This document shows positions 1 to 64,000 of a stretch of DNA of 64,000 nucleotides, one piece after another; within the stretch, counting starts at the first letter, position 1, and each line of letters opens with the position of its first letter. The translations under genes and the position numbers were made by a program. Under the pieces are notes generated by a model. The model was given only the letters and a program-made list of their open reading frames with translations, was not told the origin of the DNA and ran no database searches. The stretch lies in contig NZ_FNVA01000005.1 of NCBI RefSeq assembly GCF_900108185.1, forward strand, positions 62,001 to 126,000, given 5' to 3'. This stretch comes from Bryocella elongata. Lineage in GTDB: Bacteria > Acidobacteriota > Terriglobia > Terriglobales > Acidobacteriaceae.

Positions 1-1473
1 GATGGACCTCAGCGCGTCGGGTGTGCGGTAGAAGCTGATCTGCGTGCCGGGTGCGATGACGAGGTGGGGGCCGGCGGCGAAGTCGCGGTCGTAGCCGAAG
101 CTGTAGGCGGCGACGTGGCCGACGCCTTGCTCGTCGAAGCCGATGGGCAGCGGAGCTCCGGGCGTCAGCTCCAACTCGCTGGTGCGGGCGGCGTTCTCGA
201 GGCGCGTCCAGACGTAGTTCTTCGTGAGGAATTTGAAGCGGGCCTCGGCGAGGTAGCTGTTGGCGACCTCGGACGCGCTGGTGGGTGCGAGGGGCTCGGC
301 TTTGGTGCGTCCCCAGACGAACGTGGCGGAGAGGTCGGTGCTGGGCTCGGCGGACATGCCGGGCATGGCGGCGCTGTGCTTCATATCCATGGCTGCCATG
401 TCCATGCCAGCCATGTCGCCGCTCATGTCCATGCTTCCCATAGCGTTGTCACTCGCTGCGTGCTTCCAGGTGTGGTGGTACATGATGCTGGCGGTCTGGC
501 GCTGCTGGTCTTCGGTGGGATAGAGGGCTTCGGGGTGCTGGATGTGGGCGAAGGAGTACTGGCCGGTCCAGTCGGCGGTGGGTGAGACGGTGAGGCGGGT
601 GGAGACGGAGTCGACGTTGTGGCCGTTGGTGGAGGGCTGGAAGTGCCAGCGGTCTTCGGCGGGTTCTCCCCCGTGGAAGCCGGAGAGCTCGACGCGGGCC
701 CAGCGGTAGGTGAGGCCGCCGGTGATGACGTTGAAGGCGATGTGGGTGGAGTCTTCCTGATGATGGCCGAGCGCGGCGAGGGGATCTTCGCCGGCGGAGG
801 CGCGGTGCGGGTAGGCGGTTGGGCCGATGGCGGGGTCGCCGACGGGCGCGGAGTAGAGCTCGAAGAGGGCGCGCTTGCCGAGCGGGACGTCGTAGATGGC
901 GGCGAGTTCCATCCAGAGATCGTGGGGGTGCTGGCCGTCGAGGATGGGTGTGCCGTAGGCGGTCTCGCCCTGCTGAAACAGCTCGGGGTACTCGCGGTTG
1001 TGGACGGTGCCGGGCTCGAGCGAGAGCATGGTGCGCAGGGTGAGCGTGCCGGGGCCGACGCGATGCTCGGCCATGGGCATGACCCAGTTGGTGGAGAAGA
1101 AGGCGTCGCGGCCACGCTCGGCCTGGCCTGGAACTTTGGCGGCCTGCTGCTGGTTGTTGGCGACGAAGGCGGTGCCGTGGAGCATGAGCTGCCAGCCGTG
1201 GCCCGAGGTCATGAGCATGGAGACGGGTGTGGAGGCGGGCTCGATGCTGGTGCCGCTGGAGCCGTGTTGTAGCTGGGCCTCGATGAGATTGCGGGCCTGC
1301 ATGACCATGGGCGGGGTGGCGGGAGCCGTGGCCATGGAGGGAGCGGCTGCGGCGGAGATGGGCTCGCAGGGGGTTCCCGGGTGCAGCGACTTCATCATCG
1401 GGCAGTCCGAGGTGCAGGCCATGGCAGGTGTGGCGATCAGGAGCGCGGCGAGTGCGGAGGGTGAGAGCTTCAA
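1..1473 (-). CDS. Secreted protein with Met/His-rich segment, 3' end cut by window
   Basis: The reading frame opens at a TTG preceded by CAGGAG eight bases upstream and runs off the window edge after 491 codons, so the C-terminus is missing. The N-terminus is a Sec signal (hydrophobic, ending ATPAMA before Cys). Residues about 343-374 are unusually rich in Met, Asp and His, with repeated MDM and MAGM patterns typical of copper- or silver-binding segments. The rest looks like an extracytoplasmic beta-rich protein with many aromatic and polar residues. I do not recognise the family. A role in metal handling at the envelope is an inference from the Met-rich patch only. High-GC shadow frames cover the other strand, but the codon use and signal peptide favour this one. 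Confidence 0.7.
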   Translation of the reverse strand, partial: MKLSPSALAALLIATPAMACTSDCPMMKSLHPGTPCEPISAAAAPSMATAPATPPMVMQARNLIEAQLQHGSSGTSIEPASTPVSMLMTSGHGWQLMLHGTAFVANNQQQAAKVPGQAERGRDAFFSTNWVMPMAEHRVGPGTLTLRTMLSLEPGTVHNREYPELFQQGETAYGTPILDGQHPHDLWMELAAIYDVPLGKRALFELYSAPVGDPAIGPTAYPHRASAGEDPLAALGHHQEDSTHIAFNVITGGLTYRWARVELSGFHGGEPAEDRWHFQPSTNGHNVDSVSTRLTVSPTADWTGQYSFAHIQHPEALYPTEDQQRQTASIMYHHTWKHAASDNAMGSMDMSGDMAGMDMAAMDMKHSAAMPGMSAEPSTDLSATFVWGRTKAEPLAPTSASEVANSYLAEARFKFLTKNYVWTRLENAARTSELELTPGAPLPIGFDEQGVGHVAAYSFGYDRDFAAGPHLVIAPGTQISFYRTPDALRSI

Positions 1474-1659
1474 CGGGGACTCCTGAAGGGACTGCGTGCA
1501 AGGCGGACGGAGATAGGACGCGCGGGAGGGAGGATGGTTGCGATGCCAGGCGATGGGAGATGGCTTCAGGGGGAAAATCGGATGGTCTTCTGGAGACCCG
1601 CGACGGCTCATTCGAAACACGAGCGGGCGACGCGATGAGGCTAGCGCGGAAAAGGTCTG

Positions 1660-2187
1660 TTACTTGGTGTGCATGAAGCGGAGATTGACCACCTGCTGAT
1701 CCGGAGCTGTAGACTCGGCGTTTGCCGCAAGGAAATTCCTCTGGGAACGCCGGTCATCCGCATCCGTGCGCGTACTAAAGATCGCACCAATGAGCTCTCC
1801 TGATTTCAGGCTGAAGAAGACGATGCCGGTCCGACGTTTAGCGAATACGTTGATCTGTTCGATTGTCTCGTCAGCCGGTAGGCTGCGGAGTGCTTGAACC
1901 AGGGACTTGAGTCCAACGACTCTCTTCTCATTGAGAGTTGCGTTCACTAGGCGCGCATACCACGTAGAAAGCACTTCTTGAGCAGAATTTACGGGCGCTT
2001 CAGAAATCTCAACGTCCTCACTGGAGGCGAGAGCAAGAATCTTCGGTAGCGCAGATAAGGGGCGATCGCCGAGGAGGCGATCAGCAACGCGCTGCGCGAG
2101 AAGCCGATGCCGGAGGGTCACAGACGAAGGAACACCTCGCGACTCGGTGTGGTCTGCCGGACTTGAGTTCTCTCGGAGAAGGCTCAT
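1660..2187 (-). CDS. Unknown 175-residue partner of mini-ART gene
   Basis: The gene overlaps the upstream mini-ART gene by four bases (ATGA), which indicates translational coupling. The 175-residue product has no signal peptide or membrane segment. The N-terminal third is basic and helical (RHRLLAQRVADRLLG); the C-terminal third carries an alternating hydrophobic stretch (TGIVFFSLKSGELIGAIF) that could form beta strands. I do not recognise a family. Its tight pairing with an ADP-ribosyltransferase-like protein makes an immunity, antitoxin or substrate role possible, but nothing in the sequence demonstrates it. Codon use is noticeably less GC-rich than in the neighbouring amidase, consistent with acquisition by transfer. 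Confidence 0.65.
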   Translation of the reverse strand: MSLLRENSSPADHTESRGVPSSVTLRHRLLAQRVADRLLGDRPLSALPKILALASSEDVEISEAPVNSAQEVLSTWYARLVNATLNEKRVVGLKSLVQALRSLPADETIEQINVFAKRRTGIVFFSLKSGELIGAIFSTRTDADDRRSQRNFLAANAESTAPDQQVVNLRFMHTK

Positions 2188-2537
2188 GCTTCTATCACCT
2201 CCACATCAAGTCTAAACCCGCGCAACAAGACTTCATCTTCTCCGTATTCATCGTCAGAGTAAACCCACTCCCAGGTTGCTTCAGGCATTGGGCTGCCCGT
2301 TCTAACACGGAGAACAAGACCTCCTGGGCCATATTGCCGAGCGTGTAACTGGGCAATCTCCAGTCGCCTCGTCCACGATGTGTAAGGGCTCACTTTAGAC
2401 ATACCGCCGAAGTTGTGTTCGCGAGCAGAGATCGTTCCGTCTGGCTTAGCCGGCCGCACAATTCCCCGTCGGGCATCATCCAGAGCCGGATGACGGACGT
2501 GGACGCCGCGATACAGATAGACGATCTCATCGCTCAT
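2184..2537 (-). CDS. Miniature ADP-ribosyltransferase-like protein
   Basis: This 117-residue protein carries, in the expected order, the three signature elements of R-S-E class ADP-ribosyltransferases: Arg10 in a LYRGV strand, a YTSWT segment with Ser54, and an ExE motif at Glu100-Asp-Glu102 followed by VLL. In known enzymes these bind NAD and supply the catalytic glutamate. The length is shorter than usual toxin ART domains, and no export signal is visible, so it would act in the cytoplasm unless exported otherwise. The start is the ATG 15 bases after the amidase stop; the ribosome binding site is weak. It overlaps the next gene by four bases. A toxin or DNA/protein-modifying role is inference. 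Another small alpha/beta fold with chance motif matches remains possible. Confidence 0.55.
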   Translation of the reverse strand: MSDEIVYLYRGVHVRHPALDDARRGIVRPAKPDGTISAREHNFGGMSKVSPYTSWTRRLEIAQLHARQYGPGGLVLRVRTGSPMPEATWEWVYSDDEYGEDEVLLRGFRLDVEVIEA

Positions 2538-2552
2538 CTTGCTCGGACTGCT

Positions 2553-4514
2553 CTACTTGAGCTTCGGGTGGAGGTTGGTGAAGCCGGTGGCCTTTGCGTA
2601 GGCGTTGGCGAGTGCGAGGGCTGGGCCTTCCGCATAGAGAGGCGCGAGGAAGGTGATGGAGACGGGCGTTCCGGGGCCTCCCCAGGAGGGGACGGGGTCG
2701 TTGGCGTCGGGTGGGACGAAGGCGGGTGCGTCGTCGCCGCGGAGGCCGTTGGGGACGATGATGGCGGGCTGGCCGGTGTGGTTGGTGGCGGTGAGCTGCA
2801 TGCCGCCGGAGGGAGCGACGATGACGTCGAACTGGGCGAAGAGGTCGTGCATCTGCTGCATGGCGAGGGAGCGCGCGCGCTGGGCCTGGATGTAGTCGAC
2901 GGCGGGGATGAAGCGGGCCTCGCGGAAGCTGTTGGGCCAGTCGCCGGGGCTCTGGCCGGCGAGCAGAGCGTCGCGGCCGGAGGTGGTGAGCTCGTCGAAG
3001 GCGGCGGCGCCTTCGGCGGAGAGGATCGTGCCCAGCGCGCCGAAGGGGAAGCTGGGCAGCTCGCACGGGGTGAGCGTGAGGCCCATCGCGCGGAGCTTGT
3101 CGAGCGTGGCGCGGTCGAATTTGGCGTCGTAGGCGCGGCGGGCGAAGTAGGTCTTCTCGGACTCAGTCCTCTTGGTACGTTCTTCGGGCGTGAGCCTGGC
3201 GAGGTCGTCCTCGGAGGAAGGCTTGAAGACGGGCTCGTCGAAGGCGGACTTGAGGTAGCCGATGCGGAGCTTCCTGAGATCGAGGGAGAAGTCGGCGGAG
3301 AAGCCTGCGGGCTGGACGGAGAGGTCGTGGCCGTCGGGTCCCTGGATGACGTTGAGCACGAGGGCGGCGTCTTCGACGCTGCGGGCGATGGGACCGATCT
3401 TGTCCATGGACCAGCTGAGGGCCATGGCTCCGGTGCGGGGCACCAGGCCGTAGCTGGGGCGCAGCCCGACGACGCCGCAGCGGGTGGAGGGGGAGGAGAT
3501 GGAGCCGAGGGTTTCGGTGCCGATGGCGAAGCCGACGCAGCCTGCGCTTACCGAGCTGGCGCTGCCGGCGGAGGAGCCGCTGCTGCCCTGCTGCGGGTTC
3601 CACGGGTTGCGGGTGCGCTGGAAGGTGTCGACGCCTCCCCAGAGATCGCCCTGCGCGAGCGCGCCGAGGGAGAGCTTGGCGAGCAGGACGGCTCCGGCGG
3701 CGGCGAGGCGCTGGACGACCACGGCGTCGGTGTCGAAGTGCTGGGCTTCATACCCCCCAGCTCCCCAGGTGGTGGGGTAGCCGGCGACGGCGAGCAGGTC
3801 CTTGGATCCCCAGGGGATGCCGTCGAGTGGGCCGAGGGGCATGTGCGCGGCGAAGCGGGCGTCGGCTGCGGCGGCCTGCTTGAGGGCACGCTCTTCGGTG
3901 TAGGTGATGACAAAGTGCAGCTGCGGATCGTAGCGGCGCAGGCGCGCGAGGTACATCTTCGTGAGGCCGGTGGGGGTGACCCTCTTTGCGCGCAGCAGAG
4001 CGCCCAGTTCGGTGACGGTGGCGAAGGCGAGTTGCTCGCTGGCGATGCCGTTGGTTTCGAGGACGCCGGTGTAGCTGGACAGGTCGACGTGGCCGAGGCC
4101 GTGGATGCCGGTGGCGGGGTCCTTTTGCGGAGCGCGCGGCGGTATGGGGAGGGTCACCGTGACGGGCGCGACGCTGTTGGGCAGCTTGAGCGAACGGATG
4201 CGCAGCCAGGAGTTGCGCTTGCCGACGAGGTCGTTGAGCATCGTCTGCTTCTGCTCGTCGGAGATTTTGATCGCTGCGATGACGCCCGCGGCGTCGATCA
4301 TCTCGGGTGTGATCATGGGCCAGCCGCGGAGGTCGGAGGGCGAGAGCTGCTGGGCCTCGGCGGTGCTGGAGCTGGACAGCAGGCCGAGCAGGGCGCCGGG
4401 GAAGAGCGTGCTGCCGAGGCCGGCGGCGCTGGCGGCCTGCAGGATGCTGCGCCGGGAGACGCCGGGGCGGGAGACCTGCCTGGCTTCGTTGAAGGAGTCC
4501 ATAGGGGCAATCAT
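2553..4514 (-). CDS. Tat-exported amidase (amidase signature family)
   Basis: The protein of about 653 residues begins with a twin-arginine signal (SRRSILQAASAAG), so it is exported folded. The amidase signature family core is clear: the catalytic lysine in GIPWGSKDLL, the Gly/Ser-rich stretch GSSGSSAGSASS holding the cis-serine, and GTETLGSISSPSTRCG with the nucleophilic serine. Such enzymes hydrolyse amide bonds in small molecules or peptides. The start is chosen at ATG 4514; ATG 4502 (four codons later) and a longer form are possible because no strong ribosome binding site is present. The mini-ART gene follows by 15 bases on the same strand. The divergent neighbour at 4584 shares the promoter region. 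Confidence 0.88.
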   Translation of the reverse strand: MIAPMDSFNEARQVSRPGVSRRSILQAASAAGLGSTLFPGALLGLLSSSSTAEAQQLSPSDLRGWPMITPEMIDAAGVIAAIKISDEQKQTMLNDLVGKRNSWLRIRSLKLPNSVAPVTVTLPIPPRAPQKDPATGIHGLGHVDLSSYTGVLETNGIASEQLAFATVTELGALLRAKRVTPTGLTKMYLARLRRYDPQLHFVITYTEERALKQAAAADARFAAHMPLGPLDGIPWGSKDLLAVAGYPTTWGAGGYEAQHFDTDAVVVQRLAAAGAVLLAKLSLGALAQGDLWGGVDTFQRTRNPWNPQQGSSGSSAGSASSVSAGCVGFAIGTETLGSISSPSTRCGVVGLRPSYGLVPRTGAMALSWSMDKIGPIARSVEDAALVLNVIQGPDGHDLSVQPAGFSADFSLDLRKLRIGYLKSAFDEPVFKPSSEDDLARLTPEERTKRTESEKTYFARRAYDAKFDRATLDKLRAMGLTLTPCELPSFPFGALGTILSAEGAAAFDELTTSGRDALLAGQSPGDWPNSFREARFIPAVDYIQAQRARSLAMQQMHDLFAQFDVIVAPSGGMQLTATNHTGQPAIIVPNGLRGDDAPAFVPPDANDPVPSWGGPGTPVSITFLAPLYAEGPALALANAYAKATGFTNLHPKLK

Positions 4515-4583
4515 CCCATGGGGCGCGGGAGGCATGCAGCTTTTACGTTTGCACGGAAATGGGTATGAGCTAGATTGTGTCCC

Positions 4584-5009
4584 ATGTTCCGTACACAAGC
4601 TCGTTCCATCCTTGGTCTTCTGCTGGTTGCTGCCACAATGGTGGCGGCTGTCGCGCAGGATGCGCGCGCACAGAGCCCGGCTGCTTCGACCCCTGCTCCC
4701 GCAACGGCGTCTGCAACGGTACAGTTCTTCGGGCGGCTCATCGCGCCGCGTGCGACGTTTGCGCAGGACATGACGCCCGCCGAGATGGCGCTCATGCAGC
4801 AGCATGCAGCGTACTGGGCCGATCAGTTCAAGACCGGCAAGGTGTTGCTGCTGGGCCGGGTGATGGATCCGAAGGGCGCCTACGGAATTTGGATCCTGCA
4901 AACGGCGAGCGAGGCCGAAGCGCGGGCCATGATCGAGGGCGATCCGACGATCAAGGCCGGGCTGAATCACTACGAACTGACGCCGATGCATGTGTTCCTG
5001 CATCGGTGA
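4584..5009 (+). CDS. Secreted YCII-related domain protein
   Basis: The 141-residue product starts with a Sec signal peptide (about residues 1-30, ending ARA-QS) and a short Ala/Pro/Thr-rich linker, followed by a compact YCII-like alpha/beta domain of about 90 residues. Recognisable family features are the strand GKVLLLGRVMDPKGAYGIWIL, the helix SEAEARAMIEGDPTIKAG and the closing ELTPMHVF strand. YCII domains have a dimeric ferredoxin-like fold; exported versions are common in Acidobacteria and their substrate is unknown. The gene is divergent from the amidase and convergent with the ECF sigma gene, whose stop lies ten bases away. The ATG at 4584 is preferred over a TTG three codons upstream. 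Confidence 0.8.
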   Translation: MFRTQARSILGLLLVAATMVAAVAQDARAQSPAASTPAPATASATVQFFGRLIAPRATFAQDMTPAEMALMQQHAAYWADQFKTGKVLLLGRVMDPKGAYGIWILQTASEAEARAMIEGDPTIKAGLNHYELTPMHVFLHR

Positions 5010-5018
5010 TGCCGCGGC

Positions 5019-5633
5019 TTACGCGCGCTTGCAGTCGCAGTTGAGGCACTTGTGCTGGGCGCACGCTCCGCAGGTTCTTGCGAGCTCGCGCTTGAGGGCG
5101 GCGCGGGCGCGGTGGGCGCGTACGGCCGCGTTGCCGGGGGTGAGTTGGTGGCGCGTGGCGTAGGTGCTCAGCGGCTCTTCGGCCAGATCGACCTCGCGCA
5201 GGATCTCGGCGTAGGCGGGGCGCAGCGAGGGCAGCACGTAGGCGATGCAGTGGCAGACGAGGTCGTGGGTCTGGATGCTGGTTGCTGCACCGTGTGCCAG
5301 CTCCTGCGTCCAGCGTTCGAGGGCGGAGCTCTCTGTGCTGCGGCGGCGGAAGTGGTCGATGATGGCGTTGCGGAGGACGGCGAAGAACCAGGCGACGGCG
5401 GACTCGTCATCGCGCAGGGTGGTGGAGCGCTCGAGGGCGCGCATGTAGGCGGCCTGCAGGATGTCTTCGGCGAGGGCGCGGTCGTCGACGCGGCGGGCGA
5501 CGAAGGCGAGGAAGCGCGACCGGCGGGTGAGCAGGTCTTCGAGTTTCGCGTTCGTGGCCATCGCAGAGGGAATGAGGGGCTTGCGGTCCGCGAGAGCTTT
5601 GCCCCGGCGGACCGCAGTCTCTGTTAGCAGCAT
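5019..5633 (-). CDS. ECF sigma factor with Cys-rich tail (CorE-like, ECF44 type)
   Basis: The 204-residue product has an ECF sigma architecture: region 2 (RSRFLAFVARRV and the helix DILQAAYMRALE with AWFFAVLRNAIIDHFRRR) and region 4 (LREVDLAEEPLSTYATRHQLTPGNAAVRAHRARAALK in pieces). The tail after region 4 holds Cys188, 191, 196, 199 and 201 plus His194. A cysteine-rich C-terminus is the hallmark of CorE-type sigma factors of Myxococcus, which use it to sense copper, cadmium or zinc without an anti-sigma partner. The start ATG lies inside the 3' end of the metallothionein-like gene, ten bases overlapping in another frame. Direct metal control of this sigma factor is inferred from the family; the metal is not predictable by eye. 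Confidence 0.85.
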   Translation of the reverse strand: MLLTETAVRRGKALADRKPLIPSAMATNAKLEDLLTRRSRFLAFVARRVDDRALAEDILQAAYMRALERSTTLRDDESAVAWFFAVLRNAIIDHFRRRSTESSALERWTQELAHGAATSIQTHDLVCHCIAYVLPSLRPAYAEILREVDLAEEPLSTYATRHQLTPGNAAVRAHRARAALKRELARTCGACAQHKCLNCDCKRA

Positions 5634-5719
5634 GGCAGATTCGGCACAGTGCCGGGGCAGTTGCAGTCGGGGCAGGTGCAGGTGGGGCCGCAGGCGCAGT
5701 TGTTGCAACGGGTGGTCAT
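5624..5719 (-). CDS. Tiny metallothionein-like peptide, 31 residues with 9 Cys
   Basis: The peptide has nine cysteines in 31 residues, at positions 5, 8, 10, 14, 16, 19, 21, 30 and 31, arranged as repeated CxC and CxxC pairs, as in metallothioneins. A strong ribosome binding site (GAAGGAG, about nine bases before the ATG) supports translation. The coding stretch ends inside the start of the sigma gene, so both are probably coupled. A role in binding soft metals, or in tuning the metal signal seen by the sigma factor tail, is inferred from composition and position. It could alternatively be a leader peptide whose translation controls the sigma gene. I know of no named family for it. Confidence 0.65.
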   Translation of the reverse strand: MTTRCNNCACGPTCTCPDCNCPGTVPNLPCC

Positions 5720-5769
5720 GGCGTGGATCTCCTTCGTGACTCGGCTTCAGGCCGTTCGTCGTGTAGGAA

Positions 5770-5795
5770 GACGCAGGCGGGTGCGGGACATTACA
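5770..5795 (-). promoter_or_regulatory. Candidate ECF-type promoter for peptide/sigma operon
   Basis: On the minus strand TGTAAT (5795-5790) is followed after exactly 16 bases by CGTC (5773-5770), the general layout of ECF promoters. It lies about 50 bases upstream of the metallothionein-like start, so the sigma factor may control its own operon. Both elements are short and the match could be chance. Confidence 0.3.
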
Positions 5796-5852
5796 CCTGG
5801 GAGAGATGCTGCGCCTGGTACGTACGGGGAGACGTCTTTGGAGCCGAATACG

Positions 5853-6464
5853 TTACTGTTGGCGGCGCAGCCAGCTTCGGGCGGAGTCTGCGAGTGTCAC
5901 GACGGCTGCGCCCAGCATGATGGAGTCCTTGATGATCAGCCGTCCGCCGCCAGCGAGATAGGGGAAGCCGTGCGTCGAGGAGCCTATGGCGGGAACCCAC
6001 ACCTCCGGCGTTGTCACGAGAAACGATAACGTTGTGAGCGCCATTCCGATAAGAAGGAAGCTGCCGATGGCGGAGAGCTGCGGTGCAAACGGGTAGGACG
6101 CGATGAGGAGGCCGATCAGGATGATCACGACGCCCAGGCCATAGGAGACGGGGTAGGTGCGGTTGGCTTCGTTCCACTGATGATGCGCGGGGATTACTTC
6201 GCCTTCCTTGTTCATGTAGTGGCGATACTCGGGCGCGGGAGAGCGATAGATGAAGCTCATGACAGGGCTGTTGGCGACGAGCGGGACGATGCTATCCGCT
6301 TCATAGTCGGCGAACTTCAAGCCACCGATCCAGAGCAGCACGACGACCAATGCAAGGCGCAGCAGGCCCATACCGAAGCGGTCGAGCCGCGCTGCCTGCT
6401 GGAAGATACGTGTGACGGCGGATTGGTTGGCAACCGTTGCGGTGGTAGCAGATGGGGTAGACAT
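5853..6464 (-). CDS. DUF417 membrane protein, RclC/YkgB-like
   Basis: The 203-residue protein has four hydrophobic segments and the DUF417 features GMGLLRLALVVVLLWIGGLKF near residue 30 and GFPYLAGGGRLIIKD near residue 165. In Escherichia coli the family member RclC belongs to the reactive-chlorine resistance operon controlled by the AraC regulator RclR. Here the gene follows an AhpD-like gene by 29 bases, and an AraC regulator is divergent from that, which repeats the RclR/RclC association in a different arrangement. The start ATG has AAGGA six bases upstream. An inner-membrane role in oxidant defence is inferred from the family and the neighbours. Confidence 0.85.
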   Translation of the reverse strand: MSTPSATTATVANQSAVTRIFQQAARLDRFGMGLLRLALVVVLLWIGGLKFADYEADSIVPLVANSPVMSFIYRSPAPEYRHYMNKEGEVIPAHHQWNEANRTYPVSYGLGVVIILIGLLIASYPFAPQLSAIGSFLLIGMALTTLSFLVTTPEVWVPAIGSSTHGFPYLAGGGRLIIKDSIMLGAAVVTLADSARSWLRRQQ

Positions 6465-6493
6465 GACGACGTTCCTTTCGGTGTAACTTCGAC

Positions 6494-7033
6494 TTACAGC
6501 TGGACCTGGACCACCGGGAAATCGATTACCGGATCGGCCAGGCGATTGGCGTAGTTGGTCATGGTCATCAGCGCAATGTTGGCGATGATCTCGATCATGA
6601 GTCCGTCGTCCACACCGGCTTCGCGAGCTGCTGCCATGTCCGCGTCGGAGACCTGTCCACGCTGCTGCATGGCCTTGAGTGCGAACGTTGCGATGGCGTT
6701 CTCCAGCGGATCGTCGCTGCTGGCGGTCCGGGCCTGACGAATCTGTCCCGGAGTGAGTCCTGCCATCCTGGCGGTGGTGCTGTGCACCGAAAGGCAGTAT
6801 TGGCACTCGTTGCTCTGCGAGATGAGCAGGGCCAGGATTTCGCGCTGGCGGGCGGTCAGACGCCCCTTTTGCAGCGCTGCCGAGAAGGCAAGGTATCCCT
6901 CGAGCGCGACGGGCGACTGGGCCATGGTGGCATAGGCTTTGATCACTTTGCCCGACCTGGCTTTGATCTGCGCCAGCAAGGCGGCGATCGGGGAATCTGG
7001 TTCAGGAGCGGTGACGGGGGAAATGCGAGGCAT
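6494..7033 (-). CDS. Carboxymuconolactone decarboxylase/AhpD-like protein
   Basis: The 179-residue protein has the AhpD-type redox motif Cys77-x2-Cys80 with His84 (ECQYCLSVHS), followed by the all-helical core typical of the carboxymuconolactone decarboxylase family. Proteins with this motif reduce peroxides or recycle peroxiredoxins; those without cysteines act on lactones. The intact pair suggests an alkylhydroperoxidase-type role. It is the first gene of a two-gene unit with the DUF417 gene and is divergent from the AraC regulator 108 bases away. The ATG at 7033 gives full family length. Confidence 0.87.
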   Translation of the reverse strand: MPRISPVTAPEPDSPIAALLAQIKARSGKVIKAYATMAQSPVALEGYLAFSAALQKGRLTARQREILALLISQSNECQYCLSVHSTTARMAGLTPGQIRQARTASSDDPLENAIATFALKAMQQRGQVSDADMAAAREAGVDDGLMIEIIANIALMTMTNYANRLADPVIDFPVVQVQL

Positions 7034-7141
7034 CGTGGATCTCCGTTTCTGTCTGCCCCACAGGGGCCAACAGGAAGATCATGCGCCTCCGTGCGAGACT
7101 CATTGAGCTCGATAGTAGCTTTACGATACCCGTCCGTCTCA

Positions 7142-7966
7142 ATGGATCAGCTCTCGCCCTTTTTCGCCCGCTTCGCCCTCTCGGCCCGGGTCTTCTACTC
7201 CGGGCAGCTCTGCGGGATCTCCAGTGATCATGAGAGCGAACGGGCGGGGCACCTGCACGTTCTGCGAAGCGGCACGCTGCGGATCGTGAGGCCAGGCAAG
7301 CCGATGCAGGTGATCTGTGAGCCGAGCGTGCTGTTCTATCCGCGGCCGATGCGACACCAGTTCCAGGCGAGCGAAGAGGATGGGCCGGAGCTGGTCTGCG
7401 CGCAGATCGAGTTCGGCGCGGGCCTCCTGAATCCCCTCGTATCGTCGCTTCCGGAGCTGCTTCTTGTTCCGCTTGCCTCGATGCGTGAGCTTGCGCCGAC
7501 GGTGGAGTTGCTGTTCGCGGAGGCCTTCGGGGAGCGGTCGGGACGGCAGGCCGCCGTGGACCGGTTGGCCGAGTACTTCCTGGTGCTGCTGCTGCGTTCC
7601 GCGCTGGATCATCAGCAGGTGCAGGCGGGGGTGCTGAGTGGGTTGGCTGACCCTCGGCTCAGCAAGGCCATCACCGCGATGCACGAGCGCCCCGAGCACG
7701 CGTGGACGCTGGTGGAGCTGGCGCGGCTGGCGGGGATGTCGCGTCCGCAGTTTGCGGCGCGTTTCCATGAGGTGGTGGGAGCGACGCCGTTTGATTACCT
7801 GACCGACTGGAGGATCGGCGCAGCGCAGGCCCTGCTGCGCAAGGGCGAGCCGCTGAAGATGGTGGCGCCCGCGGTGGGATATGCGGGTTCGACCGCGTTG
7901 AGCCGGGTTTTTTCGAAGCGGATGGGAGTCGCTCCGATGGAGTGGCTGGCCCGGAATCCGGTGTAA
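7142..7966 (+). CDS. AraC-family regulator with cupin domain (RclR-like)
   Basis: The 274-residue protein has an N-terminal cupin_6-type sensor (MDQLSPFFARFALSARVF onward) and two C-terminal helix-turn-helix units (TLVELARLAGMSRPQFAARF and PLKMVAPAVGYAGSTALSRVF). The layout is that of RclR, the hypochlorite sensor of Escherichia coli. Cysteines at 24, 59 and 86 are available for redox sensing; Cys86 sits in a strand (ELVCAQIEF) where RclR also has a cysteine. It is divergent from the AhpD-like and RclC-like genes, its most likely targets. Redox control is inference. The ATG at 7142 was chosen over longer frames since it gives the usual family start. Confidence 0.88.
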   Translation: MDQLSPFFARFALSARVFYSGQLCGISSDHESERAGHLHVLRSGTLRIVRPGKPMQVICEPSVLFYPRPMRHQFQASEEDGPELVCAQIEFGAGLLNPLVSSLPELLLVPLASMRELAPTVELLFAEAFGERSGRQAAVDRLAEYFLVLLLRSALDHQQVQAGVLSGLADPRLSKAITAMHERPEHAWTLVELARLAGMSRPQFAARFHEVVGATPFDYLTDWRIGAAQALLRKGEPLKMVAPAVGYAGSTALSRVFSKRMGVAPMEWLARNPV

Positions 7967-7973
7967 GACGGGA

Positions 7974-8005
7974 GCGGTTCGATCTTCCCGGGAAGATCGA
8001 ACCGC
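7974..8005. repeat. Perfect 32-bp palindrome after AraC gene
   Basis: Two 16-base arms (GCGGTTCGATCTTCCC and its exact complement) meet with no spacer, starting seven bases after the AraC stop. In RNA it would fold into a stable hairpin with a CCCGGG tip. There is no U-tract, so it is not a standard terminator; it may be a REP-type element or a 3' stabiliser serving the convergent genes. Confidence 0.75.
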
Positions 8006-8065
8006 ACACCCATTTCTGCAGGTGGAAGCATCGAATGAGCGCCGCTCTGAGGCACGGCTGGAGCG

Positions 8066-9424
8066 CTAGTAGTCGAAGTCCGCGGCGGCGTCGCCGGCGC
8101 CTACGACGGGCTGGGCTACGGACTTGCCGTCCTGCTTGTAGACGATGCCGCCCTTCATCACGAACTGCATGTGCTCCATCGTCGTGATGTCGGCGAGCGG
8201 ATCGCCCGAGACGGCGACCAGGTCGCCGTAGCAGCCGGCCTTGATGCAACCGGCTTTGCCGGTCATGCTCAGCAGGTCGGCGGCGTTGCGGGTGGCGGCG
8301 AGCAGCGCATCGGTCGGTGTCATGCCAGCCTTCACCAGCAGCGCGAACTCATGGGCGTTGGCGCCGGCGGAGGTATCGGTGCCGAACGCGACCTTTACGC
8401 CCGCCTTGTAGGCGTCGTGCAACATGCCGGCCATCAGCGGGGTGACTTCGATGGCCTTCTGCGCGGCGGAAGGGTTGAGCATCTCGGGATGATGCAGCGC
8501 GGTCTCGTGGACCTGGTCGGCCACCAGCAGCGTGGGCACGAGGTAGGTGCCGTGCTCCTTCATCAGCTTGAAGCTTTCGGCGTCGGCCCAGGTACCGTGC
8601 TCGATGGAATCGACGCCGAGGCGCACCGCGTTGTCGATCGCGGCCTTGCCGTGCGCGTGTGCTGCAACCTTGAGCCCGAGGTTATGCGCCGTGTCGATGG
8701 TGGCCTTGATCTCCTCGTTGGTCATGGTTTGGACCTTGGGGTCGTCGCCGATGGAGAGCACGCCGCCGGAGGGCATGATCTTGATGACCTCAGCGCCTTC
8801 GCGGCGATGCTCGCGCACGATCTTGGCGAACTCTTCAGGGCCATCGGCTACGCTGCCACCCCAGGTGGAGTTGGTCCAGGTGGGGTCGATGCCGTTCTTC
8901 GGATCGCTGTGACCGCCGCTTACGCTGAGGGGTTCAAGAGACACGATGATGTGCGGGCCCGGAATCCAGCCGCGGTCGATGTCATGCTTCAGCGCGAGGT
9001 CCAGCCCGCCGCCGGAGCCCATGTTGCGCACGGTCGTGAAGCCTTCTTCGAGCAGCTTGCGCGCCATCACACCTGCGCCGATGGCGTTCTCGAACGGCGA
9101 CACGGTGAGGCGGGACTGGAAGACGTTCATCGCCAGGCGCGGGCCGCCGCCCATGTGCTTGTGCACGTCGATGAGGCCGGGCAGCAGGGTGTCGGCGCCG
9201 AGGTCGATGACGGTGGCTCCGGGAGCGGAGGTTGTGCCTTCGGCGACGGAGGTGATCTCGCCGTTGGTGATGGTGACGGAGACCGGGCCGGTGAGCTTGC
9301 CGCTGATGCCATCGAACATATGCGCCGCGTGGACGACGATGACCTTCGCGGGCTTCGCGGGCGCCTGCGCTACGAGGGTAAGAGAAGAGGCGAGCAGAAC
9401 GGCAAGCGTAGGACGCAGCGTCAC
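8066..9424 (-). CDS. Secreted metal-dependent amidohydrolase (prolidase/imidazolonepropionase type)
   Basis: The 452-residue product has a Sec signal and a complete amidohydrolase barrel: HxH in LIDVHKHMG, the middle histidines in AHAHGKAAIDNAV and SIEHGTWAD, and the catalytic aspartate in FGTDTSAGANAHEF. Members of this exported group hydrolyse cyclic amides, dipeptides or organophosphates; the substrate cannot be read from the sequence. The start is a GTG preceded by AGGAG, the same sequence context seen before the TTG at 1473. The upstream 380-base gap contains repeat elements and the gyrB terminator. The gene is convergent with the AraC gene. Confidence 0.88.
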   Translation of the reverse strand: MTLRPTLAVLLASSLTLVAQAPAKPAKVIVVHAAHMFDGISGKLTGPVSVTITNGEITSVAEGTTSAPGATVIDLGADTLLPGLIDVHKHMGGGPRLAMNVFQSRLTVSPFENAIGAGVMARKLLEEGFTTVRNMGSGGGLDLALKHDIDRGWIPGPHIIVSLEPLSVSGGHSDPKNGIDPTWTNSTWGGSVADGPEEFAKIVREHRREGAEVIKIMPSGGVLSIGDDPKVQTMTNEEIKATIDTAHNLGLKVAAHAHGKAAIDNAVRLGVDSIEHGTWADAESFKLMKEHGTYLVPTLLVADQVHETALHHPEMLNPSAAQKAIEVTPLMAGMLHDAYKAGVKVAFGTDTSAGANAHEFALLVKAGMTPTDALLAATRNAADLLSMTGKAGCIKAGCYGDLVAVSGDPLADITTMEHMQFVMKGGIVYKQDGKSVAQPVVGAGDAAADFDY

Positions 9425-9516
9425 GGGGGCTCCTGAAGGAGGGATAGAAGTGGGGAACTGTGATTGAGGATACGACGGGAGGGGGTTGAAGGACTCCGTG
9501 AGCTCTTGAGGCGGCA

Positions 9517-9632
9517 TAGAGCATTTTCCCTGTTGATGGGTCCCCCGATAAGGGCGTGCAGTGGCGTTTTCTTTGGGGAAAACGCCCATGACGATCAATG
9601 CGCTGGGCTACACCTACAGGGAAAATGCTCTA
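9517..9632. mobile_element. MITE- or REPIN-like element, 116 bp, 17-bp inverted ends
   Basis: The ends TAGAGCATTTTCCCTGT (9517-9533) and ACAGGGAAAATGCTCTA (9616-9632) are exact inverted repeats. Inside, GGCGTTTT (9563-9570) pairs with AAAACGCC (9579-9586). No coding capacity is seen. The nested inverted repeats resemble a non-autonomous miniature element or paired REP unit. No clear target duplication is visible. Confidence 0.6.
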
Positions 9633-9633
9633 G

Positions 9634-9657
9634 CCCGGGTCCCTTGAGGGACCCGGG
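9634..9657. repeat. REP-like dyad, copy 1
   Basis: CCCGGGTCCC and GGGACCCGGG form a 10-bp stem around TTGA, followed by GGCACCC. The same 30 bases (9634-9663) occur in reverse orientation at 35140-35169. Confidence 0.75.
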
Positions 9658-9704
9658 GCACCCAGTTTGTCTCAAGGGTGGCGGTGTAACAGTCATCCTG
9701 CGAA

Positions 9705-9730
9705 CCCACATCTCAAAATCGAGATGTGGG
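9705..9730. repeat. REP-like dyad CCCACATCTC...GAGATGTGGG
   Basis: A perfect 10-bp stem with a six-base loop (AAAATC) is followed by GGCACCC, the same tail as the neighbouring dyad. It has no U-tract and is probably a dispersed intergenic repeat rather than a terminator. Confidence 0.65.
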
Positions 9731-9756
9731 GCACCCGATTTCTGGGCTGCAAATAC

Positions 9757-9786
9757 ACAAAGCCCGGCCAGATGGCCGGGCTTTGT
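9757..9786 (-). terminator. gyrB terminator
   Basis: ACAAAGCCCGGCC pairs perfectly with GGCCGGGCTTTGT around a four-base loop. It lies 21 bases past the gyrB stop and is followed on the minus strand by the short U-rich GTATTTG. Confidence 0.75.
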
Positions 9787-9806
9787 ATCGCGTGGATCGA
9801 CGTCGT

Positions 9807-12575
<2,769 letters not shown>

Positions 12576-12646
12576 CTAATTTTACCACGCCGCAACACAA
12601 ATCCGGGGCCTGCAAAACTCGCGCGCACCCGCGAAAAATCTATGGT

Positions 12647-14059
12647 TTACGCTCCTGCCGGGGCATCGGCCGGGAGCGCTTTGGAGCGACTCGCAGCGTC
12701 ATCCCCGGGGGCTGGCGTTTCGGCCCTCGACCAGAAGGTCAGCAGCACCGCCGCGACAGCCCATCCGAGCAAAATCTCCGGAAGGTAGACCTCCTGCCAA
12801 TAGACCCAGGAGATGGCCCAGTGGATCGCCAGAAACAGCGGAACGGCCCAGATTGCCCTTCGGGAGCGCACCCAGGAGGACTGGCCGGACTCCCCGATCC
12901 AGGACGGAAGGACGACGAAAAACAGCGGCCACGCGTACCCCATCAGTCGGGGAACTCCCGTACCCAGCAGGGGACCAAGAAGGAAGTAGGCCGTACCGTA
13001 AATGGTCGCGAAACGGAGCATCGTAGCGTAGCCCTCGGTCCTGGCCTCTGGCGCCGCCGGACGGCTGCGACGCCTCCACAGGACGAATGCCGCCAGCAGG
13101 GGAAGGAGTCCGAACTCGGTGAGTCCGGCCATCAGGGTGATCCGGGGCAGCGCTGGATTGAAGCCGCAGAAGCCAACTGAATGGATCGAGCCCAGGTGAA
13201 ACGCGTGCTGCCAAACCGGGGTGCCGCAACCGTAGTTGATGTTGTTCCACAGCTCGACGCCGAAGAGGTTCTGCGCGGTGTTCCATGGCACCTTGAGCAG
13301 GATGTACACCGATTCGGGCAGGTGCTGCGGATTTCCCGGGCTGGAGCGAGAGAGGTAATGCACGATCCCCGCCCCGCCAGCGGCCGAGGCGATGGCCAGC
13401 AGGCACCCACGCAACCGCAGCGGACGCCAAGCCGCCAGCAGCAGGCAGGCCAGCGTCAGCGAGGTACTCTCGCGGGCGACCATGAGGGGGAGCATCCAGA
13501 GGGCGGCGGCTACCCAGAGCTCGCGCTCCAGCAGAATCAGAAAGATGGCGAGCAGCGCCGCATAGAAGAGGTCGGGCAGCACCATGCCCAGCATGGTGTC
13601 GGGCATCATGGGAGCGACTGCAATCGCCACCAGAACCCACCAAGGGGCCCGGGATCTTCCGGCCAGGGCGAAGAGAACGCCGACCAGGACGAGCAGGGAG
13701 GCGGTGGCTTCGATCTCGAAGCCACGGTGCGCGTCGATGTGAAGCAGGGCATCGAGGCCGCGCACAATGAGGGGCCCAAGCTGGCGTGAGGCAAACGGCT
13801 GCACCAGCCCTGCGGCATTCCCACGGGCGATTGAAAGGTACGACCAGATGTCGGCCATGTAGAACGGGCTGCGGTAGTGGAGTTCCTTCCACGCCGCATA
13901 CCCCGAGCCCGCGAGGGTCGCGAGCGCGATCACCGCACCCCTGAAGCGGGGCGCGAGGTTGCCGATGGGGGCGGAGATCCAGCCAGCCCTGGCTGGATCT
14001 CCACTCACCTCTGGCTCGCCATTTCCTGTTTGCCTGACGTGATCTCGTTCTGAAGCCAC
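12647..14059 (-). CDS. Polytopic membrane protein, unknown (glycosyltransferase-C-like look)
   Basis: Up to 470 residues with about ten hydrophobic segments; loops contain YMADIWSYLSIARG near residue 68 and a periplasmic stretch with paired cysteines (NYGCGTPVWQ and GFCGFNP). The general look, with an acidic residue after the first membrane segment and many later helices, recalls lipid-linked sugar transferases, but no diagnostic motif is visible. The start is uncertain: GTG 14059 lacks a ribosome binding site, while GTG 13933 has AGGGG five bases upstream, and a perfect dyad at 13974-14001 lies between them, which argues for the shorter form. It follows the M13 peptidase gene on the same strand. 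Confidence 0.7.
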   Translation of the reverse strand: MASERDHVRQTGNGEPEVSGDPARAGWISAPIGNLAPRFRGAVIALATLAGSGYAAWKELHYRSPFYMADIWSYLSIARGNAAGLVQPFASRQLGPLIVRGLDALLHIDAHRGFEIEATASLLVLVGVLFALAGRSRAPWWVLVAIAVAPMMPDTMLGMVLPDLFYAALLAIFLILLERELWVAAALWMLPLMVARESTSLTLACLLLAAWRPLRLRGCLLAIASAAGGAGIVHYLSRSSPGNPQHLPESVYILLKVPWNTAQNLFGVELWNNINYGCGTPVWQHAFHLGSIHSVGFCGFNPALPRITLMAGLTEFGLLPLLAAFVLWRRRSRPAAPEARTEGYATMLRFATIYGTAYFLLGPLLGTGVPRLMGYAWPLFFVVLPSWIGESGQSSWVRSRRAIWAVPLFLAIHWAISWVYWQEVYLPEILLGWAVAAVLLTFWSRAETPAPGDDAASRSKALPADAPAGA

Positions 14060-14116
14060 GTTCTTAGTTCACCACACGAGTTCCTTCCGTGTGGACGTTC
14101 CTCGGCGTGTGACTGG

Positions 14117-16183
14117 TTACCAGACCTTGCAGGCGGGCACGTGAACCATCGGCTGGCCGACCTTGCAGCCGAAGGCCTTCTGGAACTCCGGCATGTTGAC
14201 GACGACGCCGTTCACGCGGGCCCAGCCGGGCGAATGGGGGTCAGTGAGGGCGTTGGCTCGCTGATTTTCGGGGCGCTCGTTCTCGCAGGCCCACTGGGCC
14301 ATGCCGACGAAGTAGCGCTGGTCTGGCGTCAGGCCGTCCTTGTCCTCGAGGTTCTCCGTGGCGGTCTGCACCTTCCACGCCATGTAGCCCAGCAGCGTGC
14401 CGCCCAGGTCAGCGACGTCCTCGCCGCTGGTCAGCTTCGACTGGATGTGGATGTCATCGACGACGACATAGCCGGCGTACTGGTCGCGGATGCAGTTGAT
14501 GCGGTCCTCGAAGCCCTTGGCGTCGGCTGGAGTCCACCAGTCGCGCAGGTTGCCCTTGCCATCGAACTGGCGGCCTTCGTCGTCGAAGGCGTGCGTCAGC
14601 TCGTGGCCGATGGTCGAACCGGTGTTGCCGTAGTTGGGCGCGGCATCTTCCTTCGGGTCATACAGTGGTGGCTGCAGGACACCCGCAGGGAAGTTGATGT
14701 CGTTCATCGAAGGATCGTAGTAGGCGTTGACGGTGGGCGGCGTCATGCCCCATTCGTTGCGGTCGACGGGCTTGCCGAGCTTGTTCCACTCACGAGCTTC
14801 CTCAAAGCGGCTGGCGCGCAGCGCATTGCCGAAGTAGCCCGTCTTCTCGACGTCGAGCGCGGTGTAGTCGCGCCAGGTGGTGGGGTAGCCGATCTTGTTA
14901 CGCACCTCATGGAGCTTCTCGAGCGCCTGCTTCTTGGTCTCGGGCGTCATCCAGTCCAGGCCCTCGATCTCCTGCTTCATCGCAGCTTCGATCTGCTGGG
15001 TCATGCGGTCGGTGTCGGCCTTCATCTGCGGGGTGAAGGTGCGGGCAACGAACTCCTGGCCCAGCGCCTCGCCGAGGTTGCGATCGACGGCGCGCACGCA
15101 GGTCTTCCAGCGCGGAGGCATGGAGGGTGTGCCGCGCAGGGTGGTGGAGAAGAAGTCGAAGTGCGCCTGCGCAATGGGCTGCGCCAGCGAGGGAGCCGCG
15201 CCGAGCATGACGTGGGCACGCAGGTAGCCGCGCAGGGCGTCCACGGGCTCGTCCTTCAGCTCGGCGTTGATCTCCTTCACGAAGGCAGGCTGCGAGACGT
15301 TGAGAGTCGTGACCGACTTCGGGCCCTGGACGCGGAAGTAGACCGGCCAGTCGATCGCGGGAGCCATCTTCTGGAGGTCAGCCATGGAGGTGCGATGGAA
15401 GATCTTGTGCGGATCGCGGCGCTCGACGCGGGTGAGCTGCGACTTGGCCAGCGCGGTCTCGATGCGCATCGTTGCGTCGGCGTCAGCCTTGGCCTGGGCT
15501 TCGCTCTCGCCGGAGTCGACAAGCAGCTTGACCAGCAGCGCGACGTACTTGGTCCGTAGAGCGACGCTCTTGTCGTCGGTCTTCAGGTAGTAGTCGCGGT
15601 CGGGTAGCCCGAGCCCTCCGGCGCCGATGCCGACCATCATCACATCGCTGTTCTCCGCGTCCTGCTCCACGCCGGAGTTGAAGAAGAAGGTGCCCATCAG
15701 CTCGTGCTCGAGGTACGGCAGCGCGGTGAGGATCGCCTCGCGCGTGCTGAGCTTGTCGATGCGCTTCAGTGCGGCTTCGATGGGCTTGATGCCTGCGGCG
15801 TCGATAGCGGAGGTATCCATGCAGGCGGCGTAGTAGTCGCCAATCTTTTGCTGCACCGTATTGCGCTGCGCGAGCTTTGCATCCTGCTCGAGGATGCCCC
15901 ACAGGAACTGCTGGTTCTCGTTGGTGAGCTTGCCGTAGACGCTCCAGGAGGCCTGGTCTGCGGGGATGGGGTTGTTCTTCATCCAGCCGCCGCACGAGTA
16001 CTTGTAGAAGTCCGTGCAGGGATCGACCGTGCGGTCCATGCTGGTGACGTCCAGCGAGGGCGAGTAGGGCATGGCGGTGAGCGGCTTGGGCTCAGGCTGC
16101 TGAGCGAGGGCCGAGGTGGCGGCGGCAAGCGCGAGGCCAGCGGCGATTCCGGCGGCGAGGGCCAGCGAAGCGGGACGGAACAC
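14117..16183 (-). CDS. M13-family zinc metallopeptidase (neprilysin/PepO type)
   Basis: The 688-residue protein has a Sec signal (residues 1-27, ending ALA-QQ) and the full M13 layout. The N-terminal PDDFYKY-like segment reads CTDFYKYSCGGWMKNNPIP, the catalytic zinc motif is HELTH near residue 527 within STIGHELTHAFDDEG, and the third ligand lies in GEDVADLGG near residue 585. The C-terminal end CKVW matches the CxxW ending of the family. Such enzymes cleave oligopeptides outside the cytoplasm. The GTG start has AAGGAG six bases upstream. Confidence 0.95.
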   Translation of the reverse strand: MFRPASLALAAGIAAGLALAAATSALAQQPEPKPLTAMPYSPSLDVTSMDRTVDPCTDFYKYSCGGWMKNNPIPADQASWSVYGKLTNENQQFLWGILEQDAKLAQRNTVQQKIGDYYAACMDTSAIDAAGIKPIEAALKRIDKLSTREAILTALPYLEHELMGTFFFNSGVEQDAENSDVMMVGIGAGGLGLPDRDYYLKTDDKSVALRTKYVALLVKLLVDSGESEAQAKADADATMRIETALAKSQLTRVERRDPHKIFHRTSMADLQKMAPAIDWPVYFRVQGPKSVTTLNVSQPAFVKEINAELKDEPVDALRGYLRAHVMLGAAPSLAQPIAQAHFDFFSTTLRGTPSMPPRWKTCVRAVDRNLGEALGQEFVARTFTPQMKADTDRMTQQIEAAMKQEIEGLDWMTPETKKQALEKLHEVRNKIGYPTTWRDYTALDVEKTGYFGNALRASRFEEAREWNKLGKPVDRNEWGMTPPTVNAYYDPSMNDINFPAGVLQPPLYDPKEDAAPNYGNTGSTIGHELTHAFDDEGRQFDGKGNLRDWWTPADAKGFEDRINCIRDQYAGYVVVDDIHIQSKLTSGEDVADLGGTLLGYMAWKVQTATENLEDKDGLTPDQRYFVGMAQWACENERPENQRANALTDPHSPGWARVNGVVVNMPEFQKAFGCKVGQPMVHVPACKVW

Positions 16184-16303
16184 GGCAGCTCCTTGAAGAT
16201 CCAGAAAGGGGGTTCAGAAAAGGCTCAGAGATGGCTCTGAAGTGCCCCCATCGTATCGCGAGGAGGGGCGCGGAGCGAGGTGATGGCGGATTGGGGAGCG
16301 GAT

Positions 16304-16335
16304 TTGTCTCCAAAACCTGGAGACTTTGCTATACT
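16304..16335 (+). promoter_or_regulatory. Promoter upstream of rpmI
   Basis: TATACT (16330-16335) with an upstream TGC forms an extended minus-10. A TTGTCT at 16304 is 20 bases away, longer than ideal, so the extended element probably dominates. It predicts a leader of about 90 bases for rpmI. Confidence 0.5.
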
Positions 16336-16432
16336 GACAGCTGTTGTCCAATCGCTGATTCCCCGTGGGCTGGGCCGGACAGGTTTCTGTCAGGGGCTGC
16401 CTGCAAAGGGGAGCGGCAAAGCAGGAAACACC

Positions 16433-16630
16433 ATGCCAAAGTTGAAGACCCACTCGGGCGCGGCAAAGCGCTTCAAGAAGACCGCCAGCGGCAAGTTCAA
16501 GCGCGGGCAGTCCAAGATGCGCCACATCCTGACCTCGAAGGATTCGAAGACCAAGAGCAAGCTCGGCAGAATCGTGCTTGTGTCGGTTGCCGACACCCCG
16601 AAGGTCGCCCGGATGCTTCCTTACGCCTAG
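16433..16630 (+). CDS. rpmI: 50S ribosomal protein L35
   Basis: The 65-residue product has the L35 sequence ([17 protein letters not shown] start and a basic core ending RMLPYA). It is part of the large ribosomal subunit. AGGAA precedes the ATG at six bases. infC, the usual upstream neighbour, is absent from this window; instead a divergent peptidase gene precedes. rplT follows after an unusually long 219-base spacer, and a hairpin spans the stop codon. Confidence 0.97.
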
Positions 16631-16849
16631 AGCGTAAGGCCGCCGCCTGACAGAGTTTTTCGAATCGAGCCGAGCTGAAGCCGAAAGGCGGGAGCCGAAG
16701 GGCCGTCAATCGTTCCAGGCCCCTGGGAGTGGCGATAGCCAGATCCCACCGAGATTCGAAATTGAACGCCTGAGAGAAGAGGCCACCCTTACCTCCATCC
16801 GGGCCGTACCGAAAGGTACGAATCACGAACGACGCAAAAGGAGCACACG
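16631..16849 (+). promoter_or_regulatory. Structured rpmI-rplT spacer, candidate L20 autoregulatory RNA
   Basis: The spacer of 219 bases is far longer than usual and rich in complementary segments. CCTTACGC and GCGTAAGG (16619-16639) form a hairpin over the rpmI stop. TTCGAATC (16659-16666) can pair with GATTCGAA (16753-16760). CGTACC-GAAA-GGTACG (16805-16820) is a GNRA-capped hairpin 30 bases before the rplT start. L20 is known to control its own synthesis through such RNA folds in other phyla; this case is inferred. Confidence 0.5.
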
Positions 16850-17212
16850 ATGCCTCGTGTAAAACGCAGTACAAAGCGCGCCGACCGCCGCCGCAAGATC
16901 CTCAAGCGCGCGTCTGGCTACTTCCTCACCAAGAGCAAGCTCTACCAGGCAGCCCAGGAAGCCGTCGAGCGCGGCCTGAAGTTTGCCTACATCGGCCGCA
17001 AGCAGAAGAAGCGCCAGTTCCGTTCGCTGTGGATCGTCCGCATCGGCGCCGCTGCCCGCATCAACGGCATGAGCTACTCGACCTTCATCAACGGCCTGAA
17101 GAAGGCCGGCAACGGTCTGGACCGCAAGATCCTGGCCGACATCGCCGCCAACGACGCAGCCGGCTTCGCCGCGCTCGCCGAGCAGGCGAAGGCTGGACTC
17201 GCCGCGAAGTAA
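16850..17212 (+). CDS. rplT: 50S ribosomal protein L20
   Basis: The 120-residue protein has full L20 features: the basic N-terminal extension [19 protein letters not shown] and the core [32 protein letters not shown] in two parts. It binds 23S rRNA early in large-subunit assembly and represses its operon in other bacteria. AAAAGGAG precedes the ATG at six bases. The upstream spacer from rpmI carries hairpins that may be its binding site. A strong terminator follows. Confidence 0.97.
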
Positions 17213-17250
17213 GCGGGCGAGACAGTAGAGAATAGACAGTAGACAGTGAG

Positions 17251-17280
17251 AAAACGCGTGGCCTTCGGGCCACGCGTTTT
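17251..17280 (+). terminator. rplT terminator
   Basis: AAAACGCGTGGCC and GGCCACGCGTTTT form a perfect 13-bp stem capped by a TTCG tetraloop, followed by CGTTTG. It lies 39 bases past rplT and closes the ribosomal protein unit. Confidence 0.9.
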
Positions 17281-17318
17281 CGTTTGCGGGAACGCAATGA
17301 TCTGCGACAATTCCGGCT

Positions 17319-17819
17319 ATGCGATGGTTTGGGCCAGCGTATGCGAAGACGGTCACGGACGATGGCCGGCAGATGACGGTCGTGCTGCGGCGGGAGTGTC
17401 GCGGAGTCGACCTGCTGCTAGCCGGTGGTTGCGTCAGCGGTGCTGCCCTGTGTGCGGGGTACGGGAGCTGGCTGGGGGCGGGATTCTGCCTGTTGTTTGC
17501 TGTGATGTTTCTCTGGGATGCGCTATCGGAAAAGCAGCTGGTCATTGCGGCAGACCCGGATGGGATCTTCGCGGAGCGCACATTCTATCGCTGGAACCAG
17601 ATCTACCGGCTGGAGTATGACGGAGGCGGTGAGAATGAATCGTCGTCGCTGCGACTTCGGCAGCTCACCAAGGACGCGCAGATTCTGAAGGGGATCGGGC
17701 AGGAGCAGGCGGAGGAGATCATTGCGCTGCTCCGGAGGCGATTCCCGGATGCTCCCATGGCCGCGGATCCGGGACCGCGGACGGCGATCGGGCGGTGGTT
17801 CAAGCGGGTGATGGGCTGA
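17319..17819 (+). CDS. Small membrane protein, unknown
   Basis: The 166-residue protein has two adjacent hydrophobic helices (about residues 32-66) and a cytoplasmic C-terminal part containing ADPDGIFAERTFYRWNQIYRLEY in two stretches, similar to the PH-like segment of many small bacterial membrane proteins in which a paired helix hairpin anchors a short beta domain. I do not recognise a named family. The ribosome binding site is weak. The next gene starts 80 bases downstream. Confidence 0.65.
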   Translation: MRWFGPAYAKTVTDDGRQMTVVLRRECRGVDLLLAGGCVSGAALCAGYGSWLGAGFCLLFAVMFLWDALSEKQLVIAADPDGIFAERTFYRWNQIYRLEYDGGGENESSSLRLRQLTKDAQILKGIGQEQAEEIIALLRRRFPDAPMAADPGPRTAIGRWFKRVMG

Positions 17820-17899
17820 CGCGTCGATTCGGGTGGGCTGGGATATCAGAGTGCGCGAAGATCGTCGCCAGACGTGATTCATCGTGCTACAACACTTGC

Positions 17900-20485
17900 A
17901 TGTCCCCCAATCGAATGTTGTGCCCGCTCCTCGCACTTGCCTGTGTTGTTGCGCAGCCGATCTTTGCCCAGCGCCCTGGCGGCGGTGGTGGAAGTTCTGA
18001 AGACTCCAGCAAGCCGCTGGCTACGATCGCCGCGCGTACGGCGAACATGCAGCACAAGCCGGGCATGATTGCCCTGGACTATGACGCCCGCGCGGGCAAG
18101 GTGTACATGGAGGTCCCGATGACGGGGAACTCCGCGCACACGGAGTCGCCGGAGTACATCTATGCGACGACGCTGGTGCATGGCACCGGATCGAACGACC
18201 TGGGGATGGATCGTGGGCAGCTGGGCGGCGTGGGCGAAGGGCCTTCGAGCAGCCTGGTGAAGTTTGTGCGCAGCGGGCCGAAGGTGCTGCTGATGCAGCC
18301 CAACATCCGCTTCCGCAGCTCTTCGGACGATCCCAATGTCGTGAAGGGCGTTACCGACAGCTTTGCTGAGAGCGTGATGGCCGGCTTTACTGTGCAGGCT
18401 GAAGGTCCGGACGGTACGCTGCTGCTCGATGCCACTGACTTCTTCGTGCGCGATGCGCGCGGCGCGGCGCAGGTGCTGAACCAGATGAAGCAGGGGCAGT
18501 ATCGCTTTGACCCGGCGCGCTCCGCGCTGGTGCCGGACGAGATCAAGTCGTTCCCAAAGAACATTGCGGTGGAGTCGGTGATCACCGTTGCCAGCGAAGG
18601 CGGCATGACGGGACGCTACGTCCGGGACGTGACGCCGAACCCCAGCGCGATGACGGTGCACGAGCGCCAGATGCTCATCGAGCTGCCGCCTCCCGGCTTT
18701 ACGCCGCGCAAGTTCTCTCCGCGTTCGGGCTTCAGCGACCACAGCTATCGCGACTACACGGTGCCGCAGGGCGATGACATGGAACAGCAGCTCATCGCTC
18801 GCTTCCGCCTGATCAAGAAGGACCCCAACTGCAAGACCTCGTGCGAGGCAGTGCAGCCGATCCAGTACTACGTGGACAACGCAGCGCAGGAACCGCTCCG
18901 CAGTGCGCTGCTGGAAGGTGCGCGCTGGTGGGACCAGGCGTTCCAGGCCGCGGGCTGGGCCCCGGGGACGTTCAAGGTAGACGTGCTGCCCAATGGCGCC
19001 GACCCCATGGACATCCGCTACAACATGATCCAGTGGGTGCATCGTTACACGCGTGGCTGGAGCTATGGTGCGTCGATCACGGACCCACGCACGGGCGAGA
19101 TCATCAAGGGCAATGTGACGCTGGGCAGCCTGCGTTCGCGGCAAGACTACATGATCGCGGAAGCGATGTTGTCGCCGTACAAGGATGGCAAGGCGCTGGA
19201 CCCGGCGAACGATCCGATGCTGAAGCTGGTGCTGCAGCGCATCCGCCAGCTGGCAGCGCATGAGACGGGCCACACCATCGGCCTGGCGCACAACTACGCG
19301 GCCAGCACGTTCCCGCATGCGGAGGACGTGACGACCAGCGTGATGGAGTATCCGCATCCATGGATCACGGTGGACAAGGCAGGCAAGATCGACACCTCGC
19401 ACGCGTACCCGGTGAACATCGGCATCTGGGACAAGACCGCGATCGACTACGGCTATCGCGAGTTCGACAAGGGCGGCAAGCCGGTGGAAGATCCCGCAGC
19501 GCTTGAGGCCATCCTTGAGAAGTCGGAGAAGACCGGTATGGTCTTCCTCACGGATCAGGATGCACGTCCGCTGGGTTCGCCTTCGCCGATCGCGCACCTT
19601 TGGGACAACGGCACGGAGCCCAGCGAAGAGCTGCTGCGCACGCTGCAGGTTCGCGAAGTGGCGATGAAGAACTTCGGCATCAACGCGATCAAGAACGGCG
19701 AACCGCTGGCGGATCTCGAAGACAAGCTGGTGGTGCTGTATCTCTTCCACCGCTATCAGCTGGAGGCGACGATCAAGGAGATCGGCGGCCTGGACTACCG
19801 CGCGAACACTCGCGGCGATGGGCAGATGATGCCGACGGTGGTGTCGGATGCGCGTCAGCAGGCGGCGATCGATGCTGCGCTGAAGACGCTCTCTCCCGAG
19901 GTGCTGACGATCCCCGAGTCGTTGCTCGCGATCCTTCCGCCGCGTCCTGTGGGCACGCAGAAGACGCGCGAGTCGTTTGCTGCGGAGACGGGGATGACCT
20001 TCGACCCGATCGCTGTGGCTGAATCAGCTGCCGACCTCACGTTGCAGGAGCTCTTCAACCCGGAGCGCGACTCGCGCATCGTGCAGTACCACATGCGCAA
20101 CCCGCCGTCGAAGACCTCGCTGCGGGTGCTGATGGAAGCGGTGTCGAAGGAGACGGCGCGTCGCATCGATGGCGGGCACACGATGTCGTCCGAGGTGGAG
20201 CGTGCAGTCGAGTTCCGCGGCCTCGAGACGATGCTTGGCCTCGCGGTTGATCCGGCGGCGAGCTCGCAGGTGCGGGCGATCGCGCTGTATCACATCGAAG
20301 ACCTGCTGAAGCAGTGGACGACGGAGCCGATGCCGACGGATTCGGCCGAGGCGATCCACCGCAAGGCGATGATCGCGCGGATCGAGGACTTCAAGCGGAG
20401 TCCGGACAAGTTTGTTCCGGTGAAGCCGATTGAAGCTCCTCCGGGAATGCCGATCGGTGACGAGGACGAGTTCGACATCTACTAA
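17900..20485 (+). CDS. Secreted zinc-dependent metalloprotease (DUF4953/DUF5117 type)
   Basis: The 861-residue protein begins with a Sec signal (MSPNRMLCPLLALACVVA, cleaved near residue 23) and a Gly/Ser-rich linker. The extended zinc motif HExxHxxGxxH is present near residues 453-463 (HETGHTIGLAHN), followed by a Met-turn candidate SVMEYPHPW. These features fit the metzincin-like exported proteases with DUF5117 and DUF4953 regions that are frequent in Acidobacteria and Bacteroidetes. Its substrate is unknown. The ATG at 17900 is 80 bases after the preceding gene. The TetR gene follows after an operator-like palindrome. Confidence 0.9.
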   Translation: MSPNRMLCPLLALACVVAQPIFAQRPGGGGGSSEDSSKPLATIAARTANMQHKPGMIALDYDARAGKVYMEVPMTGNSAHTESPEYIYATTLVHGTGSNDLGMDRGQLGGVGEGPSSSLVKFVRSGPKVLLMQPNIRFRSSSDDPNVVKGVTDSFAESVMAGFTVQAEGPDGTLLLDATDFFVRDARGAAQVLNQMKQGQYRFDPARSALVPDEIKSFPKNIAVESVITVASEGGMTGRYVRDVTPNPSAMTVHERQMLIELPPPGFTPRKFSPRSGFSDHSYRDYTVPQGDDMEQQLIARFRLIKKDPNCKTSCEAVQPIQYYVDNAAQEPLRSALLEGARWWDQAFQAAGWAPGTFKVDVLPNGADPMDIRYNMIQWVHRYTRGWSYGASITDPRTGEIIKGNVTLGSLRSRQDYMIAEAMLSPYKDGKALDPANDPMLKLVLQRIRQLAAHETGHTIGLAHNYAASTFPHAEDVTTSVMEYPHPWITVDKAGKIDTSHAYPVNIGIWDKTAIDYGYREFDKGGKPVEDPAALEAILEKSEKTGMVFLTDQDARPLGSPSPIAHLWDNGTEPSEELLRTLQVREVAMKNFGINAIKNGEPLADLEDKLVVLYLFHRYQLEATIKEIGGLDYRANTRGDGQMMPTVVSDARQQAAIDAALKTLSPEVLTIPESLLAILPPRPVGTQKTRESFAAETGMTFDPIAVAESAADLTLQELFNPERDSRIVQYHMRNPPSKTSLRVLMEAVSKETARRIDGGHTMSSEVERAVEFRGLETMLGLAVDPAASSQVRAIALYHIEDLLKQWTTEPMPTDSAEAIHRKAMIARIEDFKRSPDKFVPVKPIEAPPGMPIGDEDEFDIY

Positions 20486-20513
20486 GCAAACTTCCAAAGC
20501 CACAACCTTTTGC

Positions 20514-20527
20514 GACCGGCCGGTCTC
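20514..20527. promoter_or_regulatory. TetR operator candidate upstream of tetR-type gene
   Basis: GACCG-GC-CGGTC (20514-20525, then TC) is a perfect inverted repeat with a two-base centre, 40 bases before the regulator start. The same half-site and spacing recur before the efflux gene at 21238, which indicates one regulator binding both. Confidence 0.7.
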
Positions 20528-20566
20528 CTTTATGCTCAGATGGAATGGGCTTCAGGGAGGCCGGTC

Positions 20567-21172
20567 TTGCGTAAGGGCGAGGTCACGCGGCAGCACATCA
20601 TCGAAGAGGCGGCGGCGCTGTTCAATCGGCGTGGCTACGCTGGCTGTGCGCTGCGCGAGATCATGGAAGCCACGGGCCTCGAGAAGGGCGGCATCTACCG
20701 CCACTTCAACAGCAAGGAAGAGATCGCTGCCGAGGCCTTCGACTACGCGTGGGGGCAAGCCTTCGCTGTCCGCACGCGCGGCATGGACGAGATCGACGAT
20801 GCGGTCGACAAGCTGCGTCGGCATGTAGCGAACTTCACGGAGAAGACTGGCTTCCCGGGCGGTTGCCCGGTGCTGAATACCTCCACCGACGCGGACGACG
20901 GCAACCCTGTGCTGCGCGAGCGCGTTCGCGGTGCGGTGAAGCGCTGGCGCGCGATGATCGTGGGCATCGTGGAGCAGGGGCAAGCCGCAGGCAGCGTCCG
21001 CGAAACGTTTGATCCGCAGGAGGTTGCGACGCGGATCATCGGCGCGTTGGAGGGTGCGGTGATGCTGGCACGGATCGAACGGAACCAGGCGGTGCTGCAC
21101 TCTACGCATGCATTGCTCGACTCCTGGCTGCTCAGCGAAGTACGTGCATCGGGCAAAGTACGACGGGGATAG
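20567..21172 (+). CDS. TetR/AcrR-family repressor
   Basis: The 201-residue product has the N-terminal TetR helix-turn-helix (TRQHIIEEAAALFNRRGYAG, then REIMEATGLEKGGIYRHF with the family GxxYxHF pattern) and a C-terminal ligand domain of the TetR_C_6 type with GGCPVLNTSTDAD. The TTG start is chosen since GGGAGG lies six bases upstream; a longer ATG form at 20540 would begin inside the presumed leader. It lies directly before an MFS efflux gene and shares palindromic operators with it, so it most likely represses itself and the transporter until a toxic ligand binds. Confidence 0.9.
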   Translation: MRKGEVTRQHIIEEAAALFNRRGYAGCALREIMEATGLEKGGIYRHFNSKEEIAAEAFDYAWGQAFAVRTRGMDEIDDAVDKLRRHVANFTEKTGFPGGCPVLNTSTDADDGNPVLRERVRGAVKRWRAMIVGIVEQGQAAGSVRETFDPQEVATRIIGALEGAVMLARIERNQAVLHSTHALLDSWLLSEVRASGKVRRG

Positions 21173-21237
21173 CCGCTCCGTGATCTCGCCCTGAGACAAA
21201 TCTGCATCGTTCCTCGCTGGCGTGAATCTCTCTAAAA

Positions 21238-21253
21238 GAGACCGCACGGTCTC
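21238..21253. promoter_or_regulatory. TetR operator candidate upstream of MFS gene
   Basis: GAGACCG-CA-CGGTCTC is a perfect 7-bp inverted repeat with a two-base centre, 24 bases before the transporter start, so bound repressor would block initiation. It matches the site at 20514. Confidence 0.75.
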
Positions 21254-21276
21254 ATTCCCTCGAAGAGGTGAGAGAG

Positions 21277-22911
21277 ATGGCTACGGCCACACTCGAGATT
21301 GAGGCTCCGGTCGCTGCGAGGCCCGCAGCTCCTGTATTCCGCGTGGTGAATCCTTGGATCATCGCACTTACGGTTACGCTGGCGACTTTCATGGAGCTGC
21401 TCGACACCTCCATTGCGAATGTCTCGCTGCCGTACATCGCTGGCGGTCTCGGACGCAGCTTCGATGAAGTGACGTGGGTGCTGACCACGTACCTCGTCGC
21501 CAACGCCGTAGTGTTGCCGATGAGTGCGTGGCTGAGCCGCACCTTCGGCCGCAAGAACTACTACATGGCCTGCGTGGCGTTGTTCACCATCACCTCGCTG
21601 ATGTGCGGCATCGCGCCGTCGCTGGAGTTCATGCTGGTGGCGCGTGTGCTGCAGGGCATTGGCGGGGGTGGCCTCGCCCCGGTGGAGCAAGCCATCCTCG
21701 TCGATACGTTCCCTCCTGCAAAGCGCGCTGCTGCCTTCGCGCTTTACACCGTGGCGATCGTCACGGCGCCCGCCATCGGGCCGGTGATCGGCGGCTACAT
21801 CACGGACAACTACAACTGGCGCTGGATCTTCTTTCTCAACATTCCCATCGGGCTGCTCTCGCTTTACCTGACCAATCGCCTCATCCAGGACCCACCGGCA
21901 TTCACTGCGGAACGCATGCGGCTGAAAGCTGAGAAGAAGCAGCCCAAGATCGACGTCCCCGGCATCGCGCTCGTCGGTCTTGGCTCGGCGGCCCTTGAGA
22001 TCGTGTTGGATCGCGGGCAGATCGATGACTGGTTCGGCTCGTCCCTGATTGTGAAGTTGGTGGTGATCAGCTCCATCTGCTGGATCGTTGCGATCTGGTG
22101 GGAGCTGCGCACCAAAGACCCAATCATCGATCTGCGGCTGTTGAAGAGCCGCAACTTCGCCATCGCGGTGGCGCTGCTGTTCCTCTTTGGCTTCACGCTG
22201 TTCGCGACGACGACGATGATCCCGCAGGTGCTGCAATCGCTCTATGGCTATCGCGCCATCGATGCGGGTCTGGTGCTCGGGCCGGGTGCCTTGGTCATCA
22301 CGGTCCTGGCGCCGATAGCGGCGCAGCTGGTGCAGCGCAAGATCGTAAAGCCTCAGGTGCTGCTGGCGTTCAGCCTCACGACCATCTGCGCGTCGATGCT
22401 GTACTACAGCGGCATGACGTTGCAGAGCGACTACACTCACTACGCATTGGCACGCGCCTTCCAGGGGCTCGGTTACGGCTTCTTCTTCGTGCCGCTCAAC
22501 GTGATTGCGTACTCGCAGCTGACGCCTGAACAGAACAACCGCGCATCGAGCCTCACCAACTTCTTCCGCAACTGGGGTGGAAGCGTGGGCGTGGCCTTTG
22601 TGACGACGATGAGCGAGCGTCGCCAGAACTTCCATCAGGAGAGGCTCAGCGCAGCACTCTCTCCCAGCAACCATGCGCTGCAGCAGGCGACCAACAACCT
22701 CACGCAGCAGCTGCAGGCTGCGGGGTATTCGCATGCGGATGCAGCCAGGGCCGCAGCGCTGAATCTCTACGAGCAGTTCTCCGCACAGACGCGCATGCTG
22801 GCTTTCATGGACTGCTTCCGCATCATCGCGTGGACGGCGGCGCTCGCACTACCTTTGGTCTTCTTCATCAAGAAGTTCGCGATTGCAGGTAAGGCACCCG
22901 AAGGGCATTGA
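21277..22911 (+). CDS. MFS multidrug efflux transporter, DHA2 (EmrB/QacA) type
   Basis: The 544-residue protein has 14 predicted membrane segments, as in the DHA2 drug:proton antiporters. The family motif C region LDTSIANVSLPYIAGGL opens the first helix (motif D1), followed by motif A (SRTFGRKNYY) and RVLQGIGGGGLAP. It is expected to expel toxic compounds across the inner membrane. The N-terminus is preceded by a purine-rich site; ATG 21277 is preferred to a GTG three codons earlier. The TetR gene just upstream and the operator in between make a local regulatory pair. No membrane fusion protein is found beside it. Confidence 0.93.
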   Translation: MATATLEIEAPVAARPAAPVFRVVNPWIIALTVTLATFMELLDTSIANVSLPYIAGGLGRSFDEVTWVLTTYLVANAVVLPMSAWLSRTFGRKNYYMACVALFTITSLMCGIAPSLEFMLVARVLQGIGGGGLAPVEQAILVDTFPPAKRAAAFALYTVAIVTAPAIGPVIGGYITDNYNWRWIFFLNIPIGLLSLYLTNRLIQDPPAFTAERMRLKAEKKQPKIDVPGIALVGLGSAALEIVLDRGQIDDWFGSSLIVKLVVISSICWIVAIWWELRTKDPIIDLRLLKSRNFAIAVALLFLFGFTLFATTTMIPQVLQSLYGYRAIDAGLVLGPGALVITVLAPIAAQLVQRKIVKPQVLLAFSLTTICASMLYYSGMTLQSDYTHYALARAFQGLGYGFFFVPLNVIAYSQLTPEQNNRASSLTNFFRNWGGSVGVAFVTTMSERRQNFHQERLSAALSPSNHALQQATNNLTQQLQAAGYSHADAARAAALNLYEQFSAQTRMLAFMDCFRIIAWTAALALPLVFFIKKFAIAGKAPEGH

Positions 22912-22940
22912 GCGCAGGGCTGTCTCCCAAGCCCCGCGAC

Positions 22941-23909
22941 TCAGGCGTTGATCCAGTGCAGGTGGATCGCGACGAGTGACAATGTCGCGACGACGATCCA
23001 CAGCAGCACGCCTTGCAGCATGGGCTTCCAACCCACACGCTTCAGCATCGCAGGCGAAAGGCTTGCGCCGATCAGCAGCAGCACCACCTCCATCGCGTTG
23101 CGTCCAAGCCCAGAGAGCTTCGTCCATACCCCCGTGGCTTCGGGATAGAAACTGCGTACAGCGGCCGCCGCGAGGAACAGCGCGATGAACCAGGGCCACG
23201 CAATCTTTGCGTTGGTCTTCGCAGTGTGCTCGCCACTTGCCGTTGCAAGCCGTCCGTTGCGGCTGGTCCAGAAGGCAACAACCAGCGCCAGCGGCACAAT
23301 CCAGAGCGAGCGGACCAGCTTTACGGTGGTGCCAATCTCCAGCGCCTGTGGGCCGTACTTCGCAGTCGCGCCCACGACAGAGCTGGTGTCGTGGATCGCC
23401 AATGCTGACCAAAGTCCGAACTGAGCCTGGCTGAGCCCGACGAGATGGCCGACGAAGGGGAAGAGCAACAGTGCAACGGCGTTGAGGCTGAAGACTGTCC
23501 CAAGCGCGACGGCCATCTCATCCTCACCGGCTTCGCAGACCGGGCCAATGGCGGCGATGGCGCTGCCGCCGCAGATGGCCGTGCCCGCGGCGATCAGCAG
23601 CGACGCTCTGGGCTTTACGCGCATCAGCTTGCCGAGGAGCAATCCCAGCGACAGCGCGAAGACGATGCTGATTGCGGTATAACCGAAGCCCATGCGTCCA
23701 GCGCGTGCGACCGCTCCGAGATTCATGCCAAAGCCCAGGAGCACCACGGCTGCCTGCAGAAGGAACTTGGTCAGCTTGTGCGCTTCGGTGCGAAAGGGAT
23801 GTTCGGTTACGAGTGCCAGCACCAGGCCCAGCAACAGAGCAAATGCAGGCGAGAGCAGGCCGCTCGCCGCAACAATTACTGCGCAGATCAGAATCACCAT
23901 CGGACTCAT
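22941..23909 (-). CDS. YeiH/UPF0324-type membrane transporter
   Basis: The 322-residue protein has about ten membrane segments and UPF0324 features such as VVLLGFGMNLGAV, GTAICGGSAIAAIGP and AIHDTSSVVGAT. The family is annotated as putative sulfate or sulfite exporters; the substrate is not settled. GGAGG lies seven bases before the ATG. The LysR gene lies upstream on the same strand with 164 bases between, as with yeiE and yeiH in enterobacteria. Confidence 0.9.
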   Translation of the reverse strand: MSPMVILICAVIVAASGLLSPAFALLLGLVLALVTEHPFRTEAHKLTKFLLQAAVVLLGFGMNLGAVARAGRMGFGYTAISIVFALSLGLLLGKLMRVKPRASLLIAAGTAICGGSAIAAIGPVCEAGEDEMAVALGTVFSLNAVALLLFPFVGHLVGLSQAQFGLWSALAIHDTSSVVGATAKYGPQALEIGTTVKLVRSLWIVPLALVVAFWTSRNGRLATASGEHTAKTNAKIAWPWFIALFLAAAAVRSFYPEATGVWTKLSGLGRNAMEVVLLLIGASLSPAMLKRVGWKPMLQGVLLWIVVATLSLVAIHLHWINA

Positions 23910-24073
23910 ACTTGCCTCCAGACAAGAATGAGTGTGGAACCGCACGGGCGCGGTGTCGAAGCAGCAATTGTCATGCCCGATAAGCTGGACTTATCGGCTG
24001 CGGATCGAGGCTGAGTGGATCCCGGTGAGGCTCGCGGAGCGACGCAGGGCGGCCCGTAGATCCGCGGATGCCT

Positions 24074-24997
24074 CTACTTGCGACGCTTCTGCTCGCGAGC
24101 CACCTCGTCGGCGAACAAGGTGAGTTCGTCCGCGAACTCGGCCGCCGCACCACGCAGTGCGGGTCGGCGGCGTCGCACGAGATGAAAGCTGCGCGCGATG
24201 GTGAGGCCGGTGACCTGCACGGTCTTCAGGGTCTTCAAGGCGAGCTGGCGTTGCAGGGCGAAGCGCGAAGCAAAGGCCACCCCCACGCCTTGTTCCACGC
24301 AGGCGAGGATGGCCTCGGTGGAGCTCAGTGCCATGCGGACATTCAGGTCACCGGGCTTGAGGCCCGCAGCCTGCAACGCCTGCTCGACGACCTCGCGGGT
24401 GCCTGAACCCCGCTCGCGTAGTAGTAGAGGCGCACGCCGGAGATCGGCGAGCGCGATGGTCCCGCCGGCCCAGCTATGCGAGGCAGCTGCGATGAGCACG
24501 AGTTCGTCCTGCACCCATTCGCCGACCTGCAGCTCGGTCCGATGCACCGGCCCTTCGACGAGTCCGATCGCAGCATCGCCGCCGAGAACGGCTTCAGCAA
24601 CCCGGGCGGTGTTGGCGCTCTCCATCTCCAACTCGACCTTCGGGTGCTTGCGTGCAAAGCGCCCCAGCACGCCGGGGAGCACATACTGCGCGATGGTGGT
24701 GGAGGCGGCGATGCGCAGTCCTCCCCGGACCTGGCCCTGCAATGCGGCGATGCTCTGCTCGGCGAGCGCCAGCACCTCGTGGGAGGCCTCGGCGCTACGC
24801 AGCAGGGCATCGCCCATGGGGGTCAGTTGCACCCGGCCTCCGGTGCGATCGAACAGTGCGCCACCAAGCTCTTCTTCGAGCGCTTTGATCTGCTGCGTCA
24901 CCGCGGGCTGCGTGACATAGAGCGCCTCGGCGGCTTGCCGGAAACTGCTGCGCGCGGCGACCTCGCGGAAGACCCGGAGACGAAAGTTCTCAAGCAT
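24074..24997 (-). CDS. LysR-family regulator, YeiE/CysB-like
   Basis: The 307-residue product has the LysR helix-turn-helix at the N-terminus (FREVAARSSFRQAAEALYVTQ, then PAVTQQIKALEEELG) and a substrate-binding domain with GLRIAASTTIAQYVLPG. Its closest recalled relatives are YeiE-type regulators that control the neighbouring yeiH gene. It is encoded directly upstream of a YeiH-type transporter on the same strand, so the transporter is the obvious target. The ATG at 24997 has GAGG nine bases upstream. Confidence 0.9.
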   Translation of the reverse strand: MLENFRLRVFREVAARSSFRQAAEALYVTQPAVTQQIKALEEELGGALFDRTGGRVQLTPMGDALLRSAEASHEVLALAEQSIAALQGQVRGGLRIAASTTIAQYVLPGVLGRFARKHPKVELEMESANTARVAEAVLGGDAAIGLVEGPVHRTELQVGEWVQDELVLIAAASHSWAGGTIALADLRRAPLLLRERGSGTREVVEQALQAAGLKPGDLNVRMALSSTEAILACVEQGVGVAFASRFALQRQLALKTLKTVQVTGLTIARSFHLVRRRRPALRGAAAEFADELTLFADEVAREQKRRK

Positions 24998-25119
24998 TGG
25001 AACAAACCTCGTAAGGGAACAGGCTAATCCCCAAAGCGCCGCGCAGCTCACCGAGGCTGCCTCGCAGTTGAGAAAACGTTCTGGCACGTCAACGCACGAT
25101 CACAGACCGGGGTGGTGCC

Positions 25120-26550
25120 ATGGTCTATCCTTGGAGCATGCCTGCGACTGATGATCTTCAGTTTCCTCCGGCTTTCACCTCGGAAACCGAGCCGGCGTTC
25201 ACTGGCAAGGCGCCCTTGGAGTCGTGGGGGCGATACCCGAACTACAACGCCAACGTCGTGTCATTGCACTGGCAGGGCGACTATCCGCGCGTGATCGACG
25301 GGGTGCACCATGGCGTGTTGCCGGTGGGTCTTGGCCGCAGCTACGGCGACGTGGGTCTGCTCAAGGATGGCACGCTGGTCAAGACGACAGCGATGAACCG
25401 GCTCCTTGCCTTCGATGCCGAGACCGGTGTCCTCACGGCGGAGTCCGGCATCTCGCTGGCCGAGATCCTGGACTTCTCGGTGCCGCGCGGCTTCTTCCTT
25501 CCGGTGACGCCGGGGACGAAGTACGTAACGCTGGGCGGCGCGATTGCGAACGATGTGCATGGCAAGAACCACGAAGGCGCCGGCTCGTTCGGCAATCATG
25601 TACCGGCGTTCGAGCTGGTGCGCTCCGACGGCACGCGGCTGTTGTGCACGCCGACGGAAAACCCGGACTTTTACGCAGCGACGATCGGAGGCATGGGGCT
25701 TACGGGGCTCATCTCGTGGGCGCAGCTGCGGCTCAAGCCGATTGCTTCGCGGCTGATTGATTACGAGGGAATCCAGTTCCACGGCATCGATGAGTTCATC
25801 GCGATCAAGAAGCAATACGCGAACGTGGAGTACACGGTGGCGTGGCTCGACTGCGTCTCGACCGGCAGGAACTTCGCGCGCGGCGTCTACATGCTGGGCG
25901 AACACGCGAAGGAGCCCGGCGAGTTGAAGTCAAGCCCCGAGCCGAAGCTCGTCTTCCCCATCGATGCGCCGGCGTTCGCTTTGAATAAGCTATCGATCAC
26001 CGCCTTCAACACACTCTTCTTTCACAAGCAGATCAAGAGCCACGTGAAGACGCAGCAGGACTACGAGCCCTTCTTCTATCCGCTGGATAAGGTGCTGCAC
26101 TGGAATCGCATGTACGGCAAGCGCGGGCTCGTGCAGTTCCAGTTTGCGTTGCCGTGGGAGACAAGCAAGGAAGGCACGATCGCGATGCTGCAGGAGATCA
26201 CGAAGTCCGGACTCGCAAGCTTTCTCGCGGTGCTCAAGACCTTCGGGGATGTTCCTTCGCTGGGCATGATGAGCTTCCCGATGCCAGGCTTTATGTTCGC
26301 TCTGGACTTCCCCATCAAGCCCGGCATCACGATGCCACTGATGCAGCGGCTTGGCGATATGACCAAGGAGTACGGCGGCAGACTCTACTCGGCCAAGGAT
26401 GCCTGCATGACGCCAGACCAGTTCCAGGCCTTCTATCCGCAGTGGGAGAAGTTTGCGCGATTCAAGGACCCGGCGATTACGTCGAGCTTCTGGGAGCGCG
26501 TCGTGGGCGCAAGCTTTACCGGACGCAGCGTCAGGACGGTTGGCCGATGA
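25120..26550 (+). CDS. FAD-dependent oxidase, DprE1-like
   Basis: The 476-residue protein closely follows mycobacterial DprE1: an N-terminal FAD domain with GLGRSYGDVGL, the FAD segment GGAIANDVHGKNHEGAGSFG, then GGRLYSAKDA with the conserved active-site lysine. DprE1 oxidises decaprenyl-phosphoryl ribose at C2 as the first half of an epimerisation giving the arabinose donor. The second-half enzyme follows with a four-base overlap. The cysteine attacked by benzothiazinones in mycobacteria (in ICVDFP) is replaced here by alanine (FALDFP). The substrate in this organism, without mycolyl-arabinogalactan, is unknown. ATG 25138 is an alternative start. Confidence 0.9.
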   Translation: MVYPWSMPATDDLQFPPAFTSETEPAFTGKAPLESWGRYPNYNANVVSLHWQGDYPRVIDGVHHGVLPVGLGRSYGDVGLLKDGTLVKTTAMNRLLAFDAETGVLTAESGISLAEILDFSVPRGFFLPVTPGTKYVTLGGAIANDVHGKNHEGAGSFGNHVPAFELVRSDGTRLLCTPTENPDFYAATIGGMGLTGLISWAQLRLKPIASRLIDYEGIQFHGIDEFIAIKKQYANVEYTVAWLDCVSTGRNFARGVYMLGEHAKEPGELKSSPEPKLVFPIDAPAFALNKLSITAFNTLFFHKQIKSHVKTQQDYEPFFYPLDKVLHWNRMYGKRGLVQFQFALPWETSKEGTIAMLQEITKSGLASFLAVLKTFGDVPSLGMMSFPMPGFMFALDFPIKPGITMPLMQRLGDMTKEYGGRLYSAKDACMTPDQFQAFYPQWEKFARFKDPAITSSFWERVVGASFTGRSVRTVGR

Positions 26551-27326
26551 GCGCGGGCAAGGCGAGCACGGCTCACACGCCAAAGCGCATCCTCGTGTTG
26601 GGCGCGACGTCCGGCATCGCCGAGGCCTGTATTCGCAGCTGGGCCGAACGTGGCGACATGCTCTACCTGGTCGGCCGTACCGCCAGCAAAGTGGGTGTGG
26701 TGGTGGATGATGCCCGCGTCCGTGGTGCTGCGTTCGTGGATAGCGCCGTGGCCGATCTCGACGACACGGCTGCACATCCGCAGTTGCTGGCGCATGCCAT
26801 CAACTCGCTGGGCGGCCTGGATGTTGCCTTCGTCGCCATGGGTACGATGGGCGAGCAGGCACAGTCGGAGCGCAGCTTTGACGCTGCGGACGCCGTGCTG
26901 CACAACAACTTCATCGCTCCGGCGAGCCTGCTGACGTGGCTGGCGAACTACTGCGCGCAGCGCCACACGGGCACGCTTGCGGTCATCTCGTCGGTAGCCG
27001 GTGAGCGCGGCCGCAAGTCGAACTATGTCTATGGCTCGGCGAAGGCAGGTCTGACGGCGTTTCTCAGCGGGCTGCGGAATCGTATCGATCGCGAAGGCGT
27101 GCGTGTGCTCACGATCCTGCCCGGTCCGGTGAAGACCGCGATGACCGAGAGCATGAAGGGCAGCGAGAAGTTCGCTGACGTGAACAAGGTCGCTGCGACG
27201 ATCGTGGGTGCCATCGACAAAGGCGGGGACGTGCTTTATGTGCCCGGCATCTGGAAGATCATCATGGGCGTGATCAAGCTGATTCCGGAGAGCGTGTTCA
27301 AGAAGCTCAGCCTGGGCGCGGAGTAG
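26547..27326 (+). CDS. Short-chain dehydrogenase, DprE2-like
   Basis: The 259-residue protein is an SDR with the nucleotide-binding ATSGIAEA loop, catalytic Ser in ISSVAGERG and YxxxK in YVYGSAKAG, matching DprE2. It would reduce the keto intermediate from the upstream DprE1-like enzyme to complete 2-epimerisation of a polyprenyl-phosphoryl pentose. ATG overlaps the stop of the upstream gene (ATGA), so they form one translationally coupled pair. A terminator hairpin follows. Confidence 0.92.
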   Translation: MSAGKASTAHTPKRILVLGATSGIAEACIRSWAERGDMLYLVGRTASKVGVVVDDARVRGAAFVDSAVADLDDTAAHPQLLAHAINSLGGLDVAFVAMGTMGEQAQSERSFDAADAVLHNNFIAPASLLTWLANYCAQRHTGTLAVISSVAGERGRKSNYVYGSAKAGLTAFLSGLRNRIDREGVRVLTILPGPVKTAMTESMKGSEKFADVNKVAATIVGAIDKGGDVLYVPGIWKIIMGVIKLIPESVFKKLSLGAE

Positions 27327-27360
27327 GCGTCGACTTCGCGTATCGGATCTCCAAACACAC

Positions 27361-27390
27361 GAAGGCCGCCTCTACGGCGGCCTTCGTGCT
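27361..27390 (+). terminator. Terminator after dprE2-like gene
   Basis: GAAGGCCGCC and GGCGGCCTTC pair perfectly around TCTAC, followed by GTGCTTT. The U-tract is short. Confidence 0.75.
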
Positions 27391-27414
27391 TTCCCTGCGT
27401 TGGAAACTCTGTTG

Positions 27415-27807
27415 TTACTTCGATACCGCGAATGCGTGCACGAGGTTATACACGTTGGGTGTTCCCAGGCCAGTGGCGAAGTCATAGCCCGCGGTCGCGT
27501 TATAGCTCGGACTGTAGGTGGTATTGGAGAGCGACAGCACGCCGTAGGTCTCGGAGGGCTTGTAGCAGTTGTGGGCGACGCCCGAGAGCGTGCTGCACAC
27601 CGTGTCGTTGTCTCCGAGCGTTACGTCATGGAAGATGCAGGTCGAGCCTGAGGTGGCGCCGTTATTGGAGTTGCAGCTGGTGCTGCCCTGCGCGTCGAAC
27701 TCCATCTTCGCGAGCGAGTAGAAGGTGGAGTCCGGATTGCCCTGCGCGGCCTTGCTGTACTGCTTGATGAGCGCCTGGATTCCCGCCCATATGGGACAAG
27801 CTGCGCC
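27415..27807 (-). pseudogene. Truncated S53 (sedolisin/kumamolisin) peptidase, C-terminal remnant
   Basis: The frame reads PIWAGIQALIKQYSKAAQGN, then YSLAKMEFDAQG, and closes with AGYDFATGLGTPNVYNLVHAF, the characteristic end of S53 serine-carboxyl peptidases. An in-frame stop sits immediately before it (27808-27810), just where the catalytic GTS serine segment would be. Everything upstream of the active serine is missing, and the next gene begins 22 bases away. It therefore looks like a deletion remnant. Codon use is lower in GC than in neighbours. A short ATG-initiated peptide of 96 residues could still be made but would lack all catalytic residues. Confidence 0.8.
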
Positions 27808-27829
27808 CTAAGGCTGACGGCCGCGACGC

Positions 27830-29920
27830 TTACTTTGCGGGGCCGAAGCGTTGGTCGATCTCATTGAGCAGTGACTTTGCGGCAGGATCGTTGGGCGATA
27901 CCTGCAGCGCCGCTGTCGCCTCGGCACGGGCTTCGTCGGGATGGCCGGAGGCGGCGAGCGCGCCGGCGAGATTCACGTGAAACTCGGGATCGGTGGGCTG
28001 AATACGAATCGCCTCACGCTCCTGCGCGATGGCCGCGGGCCAGTTGCCAAGGTCGGCGTAGGCCGCGGCGAGGTTGTTGTGCTCGCCCGCAGCGAAGTCG
28101 TCCTCGCCCGGATGTGCAGACAGGGCGCGCTCAAAGAGCGAGACTGCGCGCGCGGGATCATGGCCCGAGTCGCGCGCCAGCAGACCCAAAGCGGAGAGGA
28201 CATTCTCGTTGTTGGGCTCCGCGGCGATGGCTCGTTCCAGCAATGGCTGTGCGAGGGCAGGCTGGCCTGCTCGAAGAAGAATCAGGCCGCGCTCGCCGTC
28301 AGTGTCGGCATTGGCAGGATCGATAGCGGAGGCGCTGTCGAGCAGAGCGAGCGACTGTTGCAGGTCGCCACGATTGGCCTCGATCCACGCAAGACCGCGC
28401 GAAGCTGTGACCAGGTCGGGACGATCTGTGGGAACCTCCTCGTTGGCAAGCTGGATGGCAGCGCGGAAGTTCACCTCGGCGTCGCTGGCTTTGCTCGGTT
28501 CGTTGCCCTGCGCGCTGGCGACCATCACGCGCACAAACGGCGCGTCGGGCGACTTTGCGAGCGTGGCGCCGAAGAGCGTCGCATCATCCTTCCAATCGGG
28601 ATTGCGTGTGACGATGACCACGCAGAAGCCGATCAGCGTGACGGCAAGCAGCACGGGAGCAGCGTAACGGCGAGGTGATTCCGGAACCCGCTCCAGCAAA
28701 GCGTTCGCGATGACGACAAGCGCGATGCAGAAGCCGAAGGACGGAAGGAAGAGATAGCGCTCCGTAAAGGCGTTGCGTCCCAGAGCGCTGAGGTTCATCG
28801 CCGGCAGCAGCGTGACCAACGTCCATACGAGCCCGAAGATCGCAGGGAGAAGCTTGCTGGTGGTGGCGGTGATGCCGGTCTGTGCTGAGGCTGCGCGTTG
28901 GATGAGCCACACCATGGCGGCGATCAACACACCGAAGAATGCCAGTCCGCCGAGCGCGCGCGGATCGGTGATCGAGCGGATGGGCTGCAACAGAACGTAG
29001 GCGTTGAGGTTCAACGGCAGGATGAGCTTGCCGACGTACTGCACCAGCAGCCAGAGGTCATTGAGCGCGAAGGTGAGGGGATTGAGCAGCCAGTCGCGAC
29101 GGCCCGACTCAAGCCCACCGAGTGCGGCGAACCGGATTCCGAAGTAGAGCAGCAGCGCGGCGAGGGAAGGCGTTACCGAGAAGAGGATGCCGCGCAGGCT
29201 GCGCTGGCGCGGGTCTGTGGAGGACTCGGATGGCAGTAGAACCTCGGCCGCGACGAGCAGCAGCGGGAAGATGACCGCGGTCTCCTTCCACAGCAGGGCG
29301 AGGAAGAAGCTGAGGCTCCCGAGGACCACAACCAGACGACGCCGCGCGGTCGTGCCTCTCGCTTGCAGATAGAGCGCGAAGGCGATCAGCAGGAAGAGGG
29401 TGCAGCCCAACTCAGGCAGTGCGGCAATCCAGTCGATGGCCTCGGTGTGGAGCGGATACAGAGCGAAGAGAGCTGCGACCGCGAAGGCCGCCTGCCAGCG
29501 TCCAAGCAGACGTCGTGCGACGAAAAAGGCAGCGATCGCACAAGCGATGGCGAAGAGCAGGCTCACCAGGTGAAACGGTTCCGCCTGCGGCCCAAAGGCT
29601 CCCAGCACGATGCGATACGTGAGCATCTGCAAGGGCCTGTAATCGACGCCCTGGAGCGACTGCGAGTGCGAGTCGAAGCGTGTGTCGGTGGTGAAGATGC
29701 GCGAGAGTGGCGATGCCGTGCGCAGGTTCTCGTTGAGGACGATCTGCTGGTGGTCGTCCCACACGAAGCCGTTGGAAAGGCTGTTGCCATAGGCCGCGAT
29801 GAGCAGCACGGCCAACGCAGCGCAGCACAGCATCATCGTGCCGAAGCCGAACCTTGCGTCGCGGATTGCCGCGGGCTGCGGGGAACGCAGCTTCGCCTTC
29901 GCTTCCGGTCTGCGCGCCAT
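27830..29920 (-). CDS. Membrane protein with C-terminal TPR repeats (TMTC/GT-C-like)
   Basis: The 696-residue product has an N-terminal region of about ten membrane segments beginning with NGFVWDDHQQIVLNENL, the acidic first-loop motif of GT-C type protein O-mannosyltransferase relatives (TMTC family), and four or more TPR repeats from about residue 480 to the end (EPNNENVLSALGLLARDSG and similar). Such proteins are thought to transfer sugars from lipid carriers, with the TPR region for protein binding; activity is inferred. The ATG lies two bases after the stop of the transglutaminase gene. Confidence 0.82.
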   Translation of the reverse strand: MARRPEAKAKLRSPQPAAIRDARFGFGTMMLCCAALAVLLIAAYGNSLSNGFVWDDHQQIVLNENLRTASPLSRIFTTDTRFDSHSQSLQGVDYRPLQMLTYRIVLGAFGPQAEPFHLVSLLFAIACAIAAFFVARRLLGRWQAAFAVAALFALYPLHTEAIDWIAALPELGCTLFLLIAFALYLQARGTTARRRLVVVLGSLSFFLALLWKETAVIFPLLLVAAEVLLPSESSTDPRQRSLRGILFSVTPSLAALLLYFGIRFAALGGLESGRRDWLLNPLTFALNDLWLLVQYVGKLILPLNLNAYVLLQPIRSITDPRALGGLAFFGVLIAAMVWLIQRAASAQTGITATTSKLLPAIFGLVWTLVTLLPAMNLSALGRNAFTERYLFLPSFGFCIALVVIANALLERVPESPRRYAAPVLLAVTLIGFCVVIVTRNPDWKDDATLFGATLAKSPDAPFVRVMVASAQGNEPSKASDAEVNFRAAIQLANEEVPTDRPDLVTASRGLAWIEANRGDLQQSLALLDSASAIDPANADTDGERGLILLRAGQPALAQPLLERAIAAEPNNENVLSALGLLARDSGHDPARAVSLFERALSAHPGEDDFAAGEHNNLAAAYADLGNWPAAIAQEREAIRIQPTDPEFHVNLAGALAASGHPDEARAEATAALQVSPNDPAAKSLLNEIDQRFGPAK

Positions 29921-29922
29921 GG

Positions 29923-30921
29923 CTAGCGTGCCTGCTGCTGTTGTTGTTGGGCCTGCTGGTTGCTGCGCTTCGCGGGTGCAGCTTGTTCGGGCAGCGCCTG
30001 GGCCTTCTCGACCAGGATCGACCAGTCTTCAGGCACGGGAAGCTCGCGGTCGAGCTCCGGAACGCCCAGGCTCGGCTCGACGCGCACGGCTACGGTGAGT
30101 TCGCTCTTGGTCCGGCCGCGGAACATGCCGTGCGTAGGCGGAACGTCGGCGTAGTCGCGGCCGATGGCGGTGCGGATGTGGCGATCGGTGACGAGGAGGT
30201 TGTTGGTGGGATCGAAGCCCACCCAGCCAAGCTCAGGCAGGAAGCACTCGACCCACGCATGGGTTGCGGAGGCGACCGAACGGTCGTGCGCTCCTTCGCC
30301 ATGGAAGAGATAGCCCGAGACGTAGCGGCAAGGGATCTGCAGCCGCGTGCGCACCAGCGCGATCATGATGTGCGCGAAGTCCTGGCAGACGCCGGCCTTG
30401 GTGGAGAGCGCAAGCTCGATGGGTGAATCTGCCTTGGTGGACTTGGGCTTGTAGTCGAAGTACTCGTAGAGCTGCTTGTTCAAGGTGCGCAGGACGGTCA
30501 GCGGATCGTCCTTGCGACGCAGGTCGAACTCCGTGGCCAGCGCCTCGAGCGCGGGCGTCGCTTCGGCGAAGGCGCTGGGCAGCAGCATCTCCCAGAAATC
30601 GCTCTCGTGGACCTCGCGGTCCATGTCCTCCCAGGCCGTCTCGTCCAATGCTTCAGGAAGCTCGAGGGCGGGTTCGACCTCAACGAGGGACTCGGCGACG
30701 ATGACGAGCTGGCCATGCTGGCCGGGGATATCGAAGTGGTGTACGTGGTTGGCAAGGTGGTCGCGATAGCTGAAGACGCGACAGCGCGGCGAGACCGAGA
30801 GATGAAACGTGAGACAGCGCTGGTTCGCATCCGAGCGCGGATGCATGCGCGTCTCCATGATGCTTTCGCTGACCTGCGACTTGTACGCGAACTTGGTGAG
30901 ATGACGGATGGAGTAGTACAT
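29923..30921 (-). CDS. Transglutaminase-like cysteine protease family protein
   Basis: The 332-residue protein has the bacterial transglutaminase N-terminal beta region (MYYSIRHLTKFAYKSQVSES) and the transglutaminase core with Cys179 (GVCQDFAHI), His221 (THAWVECF) and Asp237 (GFDPTN) as the triad. The C-terminus is a Gln-rich tail. The start at 30921 has AGGGGGAA close upstream and gives the usual family start; an ATG 18 codons earlier is possible. It lies between an alpha-E gene and a TPR membrane gene on the same strand. In other bacteria alpha-E and transglutaminase genes accompany an ATP-grasp enzyme in peptide synthesis or protein modification. Confidence 0.88.
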   Translation of the reverse strand: MYYSIRHLTKFAYKSQVSESIMETRMHPRSDANQRCLTFHLSVSPRCRVFSYRDHLANHVHHFDIPGQHGQLVIVAESLVEVEPALELPEALDETAWEDMDREVHESDFWEMLLPSAFAEATPALEALATEFDLRRKDDPLTVLRTLNKQLYEYFDYKPKSTKADSPIELALSTKAGVCQDFAHIMIALVRTRLQIPCRYVSGYLFHGEGAHDRSVASATHAWVECFLPELGWVGFDPTNNLLVTDRHIRTAIGRDYADVPPTHGMFRGRTKSELTVAVRVEPSLGVPELDRELPVPEDWSILVEKAQALPEQAAPAKRSNQQAQQQQQQAR

Positions 30922-31006
30922 CGGTTCCCCCTGCTCGTGCCGATAGATGAGTTCCGGCTCCTGCTGCACTTCCATGCTGCAACGTACCTTTCCGTTGTCC
31001 CGCGGG

Positions 31007-31993
31007 TTATCCCGCCAGGGCAGCCTGCACGGAGTAGTCCACGTACAGGTGATAGATGGTGTCATGGATGGCGCTGCACTGGCGTTGAATGCCGCGCAGA
31101 TAGCCCACGATGTCTCCGTTCAGGATCTCGTCGACGGACGCGAAGGCGAGAGACGCGCTGAGGCGGCCGGCGATGCGATGGAGCTCTTCGGCGCGCTGCT
31201 TCCCGCTTACCTTCTGGATAGCCTGAAGCGCCTGTTCGACGCTCTGGATGGAGAAACGAAGCGAATGGGGGAACTCTTCGTCGAGCAGCAGGAACTCGAG
31301 GATACGCTCGGGAGTAAGGTCGGCGGTGTAGACCTTGCAGTAGGCCTCGAACGCGGTGGCGCTGCGCAGCAGGCCCATCCACTCCAGATACTCGTTGCCT
31401 TCGGCCACGCGATCGGGCTGCGACCAGAGGTCTTCGTGATACGCCTCGAGCAGCATGGCCGTGGCGCTGGCGCGCTCCAGGAAGCGACCCACCTGGATAA
31501 ACTGCCAGCCTTCGCCGTGGCTCATGGTGGAGTCGGTGACGCCCTGAAACTGGTGGACGGAATCAAGCACCATCTGCAGGAAGGCGGACTGGGCTTCGGT
31601 GGCATCATGCAAGGCGGCAGGTTGGCCGAGCTGGCGGATCTCCGGGCGCGTTGCGTCAAGGTAGAGCGAATTCAGGCGCTGCCACTGCTCGGTGGAGATC
31701 TGCTCGCGCACGTGGCGTGCGTTCTCGCGCGCGGACATGATGCAGGAGAGCACCGAGGTCTTGTTTACCGTGTCAAAGGTGAGCGCATTGGCGAAGGCAT
31801 AAGGGTTACCTTCCCACTTGACCCGCTTGGGCTTGCCCAGCGCCTGCAAGACGCGCAGCCAGCGGTGGTCGGAGCTGGTGGAGCTCTCGTCCAGCATCAG
31901 GTTCAGGTTGACTTCGAGCAGGCGCGTCGTGTGCTCTGCGCGCTCTAGATAACGCGACATCCAGTAGAGAGAGTCGGCAACGCGGGAAAGCAT
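31007..31993 (-). CDS. Alpha-E domain-containing protein (DUF403)
   Basis: The 328-residue product is the all-helical alpha-E domain along its full length, starting with SRVADSLYWMSRYLERAEHT and containing LERASATAMLLEAYH. The glutamates of the two RxxERAE-type helices are in place. In most genomes this protein is encoded beside, or fused to, a circularly permuted type 2 ATP-grasp enzyme (DUF404/DUF407) and a transglutaminase. The transglutaminase is present downstream, but the ATP-grasp gene is not in this locus. The ATG at 31993 is two codons inside a TTG frame. Confidence 0.9.
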   Translation of the reverse strand: MLSRVADSLYWMSRYLERAEHTTRLLEVNLNLMLDESSTSSDHRWLRVLQALGKPKRVKWEGNPYAFANALTFDTVNKTSVLSCIMSARENARHVREQISTEQWQRLNSLYLDATRPEIRQLGQPAALHDATEAQSAFLQMVLDSVHQFQGVTDSTMSHGEGWQFIQVGRFLERASATAMLLEAYHEDLWSQPDRVAEGNEYLEWMGLLRSATAFEAYCKVYTADLTPERILEFLLLDEEFPHSLRFSIQSVEQALQAIQKVSGKQRAEELHRIAGRLSASLAFASVDEILNGDIVGYLRGIQRQCSAIHDTIYHLYVDYSVQAALAG

Positions 31994-32070
31994 ACTCAAA
32001 TGTACACTGCCGGTTTTTACGGCAAGTCAGGGCGACCCAGGGCGCGAGGCTCTATCCTCGAGAGGTCTCC

Positions 32071-33180
32071 GTGCTTGGCCTCGACATCATCGCTCAGGAC
32101 ACCATGGCCTTCCCGTGGCACCAGCGCACGCCGGTGCATGGGTTGCGCATCGTCATTCCTGTAGGCGTGGCATTGGGCATCGGCGCGGCGACCGGGCATG
32201 AAGCTGCCGGAGCGATCGCAGCCGGTGCGGCCTATACGGTAGGCTTCGCCGCGTTCCATGAGGCCCTGGCCTCTGACCTGTTGAGCATGTTCCTCCTCAC
32301 GCTGGGAATTGCGTCGGGGACCCTGATCGGCTCGCTGGCCGCACCGTGGGTCTGGACGACGCTGCTGGTCGTGGGCATCGCAGCCGTGAACTACGGCATC
32401 GCCTCCAACCTTGGCCCCACGGCTGGATGGATGGCCCAGCAGTGCGCGGTCTACGTGATCATCGCGACCTACTTCCCCAACGGGCTGCACTTCGCGCTGG
32501 GCCGTTCCAGCATGATCCTGCTGGGCGGCACGATCCAGATGGCCGTGACAGCGATCTTCCGCATCTTCGCTCCAGCGGCGATCCGACGGCAGCCCGGCCC
32601 GACGTTGGGGCAGATCCGCGGGCGCATCCTGGTCCTTTGGCATGAGCTGCTGCATGACGTGCAGCTGCGCGGCGCGACACTGGGCTATATCCTGCGGCTC
32701 GCCTTCACGCTGCTGCTCAGCACCTGGGTCTACAAGCACTACGGCGTGCGCAGCGGCTATTGGGCGCCGATGACCGCCGTGCTGGTGCTGCGACCGCAGT
32801 GGACCGGGACGATGAGCCGCGGCCTCGCGCGGCTGCTGGGCACCATGGTCGCTGCGGGGTTCGCGCTCTTTCTTGCCCAGTTCACGCCGTTCCCGCAGCC
32901 TCTGGTCTTCGTGCTGATCATCGTGGCGGCGTGGGCGTCTTACGCGCTGCAGGCCGTCAACTACGCGGCGTTCTCCTGCTTCCTGACGCTGTACATCGTC
33001 TTCCTCTTCCGCTTCGGCGGCTTCTCGCAGAGCTCCGCAGCGCATCTCCGGCTGTTCAACACGGCCCTGGGCGGCGCGCTCGCGCTGCTGGTGGACGTCC
33101 TGTGGCTGGTCTTCAAACCGCAGCGTTTCCTCCCGCAAACCCGCGAGGAAACGCCGATTCTGCCTCCCGACGGGATATAG
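32071..33180 (+). CDS. FUSC-family membrane protein
   Basis: The 369-residue protein has two halves each with several membrane helices. The C-terminal half carries the FUSC_2 pattern YWAPMTAVLVLRPQWTGTMSRGLAR followed by LGTMVAAGFAL. Related fusaric-acid-resistance and aromatic acid exporters (AaeB) contain this unit twice with a soluble centre; this is a shorter single-unit form, so transport activity is not certain. The GTG at 32071 has GAGAGG upstream; ATG 32104 is an alternative. It is divergent from the alpha-E gene and sits 50 bases before aspS. Confidence 0.8.
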   Translation: MLGLDIIAQDTMAFPWHQRTPVHGLRIVIPVGVALGIGAATGHEAAGAIAAGAAYTVGFAAFHEALASDLLSMFLLTLGIASGTLIGSLAAPWVWTTLLVVGIAAVNYGIASNLGPTAGWMAQQCAVYVIIATYFPNGLHFALGRSSMILLGGTIQMAVTAIFRIFAPAAIRRQPGPTLGQIRGRILVLWHELLHDVQLRGATLGYILRLAFTLLLSTWVYKHYGVRSGYWAPMTAVLVLRPQWTGTMSRGLARLLGTMVAAGFALFLAQFTPFPQPLVFVLIIVAAWASYALQAVNYAAFSCFLTLYIVFLFRFGGFSQSSAAHLRLFNTALGGALALLVDVLWLVFKPQRFLPQTREETPILPPDGI

Positions 33181-33230
33181 CGGCACCTGGGGCTCCGTGC
33201 CGGCCGGGCTTTCGTACAATAGAAGGCACT

Positions 33231-35087
33231 GTGAAACTCGATTTTCTAGGCACTCTGGAGCGCACGCATCGTTGCGGCGACCTCCGCATCAGCGACGAAG
33301 GCAAGACCGTAACCCTCATGGGCTGGGTCAATCGCCGCCGCGACCACGGCGACCTCATCTTTCTTGACCTCCGCGACCGCAGCGGCATCACTCAGGTGGT
33401 CTTTGACAAGGGCCTAGACGCAGAGTCTCATGCCAAAGCCGAAGCGGCACGTCCGGAGTATGTCGTCGCGGTTACAGGCCAAGTCACGCCGCGCGGGTTC
33501 GACGAGAAGAACCCCGACATGCTGACGGGTGACATTGAAGTAGTCGCTGGCCAGACGCTGCTGCTGAACGACGCGAAGACCCCGCCGTTCTCGCCGGCCG
33601 AGGACGCGATTGCGAACGAAGAGGTGCGGCTCAAGTACCGCTACCTCGACCTGCGCCGCGAGCAGATGCAGAAGAACTTCGCCATCCGCTCGCGCGTGGC
33701 CATGGCGATTCGCAACTACCTCGTCGGCGAAGGCTTCCTCGAGATCGAAACGCCGTTCATGACGCGCTCGACCCCCGAAGGTGCACGCGATTACCTCGTG
33801 CCCTCTCGTGTCCATCCCGGCAACTTCTATGCGCTGCCGCAGTCGCCGCAGATCTTCAAGCAGATCCTCATGGTCTCCGGCTTCGACCGCTACTTCCAGG
33901 TCGCCCGCTGCTTCCGCGATGAAGACCTTCGCGCTGACCGCCAGCCCGAGTTCACGCAGATCGATCTCGAGATCAGCTTCCCGCAGATGAAGACGGTCTT
34001 CGCAACGGCGGAAGGCTTTCTGCACGCGGCGTTTTCGGCGGCGGGCATCGAGCTGCCCAGCGAGCCCTTCATCCAGATGACCTACGACGAGGCCATCGCG
34101 AAGTACGGCATCGACAAGCCGGACATGCGCCTGCCCGCGATGGCGGACCTGAGCGAAGAGCTCACGCCGGAGCTCCGCACGACGTTGAAGATCGAGCAGG
34201 GCCTGCCCGTGCTCGGCTTCGTCATTCCGAAGGTTGGCGAGCTTTCCGGCACCGAGCGCAAGAAGCTGCTCTCGGAGATCCGCACGATCTTCGGCGATTG
34301 CGGCCTCGACGTGCTCGACACCGCGCGCCTCCGCACCAACGAGGCGTTCGTCCCGCTCGCCGATGCCTGCGCTGCGAAGATCTCCGCCGCGCTGACGGCC
34401 TTCAACGGAGCGACGCTCAGCGCGAACGATCTTGCCGTCGTTGTCACCCCCAAGCTCGACACCCCGGCGATGTGGAACTTCGATCGTCAGTGGATCTGGA
34501 AGCGTGTTGGCGCGCTGCGGCTGGAACTGGCGAAGAAGTACGCCGACAAGCACAAGCTCTTCGAGCAGACCGGCACCGCGAAGGACTTCAAGTTCCTCTG
34601 GGTGACCGACTTCCCCATGTACGAGTGGAACGAGGAGTCGAAGACCTGGGACGCGGCGCATCATCCCTTCACCGCGCCGCATGAGGAAGACATCAAGTCG
34701 GGCGCTCTGGTGAACGACAAGGGCTCCGTCCGCGCGCTGGCTTACGACGTGGTACTCAACGGTACCGAGCTGGGCTCGGGCTCGATCCGTATCCACCGCA
34801 AGGACGTGCAGGCGGAGATCTTCCGCTCGCTGGGGATGTCCGATGAGGAAGCGAAGTCGCGCTTCGGCTTCTTCCTCGACGCGCTGGAGTACGGCACGCC
34901 CCCGCACGGCGGCATCGCTCTGGGTCTGGACCGCATCGTGATGATCCTTGCCGGAGCAAACTCGCTGCGCGAAGTCATCGCCTTCCCCAAGACAGCGAAG
35001 GCCATCGACCTGATGGTGGATGCACCGAGCGAAGCGACAGCCATCCAGCTCCGCGACCTCCACCTGAAGGTCAACACGCGGAGCTAG
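33231..35087 (+). CDS. aspS: Aspartyl-tRNA synthetase
   Basis: The 618-residue product is a bacterial-type AspRS: N-terminal OB-fold anticodon domain (VTLMGWVNRRRDHGDLIFLDLRD in two parts), class II motif 1 near FLEIETPFMTRSTPEGARDYLV, motif 2 with ARCFRDEDLRADRQPEFTQID, the bacterial GAD insertion, and motif 3 GIALGLDRIVM. It charges tRNA-Asp. The GTG start has AAGG six bases upstream. A TACAAT hexamer at 33215 lies so close that, if used, the transcript would be almost leaderless. The length matches bacterial enzymes. Confidence 0.97.
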   Translation: MKLDFLGTLERTHRCGDLRISDEGKTVTLMGWVNRRRDHGDLIFLDLRDRSGITQVVFDKGLDAESHAKAEAARPEYVVAVTGQVTPRGFDEKNPDMLTGDIEVVAGQTLLLNDAKTPPFSPAEDAIANEEVRLKYRYLDLRREQMQKNFAIRSRVAMAIRNYLVGEGFLEIETPFMTRSTPEGARDYLVPSRVHPGNFYALPQSPQIFKQILMVSGFDRYFQVARCFRDEDLRADRQPEFTQIDLEISFPQMKTVFATAEGFLHAAFSAAGIELPSEPFIQMTYDEAIAKYGIDKPDMRLPAMADLSEELTPELRTTLKIEQGLPVLGFVIPKVGELSGTERKKLLSEIRTIFGDCGLDVLDTARLRTNEAFVPLADACAAKISAALTAFNGATLSANDLAVVVTPKLDTPAMWNFDRQWIWKRVGALRLELAKKYADKHKLFEQTGTAKDFKFLWVTDFPMYEWNEESKTWDAAHHPFTAPHEEDIKSGALVNDKGSVRALAYDVVLNGTELGSGSIRIHRKDVQAEIFRSLGMSDEEAKSRFGFFLDALEYGTPPHGGIALGLDRIVMILAGANSLREVIAFPKTAKAIDLMVDAPSEATAIQLRDLHLKVNTRS

Positions 35088-35145
35088 CAGCGCCGCGAAC
35101 GACTCAGCACCAGACCCGCCTTCGACTCACCTCAAATCCGGGTGC

Positions 35146-35169
35146 CCCGGGTCCCTCAAGGGACCCGGG
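35146..35169. repeat. REP-like dyad, copy 2
   Basis: CCCGGGTCCC-TCAA-GGGACCCGGG, preceded by GGGTGC. The 30 bases 35140-35169 are the exact reverse complement of 9634-9663, 25 kb away. It lies 58 bases after aspS and may also aid termination, although no U-tract follows. Confidence 0.75.
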
Positions 35170-35284
35170 CTTGCTTGCGTCGATGTCTTCGAATGGACGT
35201 GAGCATCAAGGCCGCATGAGCCCGGGGCCGAAGGTCCCGACCCGGGACGCCTGAATAACATAATGGACCAAACGGAGATTCTTG

Positions 35285-35608
35285 ATGCCCACCGCCGTGC
35301 GACGGATCCTGGCCTTCCTCGTGCCATGCGCAGGACTTGTGTTCGTCGCCTTAATGGTCGCGGAATACTACTTGGTCGGCCAGTTCGCTCGTAGCTACCC
35401 AGAGCACATGGATGCCGTCAGGGGTTACATCTATCCCTTGCAACTGCATGGAGGCCGTGTGTATGTCGGCCGCGAGCAGCACCAACTTCTCGAGCTGCTG
35501 GCAGCCACGCGCAGCGTGGTGCTATTTCTCGGTGGAATTCTCGGTTTCTTGCTTCCCATGGGGTCCGCCTCGCGGGGTAGCAACGGCGACCCTAGCGATG
35601 GACGGTAA
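35285..35608 (+). CDS. Small two-helix membrane protein, unknown
   Basis: The 107-residue product has hydrophobic helices at about residues 8-30 and 76-92 with a polar loop between (VRGYIYPLQLHGGRVYVGRE). CGGAG seven bases before the ATG supports translation. I do not recognise a family. It stands alone between aspS and the convergent HxlR gene, downstream of a GTCCCG-ACC-CGGGAC dyad at 35234-35248. Confidence 0.6.
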   Translation: MPTAVRRILAFLVPCAGLVFVALMVAEYYLVGQFARSYPEHMDAVRGYIYPLQLHGGRVYVGREQHQLLELLAATRSVVLFLGGILGFLLPMGSASRGSNGDPSDGR

Positions 35609-35712
35609 ACGTTGGCTGGCGACGAACGGCCATTCTAGTGAGTGGATTGATGACGGGCGATGCGAGTTCCAGCTCCGGCTTGGGCAGAGTGCGCCGAATG
35701 TCTGGCTTGTTG

Positions 35713-36144
35713 CTAGGCTGCGGCGTCGTGTTCTTCGGAGTGGGGTTGCGTGGCTGGGATGGGGTCTGCGGCGTGGAGGTACTTGCCGATGTCCTCGCGC
35801 TTCCACTTGTCGCTGAGGGCGTGGAGCTGGGCCATGAAGCCGTCCATCTCGGCCATGCGCTTGGTGGGAGCGTAGGTGACCTCGGGCGGGTTTGTCGGCT
35901 TCACCGTGCGGGACACGAAGCCCTTCTCCTCCAGCGTCCGCAGGCGCAGCGTCAGGATGCGCGCGCTGATGCCCTCAGCCGCGCGGCGCAGAGCGCCAAA
36001 ACGCATCGCGCCATTGTGCGAAAGCAGCCAAAGGATATGCAGCGTCCAGGGGCGCGTGAGCATCTCTAAGAGGCCACCCATGGCGCAGCCGGCAGTGATC
36101 TCCGCGGTGGGCTTCCGGATCTCGTCCTGATGCTTTGCTGCCAT
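35713..36144 (-). CDS. HxlR-family winged-helix regulator (YodB-like)
   Basis: The 143-residue protein has the HxlR winged helix with GGLLEMLTRPWTLHILWLLS and FGALRRAAEGISARILTLRLRTLEEKGF in pieces. Cys19 in TAGCAMGG lies where YodB-type thiol sensors have their reactive cysteine. AGGAGG lies seven bases before the ATG. It is divergent from an azoreductase gene, the same pairing as yodB and azoR1 in Bacillus subtilis, and a YodB-type operator lies between. Sensing of quinones or electrophiles through Cys19 is inferred. Confidence 0.88.
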   Translation of the reverse strand: MAAKHQDEIRKPTAEITAGCAMGGLLEMLTRPWTLHILWLLSHNGAMRFGALRRAAEGISARILTLRLRTLEEKGFVSRTVKPTNPPEVTYAPTKRMAEMDGFMAQLHALSDKWKREDIGKYLHAADPIPATQPHSEEHDAAA

Positions 36145-36218
36145 GATGGTTCCTCCTGGAGAGCTGGTTACGCTGGAGTGCCTGCTTACGCGAAAGTGCC
36201 TACTTCGCAAGCGCAGGG

Positions 36219-36233
36219 TACTTACTTATAGTA
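36219..36233. promoter_or_regulatory. HxlR/YodB-type operator, TACT-N7-AGTA
   Basis: TACT (36219-36222) and AGTA (36230-36233) are inverted and separated by seven bases, which is the layout of the YodB operator of Bacillus. It lies 75 bases upstream of the regulator start and 90 bases before the azoreductase start, so it could control both. Confidence 0.65.
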
Positions 36234-36322
36234 ACCAAGGATCGACGTGCGAGGCACGAAACACGGAATTCCAGAACCAAGGGGCGCGGCCATCCGGCTG
36301 CCACAACGACGAAGGACATTCG

Positions 36323-36925
36323 ATGAAGATTCTCCATCTTGATTCCAGCGTGACCGGCGCGAACTCCATCAGCCGTCCGCTTACGGCGGCCACCGTGGCT
36401 CGCCTGCTTGAGCTGAACCCCGGCGCCGAGGTCACGTACCGCGATCTCGTCAACGAGCCGCTGCCGCACAACACCGCTGCCGCCCGCACACCCAGCGCTC
36501 TGGGGCCTGACGCTACGGCCGAGCAGAAGCTCGAGGTCGCTCTCGGCCAGACCCTGCTCGACGAGCTCTTTGCCGCGGAGGTCGTGGTCATCGGCGTGCC
36601 GATGTACAACTTCGGCATCTCCAGCCAGCTGAAGAGCTGGATCGACTACCTCGCGGTCCCCGGCAAGACGTTCTCCTACAGCGCGGAAGGCCCGAAGGGT
36701 CTTGCCGGTGGACGCCGCGTAATCCTCGTCAGCACCCGCGGCGGGCAGTACGGCCCGGGCTCGCCGTACGAGATCGCCGACTTCCAGGAGAAGTACGTCA
36801 AGTTCGTCTTCGGCTTCCTCGGCATCACCGAGGTTGAGGTCATCCGCGCTGAAGGCGTCGGCCGCCCTGACGTTCGCGAGTCAGCCATCGCAGCCGCGAA
36901 GCAGCAGATCGCTGAGCTCAAGTGA
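36323..36925 (+). CDS. azoR: FMN-dependent NADH-azoreductase
   Basis: The 200-residue protein has the flavodoxin-like AzoR fold with FMN-binding loops MKILHLDSSVTGANSISRPL, VPMYNFGISSQLKSWIDY and STRGGQYG. AzoR enzymes reduce quinones and azo dyes by two-electron transfer, which protects against electrophile stress. The ATG has AAGGA seven bases upstream. It is divergent from the HxlR-type regulator gene, its likely repressor, and is closed by a long-stem terminator. Confidence 0.93.
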   Translation: MKILHLDSSVTGANSISRPLTAATVARLLELNPGAEVTYRDLVNEPLPHNTAAARTPSALGPDATAEQKLEVALGQTLLDELFAAEVVVIGVPMYNFGISSQLKSWIDYLAVPGKTFSYSAEGPKGLAGGRRVILVSTRGGQYGPGSPYEIADFQEKYVKFVFGFLGITEVEVIRAEGVGRPDVRESAIAAAKQQIAELK

Positions 36926-36936
36926 GTATGAAAAAG

Positions 36937-36983
36937 GTCCTTCGCTCGGCGCGGATATTACCATCCCGAGCCGAGCGAAGGAC
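36937..36983 (+). terminator. Terminator after azoR
   Basis: GTCCTTCGCTCGGC and GCCGAGCGAAGGAC form a perfect 14-bp stem with a 19-base loop, followed by TTGGTTTCTT. It may serve the convergent aldo/keto reductase gene as well. Confidence 0.75.
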
Positions 36984-37033
36984 TTGGTTTCTTGCCATTC
37001 ACTGCTAGTGCGATTCAGGCTATCGCCTGAACT

Positions 37034-37984
37034 CTAGTACGCGCTGACGTCTGTCAGCGTCTTCAACTGTGCCTCGCTGAGCTTCAGCTTGACCGCTGCA
37101 AACAGTGCCTCAAGCTGCTCCGGCGATGTCGCGCTGGCGATCGGTGCAATTACCGTGGGCTGCGCCAGCAGCCAGGCCAATGCGATGGACGCCTGCTGCG
37201 CTCCGGTCTCCGCGCTCACCTGTTTGAGGGCGGCGAGGATCTTCATCCCGCGGTCGTTGAAGTACTTCTCCACGCGCGAGCCGCGGCCCTTGCCCCTGGT
37301 GTCTTCGAGGGTCTGATACTTGCCGGTGAGGAAGCCCGAGGCCAGCGAGAAGTAGACAATGGAGCCCATACCGAGCTCCGCAAGCACCGGTGCGAGGTCC
37401 TTCTCGTACGCTTCGCGGTCGATGAGGTTGTACTCCGGCTGCAGCGTGGCGTAGGCGGGCAGCTTCTTTTCGGCGGAGATCTTCTCGGCCTCACGCAGCC
37501 GCTCGCCGCTGTAGTTCGACGCTCCGATGAAGCGTACCTTGCCCTGTGCGATCAGCTGCTGATACGCCTCCAGCGTCTCGTCCAGCGGAGTGTTGGGGTC
37601 ATCCTTGTGCGACTGGTAGAGGTCGATGGCGTCGGTCTGCAGGCGCTTCAGCGAGGCCTCGACCTCGCTGAGGATGTACTGCTTCGAAAGGCCTTCGCCG
37701 ACGTCGGGCATCTTCATCCCAACCTTGGTCAGCAGCACGATTTTGTCGCGCTTGCCGGTCTGCTTCAGCCATTTGCCGAGGATCGCTTCGCTCTCGCCAC
37801 CCTTGTTGCCGGGCTTCCACGCCGAGTACACGTCCGCGGTGTCGATGCAGTTGAAGCCGCGATCCACGAAGGCATCCAGCACCGCAAAGGACTGCGCTTC
37901 ATCGATGGTCCATCCAAACACATTGCCGCCCAACACGAGTGGCACAATCTGCAAGTCAGTCTTGCCAAGCGAACGCAGTTCCAT
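37034..37984 (-). CDS. Aldo/keto reductase
   Basis: The 316-residue protein is a TIM-barrel aldo/keto reductase with the tetrad Asp49 and Tyr54 (IDTADVYSAW), Lys in LLTKVGM and His in DLYQSHKDD. The NADPH-binding end IALAWLLAQPTVIAPI is present. The N-terminal MELRSLGKTDLQIVPLVLGG is typical. It is likely a general carbonyl reductase acting in the cytoplasm. GGAG precedes the ATG at ten bases. It is divergent from the amidohydrolase pair. Confidence 0.93.
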   Translation of the reverse strand: MELRSLGKTDLQIVPLVLGGNVFGWTIDEAQSFAVLDAFVDRGFNCIDTADVYSAWKPGNKGGESEAILGKWLKQTGKRDKIVLLTKVGMKMPDVGEGLSKQYILSEVEASLKRLQTDAIDLYQSHKDDPNTPLDETLEAYQQLIAQGKVRFIGASNYSGERLREAEKISAEKKLPAYATLQPEYNLIDREAYEKDLAPVLAELGMGSIVYFSLASGFLTGKYQTLEDTRGKGRGSRVEKYFNDRGMKILAALKQVSAETGAQQASIALAWLLAQPTVIAPIASATSPEQLEALFAAVKLKLSEAQLKTLTDVSAY

Positions 37985-38115
37985 GAGTCGAAGTTCTCCT
38001 TCAGTTCTGTTGGAGTCCTTGGAGGACTGGAAGGATGCAATCGTGCGATGTGCGGCCGTGCGGAGCGTGCTATGCTCGCCGCATGTTTCACAATTTATCT
38101 GCTCGGAGGCCCGCG

Positions 38116-39471
38116 ATGGGGCTGCTTCGATCTCTCACCGCCCTGGCCTGCTCTGGCCTGGCTGGCGGCTTTTCTGTGATGGCGCTTTCAGCCCAGACCG
38201 CGACTACGCCTGCGGACCTCGTCCTGAAGAACGCTACCGTGATGACCGTGACGCACGGCACGCTGGAGCACGCCAGCGTATGGGTGCACAACGGCAAGAT
38301 CGCCGGTGTGGGTACGACTGTGAGTGCTCCTGCTGGTGCGATGGTTGTCGATGTGACGGGGAAGTATGTAACGCCCGGCATCATCGATCCGCACTCGCAC
38401 TCCGCGCTCGGCAATGACGTCAACGAAGCCACCAGCCCGGTGACCCCGTCGATGATGATGATCGACGCCTTCACCAACACGGACAAGGCGCTGTACCAGG
38501 CGCTGGCCGGTGGCGTGACGACGGAGCTGCTGCTGCATGGCTCGGCGAACATGATCGGCGGCCAGGCGGTGGTCATCAAGAACAAGTTTGGCCTCGACCG
38601 CGACAGCATGTTGTTCCCCAACGCTCCGCGCTCCATCAAGTTCGCGAGCGGCGAGAACCCGAAGCGCGTCTACGGCAGCCGCGGCATCGTGCCTTCCACG
38701 CGCATGGGCAACTTCGAGGTGATGCGTGAGGCCTTCGAAGACGCGAAGCACTACATGGCCACCTGGGATGCCTACAACGACAAGGTCGCCAAGGGCGACA
38801 AAACCGCGGTGGCGCCAAAGGTCGACCTGAAGCTTGAAGCTCTGGCCGATGTGCTGCGCGGCAAGATCTACGTGCAGATCCACTGCTATCGCGCGGACGA
38901 GTTCCTCACGGAGGAAGCTCTCGCGAAGGAGTACGGCTACAAGATCCGCGCCTTCCATCACGCGCTGGAGATGTACAAGGTGGGCGACAAGATCGCTCCG
39001 ACGGGCACGGGCATTGCGACCTTCGCCGACTGGTGGGGCTTCAAGGATGAGGCCTGGGATGCGATCCCATGGAACGCCGTGATGAGCATGCGCGAAGGTG
39101 TGCGTGTGGCGCTCAAGTCGGATTCGAATGATTATGTTCGCCGGCTCAATCAGGAGGCAGGCAAGATGGTGCATTACGGCGGGGCGACCGAAGAGGAAGC
39201 GCTGCGCATGATCACCCTCAACGCCGCTTGGATCATCGGCGTGGACGACAAAGTCGGCTCGATCGATGTCGGCAAGGATGGCGATCTCGTCATCTGGAAC
39301 ACCGATCCGCTCTCTACGTATGCACGCACGGAGAAGGTGTATATCGATGGCGACCTGTTCTTTGATAGCTCCATCGCAGGCTTTGGCACGCCGCACTTCC
39401 ACGGCGTGATGAGCGACGCTGGCTTCAGCGGCGCAGACGATGAAATCGGAGACGGAGAGGGAGCACGGTAA
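38116..39471 (+). CDS. Secreted amidohydrolase 1 of a tandem pair, metal ligands present
   Basis: The 451-residue product has a Sec signal and an amidohydrolase fold. The metal-binding His93-x-His95 lies in IIDPHSHSALG, a carboxylated-lysine or Glu position may be in the central region, histidines follow in VQIHCYRADEF and RAFHHALEMYK, and Asp in LKSDSNDY closes the site. The C-terminal VGSIDVGKDGDLVIWNTDPLS is the family signature. GGAGG six bases before ATG 38116 decides the start; ATG 38083 is possible. The second paralogue starts on the last base of this stop codon (TAATG). Substrate unknown. Confidence 0.88.
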   Translation: MGLLRSLTALACSGLAGGFSVMALSAQTATTPADLVLKNATVMTVTHGTLEHASVWVHNGKIAGVGTTVSAPAGAMVVDVTGKYVTPGIIDPHSHSALGNDVNEATSPVTPSMMMIDAFTNTDKALYQALAGGVTTELLLHGSANMIGGQAVVIKNKFGLDRDSMLFPNAPRSIKFASGENPKRVYGSRGIVPSTRMGNFEVMREAFEDAKHYMATWDAYNDKVAKGDKTAVAPKVDLKLEALADVLRGKIYVQIHCYRADEFLTEEALAKEYGYKIRAFHHALEMYKVGDKIAPTGTGIATFADWWGFKDEAWDAIPWNAVMSMREGVRVALKSDSNDYVRRLNQEAGKMVHYGGATEEEALRMITLNAAWIIGVDDKVGSIDVGKDGDLVIWNTDPLSTYARTEKVYIDGDLFFDSSIAGFGTPHFHGVMSDAGFSGADDEIGDGEGAR

Positions 39472-40814
39472 TGACGATGCGAAATTCAGCGACTGCACTT
39501 CTTGGCCTCGCCGTGATGGCGACTTGCGGCCTTGCCGTTGCGCAGGCTCCTGTAGGTCCGAACCTCACCAGCACAGCCGACGAGCAAACCATTGCGATCA
39601 TCGGCGGCAAGCTGCTTACGGTCTCGCACGGCACCATCGAGAACGGCACGGTCATCCTGCAATACGGCAAGATCGCAGCTGTTGGTACTCCCGCGACGGT
39701 GAAGATCCCCACGGGCGCGACGATCATCGATGCCAAAGGGAAGACGGTGTATCCGGGGCTGTTCGATTCGGAGTCGCACCTTGGTTTGTTCGAGGTGGGC
39801 TCGGATGCGAATGCACGCGACCTCGTCGAGACTGCCGATGAGATCGAGCCGCAGATGCATGTCTACGATGCGTTCCATGCAGAGACGGAGCGCATTCCGG
39901 TGCAGCGCATCAACGGTGTGACCAATGCGCTGATCTCGCCCGAGCCTGCTGATTCCTTGCCGGGGCAGGACAGCGTGATCCAGCTCTATGGCCGCGACCG
40001 CGACGAGATGTTCATCTCGAAAGACGCGGCGCTCTCGATGAACTTCATGGGCGATGTGCGCCGCCGCGGAGGTCCAGGCGGTGGTGGAAAGTTCCCCGGC
40101 ACCCGCATGGGCGTGGCCTCCCAGCTGCGCCAGACGTTCCTCGATGCACAAGCGTATGAGGCTTCGCTGAAGGGCGATAAGAAGGGCCCGGCGCCCAAGC
40201 GAGACCTGAAGTTGGAGGCGCTGCTGCCGTACCTGCACGGCGAAAAGCTCGTCGTGCTCTCGTGCGAAGAGGGCTACGAGGTCGAGGTCGCGATGGGCAT
40301 TGCGAAGGAGTTTCATCTCAAGGTCGCGCTCAATCACCTGACGCATACGCAGGATGTGCTGGACAAGATCGCGAGCTATCACGTGCCGGTCATCGTTGGT
40401 CCCATCTACGATGCGCCGATGGCGAACGAGCGCTACGACGCTGTGTTCTCGCTGCCGGCGGAGTTGGCGAAGCGCGGTGTCACGGTCGCCATCTCGACCG
40501 GTGGCGAAGGCATGGCGGACAGCCGCAACCTGCCCTACGCAGCGGGCTATGCCGTGGCCTATGGCTTGCCCTATGACGAAGCGCTGAAGAGCATCACGCT
40601 GACTCCAGCGACGATCTTCGGGCTTGGCGACAAGCTCGGCTCGCTCGATGTAGGCAAGACAGCGAACGTCGTCATCGCCAACGGCGACCCGCTGGATGTG
40701 CGCACCAATGTGGAGCAGGTCTTCATCGATGGCATCGCGGTGCCAATGGTCTCGCGGCAGACGAAGCTGCGCGATGAGTACGCTCCGCTGGTGAAGGGCG
40801 GGATGAAACAGTGA
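39471..40814 (+). CDS. Secreted amidohydrolase-like protein 2, metal site degenerate
   Basis: The 447-residue product shares the fold and the C-terminal signature (LGSLDVGKTANVVIANGDPL) with the preceding gene but lacks key ligands. The first HxH reads Ser100-Glu101-Ser-His103 (LFDSESHLG), and the closing aspartate segment reads VAISTGGEGM, without Asp. One histidine pair (NHLTHTQDVL) remains. It has its own signal peptide. Overlap by one base with gene 1 and a shared length suggest that the two proteins form a complex in which this one is a regulatory or structural partner. This is inference. A Gly-rich loop (residues about 200-206) is unusual. Confidence 0.85.
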   Translation: MTMRNSATALLGLAVMATCGLAVAQAPVGPNLTSTADEQTIAIIGGKLLTVSHGTIENGTVILQYGKIAAVGTPATVKIPTGATIIDAKGKTVYPGLFDSESHLGLFEVGSDANARDLVETADEIEPQMHVYDAFHAETERIPVQRINGVTNALISPEPADSLPGQDSVIQLYGRDRDEMFISKDAALSMNFMGDVRRRGGPGGGGKFPGTRMGVASQLRQTFLDAQAYEASLKGDKKGPAPKRDLKLEALLPYLHGEKLVVLSCEEGYEVEVAMGIAKEFHLKVALNHLTHTQDVLDKIASYHVPVIVGPIYDAPMANERYDAVFSLPAELAKRGVTVAISTGGEGMADSRNLPYAAGYAVAYGLPYDEALKSITLTPATIFGLGDKLGSLDVGKTANVVIANGDPLDVRTNVEQVFIDGIAVPMVSRQTKLRDEYAPLVKGGMKQ

Positions 40815-40849
40815 GTAGAGGATCGTGAGTAGAGAGTAGAGAAAGGCAA

Positions 40850-40876
40850 GAGGCCCGACGCCGCGCGCCGGGCCTC
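40850..40876. terminator. Terminator between convergent genes
   Basis: GAGGCCCG and CGGGCCTC form an 8-bp stem with an 11-base GC-rich loop, 35 bases past the amidohydrolase stop and 32 bases before the rhomboid-fold gene stop. It is followed by AGTCCCTTT and may serve both strands. Confidence 0.6.
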
Positions 40877-40907
40877 AGTCCCTTTACTCACTCCTCGCTG
40901 CCTTCCC

Positions 40908-41756
40908 CTAGTTCATCCACCGCTTGTCGTTCGGATCTCGAGGATTTCGCTTCTCGTCGTCGAGGTCCACGTAGCGTCCGCTGGAGTCGATGTTCACGTC
41001 GCGGCCCTGGTTACGCATGTACACCTGGAACTTCTTTGCAGCGCGGCGACGCTTGGCGCGATACCAGGCATTCCGCCAGCCGAAGATCGTCTCGCTGGCG
41101 AGGAAGCGTACGCCGCGCTTGGGAGTGAAGCGGATGTAGAGGAAGCCGGCCAGTGCAACGCACAGCACGGTCACGGCGCTGAAGCGGTCGCCACTGATCA
41201 GGGACATCGCGAGATAGACCAGCAGGTAGATCGCTGCGAGATGCCGCGCTTTGACGCTGAGGACGAACATCAGCTGCAGCGGCTGGTCAGGATAGAAGCG
41301 CGCATAGGCAAGCAGGATCGCCATGACCGCAGGCCACATACCGGCGGTCGCGCTCGCTCGCGAGATCCACGCGCCCTGGGCCCCGAGCAGCACCGCGATT
41401 ACGCACGCCAGCGCGCCGCCCGCGATCGTCGAGACGAAGAAGTACTCGGCCAGCCAGCGGCCGCCAAGGTCATCTTCCAGCACCGAGCCGAAGAACCAGA
41501 TGGAAAGCAGAGCAAAGATGGTGCCGATCAGGCCGAAGTTGAGGAACGAGTACGTAACCGGCTGCCACAGCATAGGGATGACGTGCGCCGGACTCAGCGA
41601 GAAGAGCTCGACGACGGTACCCGCAAACGCCGGCGCGGCGAGCCCGAGTACAGCGAGTGCGAAGTAGACGATAACTGCCGCCAGCACGAGCTGTCGTGTC
41701 ACGCCACGAAACGCCGGCAGAGCCAGCATCACCGGACCATTGGATCGGAAGGCCAT
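40908..41756 (-). CDS. Rhomboid-fold membrane protein without catalytic residues
   Basis: The 282-residue protein has six hydrophobic helices in rhomboid-like order, including WQPVTYSFLNFGLIGTIFALLSIWFFG in two parts, and a basic cytoplasmic tail with RRRAAKKFQVYMR. Where active rhomboids have GxSG the sequence reads ATAGMWPAV, and the second catalytic segment reads VALAGFLYI with no histidine. It is therefore likely a pseudoprotease of the iRhom/TMEM115 kind, acting by binding other membrane proteins. The ATG gives full length. The assignment rests on fold resemblance by eye. Confidence 0.72.
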   Translation of the reverse strand: MAFRSNGPVMLALPAFRGVTRQLVLAAVIVYFALAVLGLAAPAFAGTVVELFSLSPAHVIPMLWQPVTYSFLNFGLIGTIFALLSIWFFGSVLEDDLGGRWLAEYFFVSTIAGGALACVIAVLLGAQGAWISRASATAGMWPAVMAILLAYARFYPDQPLQLMFVLSVKARHLAAIYLLVYLAMSLISGDRFSAVTVLCVALAGFLYIRFTPKRGVRFLASETIFGWRNAWYRAKRRRAAKKFQVYMRNQGRDVNIDSSGRYVDLDDEKRNPRDPNDKRWMN

Positions 41757-41926
41757 CGGCTTCGAATCTTTCCGCGCAATTTTCTTGCGGTCAAGTAACC
41801 GCTCTCATCTCGCGCTGCGTCATATTGACGCGAAGTCCGAGCCCGGCTAGAACTAAGAGCGAGCTGCCCGAACGTCTGGCTCCATGGTACAAGGGCGCCG
41901 CGCAACCTCACGAACAGGAGTGGGTT

Positions 41927-42127
41927 ATGTCAGTTGTCTGTCCCGAGTGCGACAATCCGTTGGTTGTCGATGTCGATGACGTTGAAGAGGGTGAAGTCGT
42001 CACATGTGATGAGTGTGGCACCGACCTCGAGATTGTTTCGGTCGATCCCCTGCAACTCGCACCCGTAGATGACGAGGGCTACGACGATGACGACTATACT
42101 GAGGAGGAAGATGACGAAGACGAGTAG
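41927..42127 (+). CDS. LysW-like zinc-ribbon carrier protein, orphan
   Basis: The 66-residue protein has a zinc ribbon with Cys5, Cys8, Cys27 and Cys30 and then [17 protein letters not shown], matching the LysW amino-group carrier family, and a strongly acidic C-terminus. LysW carries alpha-aminoadipate or glutamate on the gamma-carboxyl of its terminal glutamate during lysine or arginine synthesis. The usual EDWGE ending is replaced by a run of Asp and Glu, although the last residue is still Glu. No lysine or arginine genes lie nearby, so its cargo is unknown. AGGAG precedes the ATG at seven bases. Confidence 0.78.
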
Positions 42128-42518
42128 TACCCCTATGCAGCACCTCACCTGGACCCTGAAGGGCCGGGCTTTTCTGTTTGCTCTCGTTCTGTTGCTGATT
42201 CCGGCCATGGCGCAGGCCGCGGCCAGCCCGTTTGTGCCCGCAGCCGCTGAGCCAGCGCAACGCGTCGTCGATGGCAGCGTTATCGACGGAAATGACAAGC
42301 CGGTCTCCGGCGCTGTGGTGTACCTCAAGGATTCGAAGACGCTCGCGGTGAAGAGCTACCTGACCGACGATGCTGGGCACTTTCGTTTCGGCGAGCTTTC
42401 CCAGACTGCCGATTACGAGATCTGGGCACAGTTCAGCGGCATCAAATCCAAGTCGAAGACCATCAGCTCGTTCGACAACCGCAACGATTTTCACTTTCAG
42501 CTCAAGATCACCAAGTAG
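42111..42518 (+). CDS. Secreted carboxypeptidase-regulatory-like domain protein
   Basis: The 135-residue product has a signal peptide (hydrophobic around residues 15-32, ending AQA) and one Ig-like carboxypeptidase regulatory domain: [21 protein letters not shown] and [19 protein letters not shown] in order. Such domains are common extracytoplasmic add-ons in this phylum. The start ATG lies inside the acidic tail of the LysW-like gene, where GAGGAGGAAG serves both as codons for glutamate and as a ribosome binding site. ATG 42135 is the alternative but has no site of its own. Confidence 0.8.
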
Positions 42519-42540
42519 ACAAAATCGCTCTTGCGGCGAC

Positions 42541-42565
42541 AGGCCCACGCTCAGCGCGTGGGCCT
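42541..42565 (+). terminator. Terminator after LysW-like operon
   Basis: AGGCCCACGC and GCGTGGGCCT pair perfectly around TCAGC and are followed by TCGCTTTTG. Confidence 0.8.
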
Positions 42566-42641
42566 TCGCTTTTGTGTGGTCGCGCTGCAAAGCGAAGATC
42601 AGGCGAAGTACAATCGTCGCAGCGCACGAAGGCTACCCGCC

Positions 42642-44024
42642 ATGGCCGACGCCCTCCCAACTACCGATCTCTTCACGCACCTGCACATCGACCTGAACAG
42701 CTTCTTCGCTTCGGTCGAGCAGCAGCTGCACCCCGAGTACCGCGGCAGGCCGACGGCTGTTGTCGGTGGCCCCATTGCGGACACCGCCACGCTCATCGCC
42801 GCCAGCTATGAGTGCAAGGCCGTTGGGGTGAAGACCGGCACCAAGGTGGGCGAGGCGCGCACGAAGATCCCGGAGATCATCCTCGTCAATGGCAATCACA
42901 GCGTCTATGCGGAGTATTCGCACAAGATCTCCGCGGCGGTGGAGCGCGTGTGCCCGGTCGCGCACACGCCTTCGATCGACGAGATGGTGTGCGAACTGAT
43001 GGGCCGCGAGCGGCAGCCTCCCGCAGCAAGGAAGATCGCGCTTGCGATCAAGCAGGCGATCAAGGAGGACGTCGGCGAGACGCTGAACTGCTCCATCGGT
43101 ATGGCGCCGAATCGCTACCTCGCCAAGATCGCAAGCGACATGCAGAAGCCCGATGGCCTCATCGGCCTGCTGCCTTCGCAGCTGCCGCGAGCCATCGCGC
43201 ACCTCGAGCTGCGCGACCTGCCCGGCGTGGGCGCGCGCACGGAAGAGCGGCTCAACGCAAAGGGCATCCGCACGATGCCGGAGCTCCTCGCGCTCGATCG
43301 CAACGGCATGCATACGCTTTGGGACTCCGTCTGGGGCGACCGGCTGTATCACTGGCTGCGCGGGCATGACACCGGAGACGATGGCGCGCCTGTCGCCAGC
43401 GACCTGCAGAAGTCGCTGGGACATTCGCATGTGCTGGGGCCGGAGCATCGCTCGCAGGATGGAGCCTGGGCCGTCGCGCACAAGTTGCTGCACAAGGCAG
43501 CAATGCGGCTGCGCATGGAGCACTTTCACGCGGCGTCGATGGCGTTGACGATCAAGTACTCGCTCACGCGCGAGCAGGCGCAGGCGGTGTCGTCGCGCGG
43601 CGGCTACAGTGAAGACGAGGGCCCGGCGGTATCACCGGCGCGTGCCCGGGTGAAGAAGCACAGCTCCGGCATCACGCAGACCGGCTGGGGCATGGAGGCT
43701 CGCTTCCGTCACTCCAACGACACCCTGACGCTGCTCGAGGTCCTGCGCGGTTTGTGGGCGCAGCGGCCCAACGGAGCAGAGCATCAGAAGCCGTTCTTCG
43801 TCGGCGTGACCCTGCGCAACCTCTTGAACGATGAGGATGTCCCGCAACGCCTCTTCGCAGAGCCGGGGCATCGCACCGAGCTCTCCGCGACGATGGACAA
43901 GCTCAATCTCAAGTACGGCCACACCACGCTGCACTTCGCCGGAATGCTGCCCGCACGGGAGTCGGCGCCGACGCGGATTGCGTTCACGCAGATTCCTGTT
44001 CGCTATGGCGTGGACTATATGTAG
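42642..44024 (+). CDS. Y-family DNA polymerase (DinB/UmuC type)
   Basis: The 460-residue protein has the Y-family catalytic core: Asp17 in HIDLNSFFASVE and Asp113-Glu114 in PSIDEMV, with the finger segment AASYECKAVGVKTG and the helix-hairpin-helix LRDLPGVGARTEERLNAKG. Both acidic metal-binding positions are intact, so it should be active in translesion synthesis. It is longer than Pol IV (about 350) and carries a C-terminal part with GWGMEARFRHSND and a polyA-less tail ending YGVDYM. It lacks a beta-clamp motif that I can recognise. No imuA or lexA gene is near. Confidence 0.9.
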   Translation: MADALPTTDLFTHLHIDLNSFFASVEQQLHPEYRGRPTAVVGGPIADTATLIAASYECKAVGVKTGTKVGEARTKIPEIILVNGNHSVYAEYSHKISAAVERVCPVAHTPSIDEMVCELMGRERQPPAARKIALAIKQAIKEDVGETLNCSIGMAPNRYLAKIASDMQKPDGLIGLLPSQLPRAIAHLELRDLPGVGARTEERLNAKGIRTMPELLALDRNGMHTLWDSVWGDRLYHWLRGHDTGDDGAPVASDLQKSLGHSHVLGPEHRSQDGAWAVAHKLLHKAAMRLRMEHFHAASMALTIKYSLTREQAQAVSSRGGYSEDEGPAVSPARARVKKHSSGITQTGWGMEARFRHSNDTLTLLEVLRGLWAQRPNGAEHQKPFFVGVTLRNLLNDEDVPQRLFAEPGHRTELSATMDKLNLKYGHTTLHFAGMLPARESAPTRIAFTQIPVRYGVDYM

Positions 44025-44072
44025 AGCGAGCTCTCCCGCGCGCGATGTAAATTGTTCGCGAGGACTCTACGC

Positions 44073-45239
44073 ATGGTTCGCGCACGCTCCCGGCTCATCC
44101 TTCTTGCAGCAGCAGTGTCTCCGGCAGCATTACTGTTCGCACAGGCGCCCTCTGCCTCACCCAATCCTGTGCAGGGGACCGCACCGCAGCCCGGCACCGC
44201 GGATCATCCGCCCCGGCCGTCGTTTCCTGTGCGTGATCCTCATGGGCCGGGCTTCGTCACCGCGACAGAGCTTCCTGATGGCACTCTGCCTTCGCCAACA
44301 TTGGACGGCGACTTCATCATCGGCCCCACGCATGAGCCTGCAGCGGAGGCGAAGGTCTCTCCGGCGGTACCGCACGGTACCATCACCACCTTCACGATGA
44401 CGTCTGCCGATAGCCGCTACTATCCCGGCATCGCTCGCGAGCCGTATACCTTCGGCAAGCCGGATCCGAGCGAGCCGTCGCGCATGATCGTCGCGACGAG
44501 CCATCCTGCTCCCTGGACGCGAACGGTGACGGTATACGTGCCGCAGCAGTATGTGTCAGGTACCGAGGCGCCGATCCTCGTAGGCGCCGATGGACCGGAC
44601 AAGCTGCTCTTCACCGTGCTCGACAACCTCATCGCGGAGCACAAGGTGCCGGCGATGATTGCCATCTCCATCCAGAACGGCGGTGGCGATGCGCAGGGCT
44701 CGGAGCGTGGGCTCGAGTACGACACCATGAGCGGCAAATACGCCGAGTGGGTGGAGCACGAGGTCCTGCCGCGCGTGGAGACGCAATGCCTCGTCAAGCT
44801 CACGCACAACCCCGACGGCCGCGCTGCCATGGGCGGAAGCTCCGGCGCGGCGGTCTCGCTCATCATGGCGTGGTATCACCCTGAGTGGTACCACCGCGTG
44901 CTCAGCTACTCGGGAACGTTCGTGAACCAGCAATGGCCATGGAACCCCGCACTGCCGCACGGCGCGTGGGAGTTCCATGAGAAGCTCATTCCGTCTTCGC
45001 CCGCCAGGCCGATTCGTATCTGGATGGAGGTGGGCGACAGAGATCTGCTGAACCCCAACGCCATGCGCGATGGCTTCCACGACTGGGTCGATGCGAACGA
45101 GCGCATGGCGAAGGTTCTCAAGGCGAAGGGGTATCACTACCAGTTCGTCTTTGCGCGCAACGCGGGGCACACCGATCATGCGACCAAGGAGCAGACGCTA
45201 GCCGAGGCGCTGGAGTATGTCTGGCAGGGCTATCGGTGA
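44073..45239 (+). CDS. Secreted esterase (enterochelin esterase/esterase D-like)
   Basis: The 388-residue protein has a Sec signal (ending LFAQ), a Pro-rich linker, an N-terminal beta domain and an alpha/beta-hydrolase core. The nucleophile is in GGSSGAAVSLIMAW, the acid in EVGDRDLLNP and the histidine in NAGHTDHATKEQ. It resembles exported enterochelin-esterase-like enzymes, which act on diverse esters; no siderophore genes are nearby, so the substrate is unknown. GAGGA lies eight bases before the ATG. Confidence 0.9.
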   Translation: MVRARSRLILLAAAVSPAALLFAQAPSASPNPVQGTAPQPGTADHPPRPSFPVRDPHGPGFVTATELPDGTLPSPTLDGDFIIGPTHEPAAEAKVSPAVPHGTITTFTMTSADSRYYPGIAREPYTFGKPDPSEPSRMIVATSHPAPWTRTVTVYVPQQYVSGTEAPILVGADGPDKLLFTVLDNLIAEHKVPAMIAISIQNGGGDAQGSERGLEYDTMSGKYAEWVEHEVLPRVETQCLVKLTHNPDGRAAMGGSSGAAVSLIMAWYHPEWYHRVLSYSGTFVNQQWPWNPALPHGAWEFHEKLIPSSPARPIRIWMEVGDRDLLNPNAMRDGFHDWVDANERMAKVLKAKGYHYQFVFARNAGHTDHATKEQTLAEALEYVWQGYR

Positions 45240-45254
45240 GGAACGAGAGGCTCG

Positions 45255-45809
45255 CTAACTCTCCGGCACCACTTCGCAGTCCTCGTTCACCAGCCGTTTG
45301 GCCGCAACGCTCTCGTCTACCACGATGGTCTCGGCGATGCGGTCATGGACGGTCTGGCGGTTGCGGTTGATGAAGTACTGGACGAAGCCGAAACCGCCTT
45401 CGAGGAACGAGGCTCCGTAGCCCAGGGCGCGCTCGGTGGACTGCCACCAGCCGACCTCGTGATGAGTCAGCGAGAGAACGCGGATCTTCATGAACTTCTT
45501 GCCGATCGTCTGCCCGTTGCCCACCTTCAGCGCGATGGCAAAGTAGAGCGTCGCCTCGATAAGCTCTTCGATCTCGTGGACGAACTCCACGCAGAGCGAC
45601 CAGAAGTTGATCGGACCTTCTGCCCCGTGGTGCTTGCCGTGGATGCCGAGGAAGCGCTTGGCGACGTAGATGACGGCGAAGTCGATGGCGATCGCCCAGA
45701 ACCGCTGCTTGAAGCTGGCCAGCTGCAGGCCGCTGAGTGCATCAAAGCGCGCCGTCTCGTGGGCGTGAAAGTGCCTCGTCTCCCGAAGCTGCTTGGTCCA
45801 TTCCGGCAT
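45255..45809 (-). CDS. RDD-family membrane protein
   Basis: The 184-residue product has the RDD domain with FKQRFWAIAIDFAVIYVAKRF (Arg and Asp-Phe signature), VGNGQTIGKKFMKIRVLS and HDRIAETIVV. The family has two to three membrane helices; members affect sodium tolerance or are of unknown function. It is convergent with the esterase gene with 15 bases between and divergent from the DEAD-box helicase leader. Confidence 0.88.
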   Translation of the reverse strand: MPEWTKQLRETRHFHAHETARFDALSGLQLASFKQRFWAIAIDFAVIYVAKRFLGIHGKHHGAEGPINFWSLCVEFVHEIEELIEATLYFAIALKVGNGQTIGKKFMKIRVLSLTHHEVGWWQSTERALGYGASFLEGGFGFVQYFINRNRQTVHDRIAETIVVDESVAAKRLVNEDCEVVPES

Positions 45810-46169
45810 GGAAATAGCTTAACCCGGAAGGTTGATGACCTCACACGGAAGTGCGTGGTATACTAGGTCCAGCGTCAAGTGTAGACGCTGGACGTCGCGG
45901 GCAGATGACTCCCGAGTGGATTCGAGTCTGGCCAGAGACCGCGACTGTCAACTTCCCGGCTCATGTAGTTTGCGAGGCGGGTTGCTCTGGCTAGATGGCC
46001 CTTCACCGGAAGATGGCCTCGCCGTGCAGCAGCGTTTGCTTTTCATGACCCGGGCTAACGACCCACAGGCAATGCTGAACACCGAATCCAAGCCCCGTCA
46101 GGCACTCAGTGCCGACGATGCGACCGGCTGCATTCCTTCTTGTTCGTTTACTTCTTCTAAAGGAAATCC
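45810..46169 (+). promoter_or_regulatory. Promoter and long structured leader of DEAD-box helicase gene
   Basis: The extended minus-10 TGGTATACT (45856-45864) predicts transcription from about 45871, giving a leader near 300 bases. Straddling the expected start, GTCCAGCGTC (45867-45876) and GACGCTGGAC (45884-45893) form a perfect 10-bp hairpin. No supported gene is present; a 51-codon frame from ATG 46044 overlaps the helicase start and has no ribosome binding site. Long leaders of this kind regulate cold-shock RNA helicases elsewhere. Confidence 0.55.
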
Positions 46170-47639
46170 TTGTCCACGCTTACCCTCGATTCAATCCTGA
46201 ACCCTGCCCCTCTTGAGCCCACCCGTACCGTCACTGCGACGGAAAACCCCGGGCTCCAGTTCACGGATTTCAAGATCTCCGACTCCCTGAAACAGCGCCT
46301 GACCGCTGCCGGCTACAAGACGCCGACCCCTGTCCAGGCAGGAGCCATTCCTCCCGCCCTCGAAGGCGAAGACATCCTCGCCACGGCCTCCACCGGCACC
46401 GGCAAGACCCTCAGCTTCCTCATCCCGATGATTGAGCGGCTCGAGGACATCTCTGACCCTTCCAACCGCGCCAACAAGACCCCCATCCTCGCGCTCATCC
46501 TGCTGCCGACGCGCGAGCTCGCCATGCAGGTGCTGGACCAGTACCACAAGCTTTGCCCGAACCTGAAGAACGACGCTGTGCTCGTCTGCGGCGGTCTCAG
46601 CGAGAACACGCAGCTGGAGCAGATCGCTCGCGGCCCGCGCGTTATCGTCGCGACCCCCGGCCGTCTGGAAGACTACCTTCGCCGCCGCGCCGTCAAGCTC
46701 GGTGACGTCGACATGCTCGTCCTCGACGAAGTGGATCGCATGCTCGATATGGGCTTCCTTCCCGCGATCCGTCGCATCGTGGGCGCGCTCCCCAAGGACC
46801 GCCAGACGATGTGCTACTCGGCCACGCTGGACGAGAACATCAAGCAGATCGTCAAGGACTACGTCAGCAAGCCGGTCCGCATCGAGATCGGTCAGACCTC
46901 AAAGCCCTCCGATCGCGTCGAACTCCGCGTGTACACGGTCATGCAGGACCAGAAGCTCTCGCAGCTCGACAAGATGCTGGGTGAGGAAGAGGGGACGTAC
47001 CTCGTCTTCTCGCGCACCAAGCACGGCGCAGATCGTATCGGCCGCAAGCTGGAAAAGCTCGGCCACCAGGTGGCGATCATTCATGGCGATCGCTCGCAGT
47101 CGCAGCGCTCGGCAGCGCTGAAGTCCTTCTCGACCGGCCGCAGCCGGGTGCTCGTCGCGACCGATGTGGCCGCGCGTGGCATCGACATCCAGGACATCGC
47201 GCACGTCGTGAACTACGACCTGCCGAATGCCTCCGACGACTTCGTGCACCGCATCGGCCGCACGGGCCGCGCCGGCAAGAAGGGTGTTGCGTCGACCTTC
47301 GTCACTCCGCTTGAGAAGAAGGACACGCTGAAGCTGGAGCGCGAGCTGAAGATCAAGTTCCAGTGGATCGAAGCCGACAAGAACCTCGCGAAGGAAGAGC
47401 GTAACAGCCCCATCGACCTCGGCACTGCAGCGGGCAAGGCGGGTATGGATGACCTGCTGAAGCTCGAGTCGCGCTCGTGGCGTTCGGGCGAGTCCGTTCC
47501 CCACACGCACAGTGAGCAGCACCCGCGTGGCTCCGATGCAACGCACGGCCGTGCTCATTCGGGCCGTCCGGGCGGACGCGCTCACGGCAGCTCCAGCCGC
47601 TCCGGCAACGGTGGCGGTCGTCGCCGCCGTCGCTCGTAA
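46170..47639 (+). CDS. DEAD-box RNA helicase (DEVD variant)
   Basis: The 489-residue protein has all helicase motifs: Q motif at the start (GYKTPTPVQAGAIPPAL), walker A STGTGKT, PTRELA, motif II as DEVD (VLDEVDRML), SAT, and HRIGRTGRAGK. The C-terminal tail is Gly/Arg/Ser/His-rich, ending GGGRRRRRS, as in RhlE/CsdA-like enzymes that bind RNA nonspecifically. It should unwind structured RNA in ribosome assembly or decay. The TTG start is supported by AAGGA six bases upstream. A strong terminator follows. Confidence 0.94.
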   Translation: MSTLTLDSILNPAPLEPTRTVTATENPGLQFTDFKISDSLKQRLTAAGYKTPTPVQAGAIPPALEGEDILATASTGTGKTLSFLIPMIERLEDISDPSNRANKTPILALILLPTRELAMQVLDQYHKLCPNLKNDAVLVCGGLSENTQLEQIARGPRVIVATPGRLEDYLRRRAVKLGDVDMLVLDEVDRMLDMGFLPAIRRIVGALPKDRQTMCYSATLDENIKQIVKDYVSKPVRIEIGQTSKPSDRVELRVYTVMQDQKLSQLDKMLGEEEGTYLVFSRTKHGADRIGRKLEKLGHQVAIIHGDRSQSQRSAALKSFSTGRSRVLVATDVAARGIDIQDIAHVVNYDLPNASDDFVHRIGRTGRAGKKGVASTFVTPLEKKDTLKLERELKIKFQWIEADKNLAKEERNSPIDLGTAAGKAGMDDLLKLESRSWRSGESVPHTHSEQHPRGSDATHGRAHSGRPGGRAHGSSSRSGNGGGRRRRRS

Positions 47640-47658
47640 GCACTGGAAGAACGTTTCG

Positions 47659-47710
47659 GCCGCGGGAACCGCGATGCTCACGCATCAGGTTCTCGCGGCT
47701 GATCTTTTTT
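47659..47710 (+). terminator. Helicase gene terminator
   Basis: GCCGCGGGAACC pairs with GGTTCTCGCGGC (one GU pair and a bulge allowed) and is followed by TGATCTTTTTT. Confidence 0.8.
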
Positions 47711-47719
47711 AATACGGCA

Positions 47720-48664
47720 TCAGGCGGTACGACGGTTGGACCGAAACTGGTTGCGGCGCGACCGTACCCGCAGCAGCATGCTGGCCAGAATCATGTAGCG
47801 GCGAGACTCCTCAATCGGCCACCGTGCAACCGAGCGAAGCATCATGCGCAGCGCGCCCGGCTGCTTCAGCTCGCGCATCATGATGGCAGCTTCTGACTCC
47901 AGGCGGCTGGAGACGCGGAGTTGATGCGGCAGGCGCTTCCACGCCGGTAAGGCCGGGAGAATGTCCCGCTCGAGCACGTCGAGGTAATAGCCCAGCGCCC
48001 GCAGAGCATTATGGGTGCGTGACTCGCAATGGACCCGGTACAGCGTGGTGATCTCCGGCGAGCCCACGAACACAGCCTTCGCCTTCGCAAGCCGAACCCA
48101 CATATCCCAGTCCTGCGCGTTGGAGAAGTAGCTGTCGAACCCTCCCAGCGCGAGGATGCGGGAACGCCGCAGAGCCATGGCGCTCGTCAGGATCGGGCAA
48201 CGCTCCATCAACAGCCGGGCAACCTTGGTTTCGTCCGGGAAGGGAAGTGCATCCGCCAGGACGAACTGTCCCTGCGCCGAGTCCATTCTGCGCTCCATCA
48301 CGTAGCGTCTGACCCGCCCATAGACCGCATCGGCATCAGGCCGGCGCTGGATGGCCGCAGCCAGGCATTCCAGGTGGTTTGGCTCCCAGATGTCGTCGTG
48401 ATCCAGCAGCGCAACCCACTCGGTCTTCGCGAGCGAAATACCGAGGTTCCGCGCCGCCGACACGCCTTGATTCGCGGTGCGGTGGAGGTGCACCGCTGCT
48501 CCGAAGCTCTCCGCGATCGCAGCGGTAGAGTCGCTGGAGCCATCGTCGATTACGATGAGTTCGGCTATCGGGTAAGTCTGATCGAGCGCACTTCGAAGTG
48601 TCGCGGCGAGATAGTTTTCGCCATCGAACACGGGGACTACAACAGTAATGGCAGGAGCGGTCAT
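47720..48664 (-). CDS. Family 2 glycosyltransferase
   Basis: The 314-residue protein is a GT-A glycosyltransferase with Asp40-Asp41 in VIDDGSSDST and the metal-binding Asp88-His-Asp90 in LLDHDDIWEP, followed by the QDWDMWVRLA acceptor-site segment. It has no membrane helix, and a basic C-terminus (MLLRVRSRRNQFRSNRR) may lie at the membrane surface. It would transfer a sugar from a nucleotide donor in polysaccharide or glycolipid synthesis. It is isolated from other sugar genes. Confidence 0.92.
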   Translation of the reverse strand: MTAPAITVVVPVFDGENYLAATLRSALDQTYPIAELIVIDDGSSDSTAAIAESFGAAVHLHRTANQGVSAARNLGISLAKTEWVALLDHDDIWEPNHLECLAAAIQRRPDADAVYGRVRRYVMERRMDSAQGQFVLADALPFPDETKVARLLMERCPILTSAMALRRSRILALGGFDSYFSNAQDWDMWVRLAKAKAVFVGSPEITTLYRVHCESRTHNALRALGYYLDVLERDILPALPAWKRLPHQLRVSSRLESEAAIMMRELKQPGALRMMLRSVARWPIEESRRYMILASMLLRVRSRRNQFRSNRRTA

Positions 48665-48771
48665 CGCTAGTCTTGCTTCTTGCAGCGTGAGCCGCGAGTC
48701 ACGCGCTCCTGCCGTTGTGATTTGGATTTATATCGCTACGGGAACTCCGACGGCCAACCAGGCCGGCCCGG

Positions 48772-49167
48772 TTACAGGAGCTTGGAAAGTAGTCCCCCGA
48801 GCATGCCCTGCTCCGGAGCGGTACCGTTCTGCACGAAGTGCGACATTACGAGCGGGAGCACGGTCGACATCACCTGCTGCGCGACCTCGGGCGATACGCC
48901 CGCCTTGGCGGCAGCGGCTTCCAGCAGTCCCGTGCCACTCAGCCCGGCCTGCACCTGGTCGGGGCTCAGCGCCGGAGTCTGGCCGTTCTGCATGGCATCC
49001 ACGTGATCGCCCAGGCCGTTGTTGCGAAAGTTATCTACCACCGCACCCAGGCCGCCCGGGTGATTGTTGAGCGCTTCCATCAGGCCGCCCGCCACCTTCA
49101 TCGTGTCGTTTCCGCTGCCAGTCATCGCCTGCGCAGCCATTCCTTCGAGGGAATCCAAAAGCCCCAT
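48772..49167 (-). CDS. YidB-family protein
   Basis: The 131-residue protein matches the YidB (DUF937) family, with MGLLDSLEGMAAQAM, the NNHPGGLGAVVDNFRNNGLG block and SPEVAQQVMSTVLPLVMSHF. The function is not known. The gene stands alone; 107 bases separate it from the glycosyltransferase gene upstream of which it does not lie, and the divergent ridA-type gene starts 121 bases away. Confidence 0.88.
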   Translation of the reverse strand: MGLLDSLEGMAAQAMTGSGNDTMKVAGGLMEALNNHPGGLGAVVDNFRNNGLGDHVDAMQNGQTPALSPDQVQAGLSGTGLLEAAAAKAGVSPEVAQQVMSTVLPLVMSHFVQNGTAPEQGMLGGLLSKLL

Positions 49168-49288
49168 ATCTTGCCTCTCAATCGGTCGTGATCCCGGAGT
49201 TCACAACACCTTACCACCTGCGATAGAGGACAGCGACCAAATTGCACCGTGACAGCCGATAGGCGTCCGCCCCGACTAGAATGTCGTC

Positions 49289-49678
49289 ATGAGCAAGACT
49301 GTGATCTCCTCCTCCGGCGCGCCCGCCGCCATAGGCCCCTACTCGCAGGCCGTACGCGTGGGCGAAATGATCTTTACCTCCGGCCAGGTGGCGCTGGACC
49401 CAGCCACAGGAGCCATCGTGGAAGGCGGCATCGAGGCGCAGACCGAGCGCGTCGTCGCCAACCTGAGCGCTGTTCTCGCCGCCGCTGGCCTGGACCTCTC
49501 GCACGTCATCAAGACCACCGTCTTCCTGAAGGATATGGGCGACTTCGCGGCGATGAACGCGATCTATGCGAAGGCCTTTGCGCCGGAGGGCGTCGTTCCT
49601 CCTGCACGCTCCACGGTGGAGGTGGCTCGGCTTCCCAAGGACGCCCTCGTCGAGATCGAGTGCATCGCGCAGAAGTAG
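49289..49678 (+). CDS. ridA: RidA-family enamine/imine deaminase
   Basis: The 129-residue protein has full RidA features: GAPAAIGPYSQAVRVGEMIF, the SGQVALDPATG block, VIKTTVFLKDM and the conserved arginine in PPARSTVEVARLPKDALVEIE. RidA hydrolyses reactive enamines from PLP enzymes and prevents damage. It precedes the methionine sulfoxide reductase gene by 68 bases; both deal with metabolite or protein damage. Confidence 0.94.
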   Translation: MSKTVISSSGAPAAIGPYSQAVRVGEMIFTSGQVALDPATGAIVEGGIEAQTERVVANLSAVLAAAGLDLSHVIKTTVFLKDMGDFAAMNAIYAKAFAPEGVVPPARSTVEVARLPKDALVEIECIAQK

Positions 49679-49746
49679 CTTGCCTGTAGCCGGAAGTCGC
49701 ATCTCGACTCTCGTCTCCCGCATCTGTAGCTGTAAGGAGATCCATT

Positions 49747-50175
49747 ATGTCTGAGACTTCCGGCAACATCCCGCAGACGCCCGCCAAGGTCCTCAAGACC
49801 GAGGCCGAATGGCGCGCGGAGCTCACGCCTGAGCAATACAACGTTCTTCGCGAGAAGGGTACCGAGCGTGCCTTTACCGGCAAGCTCTACAGCAATCACG
49901 ACGACGGCATCTACCATTGCGCCGCCTGCAATGCCCCGCTCTTCAAGTCGGATACCAAGTACGACTCCGGCTCCGGTTGGCCCAGCTTCTGGGAGCCCAT
50001 CTCGCCCACCGCAGTGGTGCTGCATGAAGACACCAGCCACGGCATGCGCCGCGTAGAGGTCACCTGCGCCACCTGCGGCTCGCACCTCGGCCACGTCTTC
50101 CCCGACGGCCCCCGCGAGACCACCGGCGAGCGCTACTGCATCAACTCCGCTTCGCTGGGCTTCGAAAAGAAGTAA
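49747..50175 (+). CDS. msrB: Peptide-methionine (R)-S-oxide reductase MsrB
   Basis: The 142-residue product has the MsrB zinc site (Cys58, 61, 107, 110), the SGSGWPSFW block and the catalytic Cys131 in [13 protein letters not shown]. It reduces methionine-R-sulfoxide in proteins. There is no signal peptide, so it acts in the cytoplasm. GTAAGGAG precedes the ATG at about eight bases. It lies downstream of ridA, possibly in one transcript. Confidence 0.96.
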
Positions 50176-50259
50176 GCCCGCAGGGTTTGGGACCGATCTT
50201 TGCTGGGCCATTCGCCGGGCTCGCAGCCGCACGTTCTCATCCGTTGCAAGGACACGCTC

Positions 50260-51597
50260 GTGGACTCTTGTACGTCTCATCAGCCTGCCGCGGAGAATAT
50301 CCGCACTGGAACAGTACGTGCCTTCGCCGCCTTTGCGGTGAAGGCCGTCCTGCTTACAGCCTCCGCTTTAGCGCAAGCCTCGGCAGCAGCGCAACAGCCT
50401 CAGATCCCCGACGCTCCTGAGCCCGCACAACATCGCGTGCAGTCCGGACAGGCGCTCGACTGGGACGCTGCCGTGCTCGCCAGGGTGCCGCCAGATCCTC
50501 TCTTCCACCACGATCCTCTATCGCCGGTGCTCGCCCCGCTCGATGCCCAGCTCACACGTTTGCATGAAGCCGAGAAGCTCAGCTTCAGCGCCACCTACAC
50601 GCTGCTGAACCAGTACGCCACCGCCACGCCCGCAGGTGTGCGCCACGACTGGGGCACGGGCCGCTTCGATCTCAACGGTGGCTGGAAGGCGTGGGACCAC
50701 GGTGGCTCGGCGGGTTCGTTCAGCCTGCTGGTACGCTCCGGTACCAACCTCGGCGTCAGCGAACAGTTCAACCTCAGCGACAGGATTGGTTCGGCTCTGT
50801 ACCTCAACTGCCTGCCTGGCGGCGGAGCGCAGCAGCCCATCTCGCTCAACGTCCTCTACTACCGTCAGGACTTCTGGCAGAAGAAGATGGCGTTCTACAT
50901 CGGCAAGATCCATCCGAACGAGTTCGTCAGCCTGAGCATGTACAACAACGACGAGCGCACGCAGTTTCTCAACGGCGAAAACGACGGCAACCTCACCATC
51001 AGCTCCGATGGAGCGTACGCCGGCGGAGCCGCGCTGGAGTACCAGGCGACCGAGCATTTCTTCGTGCACGCAGTCACCGTCGATACCGAAGGTTCGCAGC
51101 AGACCGGAATCAAGACCCTTGCCGATCGCAAGTACATGAACGCGATTGAGGTGGAGTGGAAGGAAGGCGCGCCCACGCAGCAGAATCACGTCTTCCGCGC
51201 CTCGCTATGGCGTGATGACACTGCGAAACGCGGCAGCGGGCATGGCGTGGGCTTCGCTGAGGACTGGGAGTTTGCAAGCGGCTGGGTCGCCTTCAGCCGC
51301 CTCGGCCTCGCGACGGACAAGGGCACGTCGATTCGCCGCGTCATCAGCCTGGGGGGCGCGAATATCCGCCCCTTCGGTCGCCGCGGCGATATGTTCGGCG
51401 CGGCAGTCGACCTCACCGAGCCCAGCTACGGCGCGGGCGGCCTGCACCATGAGGCGCTCTTCGAGACCTTCTACCGTGCGCGGCTGACGAAGAGCTTCGA
51501 ACTCGGCCCCGACCTCGAGGTCGATGTTCATCCGACCTATGCCAGGAAGGAATACACAACGGCCTTGATTGGCGCCCGGGCCCGCATCATCTTCTAG
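50260..51597 (+). CDS. OprB-family carbohydrate-selective porin
   Basis: The 445-residue protein has a signal peptide after a short polar N-terminus (KAVLLTASALAQASAAAQQ) and the OprB outer-membrane barrel: YYRQDFWQKKMAFYIGKIHP, a Gly-rich SLGGANIRPFGRRGDMFG and DVHPTYARKEYTTALIGAR near the end. OprB porins admit sugars. The GTG start has AAGGA seven bases upstream; the open frame extends further but without a site. It is followed by a strong terminator and is convergent with rpmB. Confidence 0.82.
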   Translation: MDSCTSHQPAAENIRTGTVRAFAAFAVKAVLLTASALAQASAAAQQPQIPDAPEPAQHRVQSGQALDWDAAVLARVPPDPLFHHDPLSPVLAPLDAQLTRLHEAEKLSFSATYTLLNQYATATPAGVRHDWGTGRFDLNGGWKAWDHGGSAGSFSLLVRSGTNLGVSEQFNLSDRIGSALYLNCLPGGGAQQPISLNVLYYRQDFWQKKMAFYIGKIHPNEFVSLSMYNNDERTQFLNGENDGNLTISSDGAYAGGAALEYQATEHFFVHAVTVDTEGSQQTGIKTLADRKYMNAIEVEWKEGAPTQQNHVFRASLWRDDTAKRGSGHGVGFAEDWEFASGWVAFSRLGLATDKGTSIRRVISLGGANIRPFGRRGDMFGAAVDLTEPSYGAGGLHHEALFETFYRARLTKSFELGPDLEVDVHPTYARKEYTTALIGARARIIF

Positions 51598-51622
51598 TCA
51601 GAAAGCCAAAAACGGCAACACG

Positions 51623-51648
51623 AAAAGACGGCCGGTGGGCCGTCTTTT
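51623..51648 (+). terminator. Terminator after oprB-like gene
   Basis: AAAAGACGGCC and GGCCGTCTTTT pair perfectly around GGTG, followed by GCTTTGTCTTTTG. Confidence 0.88.
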
Positions 51649-51740
51649 GCTTTGTCTTTTGTTTGCCTGATCTTTATCGGAATCCTCTGGAAGAGATCCG
51701 GAGGACCGAACAGCCCGGAGGAATCCGGGCCAAAGGCCGC

Positions 51741-51932
51741 TTACGCGGCCTTGGTAACCTTGCCGCCCTTGATGCAGCTGGTGCAAACCTTGACGCGCTT
51801 GCCCTGGCCAGCGACCAGTGCCTTTACCGACTGAAGGTTCGGGTTCCAACGACGCTTGGTGACGTTGTGCGCGTGCGAGATGTTGTTACCGAACTGCGGA
51901 CCCTTGCCGCAAATTTCACATACCTGTGCCAT
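51741..51932 (-). CDS. rpmB: 50S ribosomal protein L28
   Basis: The 63-residue protein matches L28 ([32 protein letters not shown]). It keeps all four cysteines (5, 8, 50 and 53), so this is the zinc-binding C+ form. It belongs to the large ribosomal subunit. It is monocistronic, with the tRNA-Val gene upstream on the same strand. GGCCGC-TTAC-GCGGCC spans its stop codon and may act in termination. Confidence 0.96.
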
Positions 51933-52082
51933 GACCAGATCTCCAATTCAAAACTTATTCAAGGCATGATCTGGATTCGATCCGACCACGCGGTACGCAT
52001 TTCTTCTCGGCTGGAACGCGGTAGAACCGCGGACACATCTCTTCCAGTCCGATATCCCGTTCTCACATATCTGGAGGGGGAA

Positions 52083-52159
52083 TGGTAGGCACGATTGGAT
52101 TCGAACCAACGACCTCTACCGTGTCAAGGTAGCGCTCTAACCAACTGAGCTACGCGCCT
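52083..52159 (-). tRNA. tRNA-Val (anticodon GAC)
   Basis: The minus strand folds into a full cloverleaf: acceptor AGGCGCG with CGTGCCT, D arm GCTC...GAGC, anticodon stem CTACC/GGTAG with loop TTGACAC (anticodon GAC), T arm GTTGG-TTCGAAT-CCAAT, discriminator A and an encoded CCA end. It reads valine GUC and GUU codons. Confidence 0.96.
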
Positions 52160-52253
52160 GCAATGCGTACACCTCAGTTTAGCGCGGAATTGCGTTTTGC
52201 GGCAAGCTCACGCGAGGTTGTTCTTTCACTCTTTCTTTCGGCCCGCTGAAGCG

Positions 52254-52313
52254 GGAAATAAAAGCGGGCACCACCGCCGCTGGCCACCATTTGCCAGCGG
52301 ACGGCATGCCCGC
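52254..52313 (-). terminator. Flp pilin gene terminator
   Basis: On the minus strand GCGGGCA (52313-52307) pairs with TGCCCGC (52270-52264), enclosing an inner CCGCTGGC/GCCAGCGG stem, and is followed by TTTTATTT. It is the only marked feature in the 257 bases between the pilin gene and the tRNA. Confidence 0.7.
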
Positions 52314-52416
52314 CCTTCAGGAGATTCTGGGGATTGCCGCTCTGTGCCCCCGCCTGCGTTTCCAGGTCTTCTACTACAGAGCAACGCCCTCCGCCGAAGC
52401 GGTCGTCCTGGCATGC

Positions 52417-52620
52417 CTAGACCGCGCTGGTAAGCTGCGACCCGATGTTGCTGAATGCATTCTTGATCTTCGTTGTGACCGTGTTGAGTGACAGTATGGC
52501 CGAGAGCCCGATGAGTCCCGCGACCAGGGCGTACTCGATCAGGTCCTGGCCGTTCTCCTCGATATAAAAAGAAACCATTCGGTCCCATCCAAGAGTCAGA
52601 GGTACTGCAAGGTGCATCAT
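52417..52620 (-). CDS. Flp/Fap-type IVb pilin, orphan
   Basis: The 67-residue protein has the Flp pilin signature EENGQDLIEYALVAGLIGLSAI with the conserved Glu at position 5 of the mature helix. Unlike typical prepilins, no clear Gly before the cut site is seen. AAGGAG lies five bases before the double ATG. Flp pilins form thin adhesive pili through the Tad system; no tad genes are in this window, so export depends on genes elsewhere. Confidence 0.85.
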   Translation of the reverse strand: MMHLAVPLTLGWDRMVSFYIEENGQDLIEYALVAGLIGLSAILSLNTVTTKIKNAFSNIGSQLTSAV

Positions 52621-52745
52621 GTGTCTCCTTCGGCATGTGGGGGTGCCGTGGGGCAATTTCGTTCGTGAGACGAGGATATGTGGGGGTGTCTCCATGACAA
52701 ATGACACGTTGGTTGCACCATGCTGCCCCTCGCGCTCCAAGAAAA

Positions 52746-52772
52746 AAACCACCGGGGGATTCCCGGTGGTTT
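52746..52772 (-). terminator. Terminator after secreted protein gene
   Basis: AAACCACCGGG and CCCGGTGGTTT pair perfectly around a five-base loop; on the minus strand seven U residues follow. It closes the 53366-52806 gene. Confidence 0.9.
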
Positions 52773-52805
52773 CATGTCCCAACGCGCTCATCTTGGCGTC
52801 AGGTC

Positions 52806-53366
52806 TCAGCAGAAGGGAAGTTGACGGCGGCAGACTGCCTTGTGATGGATGAAGACCACCAGCCGCCCAGGCTGCGCTGCCAGCGCATGTAGCTTGTGTG
52901 CCGAAAGATCGTGGCACTCGTTCGGCGAGATCAGTCCATCGTTCTCGATCGAGCTCACGCGATAGACCGTGGCGGCATCGTCATAGCTGCCACATTGCTG
53001 AATATGCGTTGCGGTTGAGTTCACGATCAACGCAGTGGCCTGCATCGGGACCTCAACGCGAAGCTCGCCGCGTGCAGCCGCCGTAGCGTCGGGGATCACG
53101 TGGAAGGTGTTGCACTGGCTCAGGCCTTCACGGCACTGCACCTCAACGTAGTCGGCGCTTACCGGTCGCGCTGTGTTCGCATCCAGCACCTGCAGCGTGA
53201 TGATGCGCAGCGGCGTCGGCGTCACGGCCGACATCATCGCCGGTTGCAATGCGAGCAGTGCCACAGCCGTCACGCGGAGAGCCTGTGAGCTGCTGCGCAA
53301 GACGCGCTGCGTCCAACCGGCAAGAGACGAGTTTGAACGTTCCAAGATGGCCTTGAGAGAAGTCAT
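52806..53366 (-). CDS. Secreted protein, unknown
   Basis: The 186-residue product has a long basic N-region and a hydrophobic signal core (ALRVTAVALLALQPAMMSAV), then a beta-rich domain with LRIITLQVLDANTARPVSADYVEV and six cysteines, probably forming disulfides. The first strand pattern (VLDANTARPV) resembles Ig-like regulatory domains of the phylum. I do not recognise a family. The ATG is preceded by GGAGGAGG about ten bases upstream, and a hairpin GAGAAG/CTTCTC sits just before that site. Confidence 0.65.
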   Translation of the reverse strand: MTSLKAILERSNSSLAGWTQRVLRSSSQALRVTAVALLALQPAMMSAVTPTPLRIITLQVLDANTARPVSADYVEVQCREGLSQCNTFHVIPDATAAARGELRVEVPMQATALIVNSTATHIQQCGSYDDAATVYRVSSIENDGLISPNECHDLSAHKLHALAAQPGRLVVFIHHKAVCRRQLPFC

Positions 53367-53669
53367 CCGCTGATACCTCCTCCGGAGAAGTAACGCTTCT
53401 CGCTGGAAGTCAGATGGGCGCGGAGCCCTTATATTTCGCGGGAAGCAGGCACCGTCTTCGTTCGGCGAGTCCTGCGTGCCTCCGTCTGGCACAACATGCT
53501 GTGACGGGTGCAAGCGCGGAATGTTGACATCTATAAAGATGTCCGCCTATGCAGGATGGCTTCAGAAAGTTGCTCGAGAGAAGTGCGGAAACACAGAGGG
53601 ATGACGATTCGGAAACGTGTCGCCGAAGAGGTGAATCGCTTGCGCGACAGCGCTCGTCTATTGTTCGCG
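53367..53669. other. Intergenic region with 18-bp palindrome, no gene
   Basis: No coding frame is supported in these 303 bases. It holds the leader of the 53366 gene (possible minus-10 TATAAG at 53433-53428) and the dyad GACATCT-ATAA-AGATGTC (53526-53543), which also overlaps a plus-strand TTGACA. Confidence 0.6.
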
Positions 53670-54278
53670 CTACGGCGCGGAGGCCGCGATCTCGGAACCC
53701 TGCGTCTGCACCTTGCGCATCGTGATCCACGCATACTGTGCGGCTGACATCGGTGCCAGCACAGCGATGAAGCGCAACAGCAGCCACACCGCGCGTTCCA
53801 GCCCTGGAATGTGCACCACCTGCCCCGTCATGATCGTCAGCACAACTACGATCTGCACCGCGGTGTTCCACTTGCCCAGCCAGCTCGGTGGGAAGTCGCG
53901 CAGCACGTTCGTCACATAGAGCAGTGTGCAGATCAGCAGGATGCCGAGATCACGGCTGAAGACCAGCACGGTGACGTAGCGTGGGATCAGGCCCACGTGC
54001 GTCAGCACCATGAAGAGTGTGCTCAGCAGCAGCTTGTCGGCGATGGGATCGAGGTACTGTCCCAGACGCGTCGCCTGGCCCAGCCGGCGCGCTGCGATGC
54101 CATCGAAGGCATCGCTGGTGCCAGCGATCCAGAGCAGCAGGAACGCCATCTTCCAGTGGTTATCGAGAATCTCGATCACCAGAAATGGAAGTGCAAAGAG
54201 CCTGACCATCGTGAGAAGGTTGGGTGTCGCACGGACTTGTCGAAAGACGGTCAAGAGAAGCAGTGAGCGAACCCGCAC
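53670..54278 (-). CDS. CDP-alcohol phosphatidyltransferase (PgsA-like)
   Basis: The 202-residue membrane protein has the complete CDP-alcohol phosphotransferase motif: Asp56-x2-Asp59-Gly60-x2-Ala63-Arg64-x8-Gly73-x3-Asp77-x3-Asp81. PgsA makes phosphatidylglycerophosphate from CDP-diacylglycerol and glycerol-3-phosphate; a cardiolipin synthase of the same fold is an alternative. Five or six membrane helices are visible. The GTG start lacks a clear ribosome binding site, and a start about nine codons later at a TTG is possible. Confidence 0.88.
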   Translation of the reverse strand: MRVRSLLLLTVFRQVRATPNLLTMVRLFALPFLVIEILDNHWKMAFLLLWIAGTSDAFDGIAARRLGQATRLGQYLDPIADKLLLSTLFMVLTHVGLIPRYVTVLVFSRDLGILLICTLLYVTNVLRDFPPSWLGKWNTAVQIVVVLTIMTGQVVHIPGLERAVWLLLRFIAVLAPMSAAQYAWITMRKVQTQGSEIAASAP

Positions 54279-54417
54279 GCCGCCGGCTTCGCCGGCAGTG
54301 CTTCACGTTGGCTATGCTCGCCACCGCGCTTGGAGTCCGTCTTCAGAGGATAAGGCAGTTTGCCGCTGACTGCCGAACAAAGAAACGCGTTGACTTGCTG
54401 ATCGCTCGCACTTGGAC

Positions 54418-54915
54418 TCAGTCGAGATTCTTTTCAAAGACCTCAGACGTCTTCACGCGCGCATAGCCATCGCGTAGATAGAACTGGTGCGCTCGCTCAC
54501 GGGTGCTGCGCGACGTGACGCGTACTCCGCTGACGCCCTGCTCCCGCGCCCAGTCCTCGGCCGCGCGGCACAGCGCCCGTCCCGTCCCCTGGCTGCGCTG
54601 CGTCGCGCTCACCACCAGTCCGCCGATCAGTGCCGTATCGGGATACTGCAGATGGCGCATCATCGAGACTTCGATCCAGCCAACGACCTTCGCCGTGGAA
54701 CTCACCCCCTCGCAGGCCACGATGACGGCCTGGGCCGGGACCACGCCGGGGTTCGCCGCGGCGATGGCGTTCATTGCGGTCAGCCGGTCGATCCATGCCT
54801 GAATCTCGTCCGGAGTGCGCTCGTAGCCCAGATCGCCAGACAGTACGGCAACTTCAGCGGCATCCTCCAGCCGGATCGGCCGCAGGTGCAGGGAGGAGGC
54901 AGGGGAAGGGTCCAT
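54418..54915 (-). CDS. GNAT-family N-acetyltransferase
   Basis: The 165-residue protein has the GNAT fold: LRPIRLEDAAEVAVLSGDLGY, the acetyl-CoA loop QRSQGTGRALCRAAEDWARE (Q/RxxGxG/A) and a C-terminal FYLRDGYARVK. Its acceptor is unknown. The ATG at 54915 has no strong ribosome binding site. It is divergent from the iscR-type gene with about 190 bases between. Confidence 0.88.
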   Translation of the reverse strand: MDPSPASSLHLRPIRLEDAAEVAVLSGDLGYERTPDEIQAWIDRLTAMNAIAAANPGVVPAQAVIVACEGVSSTAKVVGWIEVSMMRHLQYPDTALIGGLVVSATQRSQGTGRALCRAAEDWAREQGVSGVRVTSRSTRERAHQFYLRDGYARVKTSEVFEKNLD

Positions 54916-55012
54916 CTGTTTATCGTAGCTGGCTATCGTAGCGGGGCAAGCACCGGTTGCCGGGCGATCTACCCAGCCGGAATCACCGGGGACGCGCCCC
55001 GAAGCCCAACTC

Positions 55013-55056
55013 AGACCGAAACGGTCTTGCTTCCCGGCGAGCCCCGGTCGTACACT
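55013..55056 (+). promoter_or_regulatory. iscR promoter with overlapping inverted repeat
   Basis: TTGCTT (55027-55032) and TACACT (55051-55056) are spaced by 18 bases. AGACCG-AAA-CGGTCT (55013-55027) overlaps the minus-35 by one base, so a bound protein would block the polymerase. The site does not match the type 1 IscR consensus I recall. Confidence 0.5.
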
Positions 55057-55107
55057 AAGTACGGCAGAATCGGCGCAATCCCTGCGCACGAGGCGTCCCA
55101 ACCCCCC

Positions 55108-55578
55108 ATGCTGCGACTGACCAAAAAAGCGGATTACGGGCTGATGGCCCTGAAGTACCTGGCAGAGCAGAGTCTCGTGTCCGGCTCGGCCGTCGTTGCG
55201 CAGTCTGCCAAGGACGTAGCCGAGGCGTATCACATTCCGCCGCAGCTCCTCGCCAAGATCCTCCAGACGCTGGCTCGCGCCGGCATTCTGGTGTCGCACG
55301 CAGGTGCAAACGGCGGCTATGCGCTGGCCCGTCCGGCATCGGACATCAGCGCCTTCGAGGTCATCCGCGCCATCGATGGCCCGTTGTTTATTACAAGCTG
55401 CATCACGATCCACGGAACCTGCGACCTCGCAGGCCACTGCACCATCAAAGAACCATTGCGGAAGGTCAACGACTCCATCACCGAGCTGCTCTCAGGCATT
55501 CACATCTCGGATCTGGTCGAGCCTTCTGAGGCTGTTGCGTCGGCTATCGGTGGCGGCCTCGTAAGCATCGCTCTCTAA
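55108..55578 (+). CDS. iscR: Rrf2-family Fe-S regulator (IscR-like)
   Basis: The 156-residue protein has the Rrf2 winged helix (LTKKADYGLMALKYLAEQ, IPPQLLAKILQTLARAGIL, GANGGYALAR) and three cysteines at 98, 105 and 111 in the region that holds the [2Fe-2S] cluster of IscR, with His110 adjacent. The first gap is one residue longer than in Escherichia coli IscR. It precedes the cysteine desulfurase gene by 75 bases, so it probably controls Fe-S assembly according to cluster supply. The ATG follows a C-rich stretch without a clear ribosome binding site. Confidence 0.88.
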   Translation: MLRLTKKADYGLMALKYLAEQSLVSGSAVVAQSAKDVAEAYHIPPQLLAKILQTLARAGILVSHAGANGGYALARPASDISAFEVIRAIDGPLFITSCITIHGTCDLAGHCTIKEPLRKVNDSITELLSGIHISDLVEPSEAVASAIGGGLVSIAL

Positions 55579-55653
55579 GCACTTCTCCGCGGGCGGAAAC
55601 GCTCCGCCCCTCGAATTTCGTATCTAGCACCTTTGCATCTGGAGCAAACGACC

Positions 55654-56925
55654 ATGGCTGAAACACTCGGAATGAACATCACGCAGAGCAAGGAGCCGCT
55701 CCCGGCTGGCGTAACCCTGCCCATCTACATGGACAACCACGCGACCACGCCGCTCGATCCGCGCGTGCTCGAAGCCATGATGCCGTACCTCACGGGCATC
55801 TTCGGCAACGCCGCCAGCCGCAACCACAGCTTCGGTTGGGAAGCGGAGCGCGCCACCGACAAGGCCCGCGAGCAGGTCGCGAAGATCATCGGCGCCTCCG
55901 CCAAGGAGATCATCTTCACCTCCGGCGCCACCGAGTCCAACAACCTCGCCATCAAGGGCATCGCGGAGATGTACCGCGAGCGCGGCAACCACATCATCAC
56001 CCAGGTCACCGAGCACAAGGCTGTCCTCGATACCTGCAAGAAGCTCGAGAAGCAGGGCTACCGCGTCACCTACCTGCCCGTGCAGGCTGACGGCCTCATC
56101 GACATCGAAGACCTGAAGCGCGCCATGGACGACCAGACGATTCTTGTCTCGATCATGTACGCGAACAACGAGATTGGCGTTGTCCAGCCTATCCGCGAGA
56201 TCGGCAAGCTCTGCCATGAGAAGGGCGTGCTCTTCCACACCGATGCCGTGCAGGCCGTCGGCAAGATCCCGGTCAACGTCATCGACGACAACATCGATGT
56301 GCTCTCGCTCAGCGGCCACAAGATCTACGGCCCCAAAGGTGTGGGCGCGCTGTATGTTCGCCGCCGCAACCCGCGCGTGCAGATCGCCGAGCAGATCAAC
56401 GGTGGCGGCCACGAGCGCGGTATGCGTTCCGGCACCCTCAACGTCCCCGGCATCGTCGGCCTCGGCGCTGCAGTCGAGATCTGCCAGAACGAGATGGCTG
56501 CAGAGGCTGTGCGTGAGGTCGAGCTGCGCGACTACCTCCGCGCCAAGCTCGAGGCCGCTCTCGATTACACCCAGGTCAACGGCAACATGGACCACCACCT
56601 GCCCGGCAACCTGAACATCAGCTTCATCTATGTGGAAGGCGAGAGCCTGCTGATGGGCATCAACGACATCGCGGTCTCCTCGGGTTCGGCCTGCACCTCG
56701 GCCACACTGGAGCCCTCGTACGTGCTCAAGTCCCTCGGCCTGGGCGATGATGTCGCGCACAGCTCCATCCGCTTCGGCATCGGCCGCTTCAACACGAAGG
56801 AAGAGGTCGACTACGTGGCGGACAAGATCATCTCCGTCGTTCAGCACCTCCGTGAGCTCTCGCCCCTCTACGAGATGGTCAAGGAAGGCATCGACCTGAC
56901 CAAGATCGAGTGGGCTGCTCACTAG
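55654..56925 (+). CDS. iscS: Cysteine desulfurase, IscS-like
   Basis: The 423-residue protein is a class V PLP enzyme with [27 protein letters not shown], the PLP lysine in [16 protein letters not shown] and the mobile catalytic cysteine loop [14 protein letters not shown], as in IscS (group I). It delivers sulfur from cysteine to Fe-S scaffold and other acceptors. It lies behind the Rrf2 regulator; no iscU, iscA or hsc genes follow, so the operon is short. GGAG precedes the ATG at about ten bases. A terminator follows. Confidence 0.95.
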
Positions 56926-56948
56926 GAGACTGAACCACCTCCGGACTC

Positions 56949-56977
56949 AGGGCGAGCCGTGTGCTCGCCCTGCTTTA
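56949..56977 (+). terminator. iscS terminator
   Basis: CAGGGCGAG and CTCGCCCTG form a 9-bp stem with a six-base loop, followed by CTTTATTG. Confidence 0.75.
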
Positions 56978-57015
56978 TTGATTGCAAGAAGCGCGTTCGG
57001 TAGTAAGGTGTTCGT

Positions 57016-57684
57016 GTGAGACAAGAGGCGCAAAGGCGAAATCCGGAATTGTACGATGCCCCCGCATATAGCGTCGTTCAAGCGGCGCACTATGTCGGTT
57101 TGCCGACTGCGACCCTCCGCGATTGGGTCGGTCCTCGCGGCCTCATCATGACCCCGAAGCCTAAAAACCTCTCCTTCAATAATCTCGCGGAGGCGCATGT
57201 CTTGCGCGCTATGCGTCGCCACCACAAACTCCCTATGCAGGGGATTCGCAAGGCGCTAGAGCAACTAGCGCTCATTCACGGTACCCCTCATCCACTGCTT
57301 GATGAGTCGTTCCGTACCGATGGCGTTAGCCTCTGTATCGAAGAAGAGGGGCGCGTGGTGAATTTGACCCGGAAGCTGCAAACAGAGATGCGAGAGTTTG
57401 TTGACCTGTACTGCGATCGCATTCAGCGCCAAGATGGTCAAGCGGCGAAGCTGTATCCATTTATCAAGAACGAATCTGCCGACGCACCTCGTCACATCAG
57501 CATCAGCCCCGTGATTGCATTCGGTCGGCCGGTGCTTGCCGACACAGGTATCTCAACCGCCGTGATTGCGGGTAGATTTATGGCTGACGACTCGATTACG
57601 GATTTGGCTCAAGAGTATGCAGTGGAGATAGGCGCGCTTGAGGATGCCATTCGATGGGAGATGCTCAAGGGCAAGGCTGCATAG
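57016..57684 (+). CDS. DUF433 antitoxin with MerR-like N-terminus
   Basis: The 222-residue protein has an N-terminal helix-turn-helix (YSVVQAAHYVGLPTATLRDW, MerR-like) and a C-terminal DUF433 domain (HISISPVIAFGRPVLADTGISTAVIAGRFMADDSITDLAQEY in pieces). DUF433 proteins are antitoxins paired with PIN-like DUF5615 toxins. The GTG start has AAGG upstream. The toxin gene starts 31 bases before its stop. Codon use is clearly less GC-rich than in iscS or the LOG gene, which suggests horizontal transfer. Confidence 0.85.
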   Translation: MRQEAQRRNPELYDAPAYSVVQAAHYVGLPTATLRDWVGPRGLIMTPKPKNLSFNNLAEAHVLRAMRRHHKLPMQGIRKALEQLALIHGTPHPLLDESFRTDGVSLCIEEEGRVVNLTRKLQTEMREFVDLYCDRIQRQDGQAAKLYPFIKNESADAPRHISISPVIAFGRPVLADTGISTAVIAGRFMADDSITDLAQEYAVEIGALEDAIRWEMLKGKAA

Positions 57685-58085
57685 AGCAGATCGTCTTCTT
57701 TCTAGATGAAAATCACTGCGGGAATAAACACCTTCACGCTGTGTTTCAGGAATTGAAGATTGATTACGAAAAGCACACCGACCACTTTCCTCGCGGAATC
57801 GAGGATACGGTGTGGCTTCCAATCGTTGCCAAGCACGGATGGATCGTCCTCACGGCGGATGCGCGCATCCGCCTGAATGCGCTAGAACGGCAAGCGATTA
57901 AGCGCAATAAGCTGAGGTTCTTCTACTTTTCGCGGAACGACTTCGGCGGAGCCGAAATGGGCACCATCCTCAGAAGGGCGCTTCCTAGGATGGTAGAACT
58001 TAGCCAGACGCAAGCTCCCCCATTCGCAGCTTCCATCTCCAGGAACAGCGACGTCACTCTACGCGACACTTCAGAAGATCTGTAG
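57654..58085 (+). CDS. PIN-like toxin (DUF5615-type)
   Basis: The 143-residue protein has a PIN-like acidic site: Asp-Glu in VFFLDENHCGN near residue 18, then GIEDTVWLPIVAKHGWIVLTADAR with acidic residues in the order expected for the Mut7-C/PIN-like family. Such toxins are predicted ribonucleases. The start ATG 57654 lies inside the antitoxin gene, which couples translation. The C-terminal 25 residues look unstructured. A strong terminator follows, so the pair is a self-contained cassette. Confidence 0.8.
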   Translation: MGDAQGQGCIEQIVFFLDENHCGNKHLHAVFQELKIDYEKHTDHFPRGIEDTVWLPIVAKHGWIVLTADARIRLNALERQAIKRNKLRFFYFSRNDFGGAEMGTILRRALPRMVELSQTQAPPFAASISRNSDVTLRDTSEDL

Positions 58086-58152
58086 CGGTCGCATCCATCT
58101 TAGGACTGAACCAGCTATCCGCTCCCCCCAGATCGCATCTCAACTGCTGTGA

Positions 58153-58187
58153 CTACACCCTGCCCCTGCGGCAGGGTGTAGTCTTTT
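58153..58187 (+). terminator. Terminator after toxin-antitoxin cassette
   Basis: CTACACCCTGCC and GGCAGGGTGTAG pair perfectly (12 bp) around CCTGC, followed by TCTTTTT. Confidence 0.92.
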
Positions 58188-58216
58188 TCACTCAAGAGCG
58201 AGACAATAAACAGCCT

Positions 58217-59242
58217 ATGCCGAAGTCAGACAGCACCCACGAAGCCAACTCCCTCGTCGATCCCATGCCCGAGCACTTCGGCGATGACGCGGACCATCTG
58301 ACGCCGCTCGAGAACGCGCGCCTTGCCTACGAGAACAAGGACTTCATCGACTCGCCCGATGGCCGCATGCTGCGCATCATGGCCGAGTACTACGAGCCGC
58401 TCTCGCGTTTCCGCAAGGAGCGCATTCAGGACACCGTTGTCTTCTTCGGCTCGGCCCGGTTCCGTGCGATGGATGATGCCAGTCACGAGCTGGAGCTGCT
58501 GGAGAACAGCTACTCCGCCAAGGCCGCGCCCGAAGATCAGCAGCCCTCCCGCGACATGGAGAACGAGACCAGCGAGGTGAAGCGCAACCTCGCCGAGGCT
58601 GCCGTGGAGATGGCGCGCTACTACGAGGACGCGCGCAAGCTTTCGCATCTGCTCACCGAATGGACCATGAAGCTGCCGGGCCGTCGCAGCCGCTTCGTCG
58701 TCTGCTCGGGCGGTGGTCCCGGCATCATGGAGGCCGCGAACCGTGGAGCCTATGAGGCTGGCGGCAAGACCATCGGCCTCAACATCAAGCTGCCGTTTGA
58801 GCAGATGCCGAACCCCTACATCACGCCTGCGCTCAACTTCAACTTCCACTACTTCTTCATGCGCAAGTACTGGTTCGCGTACATGGCGAAGGCGCTGGTG
58901 GTCTTTCCCGGCGGCTTCGGAACGCTGGATGAGATGTTCGAGATCCTTACGCTCGACCAGACCCACAAGCTCGCGAAGAAGATCACGATCGTCATCTACG
59001 GCTCGAGCTACTGGAAGAACGTGATCAACCTCGAACTGCTCGCGGAGAAAGGCGCCATTGCGATCAAGGATCTCGACCTCTTCCAGTGGGCCGACACGCC
59101 CGAGGATGCCTTCCGCATCCTCAAGGATGGCCTCACGCGCAACCATCTCTCGGAACCCACCGCCGGTGACGCACAGGTGCCCGACACTCCCGACGCCAAC
59201 ATCCAGGCGTTGCTGGGGCCGGACATCGCCAAGACGCTATAG
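58217..59242 (+). CDS. LOG-family protein (nucleotide 5'-monophosphate phosphoribohydrolase type)
   Basis: The 341-residue protein has the lysine-decarboxylase-like Rossmann fold of the LOG family: VVFFGSARF, the CSGGGPGIMEAANRGAYEAGG block and the catalytic PGGFGTLDEMFE. Enzymes with this motif cleave ribose-5-phosphate from nucleotide monophosphates; cytokinin activation is the plant role. The N-terminal 70 residues and the acidic insert around residues 95-125 make it longer than small LOG proteins (about 190). Confidence 0.9.
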   Translation: MPKSDSTHEANSLVDPMPEHFGDDADHLTPLENARLAYENKDFIDSPDGRMLRIMAEYYEPLSRFRKERIQDTVVFFGSARFRAMDDASHELELLENSYSAKAAPEDQQPSRDMENETSEVKRNLAEAAVEMARYYEDARKLSHLLTEWTMKLPGRRSRFVVCSGGGPGIMEAANRGAYEAGGKTIGLNIKLPFEQMPNPYITPALNFNFHYFFMRKYWFAYMAKALVVFPGGFGTLDEMFEILTLDQTHKLAKKITIVIYGSSYWKNVINLELLAEKGAIAIKDLDLFQWADTPEDAFRILKDGLTRNHLSEPTAGDAQVPDTPDANIQALLGPDIAKTL

Positions 59243-59275
59243 CTGCTGTAGCGAGAGATTGAGGCCGCATTGGCG

Positions 59276-59776
59276 ATGAGTGTCATCGATCATCTGCTGC
59301 ACGAATCGCCCGTGGGCACGCTGTTGCTGGTCAAGAGCGATGGCGTACTCAGCGGCCTCTATCTTGAGCAGCACCGCCATCCGCCGAAAGAGCCCATCGG
59401 GCCGCGGGTGCTGCATGGCTTCGAAGAGGTCACGCGGCAGCTCGACGAGTACTTTGTCCGGCAACGCACGGAGTTCGATCTTCCGCTCGCACCGAAGGGA
59501 ACACCCTTCCAGCTCAGCGTCTGGAAGATGCTGCAGAGCGTTCCCTACGGCGAGACCTGGAGTTACTTGCAGCTCGCGCAGGCGCTCAACATGCCGACGG
59601 GAACGCGGGCGGTGGGCGCCGCCAATGGCCGCAATCCGATCTCGATCATCGTTCCATGCCATCGCGTCATCGGCGCGGATGGAAGCCTCACCGGATACGG
59701 TGGCGGCCTTGAACGTAAGCAGTATCTGCTCAATCTTGAAGGCGCGTTGCTGCGTCCACCTCGGCTCGCGTTCTAG
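59276..59776 (+). CDS. ogt: Methylated-DNA--protein-cysteine methyltransferase (Ogt type)
   Basis: The 166-residue protein has the alkyl-acceptor motif PCHR with Cys128 (IIVPCHRVIG), the preceding RAVGAANGRNP block and FQLSVWKMLQSVPYGETWSY. It transfers the methyl group from O6-methylguanine to its own cysteine. ATG 59276 is preferred to a TTG two codons upstream. Its TAG stop shares the CTAG tetramer with the stop of the convergent GH13-like gene. Confidence 0.95.
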   Translation: MSVIDHLLHESPVGTLLLVKSDGVLSGLYLEQHRHPPKEPIGPRVLHGFEEVTRQLDEYFVRQRTEFDLPLAPKGTPFQLSVWKMLQSVPYGETWSYLQLAQALNMPTGTRAVGAANGRNPISIIVPCHRVIGADGSLTGYGGGLERKQYLLNLEGALLRPPRLAF

Positions 59777-61422
59777 TGATACAACTCGCCGAAGTACACC
59801 GCGTGCGGTGGCATCGAGATATTTTCTACGCTCTCGAACAGCGCATCCGGCGAAGAGATGATCCTGCGCATCGCGTAGTAGCGGATGTGCAGTGGCTTCA
59901 GATCGTCGGTGATGGAGAGCGTCAGCGGCGTGTCGCCGAGGTTGCACACGACGACGACGGGTAAAGCACCCACCGCGCCCGCGGGGGGCAACCGCACCCA
60001 CACCAGCGCATTCTGCGCATCATGGTCGAAGATCTTCAGCGTGCCCGCGCGTAGCCCCGGATACCCACGGTGCAGCGCGATGAGCTTCTCGTAGAACTTC
60101 AGCAGCGAATGGGGATCGTGCTCTTCGACCGCCGCACTGCGCGTCGCGTCGACACTGGCTGCAATGTAAGGATCGCGCACGGTCGACGATGGAGCCGACC
60201 TCGAACTCGCCGCGGTCCCAGTGTTCATGCTGCTGAAGCCGCGCTGCGCATTGGGATCGAACGGCGCAGGTCCGGTGGGCTTGCGCGGCGGAGGCACGTA
60301 AGGAACGTACCCGCCGTACTGGTTCGGATCATAGGCAGGCTTCGGTGGCTCGGGCGCGGGATGAGCCGCAGCCTCCCTGGCAGCCTCTTCCGCGCGCTGG
60401 TCTTCGGGCTTCCAGCTCGCAGGCGTGATGTTGGTCGGCGTCCACTGCATGCGCACGTCCAAGTCTGTGCTCTCGATGCCTAGCTCCTGCCCGTAGAGCA
60501 GCGAAACGGCGCTCGACTGCGAGGTCAGCAGCATCGCTGCAATCGTGGCGTTCAGTCCCAGCGAGCGGTCCGCATCGTGTGTGGCAGATGCCGGAGCGAA
60601 CACCATCGCCGAACGCGCTGTGTCGTCGGAGAAGAGCATCGGCGCCGGCGGGCTGGTCACCTCCTGCGCCGCCAGAAGCGACTGCCGCAGGGACGTTGCC
60701 AGGGCTGACGGCGAGTTGTCCTTGCGTGCCACCGAGTCGATGTCCACGGAGAGCAGGTCAGCGCCAGCGCCCCGTTCGCCAGCACCCCGTTGTCCGGCGC
60801 TACGCTGGCCGCGCAGCTGCGCAGCCACGGCGCTGCTCACCGACGCCAGCACCACACGTTCGCCCGGGTAACTCTTCGCAGCACTGCGAAGGCCCGCGAT
60901 CGTGGACGCTACCTGAGCAGGATTGGCGTTGTCGGTGTCGGCCTCAAGTTCGATCCCCGCAGCTCCGCGCGCAAGCCAGGAGCGGCCATCGGCCACCGGG
61001 TTCGCTGCGGGATCGTTGCGTACGCCCACGATGACGCGGATGCGGCTCTGGCTCGCCGCGCTCAGCAGCGTATCGAGGCCTTCAGAGTCGTTGCGGTCGA
61101 ACGGCGGCAGCAGCACAATCGCATCGACGCCCAGCGAGCGTATGTAGCTCATGCGCTCGGCGATGCCCTTCAGGTCACCCACGCCGTCGCCGGACGAGTC
61201 CTGAAAGCTGGTGGGCTGAATGCGATAGAACACCGCGCTGCGCCACCACGACTCGGCATTCATGCCCGAGCCGGCCCAGTTACGGTGCGCCAGCGTCTGC
61301 GCGCTCGACGCTGGAACGCAGCTCGCGGCACAGCTCAGTCCAAGTGCCAGCGCGGCCAGTGGCCGTGTCAGCGTCAACCAGTTCAGTCGGGCCGGCAATT
61401 CACGCCGGAAGAAGATCGGCAT
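59773..61422 (-). CDS. Secreted GH13-like protein with degenerate active site
   Basis: The product of about 549 residues has a signal peptide (RPLAALALGLSCAASCVPASS) and a clear GH13 start: WWRSAVFYRIQPTSFQDSSG, then GVGDLKGIAERMSYIRSLGVDAIVLLPPF in two parts. At the nucleophile site, where active enzymes have GFRxD, the sequence reads GAAGIELEADTDN, and the NHD transition-state motif is not found. A Pro-rich insert (about residues 370-430) breaks the barrel region. A C-terminal beta domain remains. It is therefore probably a non-catalytic binding or scaffold protein. The start overlaps the 3' end of the upstream gene. Confidence 0.78.
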   Translation of the reverse strand: MPIFFRRELPARLNWLTLTRPLAALALGLSCAASCVPASSAQTLAHRNWAGSGMNAESWWRSAVFYRIQPTSFQDSSGDGVGDLKGIAERMSYIRSLGVDAIVLLPPFDRNDSEGLDTLLSAASQSRIRVIVGVRNDPAANPVADGRSWLARGAAGIELEADTDNANPAQVASTIAGLRSAAKSYPGERVVLASVSSAVAAQLRGQRSAGQRGAGERGAGADLLSVDIDSVARKDNSPSALATSLRQSLLAAQEVTSPPAPMLFSDDTARSAMVFAPASATHDADRSLGLNATIAAMLLTSQSSAVSLLYGQELGIESTDLDVRMQWTPTNITPASWKPEDQRAEEAAREAAAHPAPEPPKPAYDPNQYGGYVPYVPPPRKPTGPAPFDPNAQRGFSSMNTGTAASSRSAPSSTVRDPYIAASVDATRSAAVEEHDPHSLLKFYEKLIALHRGYPGLRAGTLKIFDHDAQNALVWVRLPPAGAVGALPVVVVCNLGDTPLTLSITDDLKPLHIRYYAMRRIISSPDALFESVENISMPPHAVYFGELYH

Positions 61423-62092
61423 ACAGGAAGCCATCGCGTTCAATAATTTCGCCACGATGTACTTCGATGCTACGCGAGAGCATGGGGCCATCGGTCACGA
61501 AGGTGTGGAACTCGCCCCGCTCACCGCAGGGATCCACGCTGGCTGGAAGTTCGTGGAGCAGGTCCGCATCAAACACGCGGCCCGCGAAGGTCCTGGCATC
61601 CACGCCAGGGAACGCGCGCGGATCCACACAGGTTAGACGCGCGCCGAGCCCCGCCGCGATCATCTCCCGGGCCAGCTGGTCCGTGGGAAGCAGCCAGCAG
61701 GGGAAGATGGGCTCGAGACCCGTGGGCGCCAGCCGCTCGATCCGATAGGCGCGAATGTCCTCGAGGAAGAGATCGCCAAAGGCCATGCCTCCGATGCCTT
61801 CACGCACCGCGCGCTCGCAGGCTGCAGCCATCTGCGCTTCGTAGATCTCGTTCGAGCATGGCCAGGGCAGAGGGATCTTCCACAAAGGAAGTCCCGCTGC
61901 CTCGGCCTGCAGGTCAAGCAGCTCTTCGCGAAAGCCATGCATGGCCACGCGGTGGAAGTGATCGTTGATGGTGGTGAGCAGCCCAACGACCTCGTAGCGG
62001 GAAGCGAACTCCTCGCGTGATCGCAGCAGGTGCAGCGCCCACGCGCTGTCCTTGCCACCGGACCAGCTCAGCAGAATCTTCTTCAATGCCAC
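61400..62092 (-). CDS. Dph6-like ATP pyrophosphatase (adenine nucleotide alpha hydrolase family)
   Basis: The 230-residue protein has the PP-loop SGGKDS (residues 11-16) and the family pattern GMAFGDLFLEDIR and GERGEFHTFVTDG of the diphthine-ammonia ligase-like domain. Bacteria have no diphthamide, so the amidated substrate is unknown. The GTG start follows directly on the stop of the upstream gene (TAAGTG), so translation is coupled. The 3' end overlaps the GH13-like gene start by about 23 bases. Confidence 0.88.
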   Translation of the reverse strand: MALKKILLSWSGGKDSAWALHLLRSREEFASRYEVVGLLTTINDHFHRVAMHGFREELLDLQAEAAGLPLWKIPLPWPCSNEIYEAQMAAACERAVREGIGGMAFGDLFLEDIRAYRIERLAPTGLEPIFPCWLLPTDQLAREMIAAGLGARLTCVDPRAFPGVDARTFAGRVFDADLLHELPASVDPCGERGEFHTFVTDGPMLSRSIEVHRGEIIERDGFLYADLLPA

Positions 62093-62722
62093 TTACTTCT
62101 TCGGCGTCGCCGAAGGCGGAAGGATGTCGTTCAGCCGCATATAGCCCGCCAGCTGCGAGTAGTGGTCTTCGAGGTCCGCTACCAGCTCGATCACCGCGCG
62201 GGCACGGGGAGCCTTGCCACCACGCCACGTAATCTGGTCGCCCAGCTTCGCATCCGTCGCCCCGGCCATGGCAGCATCGCAGAACTCGAACGATGCTTTG
62301 AGCGCCGCGACAAGTTCGTCCTTGGTTGCGGTCTCGGCAACCTTGGTGGCAGCCGGTGCGGGCATGCCGGAGATTGAGCCGCAGATGTTGCCATTGGAGC
62401 CAGCCAGGTGGCGAATGGCAGCGCCGAAGGTGAGCTGCGCCGGCGTCGGCTGGAAGCCGTACTTGTCCTCAGGCATCGCATCAGCCGCCGCTGCGATGAA
62501 CTTCGCCTGCCGGTAGTAGATCTGGTCGGAGCTCCACATCACTGGGTTCTTGGTCTGGTCGGGCATGGCGGGCATCCCAGGCATAGAAGGCACGGACGGT
62601 ACAGAAGGTACTGACGGCACCGAAGGAACGGATGGCCGTGATGGCATGGAGGGCATCTGCGCTACGGCTGGAATGGCAACCACCGCCGTAGCGGCAAGGA
62701 GGAGGGCGGAGCAGAGTTTCAT
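62093..62722 (-). CDS. Secreted DinB-fold protein with VPS repeats
   Basis: The 209-residue protein has a Sec signal (ending AVA-QM), then a tract of Pro/Ser/Val/Met tripeptides (MPSMPSRPSVPSVPSVPS and onward, about residues 23-55) and a DinB-type four-helix domain (YYRQAKFIAAAADAMPEDKYGF, FGAAIRHLAGSNGNICG). DinB/DUF664 proteins often bind a metal through three histidines; here the conserved histidine in IRHLAGSN and one in LEDHYSQLAGYMR are visible. Function unknown; the family includes thiol transferases. It is the first gene of an operon with the Dph6-like gene. Confidence 0.85.
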   Translation of the reverse strand: MKLCSALLLAATAVVAIPAVAQMPSMPSRPSVPSVPSVPSVPSVPSMPGMPAMPDQTKNPVMWSSDQIYYRQAKFIAAAADAMPEDKYGFQPTPAQLTFGAAIRHLAGSNGNICGSISGMPAPAATKVAETATKDELVAALKASFEFCDAAMAGATDAKLGDQITWRGGKAPRARAVIELVADLEDHYSQLAGYMRLNDILPPSATPKK

Positions 62723-63009
62723 CGGAGGTCTCCGGTGAGCAGGTGCGTTGGGATTGAATGTCCAGGTTCGGACTCGATTGTCCGCGCTGACCTGCCAGCA
62801 TGTCCAGTGATTGCAGGCTGAAGTTGACCCGGCGGTTGCACGCCATCAGTACGAAGGGTGCCATCGATGGCGCACAGGGGCCGCCTTGTGTACCGCGCCC
62901 GGATGCGGGGTAGCGGGCAGCCCGCACTTCTGGTACTGCATCGTACCCGGCAAGCAGCTCAGAAATCATTTCAGCACAACGTCTTCAACGCACTTCGCCG
63001 GAGGATCCC

Positions 63010-63930
63010 GTGGGACGTGTCAGTGTAGTCGTGTCTTCAGCTGTGTCTTCTTCGCTTGTCTTGCTCGCAATGGCCCTGCAGACTCCCACCTGCCGTGCAG
63101 AAGCGCCGCGCTCTGACGGGCCGGCTCCGCTCACCGCTCTCCCTGCCTACCCGGTTGACCGGGTAGATCCCTTCTCCCCCGAAACTCCATCGCCCGGTCC
63201 GGCCGCGCCCGTCGAGGGCTACGCGAACGGCTATGCGATGGGCGGCATGGGACAGGCCTCCGGCTCCGTGCGAGGTTCAAAGCCCTTTTCGACCGTCGCC
63301 GTCGGAGTCAAAGCAGGAGTCACTGGCGTGGGCTTCGATATCGCCACCCCGCTGGCGCGCAAGTTCAACCTCCGTGCTGGAGGAACATTTCTTGGCTACA
63401 CGCTGAATGTCAAAGAGGATGGGATACCTGTAGCGGCTCACCTGCTGCTGCGCACGGGCACTGTGGGCGTGGACTACTTCCCGTTTGGTGGCGGCTTTCA
63501 CATCAGCCCGAGCTTCACCTTCTACAACGGCAACCACATCAACGGAACAGCGACGGTACCCGGCGGCAACGTCATCACGCTCAATGGTCAGGACTACACC
63601 AGCGATCCCACGAATCCGCTGCACGGCGACTTCAGCATGGTCTTCGGACGCAGGACCGCGCCCGGCGTCACGATTGGCTGGGGCAACATGATCCCGCGTA
63701 GCGGCCGGCACTTCTCGGTGCCATTTGAGATGGGTTTTGAGTACGTCGGCGATCCGCAGGTGGTGATCAACCTGTCCGGCAACGCCTGCCAGAACGGCGG
63801 CTGCGGGCCGGTCAACAGCGACCCATCATTCCAGGCCAATGAGGCCAAAGAACAGCAGCTGCTCAATGATGACATCAAGCCGCTGCGGTTCTTTCCTGTG
63901 ATCTCGCTTGGGTTTGCGGTCAGGTTCTAG
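63010..63930 (+). CDS. Outer-membrane beta-barrel protein, unknown
   Basis: The 306-residue protein has a signal peptide (SSLVLLAMALQTPTCRAE), a Pro-rich linker and a beta-barrel pattern with amphipathic strands such as FNLRAGGTFLGYTLNV and FHISPSFTFYNGN, ending in FPVISLGFAVRF with the terminal Phe typical of outer-membrane proteins. No specific family is recognised. GGAGGA lies five bases before the GTG start. It faces the DinB-fold gene divergently, with 287 bases between that hold no clear gene. Confidence 0.78.
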   Translation: MGRVSVVVSSAVSSSLVLLAMALQTPTCRAEAPRSDGPAPLTALPAYPVDRVDPFSPETPSPGPAAPVEGYANGYAMGGMGQASGSVRGSKPFSTVAVGVKAGVTGVGFDIATPLARKFNLRAGGTFLGYTLNVKEDGIPVAAHLLLRTGTVGVDYFPFGGGFHISPSFTFYNGNHINGTATVPGGNVITLNGQDYTSDPTNPLHGDFSMVFGRRTAPGVTIGWGNMIPRSGRHFSVPFEMGFEYVGDPQVVINLSGNACQNGGCGPVNSDPSFQANEAKEQQLLNDDIKPLRFFPVISLGFAVRF

Positions 63931-64000
63931 GTACTCTGCAACCGGTTGCAGCAACGGCAGGCCGGCTTCGGCCGTGACGATGCCTAGTTCGTGCCCAGGT

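Follow-up and report, generated by a model that had tools for sequence, protein, structure and literature searches.

On the minus strand of the window (the whole 64,000-nucleotide stretch of Bryocella elongata DNA analysed), the elements TGTAA-N17-CGTC and AAGGAG, a cysteine-rich frame of 31 codons and an ECF sigma factor gene follow one another in this order. The first of these resembles an ECF promoter (5771..5795), with TGTAA at 5795-5791, a 17-nucleotide spacer and CGT at 5773-5771, the match extending as CGTC to 5770. The AAGGAG (5729..5734) is a Shine-Dalgarno sequence 9 nt 5' of the ATG of the short frame, in agreement with the strong ribosome binding site claimed in a first-pass annotation of this DNA, and the frame itself (5624..5719) reads MTTRCNNCACGPTCTCPDCNCPGTVPNLPCC, which is the peptide of 31 residues and nine cysteines that had been described; its reading frame, conservation, coding constraint and profile match mark it as a metallothionein-like micro-peptide gene. 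Between the two genes lies a hairpin (5582..5616) with a perfect outer stem of 10 bp, probably an attenuator or partial terminator, and this is followed by the gene for a CorE-type (ECF44) sigma factor of 180 aa (5019..5561), which probably starts at ATG 5561, the in-frame ATG at 5633 being less likely. A stricter form of the promoter, GTGTAAT-N15-S-CGT-Y, has a single match in the 5.67 Mb genome to which the window belongs, at the peptide-sigma operon, while a looser pattern gave 4 sites versus 10 control sites in the same genome; since there was no excess, we claim no regulon beyond the operon. A small hairpin just 5' of the Shine-Dalgarno sequence was also seen in many leaders, in the window (5734-5770) and in relatives, differing in sequence (mean z -1.5, 37 loci). 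Further along the window, also on the minus strand (5853-7033), a DUF417 gene overlaps a CMD/AhpD-type gene and a cupin/AraC regulator (6782-7966) is divergent from the pair; the DUF417 protein is RclC-like, scoring 242.6 bits against a cut-off of 275, and pair and regulator together are perhaps a redox-stress operon.

The sigma factor scored above the cut-offs of the sigma-70 superfamily model TIGR02937 (50.3 bits versus 42.9) and of PF04542 (40.9 versus 24), its sigma4 domain falling below that of PF08281 (15.2 versus 25.7). Identity with SigZ, the best model shown, was rejected, the score of 80 bits being far under the cut-off of 169. Two cysteine features characterize the protein. A CxC motif, C103-H-C105 (5247..5255), lies in the linker between sigma2 and sigma4; it was invariant in 6/6 aligned sigmas and occurred in the linker region of 88 of the 90 relatives, the two misses being rows cut by a stop or given a wrong start. 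The C-terminal tail (5031..5072), which reads CGACAQHKCLNCDC in the gene ending at 5019 and has the five cysteines noted on first reading, follows the pattern C-x2-C-x4-C-x2-C-x-C (C164, C167, C172, C175 and C177), present in 87/90 relatives. Its spacing is that of C181, C184, C189, C192 and C194 of CorE (numbering as in PMC3107203), so that it covers the four invariant CorE cysteines C181, C184, C192 and C194. Among the six neighbours tested by Pfam (DUF417, CMD/AhpD-like, YCII, amidase, AraC-type and amidohydrolase) there was no adjacent anti-sigma gene. AlphaFold predictions, made for the sigma with six sequences, gave two helical parts and a linker and tail of low confidence, with pLDDT under 50 at residues 173-180 of the tail and 84-102 of the linker; they are thus uninformative about the tail.

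To follow the short frame beyond this genome, 300 genomes of the same family were searched for the sigma, which was found in 54 of them at E 1e-20 or better; the 62 match rows correspond to 60 loci plus two pieces of one split gene (G278, L236). In the split case, the sigma is broken into two frames, and peptide and promoter are intact. A cysteine-rich small open reading frame (sORF) lay directly upstream of the sigma in 37 of the 60 family loci, and a listing of 66 loci, made up of these 60 and six further ones, likewise held 37 with a directly upstream frame. When the micro-peptide together with TGTAA-N17-CGT was sought within about 5 kb of the sigma, the number rose to 41/60, the four extra loci having another layout, with a gene in between (L052) or with the peptide divergent (L072, L081 and L083). 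The first-pass annotation had staked its proposal on the short frame and its cysteine positions being conserved in genomes that keep the sigma gene; in the family relatives both the frame and the cysteine pattern are kept beside the sigma, and where the frame is missing the sigma locus usually carries a copper-type ATPase, in most cases preceded by the promoter motif of the peptide loci.

Alignment of 31 peptides, near-copies left out, gave the common pattern MxxKCxxCxCGxxCxCxxCxC, with lengths from 21 to 50 aa and large variation outside the cysteines. We found that synonymous change exceeded replacement change (pS 0.302, pN 0.074) in 13 close pairs of equal length, the groups of near relatives from which they were drawn being chosen by eye. 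In these pairs no cysteine was lost in 94 comparisons, with 22 synonymous changes of cysteine codons, and 41 of 208 non-cysteine positions were changed and 167 kept. In addition, a Shine-Dalgarno-like site stands at a suitable distance in 36 of the 37 loci with a directly upstream peptide. A profile of the peptides matched 24 places in 23 of the 300 family genomes, 22 of them beside a sigma already found, although this profile misses true peptides, for example in G140 and G158; a weak match in G283 sits within a 335-aa frame and was set aside. The shared promoter (37/37), the spacer control given below and the coding constraint rule out chance open reading frames, and the sORFs are, as far as sequence can tell, a translated and selected peptide family. 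With 9 cysteines among 31 residues, CxC and CxxC motifs and no F, W, Y or H, the window peptide has the composition of a metallothionein in the wide sense of the term. It matched no metallothionein family of Pfam or NCBIfam; likewise, no metallothionein model of NCBIfam was matched by any of the 31 peptides, two of which weakly matched the plant family PF02068 (best E 0.0029). The best PDB matches of the profile built from the 31 peptides were the wheat Ec protein 2kak (E 0.0013), which we take to be a zinc metallothionein, and the Neurospora metallothionein 1m0j (E 0.72).

An ECF-type promoter ahead of both genes had been suggested from the window alone, and the relatives bear it out: TGTAA-N17-CGT, with a spacer of exactly 17, is present in all 37 family loci in which the peptide gene immediately precedes the sigma, 52-90 nt ahead of the chosen peptide start. 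In the 29 other loci, the 700 nt preceding the sigma match, read on the strand of that match, contained no TGTAA-N15-18-CGT[CT]. As a control, the spacer was varied over 93 loci (932 kb), which gave 93 sites at spacer 17, whereas each of the other lengths in the range 13-21 gave 4-22, the highest control being spacer 13 with 22 sites, five of them before cysteine-rich sORFs. Such an sORF follows 47 of the 93 spacer-17 sites and 1.9% of random positions. After 32 of the other 46 sites (28 loci) there is a frame with P1B-ATPase motifs, and the motif also precedes a multicopper oxidase once (L180) and a heavy-metal-domain protein once (L036, by eye); some of the remaining spacer-17 sites look like chance occurrences. 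The CPC, YN and MxxSS motifs of these ATPases are presumably the marks of copper pumps.

Farther from the sigma genes the motif is less telling. The strict pattern gave 22 sites in 26 genomes of the genus, versus 13 control sites; sigma operons account for 7 of the 22, which leaves 15, close to the number of controls. Among sites combining promoter and Shine-Dalgarno sequence in the 300 family genomes, 17 stretches, chosen by eye, were examined and comprised one new peptide (L225), the known L236 and 15 stretches without a cysteine-rich sORF. In four plasmid records with CorE-like genes (Nitrospirota and Alphaproteobacteria; Manganitrophus, Roseobacter, Phenylobacterium and Tritonibacter, L241-L244), chosen from 30 found, we located nine sites with spacer 17 and none with 16 or 18, not all of which need be promoters. 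No cysteine-rich sORF was found in these four records, three of which have annotated copper genes in the vicinity. Because only spacer-17 sites occur near these plasmid genes, the motif apparently goes with the sigma type in different phyla, and TGTAA-N17-CGT may define the whole CorE-type regulon.

The hairpin between the two genes bears on the start of the sigma and on the role of the sORF. The 63 nt that hold it in the window fold with -29.5 kcal/mol (z -4.4), and the 70 nt after the peptide stop had a median z of -3.87 over the 37 loci, with z of -2 or lower in 29/37 loci versus 20/300 random windows. An unbroken stem of at least 8 bp follows the peptide in 25/37 loci, compared with 11/300 random windows, and no unbroken stem of 8 bp was present there in the remaining 12. 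The first-pass annotation had let the peptide gene end inside the start of the sigma gene. This overlap requires a start at ATG 5633, just before the strong hairpin, which would then be part of the N-terminal extension of the long frame, and it appears doubtful since, in addition, the sigma proteins of relatives have a Met near residue 25 of the long frame, so that their N-termini fit ATG 5561, and a gap of at least 26 nt separates peptide stop and aligned sigma start in 32 of 37 loci. No clear Shine-Dalgarno sequence was seen by eye at either start, and a similar possible overlap is found in L046 (with GTG), L053, L059 and L063 also being close. The sigma therefore probably starts at ATG 5561, the overlap being an artefact of the choice of start codon. 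Translational coupling through the 10-nt overlap as the likely design was rejected on the position of ATG 5633 before the hairpin and on the gaps in 32/37 loci. The hairpin probably lets more peptide than sigma be made, thereby limiting the sigma.

A cysteine-rich sORF, then a strong hairpin (stems of at least 8 bp in 25 loci), then the sigma is also the arrangement expected if the sORF were a leader of cysteine codons, at which ribosome stalling would control the hairpin and hence sigma expression, the peptide itself being inert. Cysteine-responsive attenuators are known in mycobacteria. We consider such a leader highly unlikely here, because what is kept is the CxC/CxxC spacing and not runs of cysteine codons, because the non-cysteine residues are constrained too (167/208 kept in the close pairs), and because the sORF is not always upstream in cis: in L072, L081 and L083 the peptide lies with its promoter on the strand opposite to the sigma and is followed by its own strong terminator-like hairpin. 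Other copies are found away from the sigma altogether. In L189 the motif and its peptide are 131 kb distant from the sigma, and L225 is a second peptide (53 aa, same motif) in genome G299, which also carries L099; the contig holding L225 breaks off 64 nt after the peptide, and a hairpin falls within these 64 nt. Copies of this kind argue against a leader peptide and also against a role solely as a partner of the sigma.

The latter role, in which the peptide would be a dedicated regulator of the sigma, a metal-dependent anti-sigma that takes metal from the cysteine tail or, loaded with metal, docks on it, and only secondarily a buffer, has in its favour the tight linkage to the sigma (directly upstream in 37/60 family loci), the richness of both proteins in cysteine and the switch-off step described for CorE (PMC3107203). 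It is nevertheless quite unlikely in our judgement, given the same-motif copies away from the sigma (L189, L225) or divergent from it (L072, L081, L083) and given a peptide of 21 to 50 aa, variable outside the cysteines, which is unlike a specific binding partner. The alternation of the peptide with ATPases also speaks against it, suggesting that the slot is one for an effector.

This alternation was apparent when 91 sigma loci were compared, mostly with about 5 kb on each side and some cut by contig ends (the sigmas of L040 and L183 are identical): the peptide was present in 46 and a P1B-ATPase in 30, no locus combined the two, and 15 lacked both, with a multicopper oxidase also present in 4 of the 30 ATPase loci. 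Four of the 15 loci with neither can be explained, in that L069 has its peptide elsewhere in the genome (the L189 copy), L176 has a peptide under a one-base variant of the promoter, and in L088 and L175 a short frame resembling an ATPase comes after the motif. Another of the 15, L041, is a partial sigma match; the family loci L074, L076 and L094 had no motif, peptide or ATPase in the approximately 10 kb seen, and seven loci outside the family had neither peptide nor ATPase in the stretch seen. The sigmas of L074, L076 and L094 fall within or at the base of a peptide clade. On a quick tree of 90 sigmas, in which many forks are weakly supported and 34 of 86 inner branches are left open, the label peptide or ATPase changes at least four times. 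For example, the peptide clade L084, L087, L098 and L099 is nested in an otherwise ATPase clade, and another peptide clade (L173, L174, L176, L181) belongs to other families of Acidobacteriota. Genome G166 has one sigma of each kind (L047 peptide-type, L078 ATPase-type) and G246 has one peptide-type sigma (L084) and two of ATPase type (L080, L097). From this gene content, the micro-peptide seems to replace the usual copper pump at these sigma loci. Since the five-cysteine tail is common to peptide-type and ATPase-type sigmas, the signal is probably the same, namely copper. A further observation concerns the pumps themselves: several ATPases behind the motif start with MCCC or MGCC (L037, L077, L078, L080, L086, L090, L093, L096, L097), most then having a DPVCGMTV...YFCS-like stretch, as if a cysteine cluster had been placed at the pump N-terminus.

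Taken together, the data are best explained by an autoregulated copper-responsive operon consisting of promoter, metallothionein-like peptide, hairpin and CorE-type sigma, which we regard as likely. Upon a rise in cytoplasmic copper, and possibly in Cd or Zn, the CxC motif and the five-cysteine tail would bind the metal and the sigma would become active; its holoenzyme would then fire TGTAA-N17-CGT, transcribing the peptide gene and the sigma's own gene. The 31-residue peptide with its nine cysteines would bind metal as a thiolate cluster, and the hairpin would pass only part of the transcription, or of the mRNA, on to the sigma, leaving the peptide in excess. By lowering free metal, the peptide would both protect the cell and return the sigma to its inactive state. 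The anatomy, the conservation, the coding constraint, the promoter motif and the exchange with copper-type ATPases are read from the DNA itself; we infer the identity of the metal, metal binding, the transcription start, the pairing of sigma and promoter, attenuation and feedback; the metal is assigned from the neighbours of sister sigmas and from the spacing of the tail. The proposal of the first-pass annotation, a metal-sensing sigma that switches on a peptide with a buffering role, is thus well supported by anatomy. Its alternative, competition between peptide and tail for metal, fares differently according to how it is read: it may operate as feedback, and as the sole role it is less likely on account of the peptide copies away from or divergent to the sigma (L189, L225, L072, L081, L083).

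The same module might respond mainly to zinc or cadmium, with the peptide a Zn/Cd metallothionein, an explanation that differs from the copper-responsive operon in the metal alone. The response of M. xanthus CorE2 to Cd and Zn (PMC8999054) and the wheat Ec protein as best PDB profile match are in line with it, but sister sigmas that share this tail and motif lie beside copper-type ATPases and a multicopper oxidase, the tail keeps the cysteine equal to CorE C189, described as the main copper-activating residue (PMC3107203), and the window tail has no adjacent Cys-Cys pair of the kind reported to set the metal of CorE2 (PMC9023288); we therefore regard zinc or cadmium as unlikely. Within the copper-responsive operon, we tentatively suggest, as a possibility with somewhat less than even chances, a homeostat in which the peptide is both main output and, by stripping the sigma tail of its metal, off-switch, the hairpin sets the ratio of peptide to sigma and the module has repeatedly been swapped with copper pumps. 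If so, a single sensor could have either buffering or export as its output, the two being interchangeable.

Few sigma factors are equipped with a metal-sensing tail of their own. The nearest are CorE and CorE2 of Myxococcus xanthus, formerly ECF44 and now in ECF238, which share with the window sigma the CxC linker, the cysteine-rich C-terminal extension and the lack of an adjacent anti-sigma; both come from one species and were, according to PMC8103513, the sole studied members of their group in 2021. CorE further resembles the present system in its five-cysteine spacing and in having copper genes as targets, whereas its C206 has no counterpart in the window sigma. In CorE2, which responds to Cd and Zn, there is an adjacent cysteine pair, the second member being Cys174, which is given as absent from CorE (PMC9023288). 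The targets named for CorE in PMC3107203 are a multicopper oxidase, P1B-ATPases and a heavy-metal-domain protein and do not include a metallothionein, a word absent from the main text of that 2011 paper; the -35 sequence looked for there was AAC, as against the TGTAA-N17-CGT found here, and CorE-like sigmas of four Acidobacteria, Acidobacterium capsulatum among them, are listed in it. A literature search covering titles and the beginnings of abstracts found no pairing of a metallothionein with a CorE-like sigma, and the remark of the first-pass annotation that no CorE system with a coupled peptide had been described stands within that literature. OrbS of Burkholderia cenocepacia (ECF243) is likewise a sigma with its own cysteine-rich C-terminal metal sensor, but it is described as inhibited by Fe(II), has another cysteine pattern and drives siderophore genes (PMC9023288).

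On the side of the peptide, MymT of Mycobacterium is a small cysteine-rich copper binder from a non-annotated frame, induced through the cytoplasmic copper sensor RicR (PMC7558416, PMC10141476); by its published description, it differs in being longer (4.9 kDa) and in being controlled by a repressor and not by a sigma. SmtA and BmtA share the cysteine-rich metal-binding design, as judged for the peptide here by its sequence. We take these bacterial zinc metallothioneins to constitute Pfam PF02069, and SmtA is under the SmtB repressor; no Pfam match to this family was found among the 31 peptides, which are 21-50 aa long. The Neurospora crassa metallothionein 1m0j and wheat Ec 2kak, the best PDB profile matches, have the CxC pattern in common with the peptides but are eukaryotic, the similarity is weak and convergence is possible; the Neurospora protein is similar in length to the window peptide and has seven cysteines.

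The present loci add a set of short metallothionein candidates, since metallothionein-like peptides that escape the Pfam and NCBIfam models accompany CorE-type sigmas in several acidobacterial families. The motif, which also marks copper-type ATPases and recurs in other phyla, would make the CorE regulon predictable from sequence, and the two-gene metal switch is small enough to be rebuilt in a laboratory strain. Set beside the known systems, the locus joins a sensor of known type to a new family of outputs and to a promoter motif that is sharply defined.
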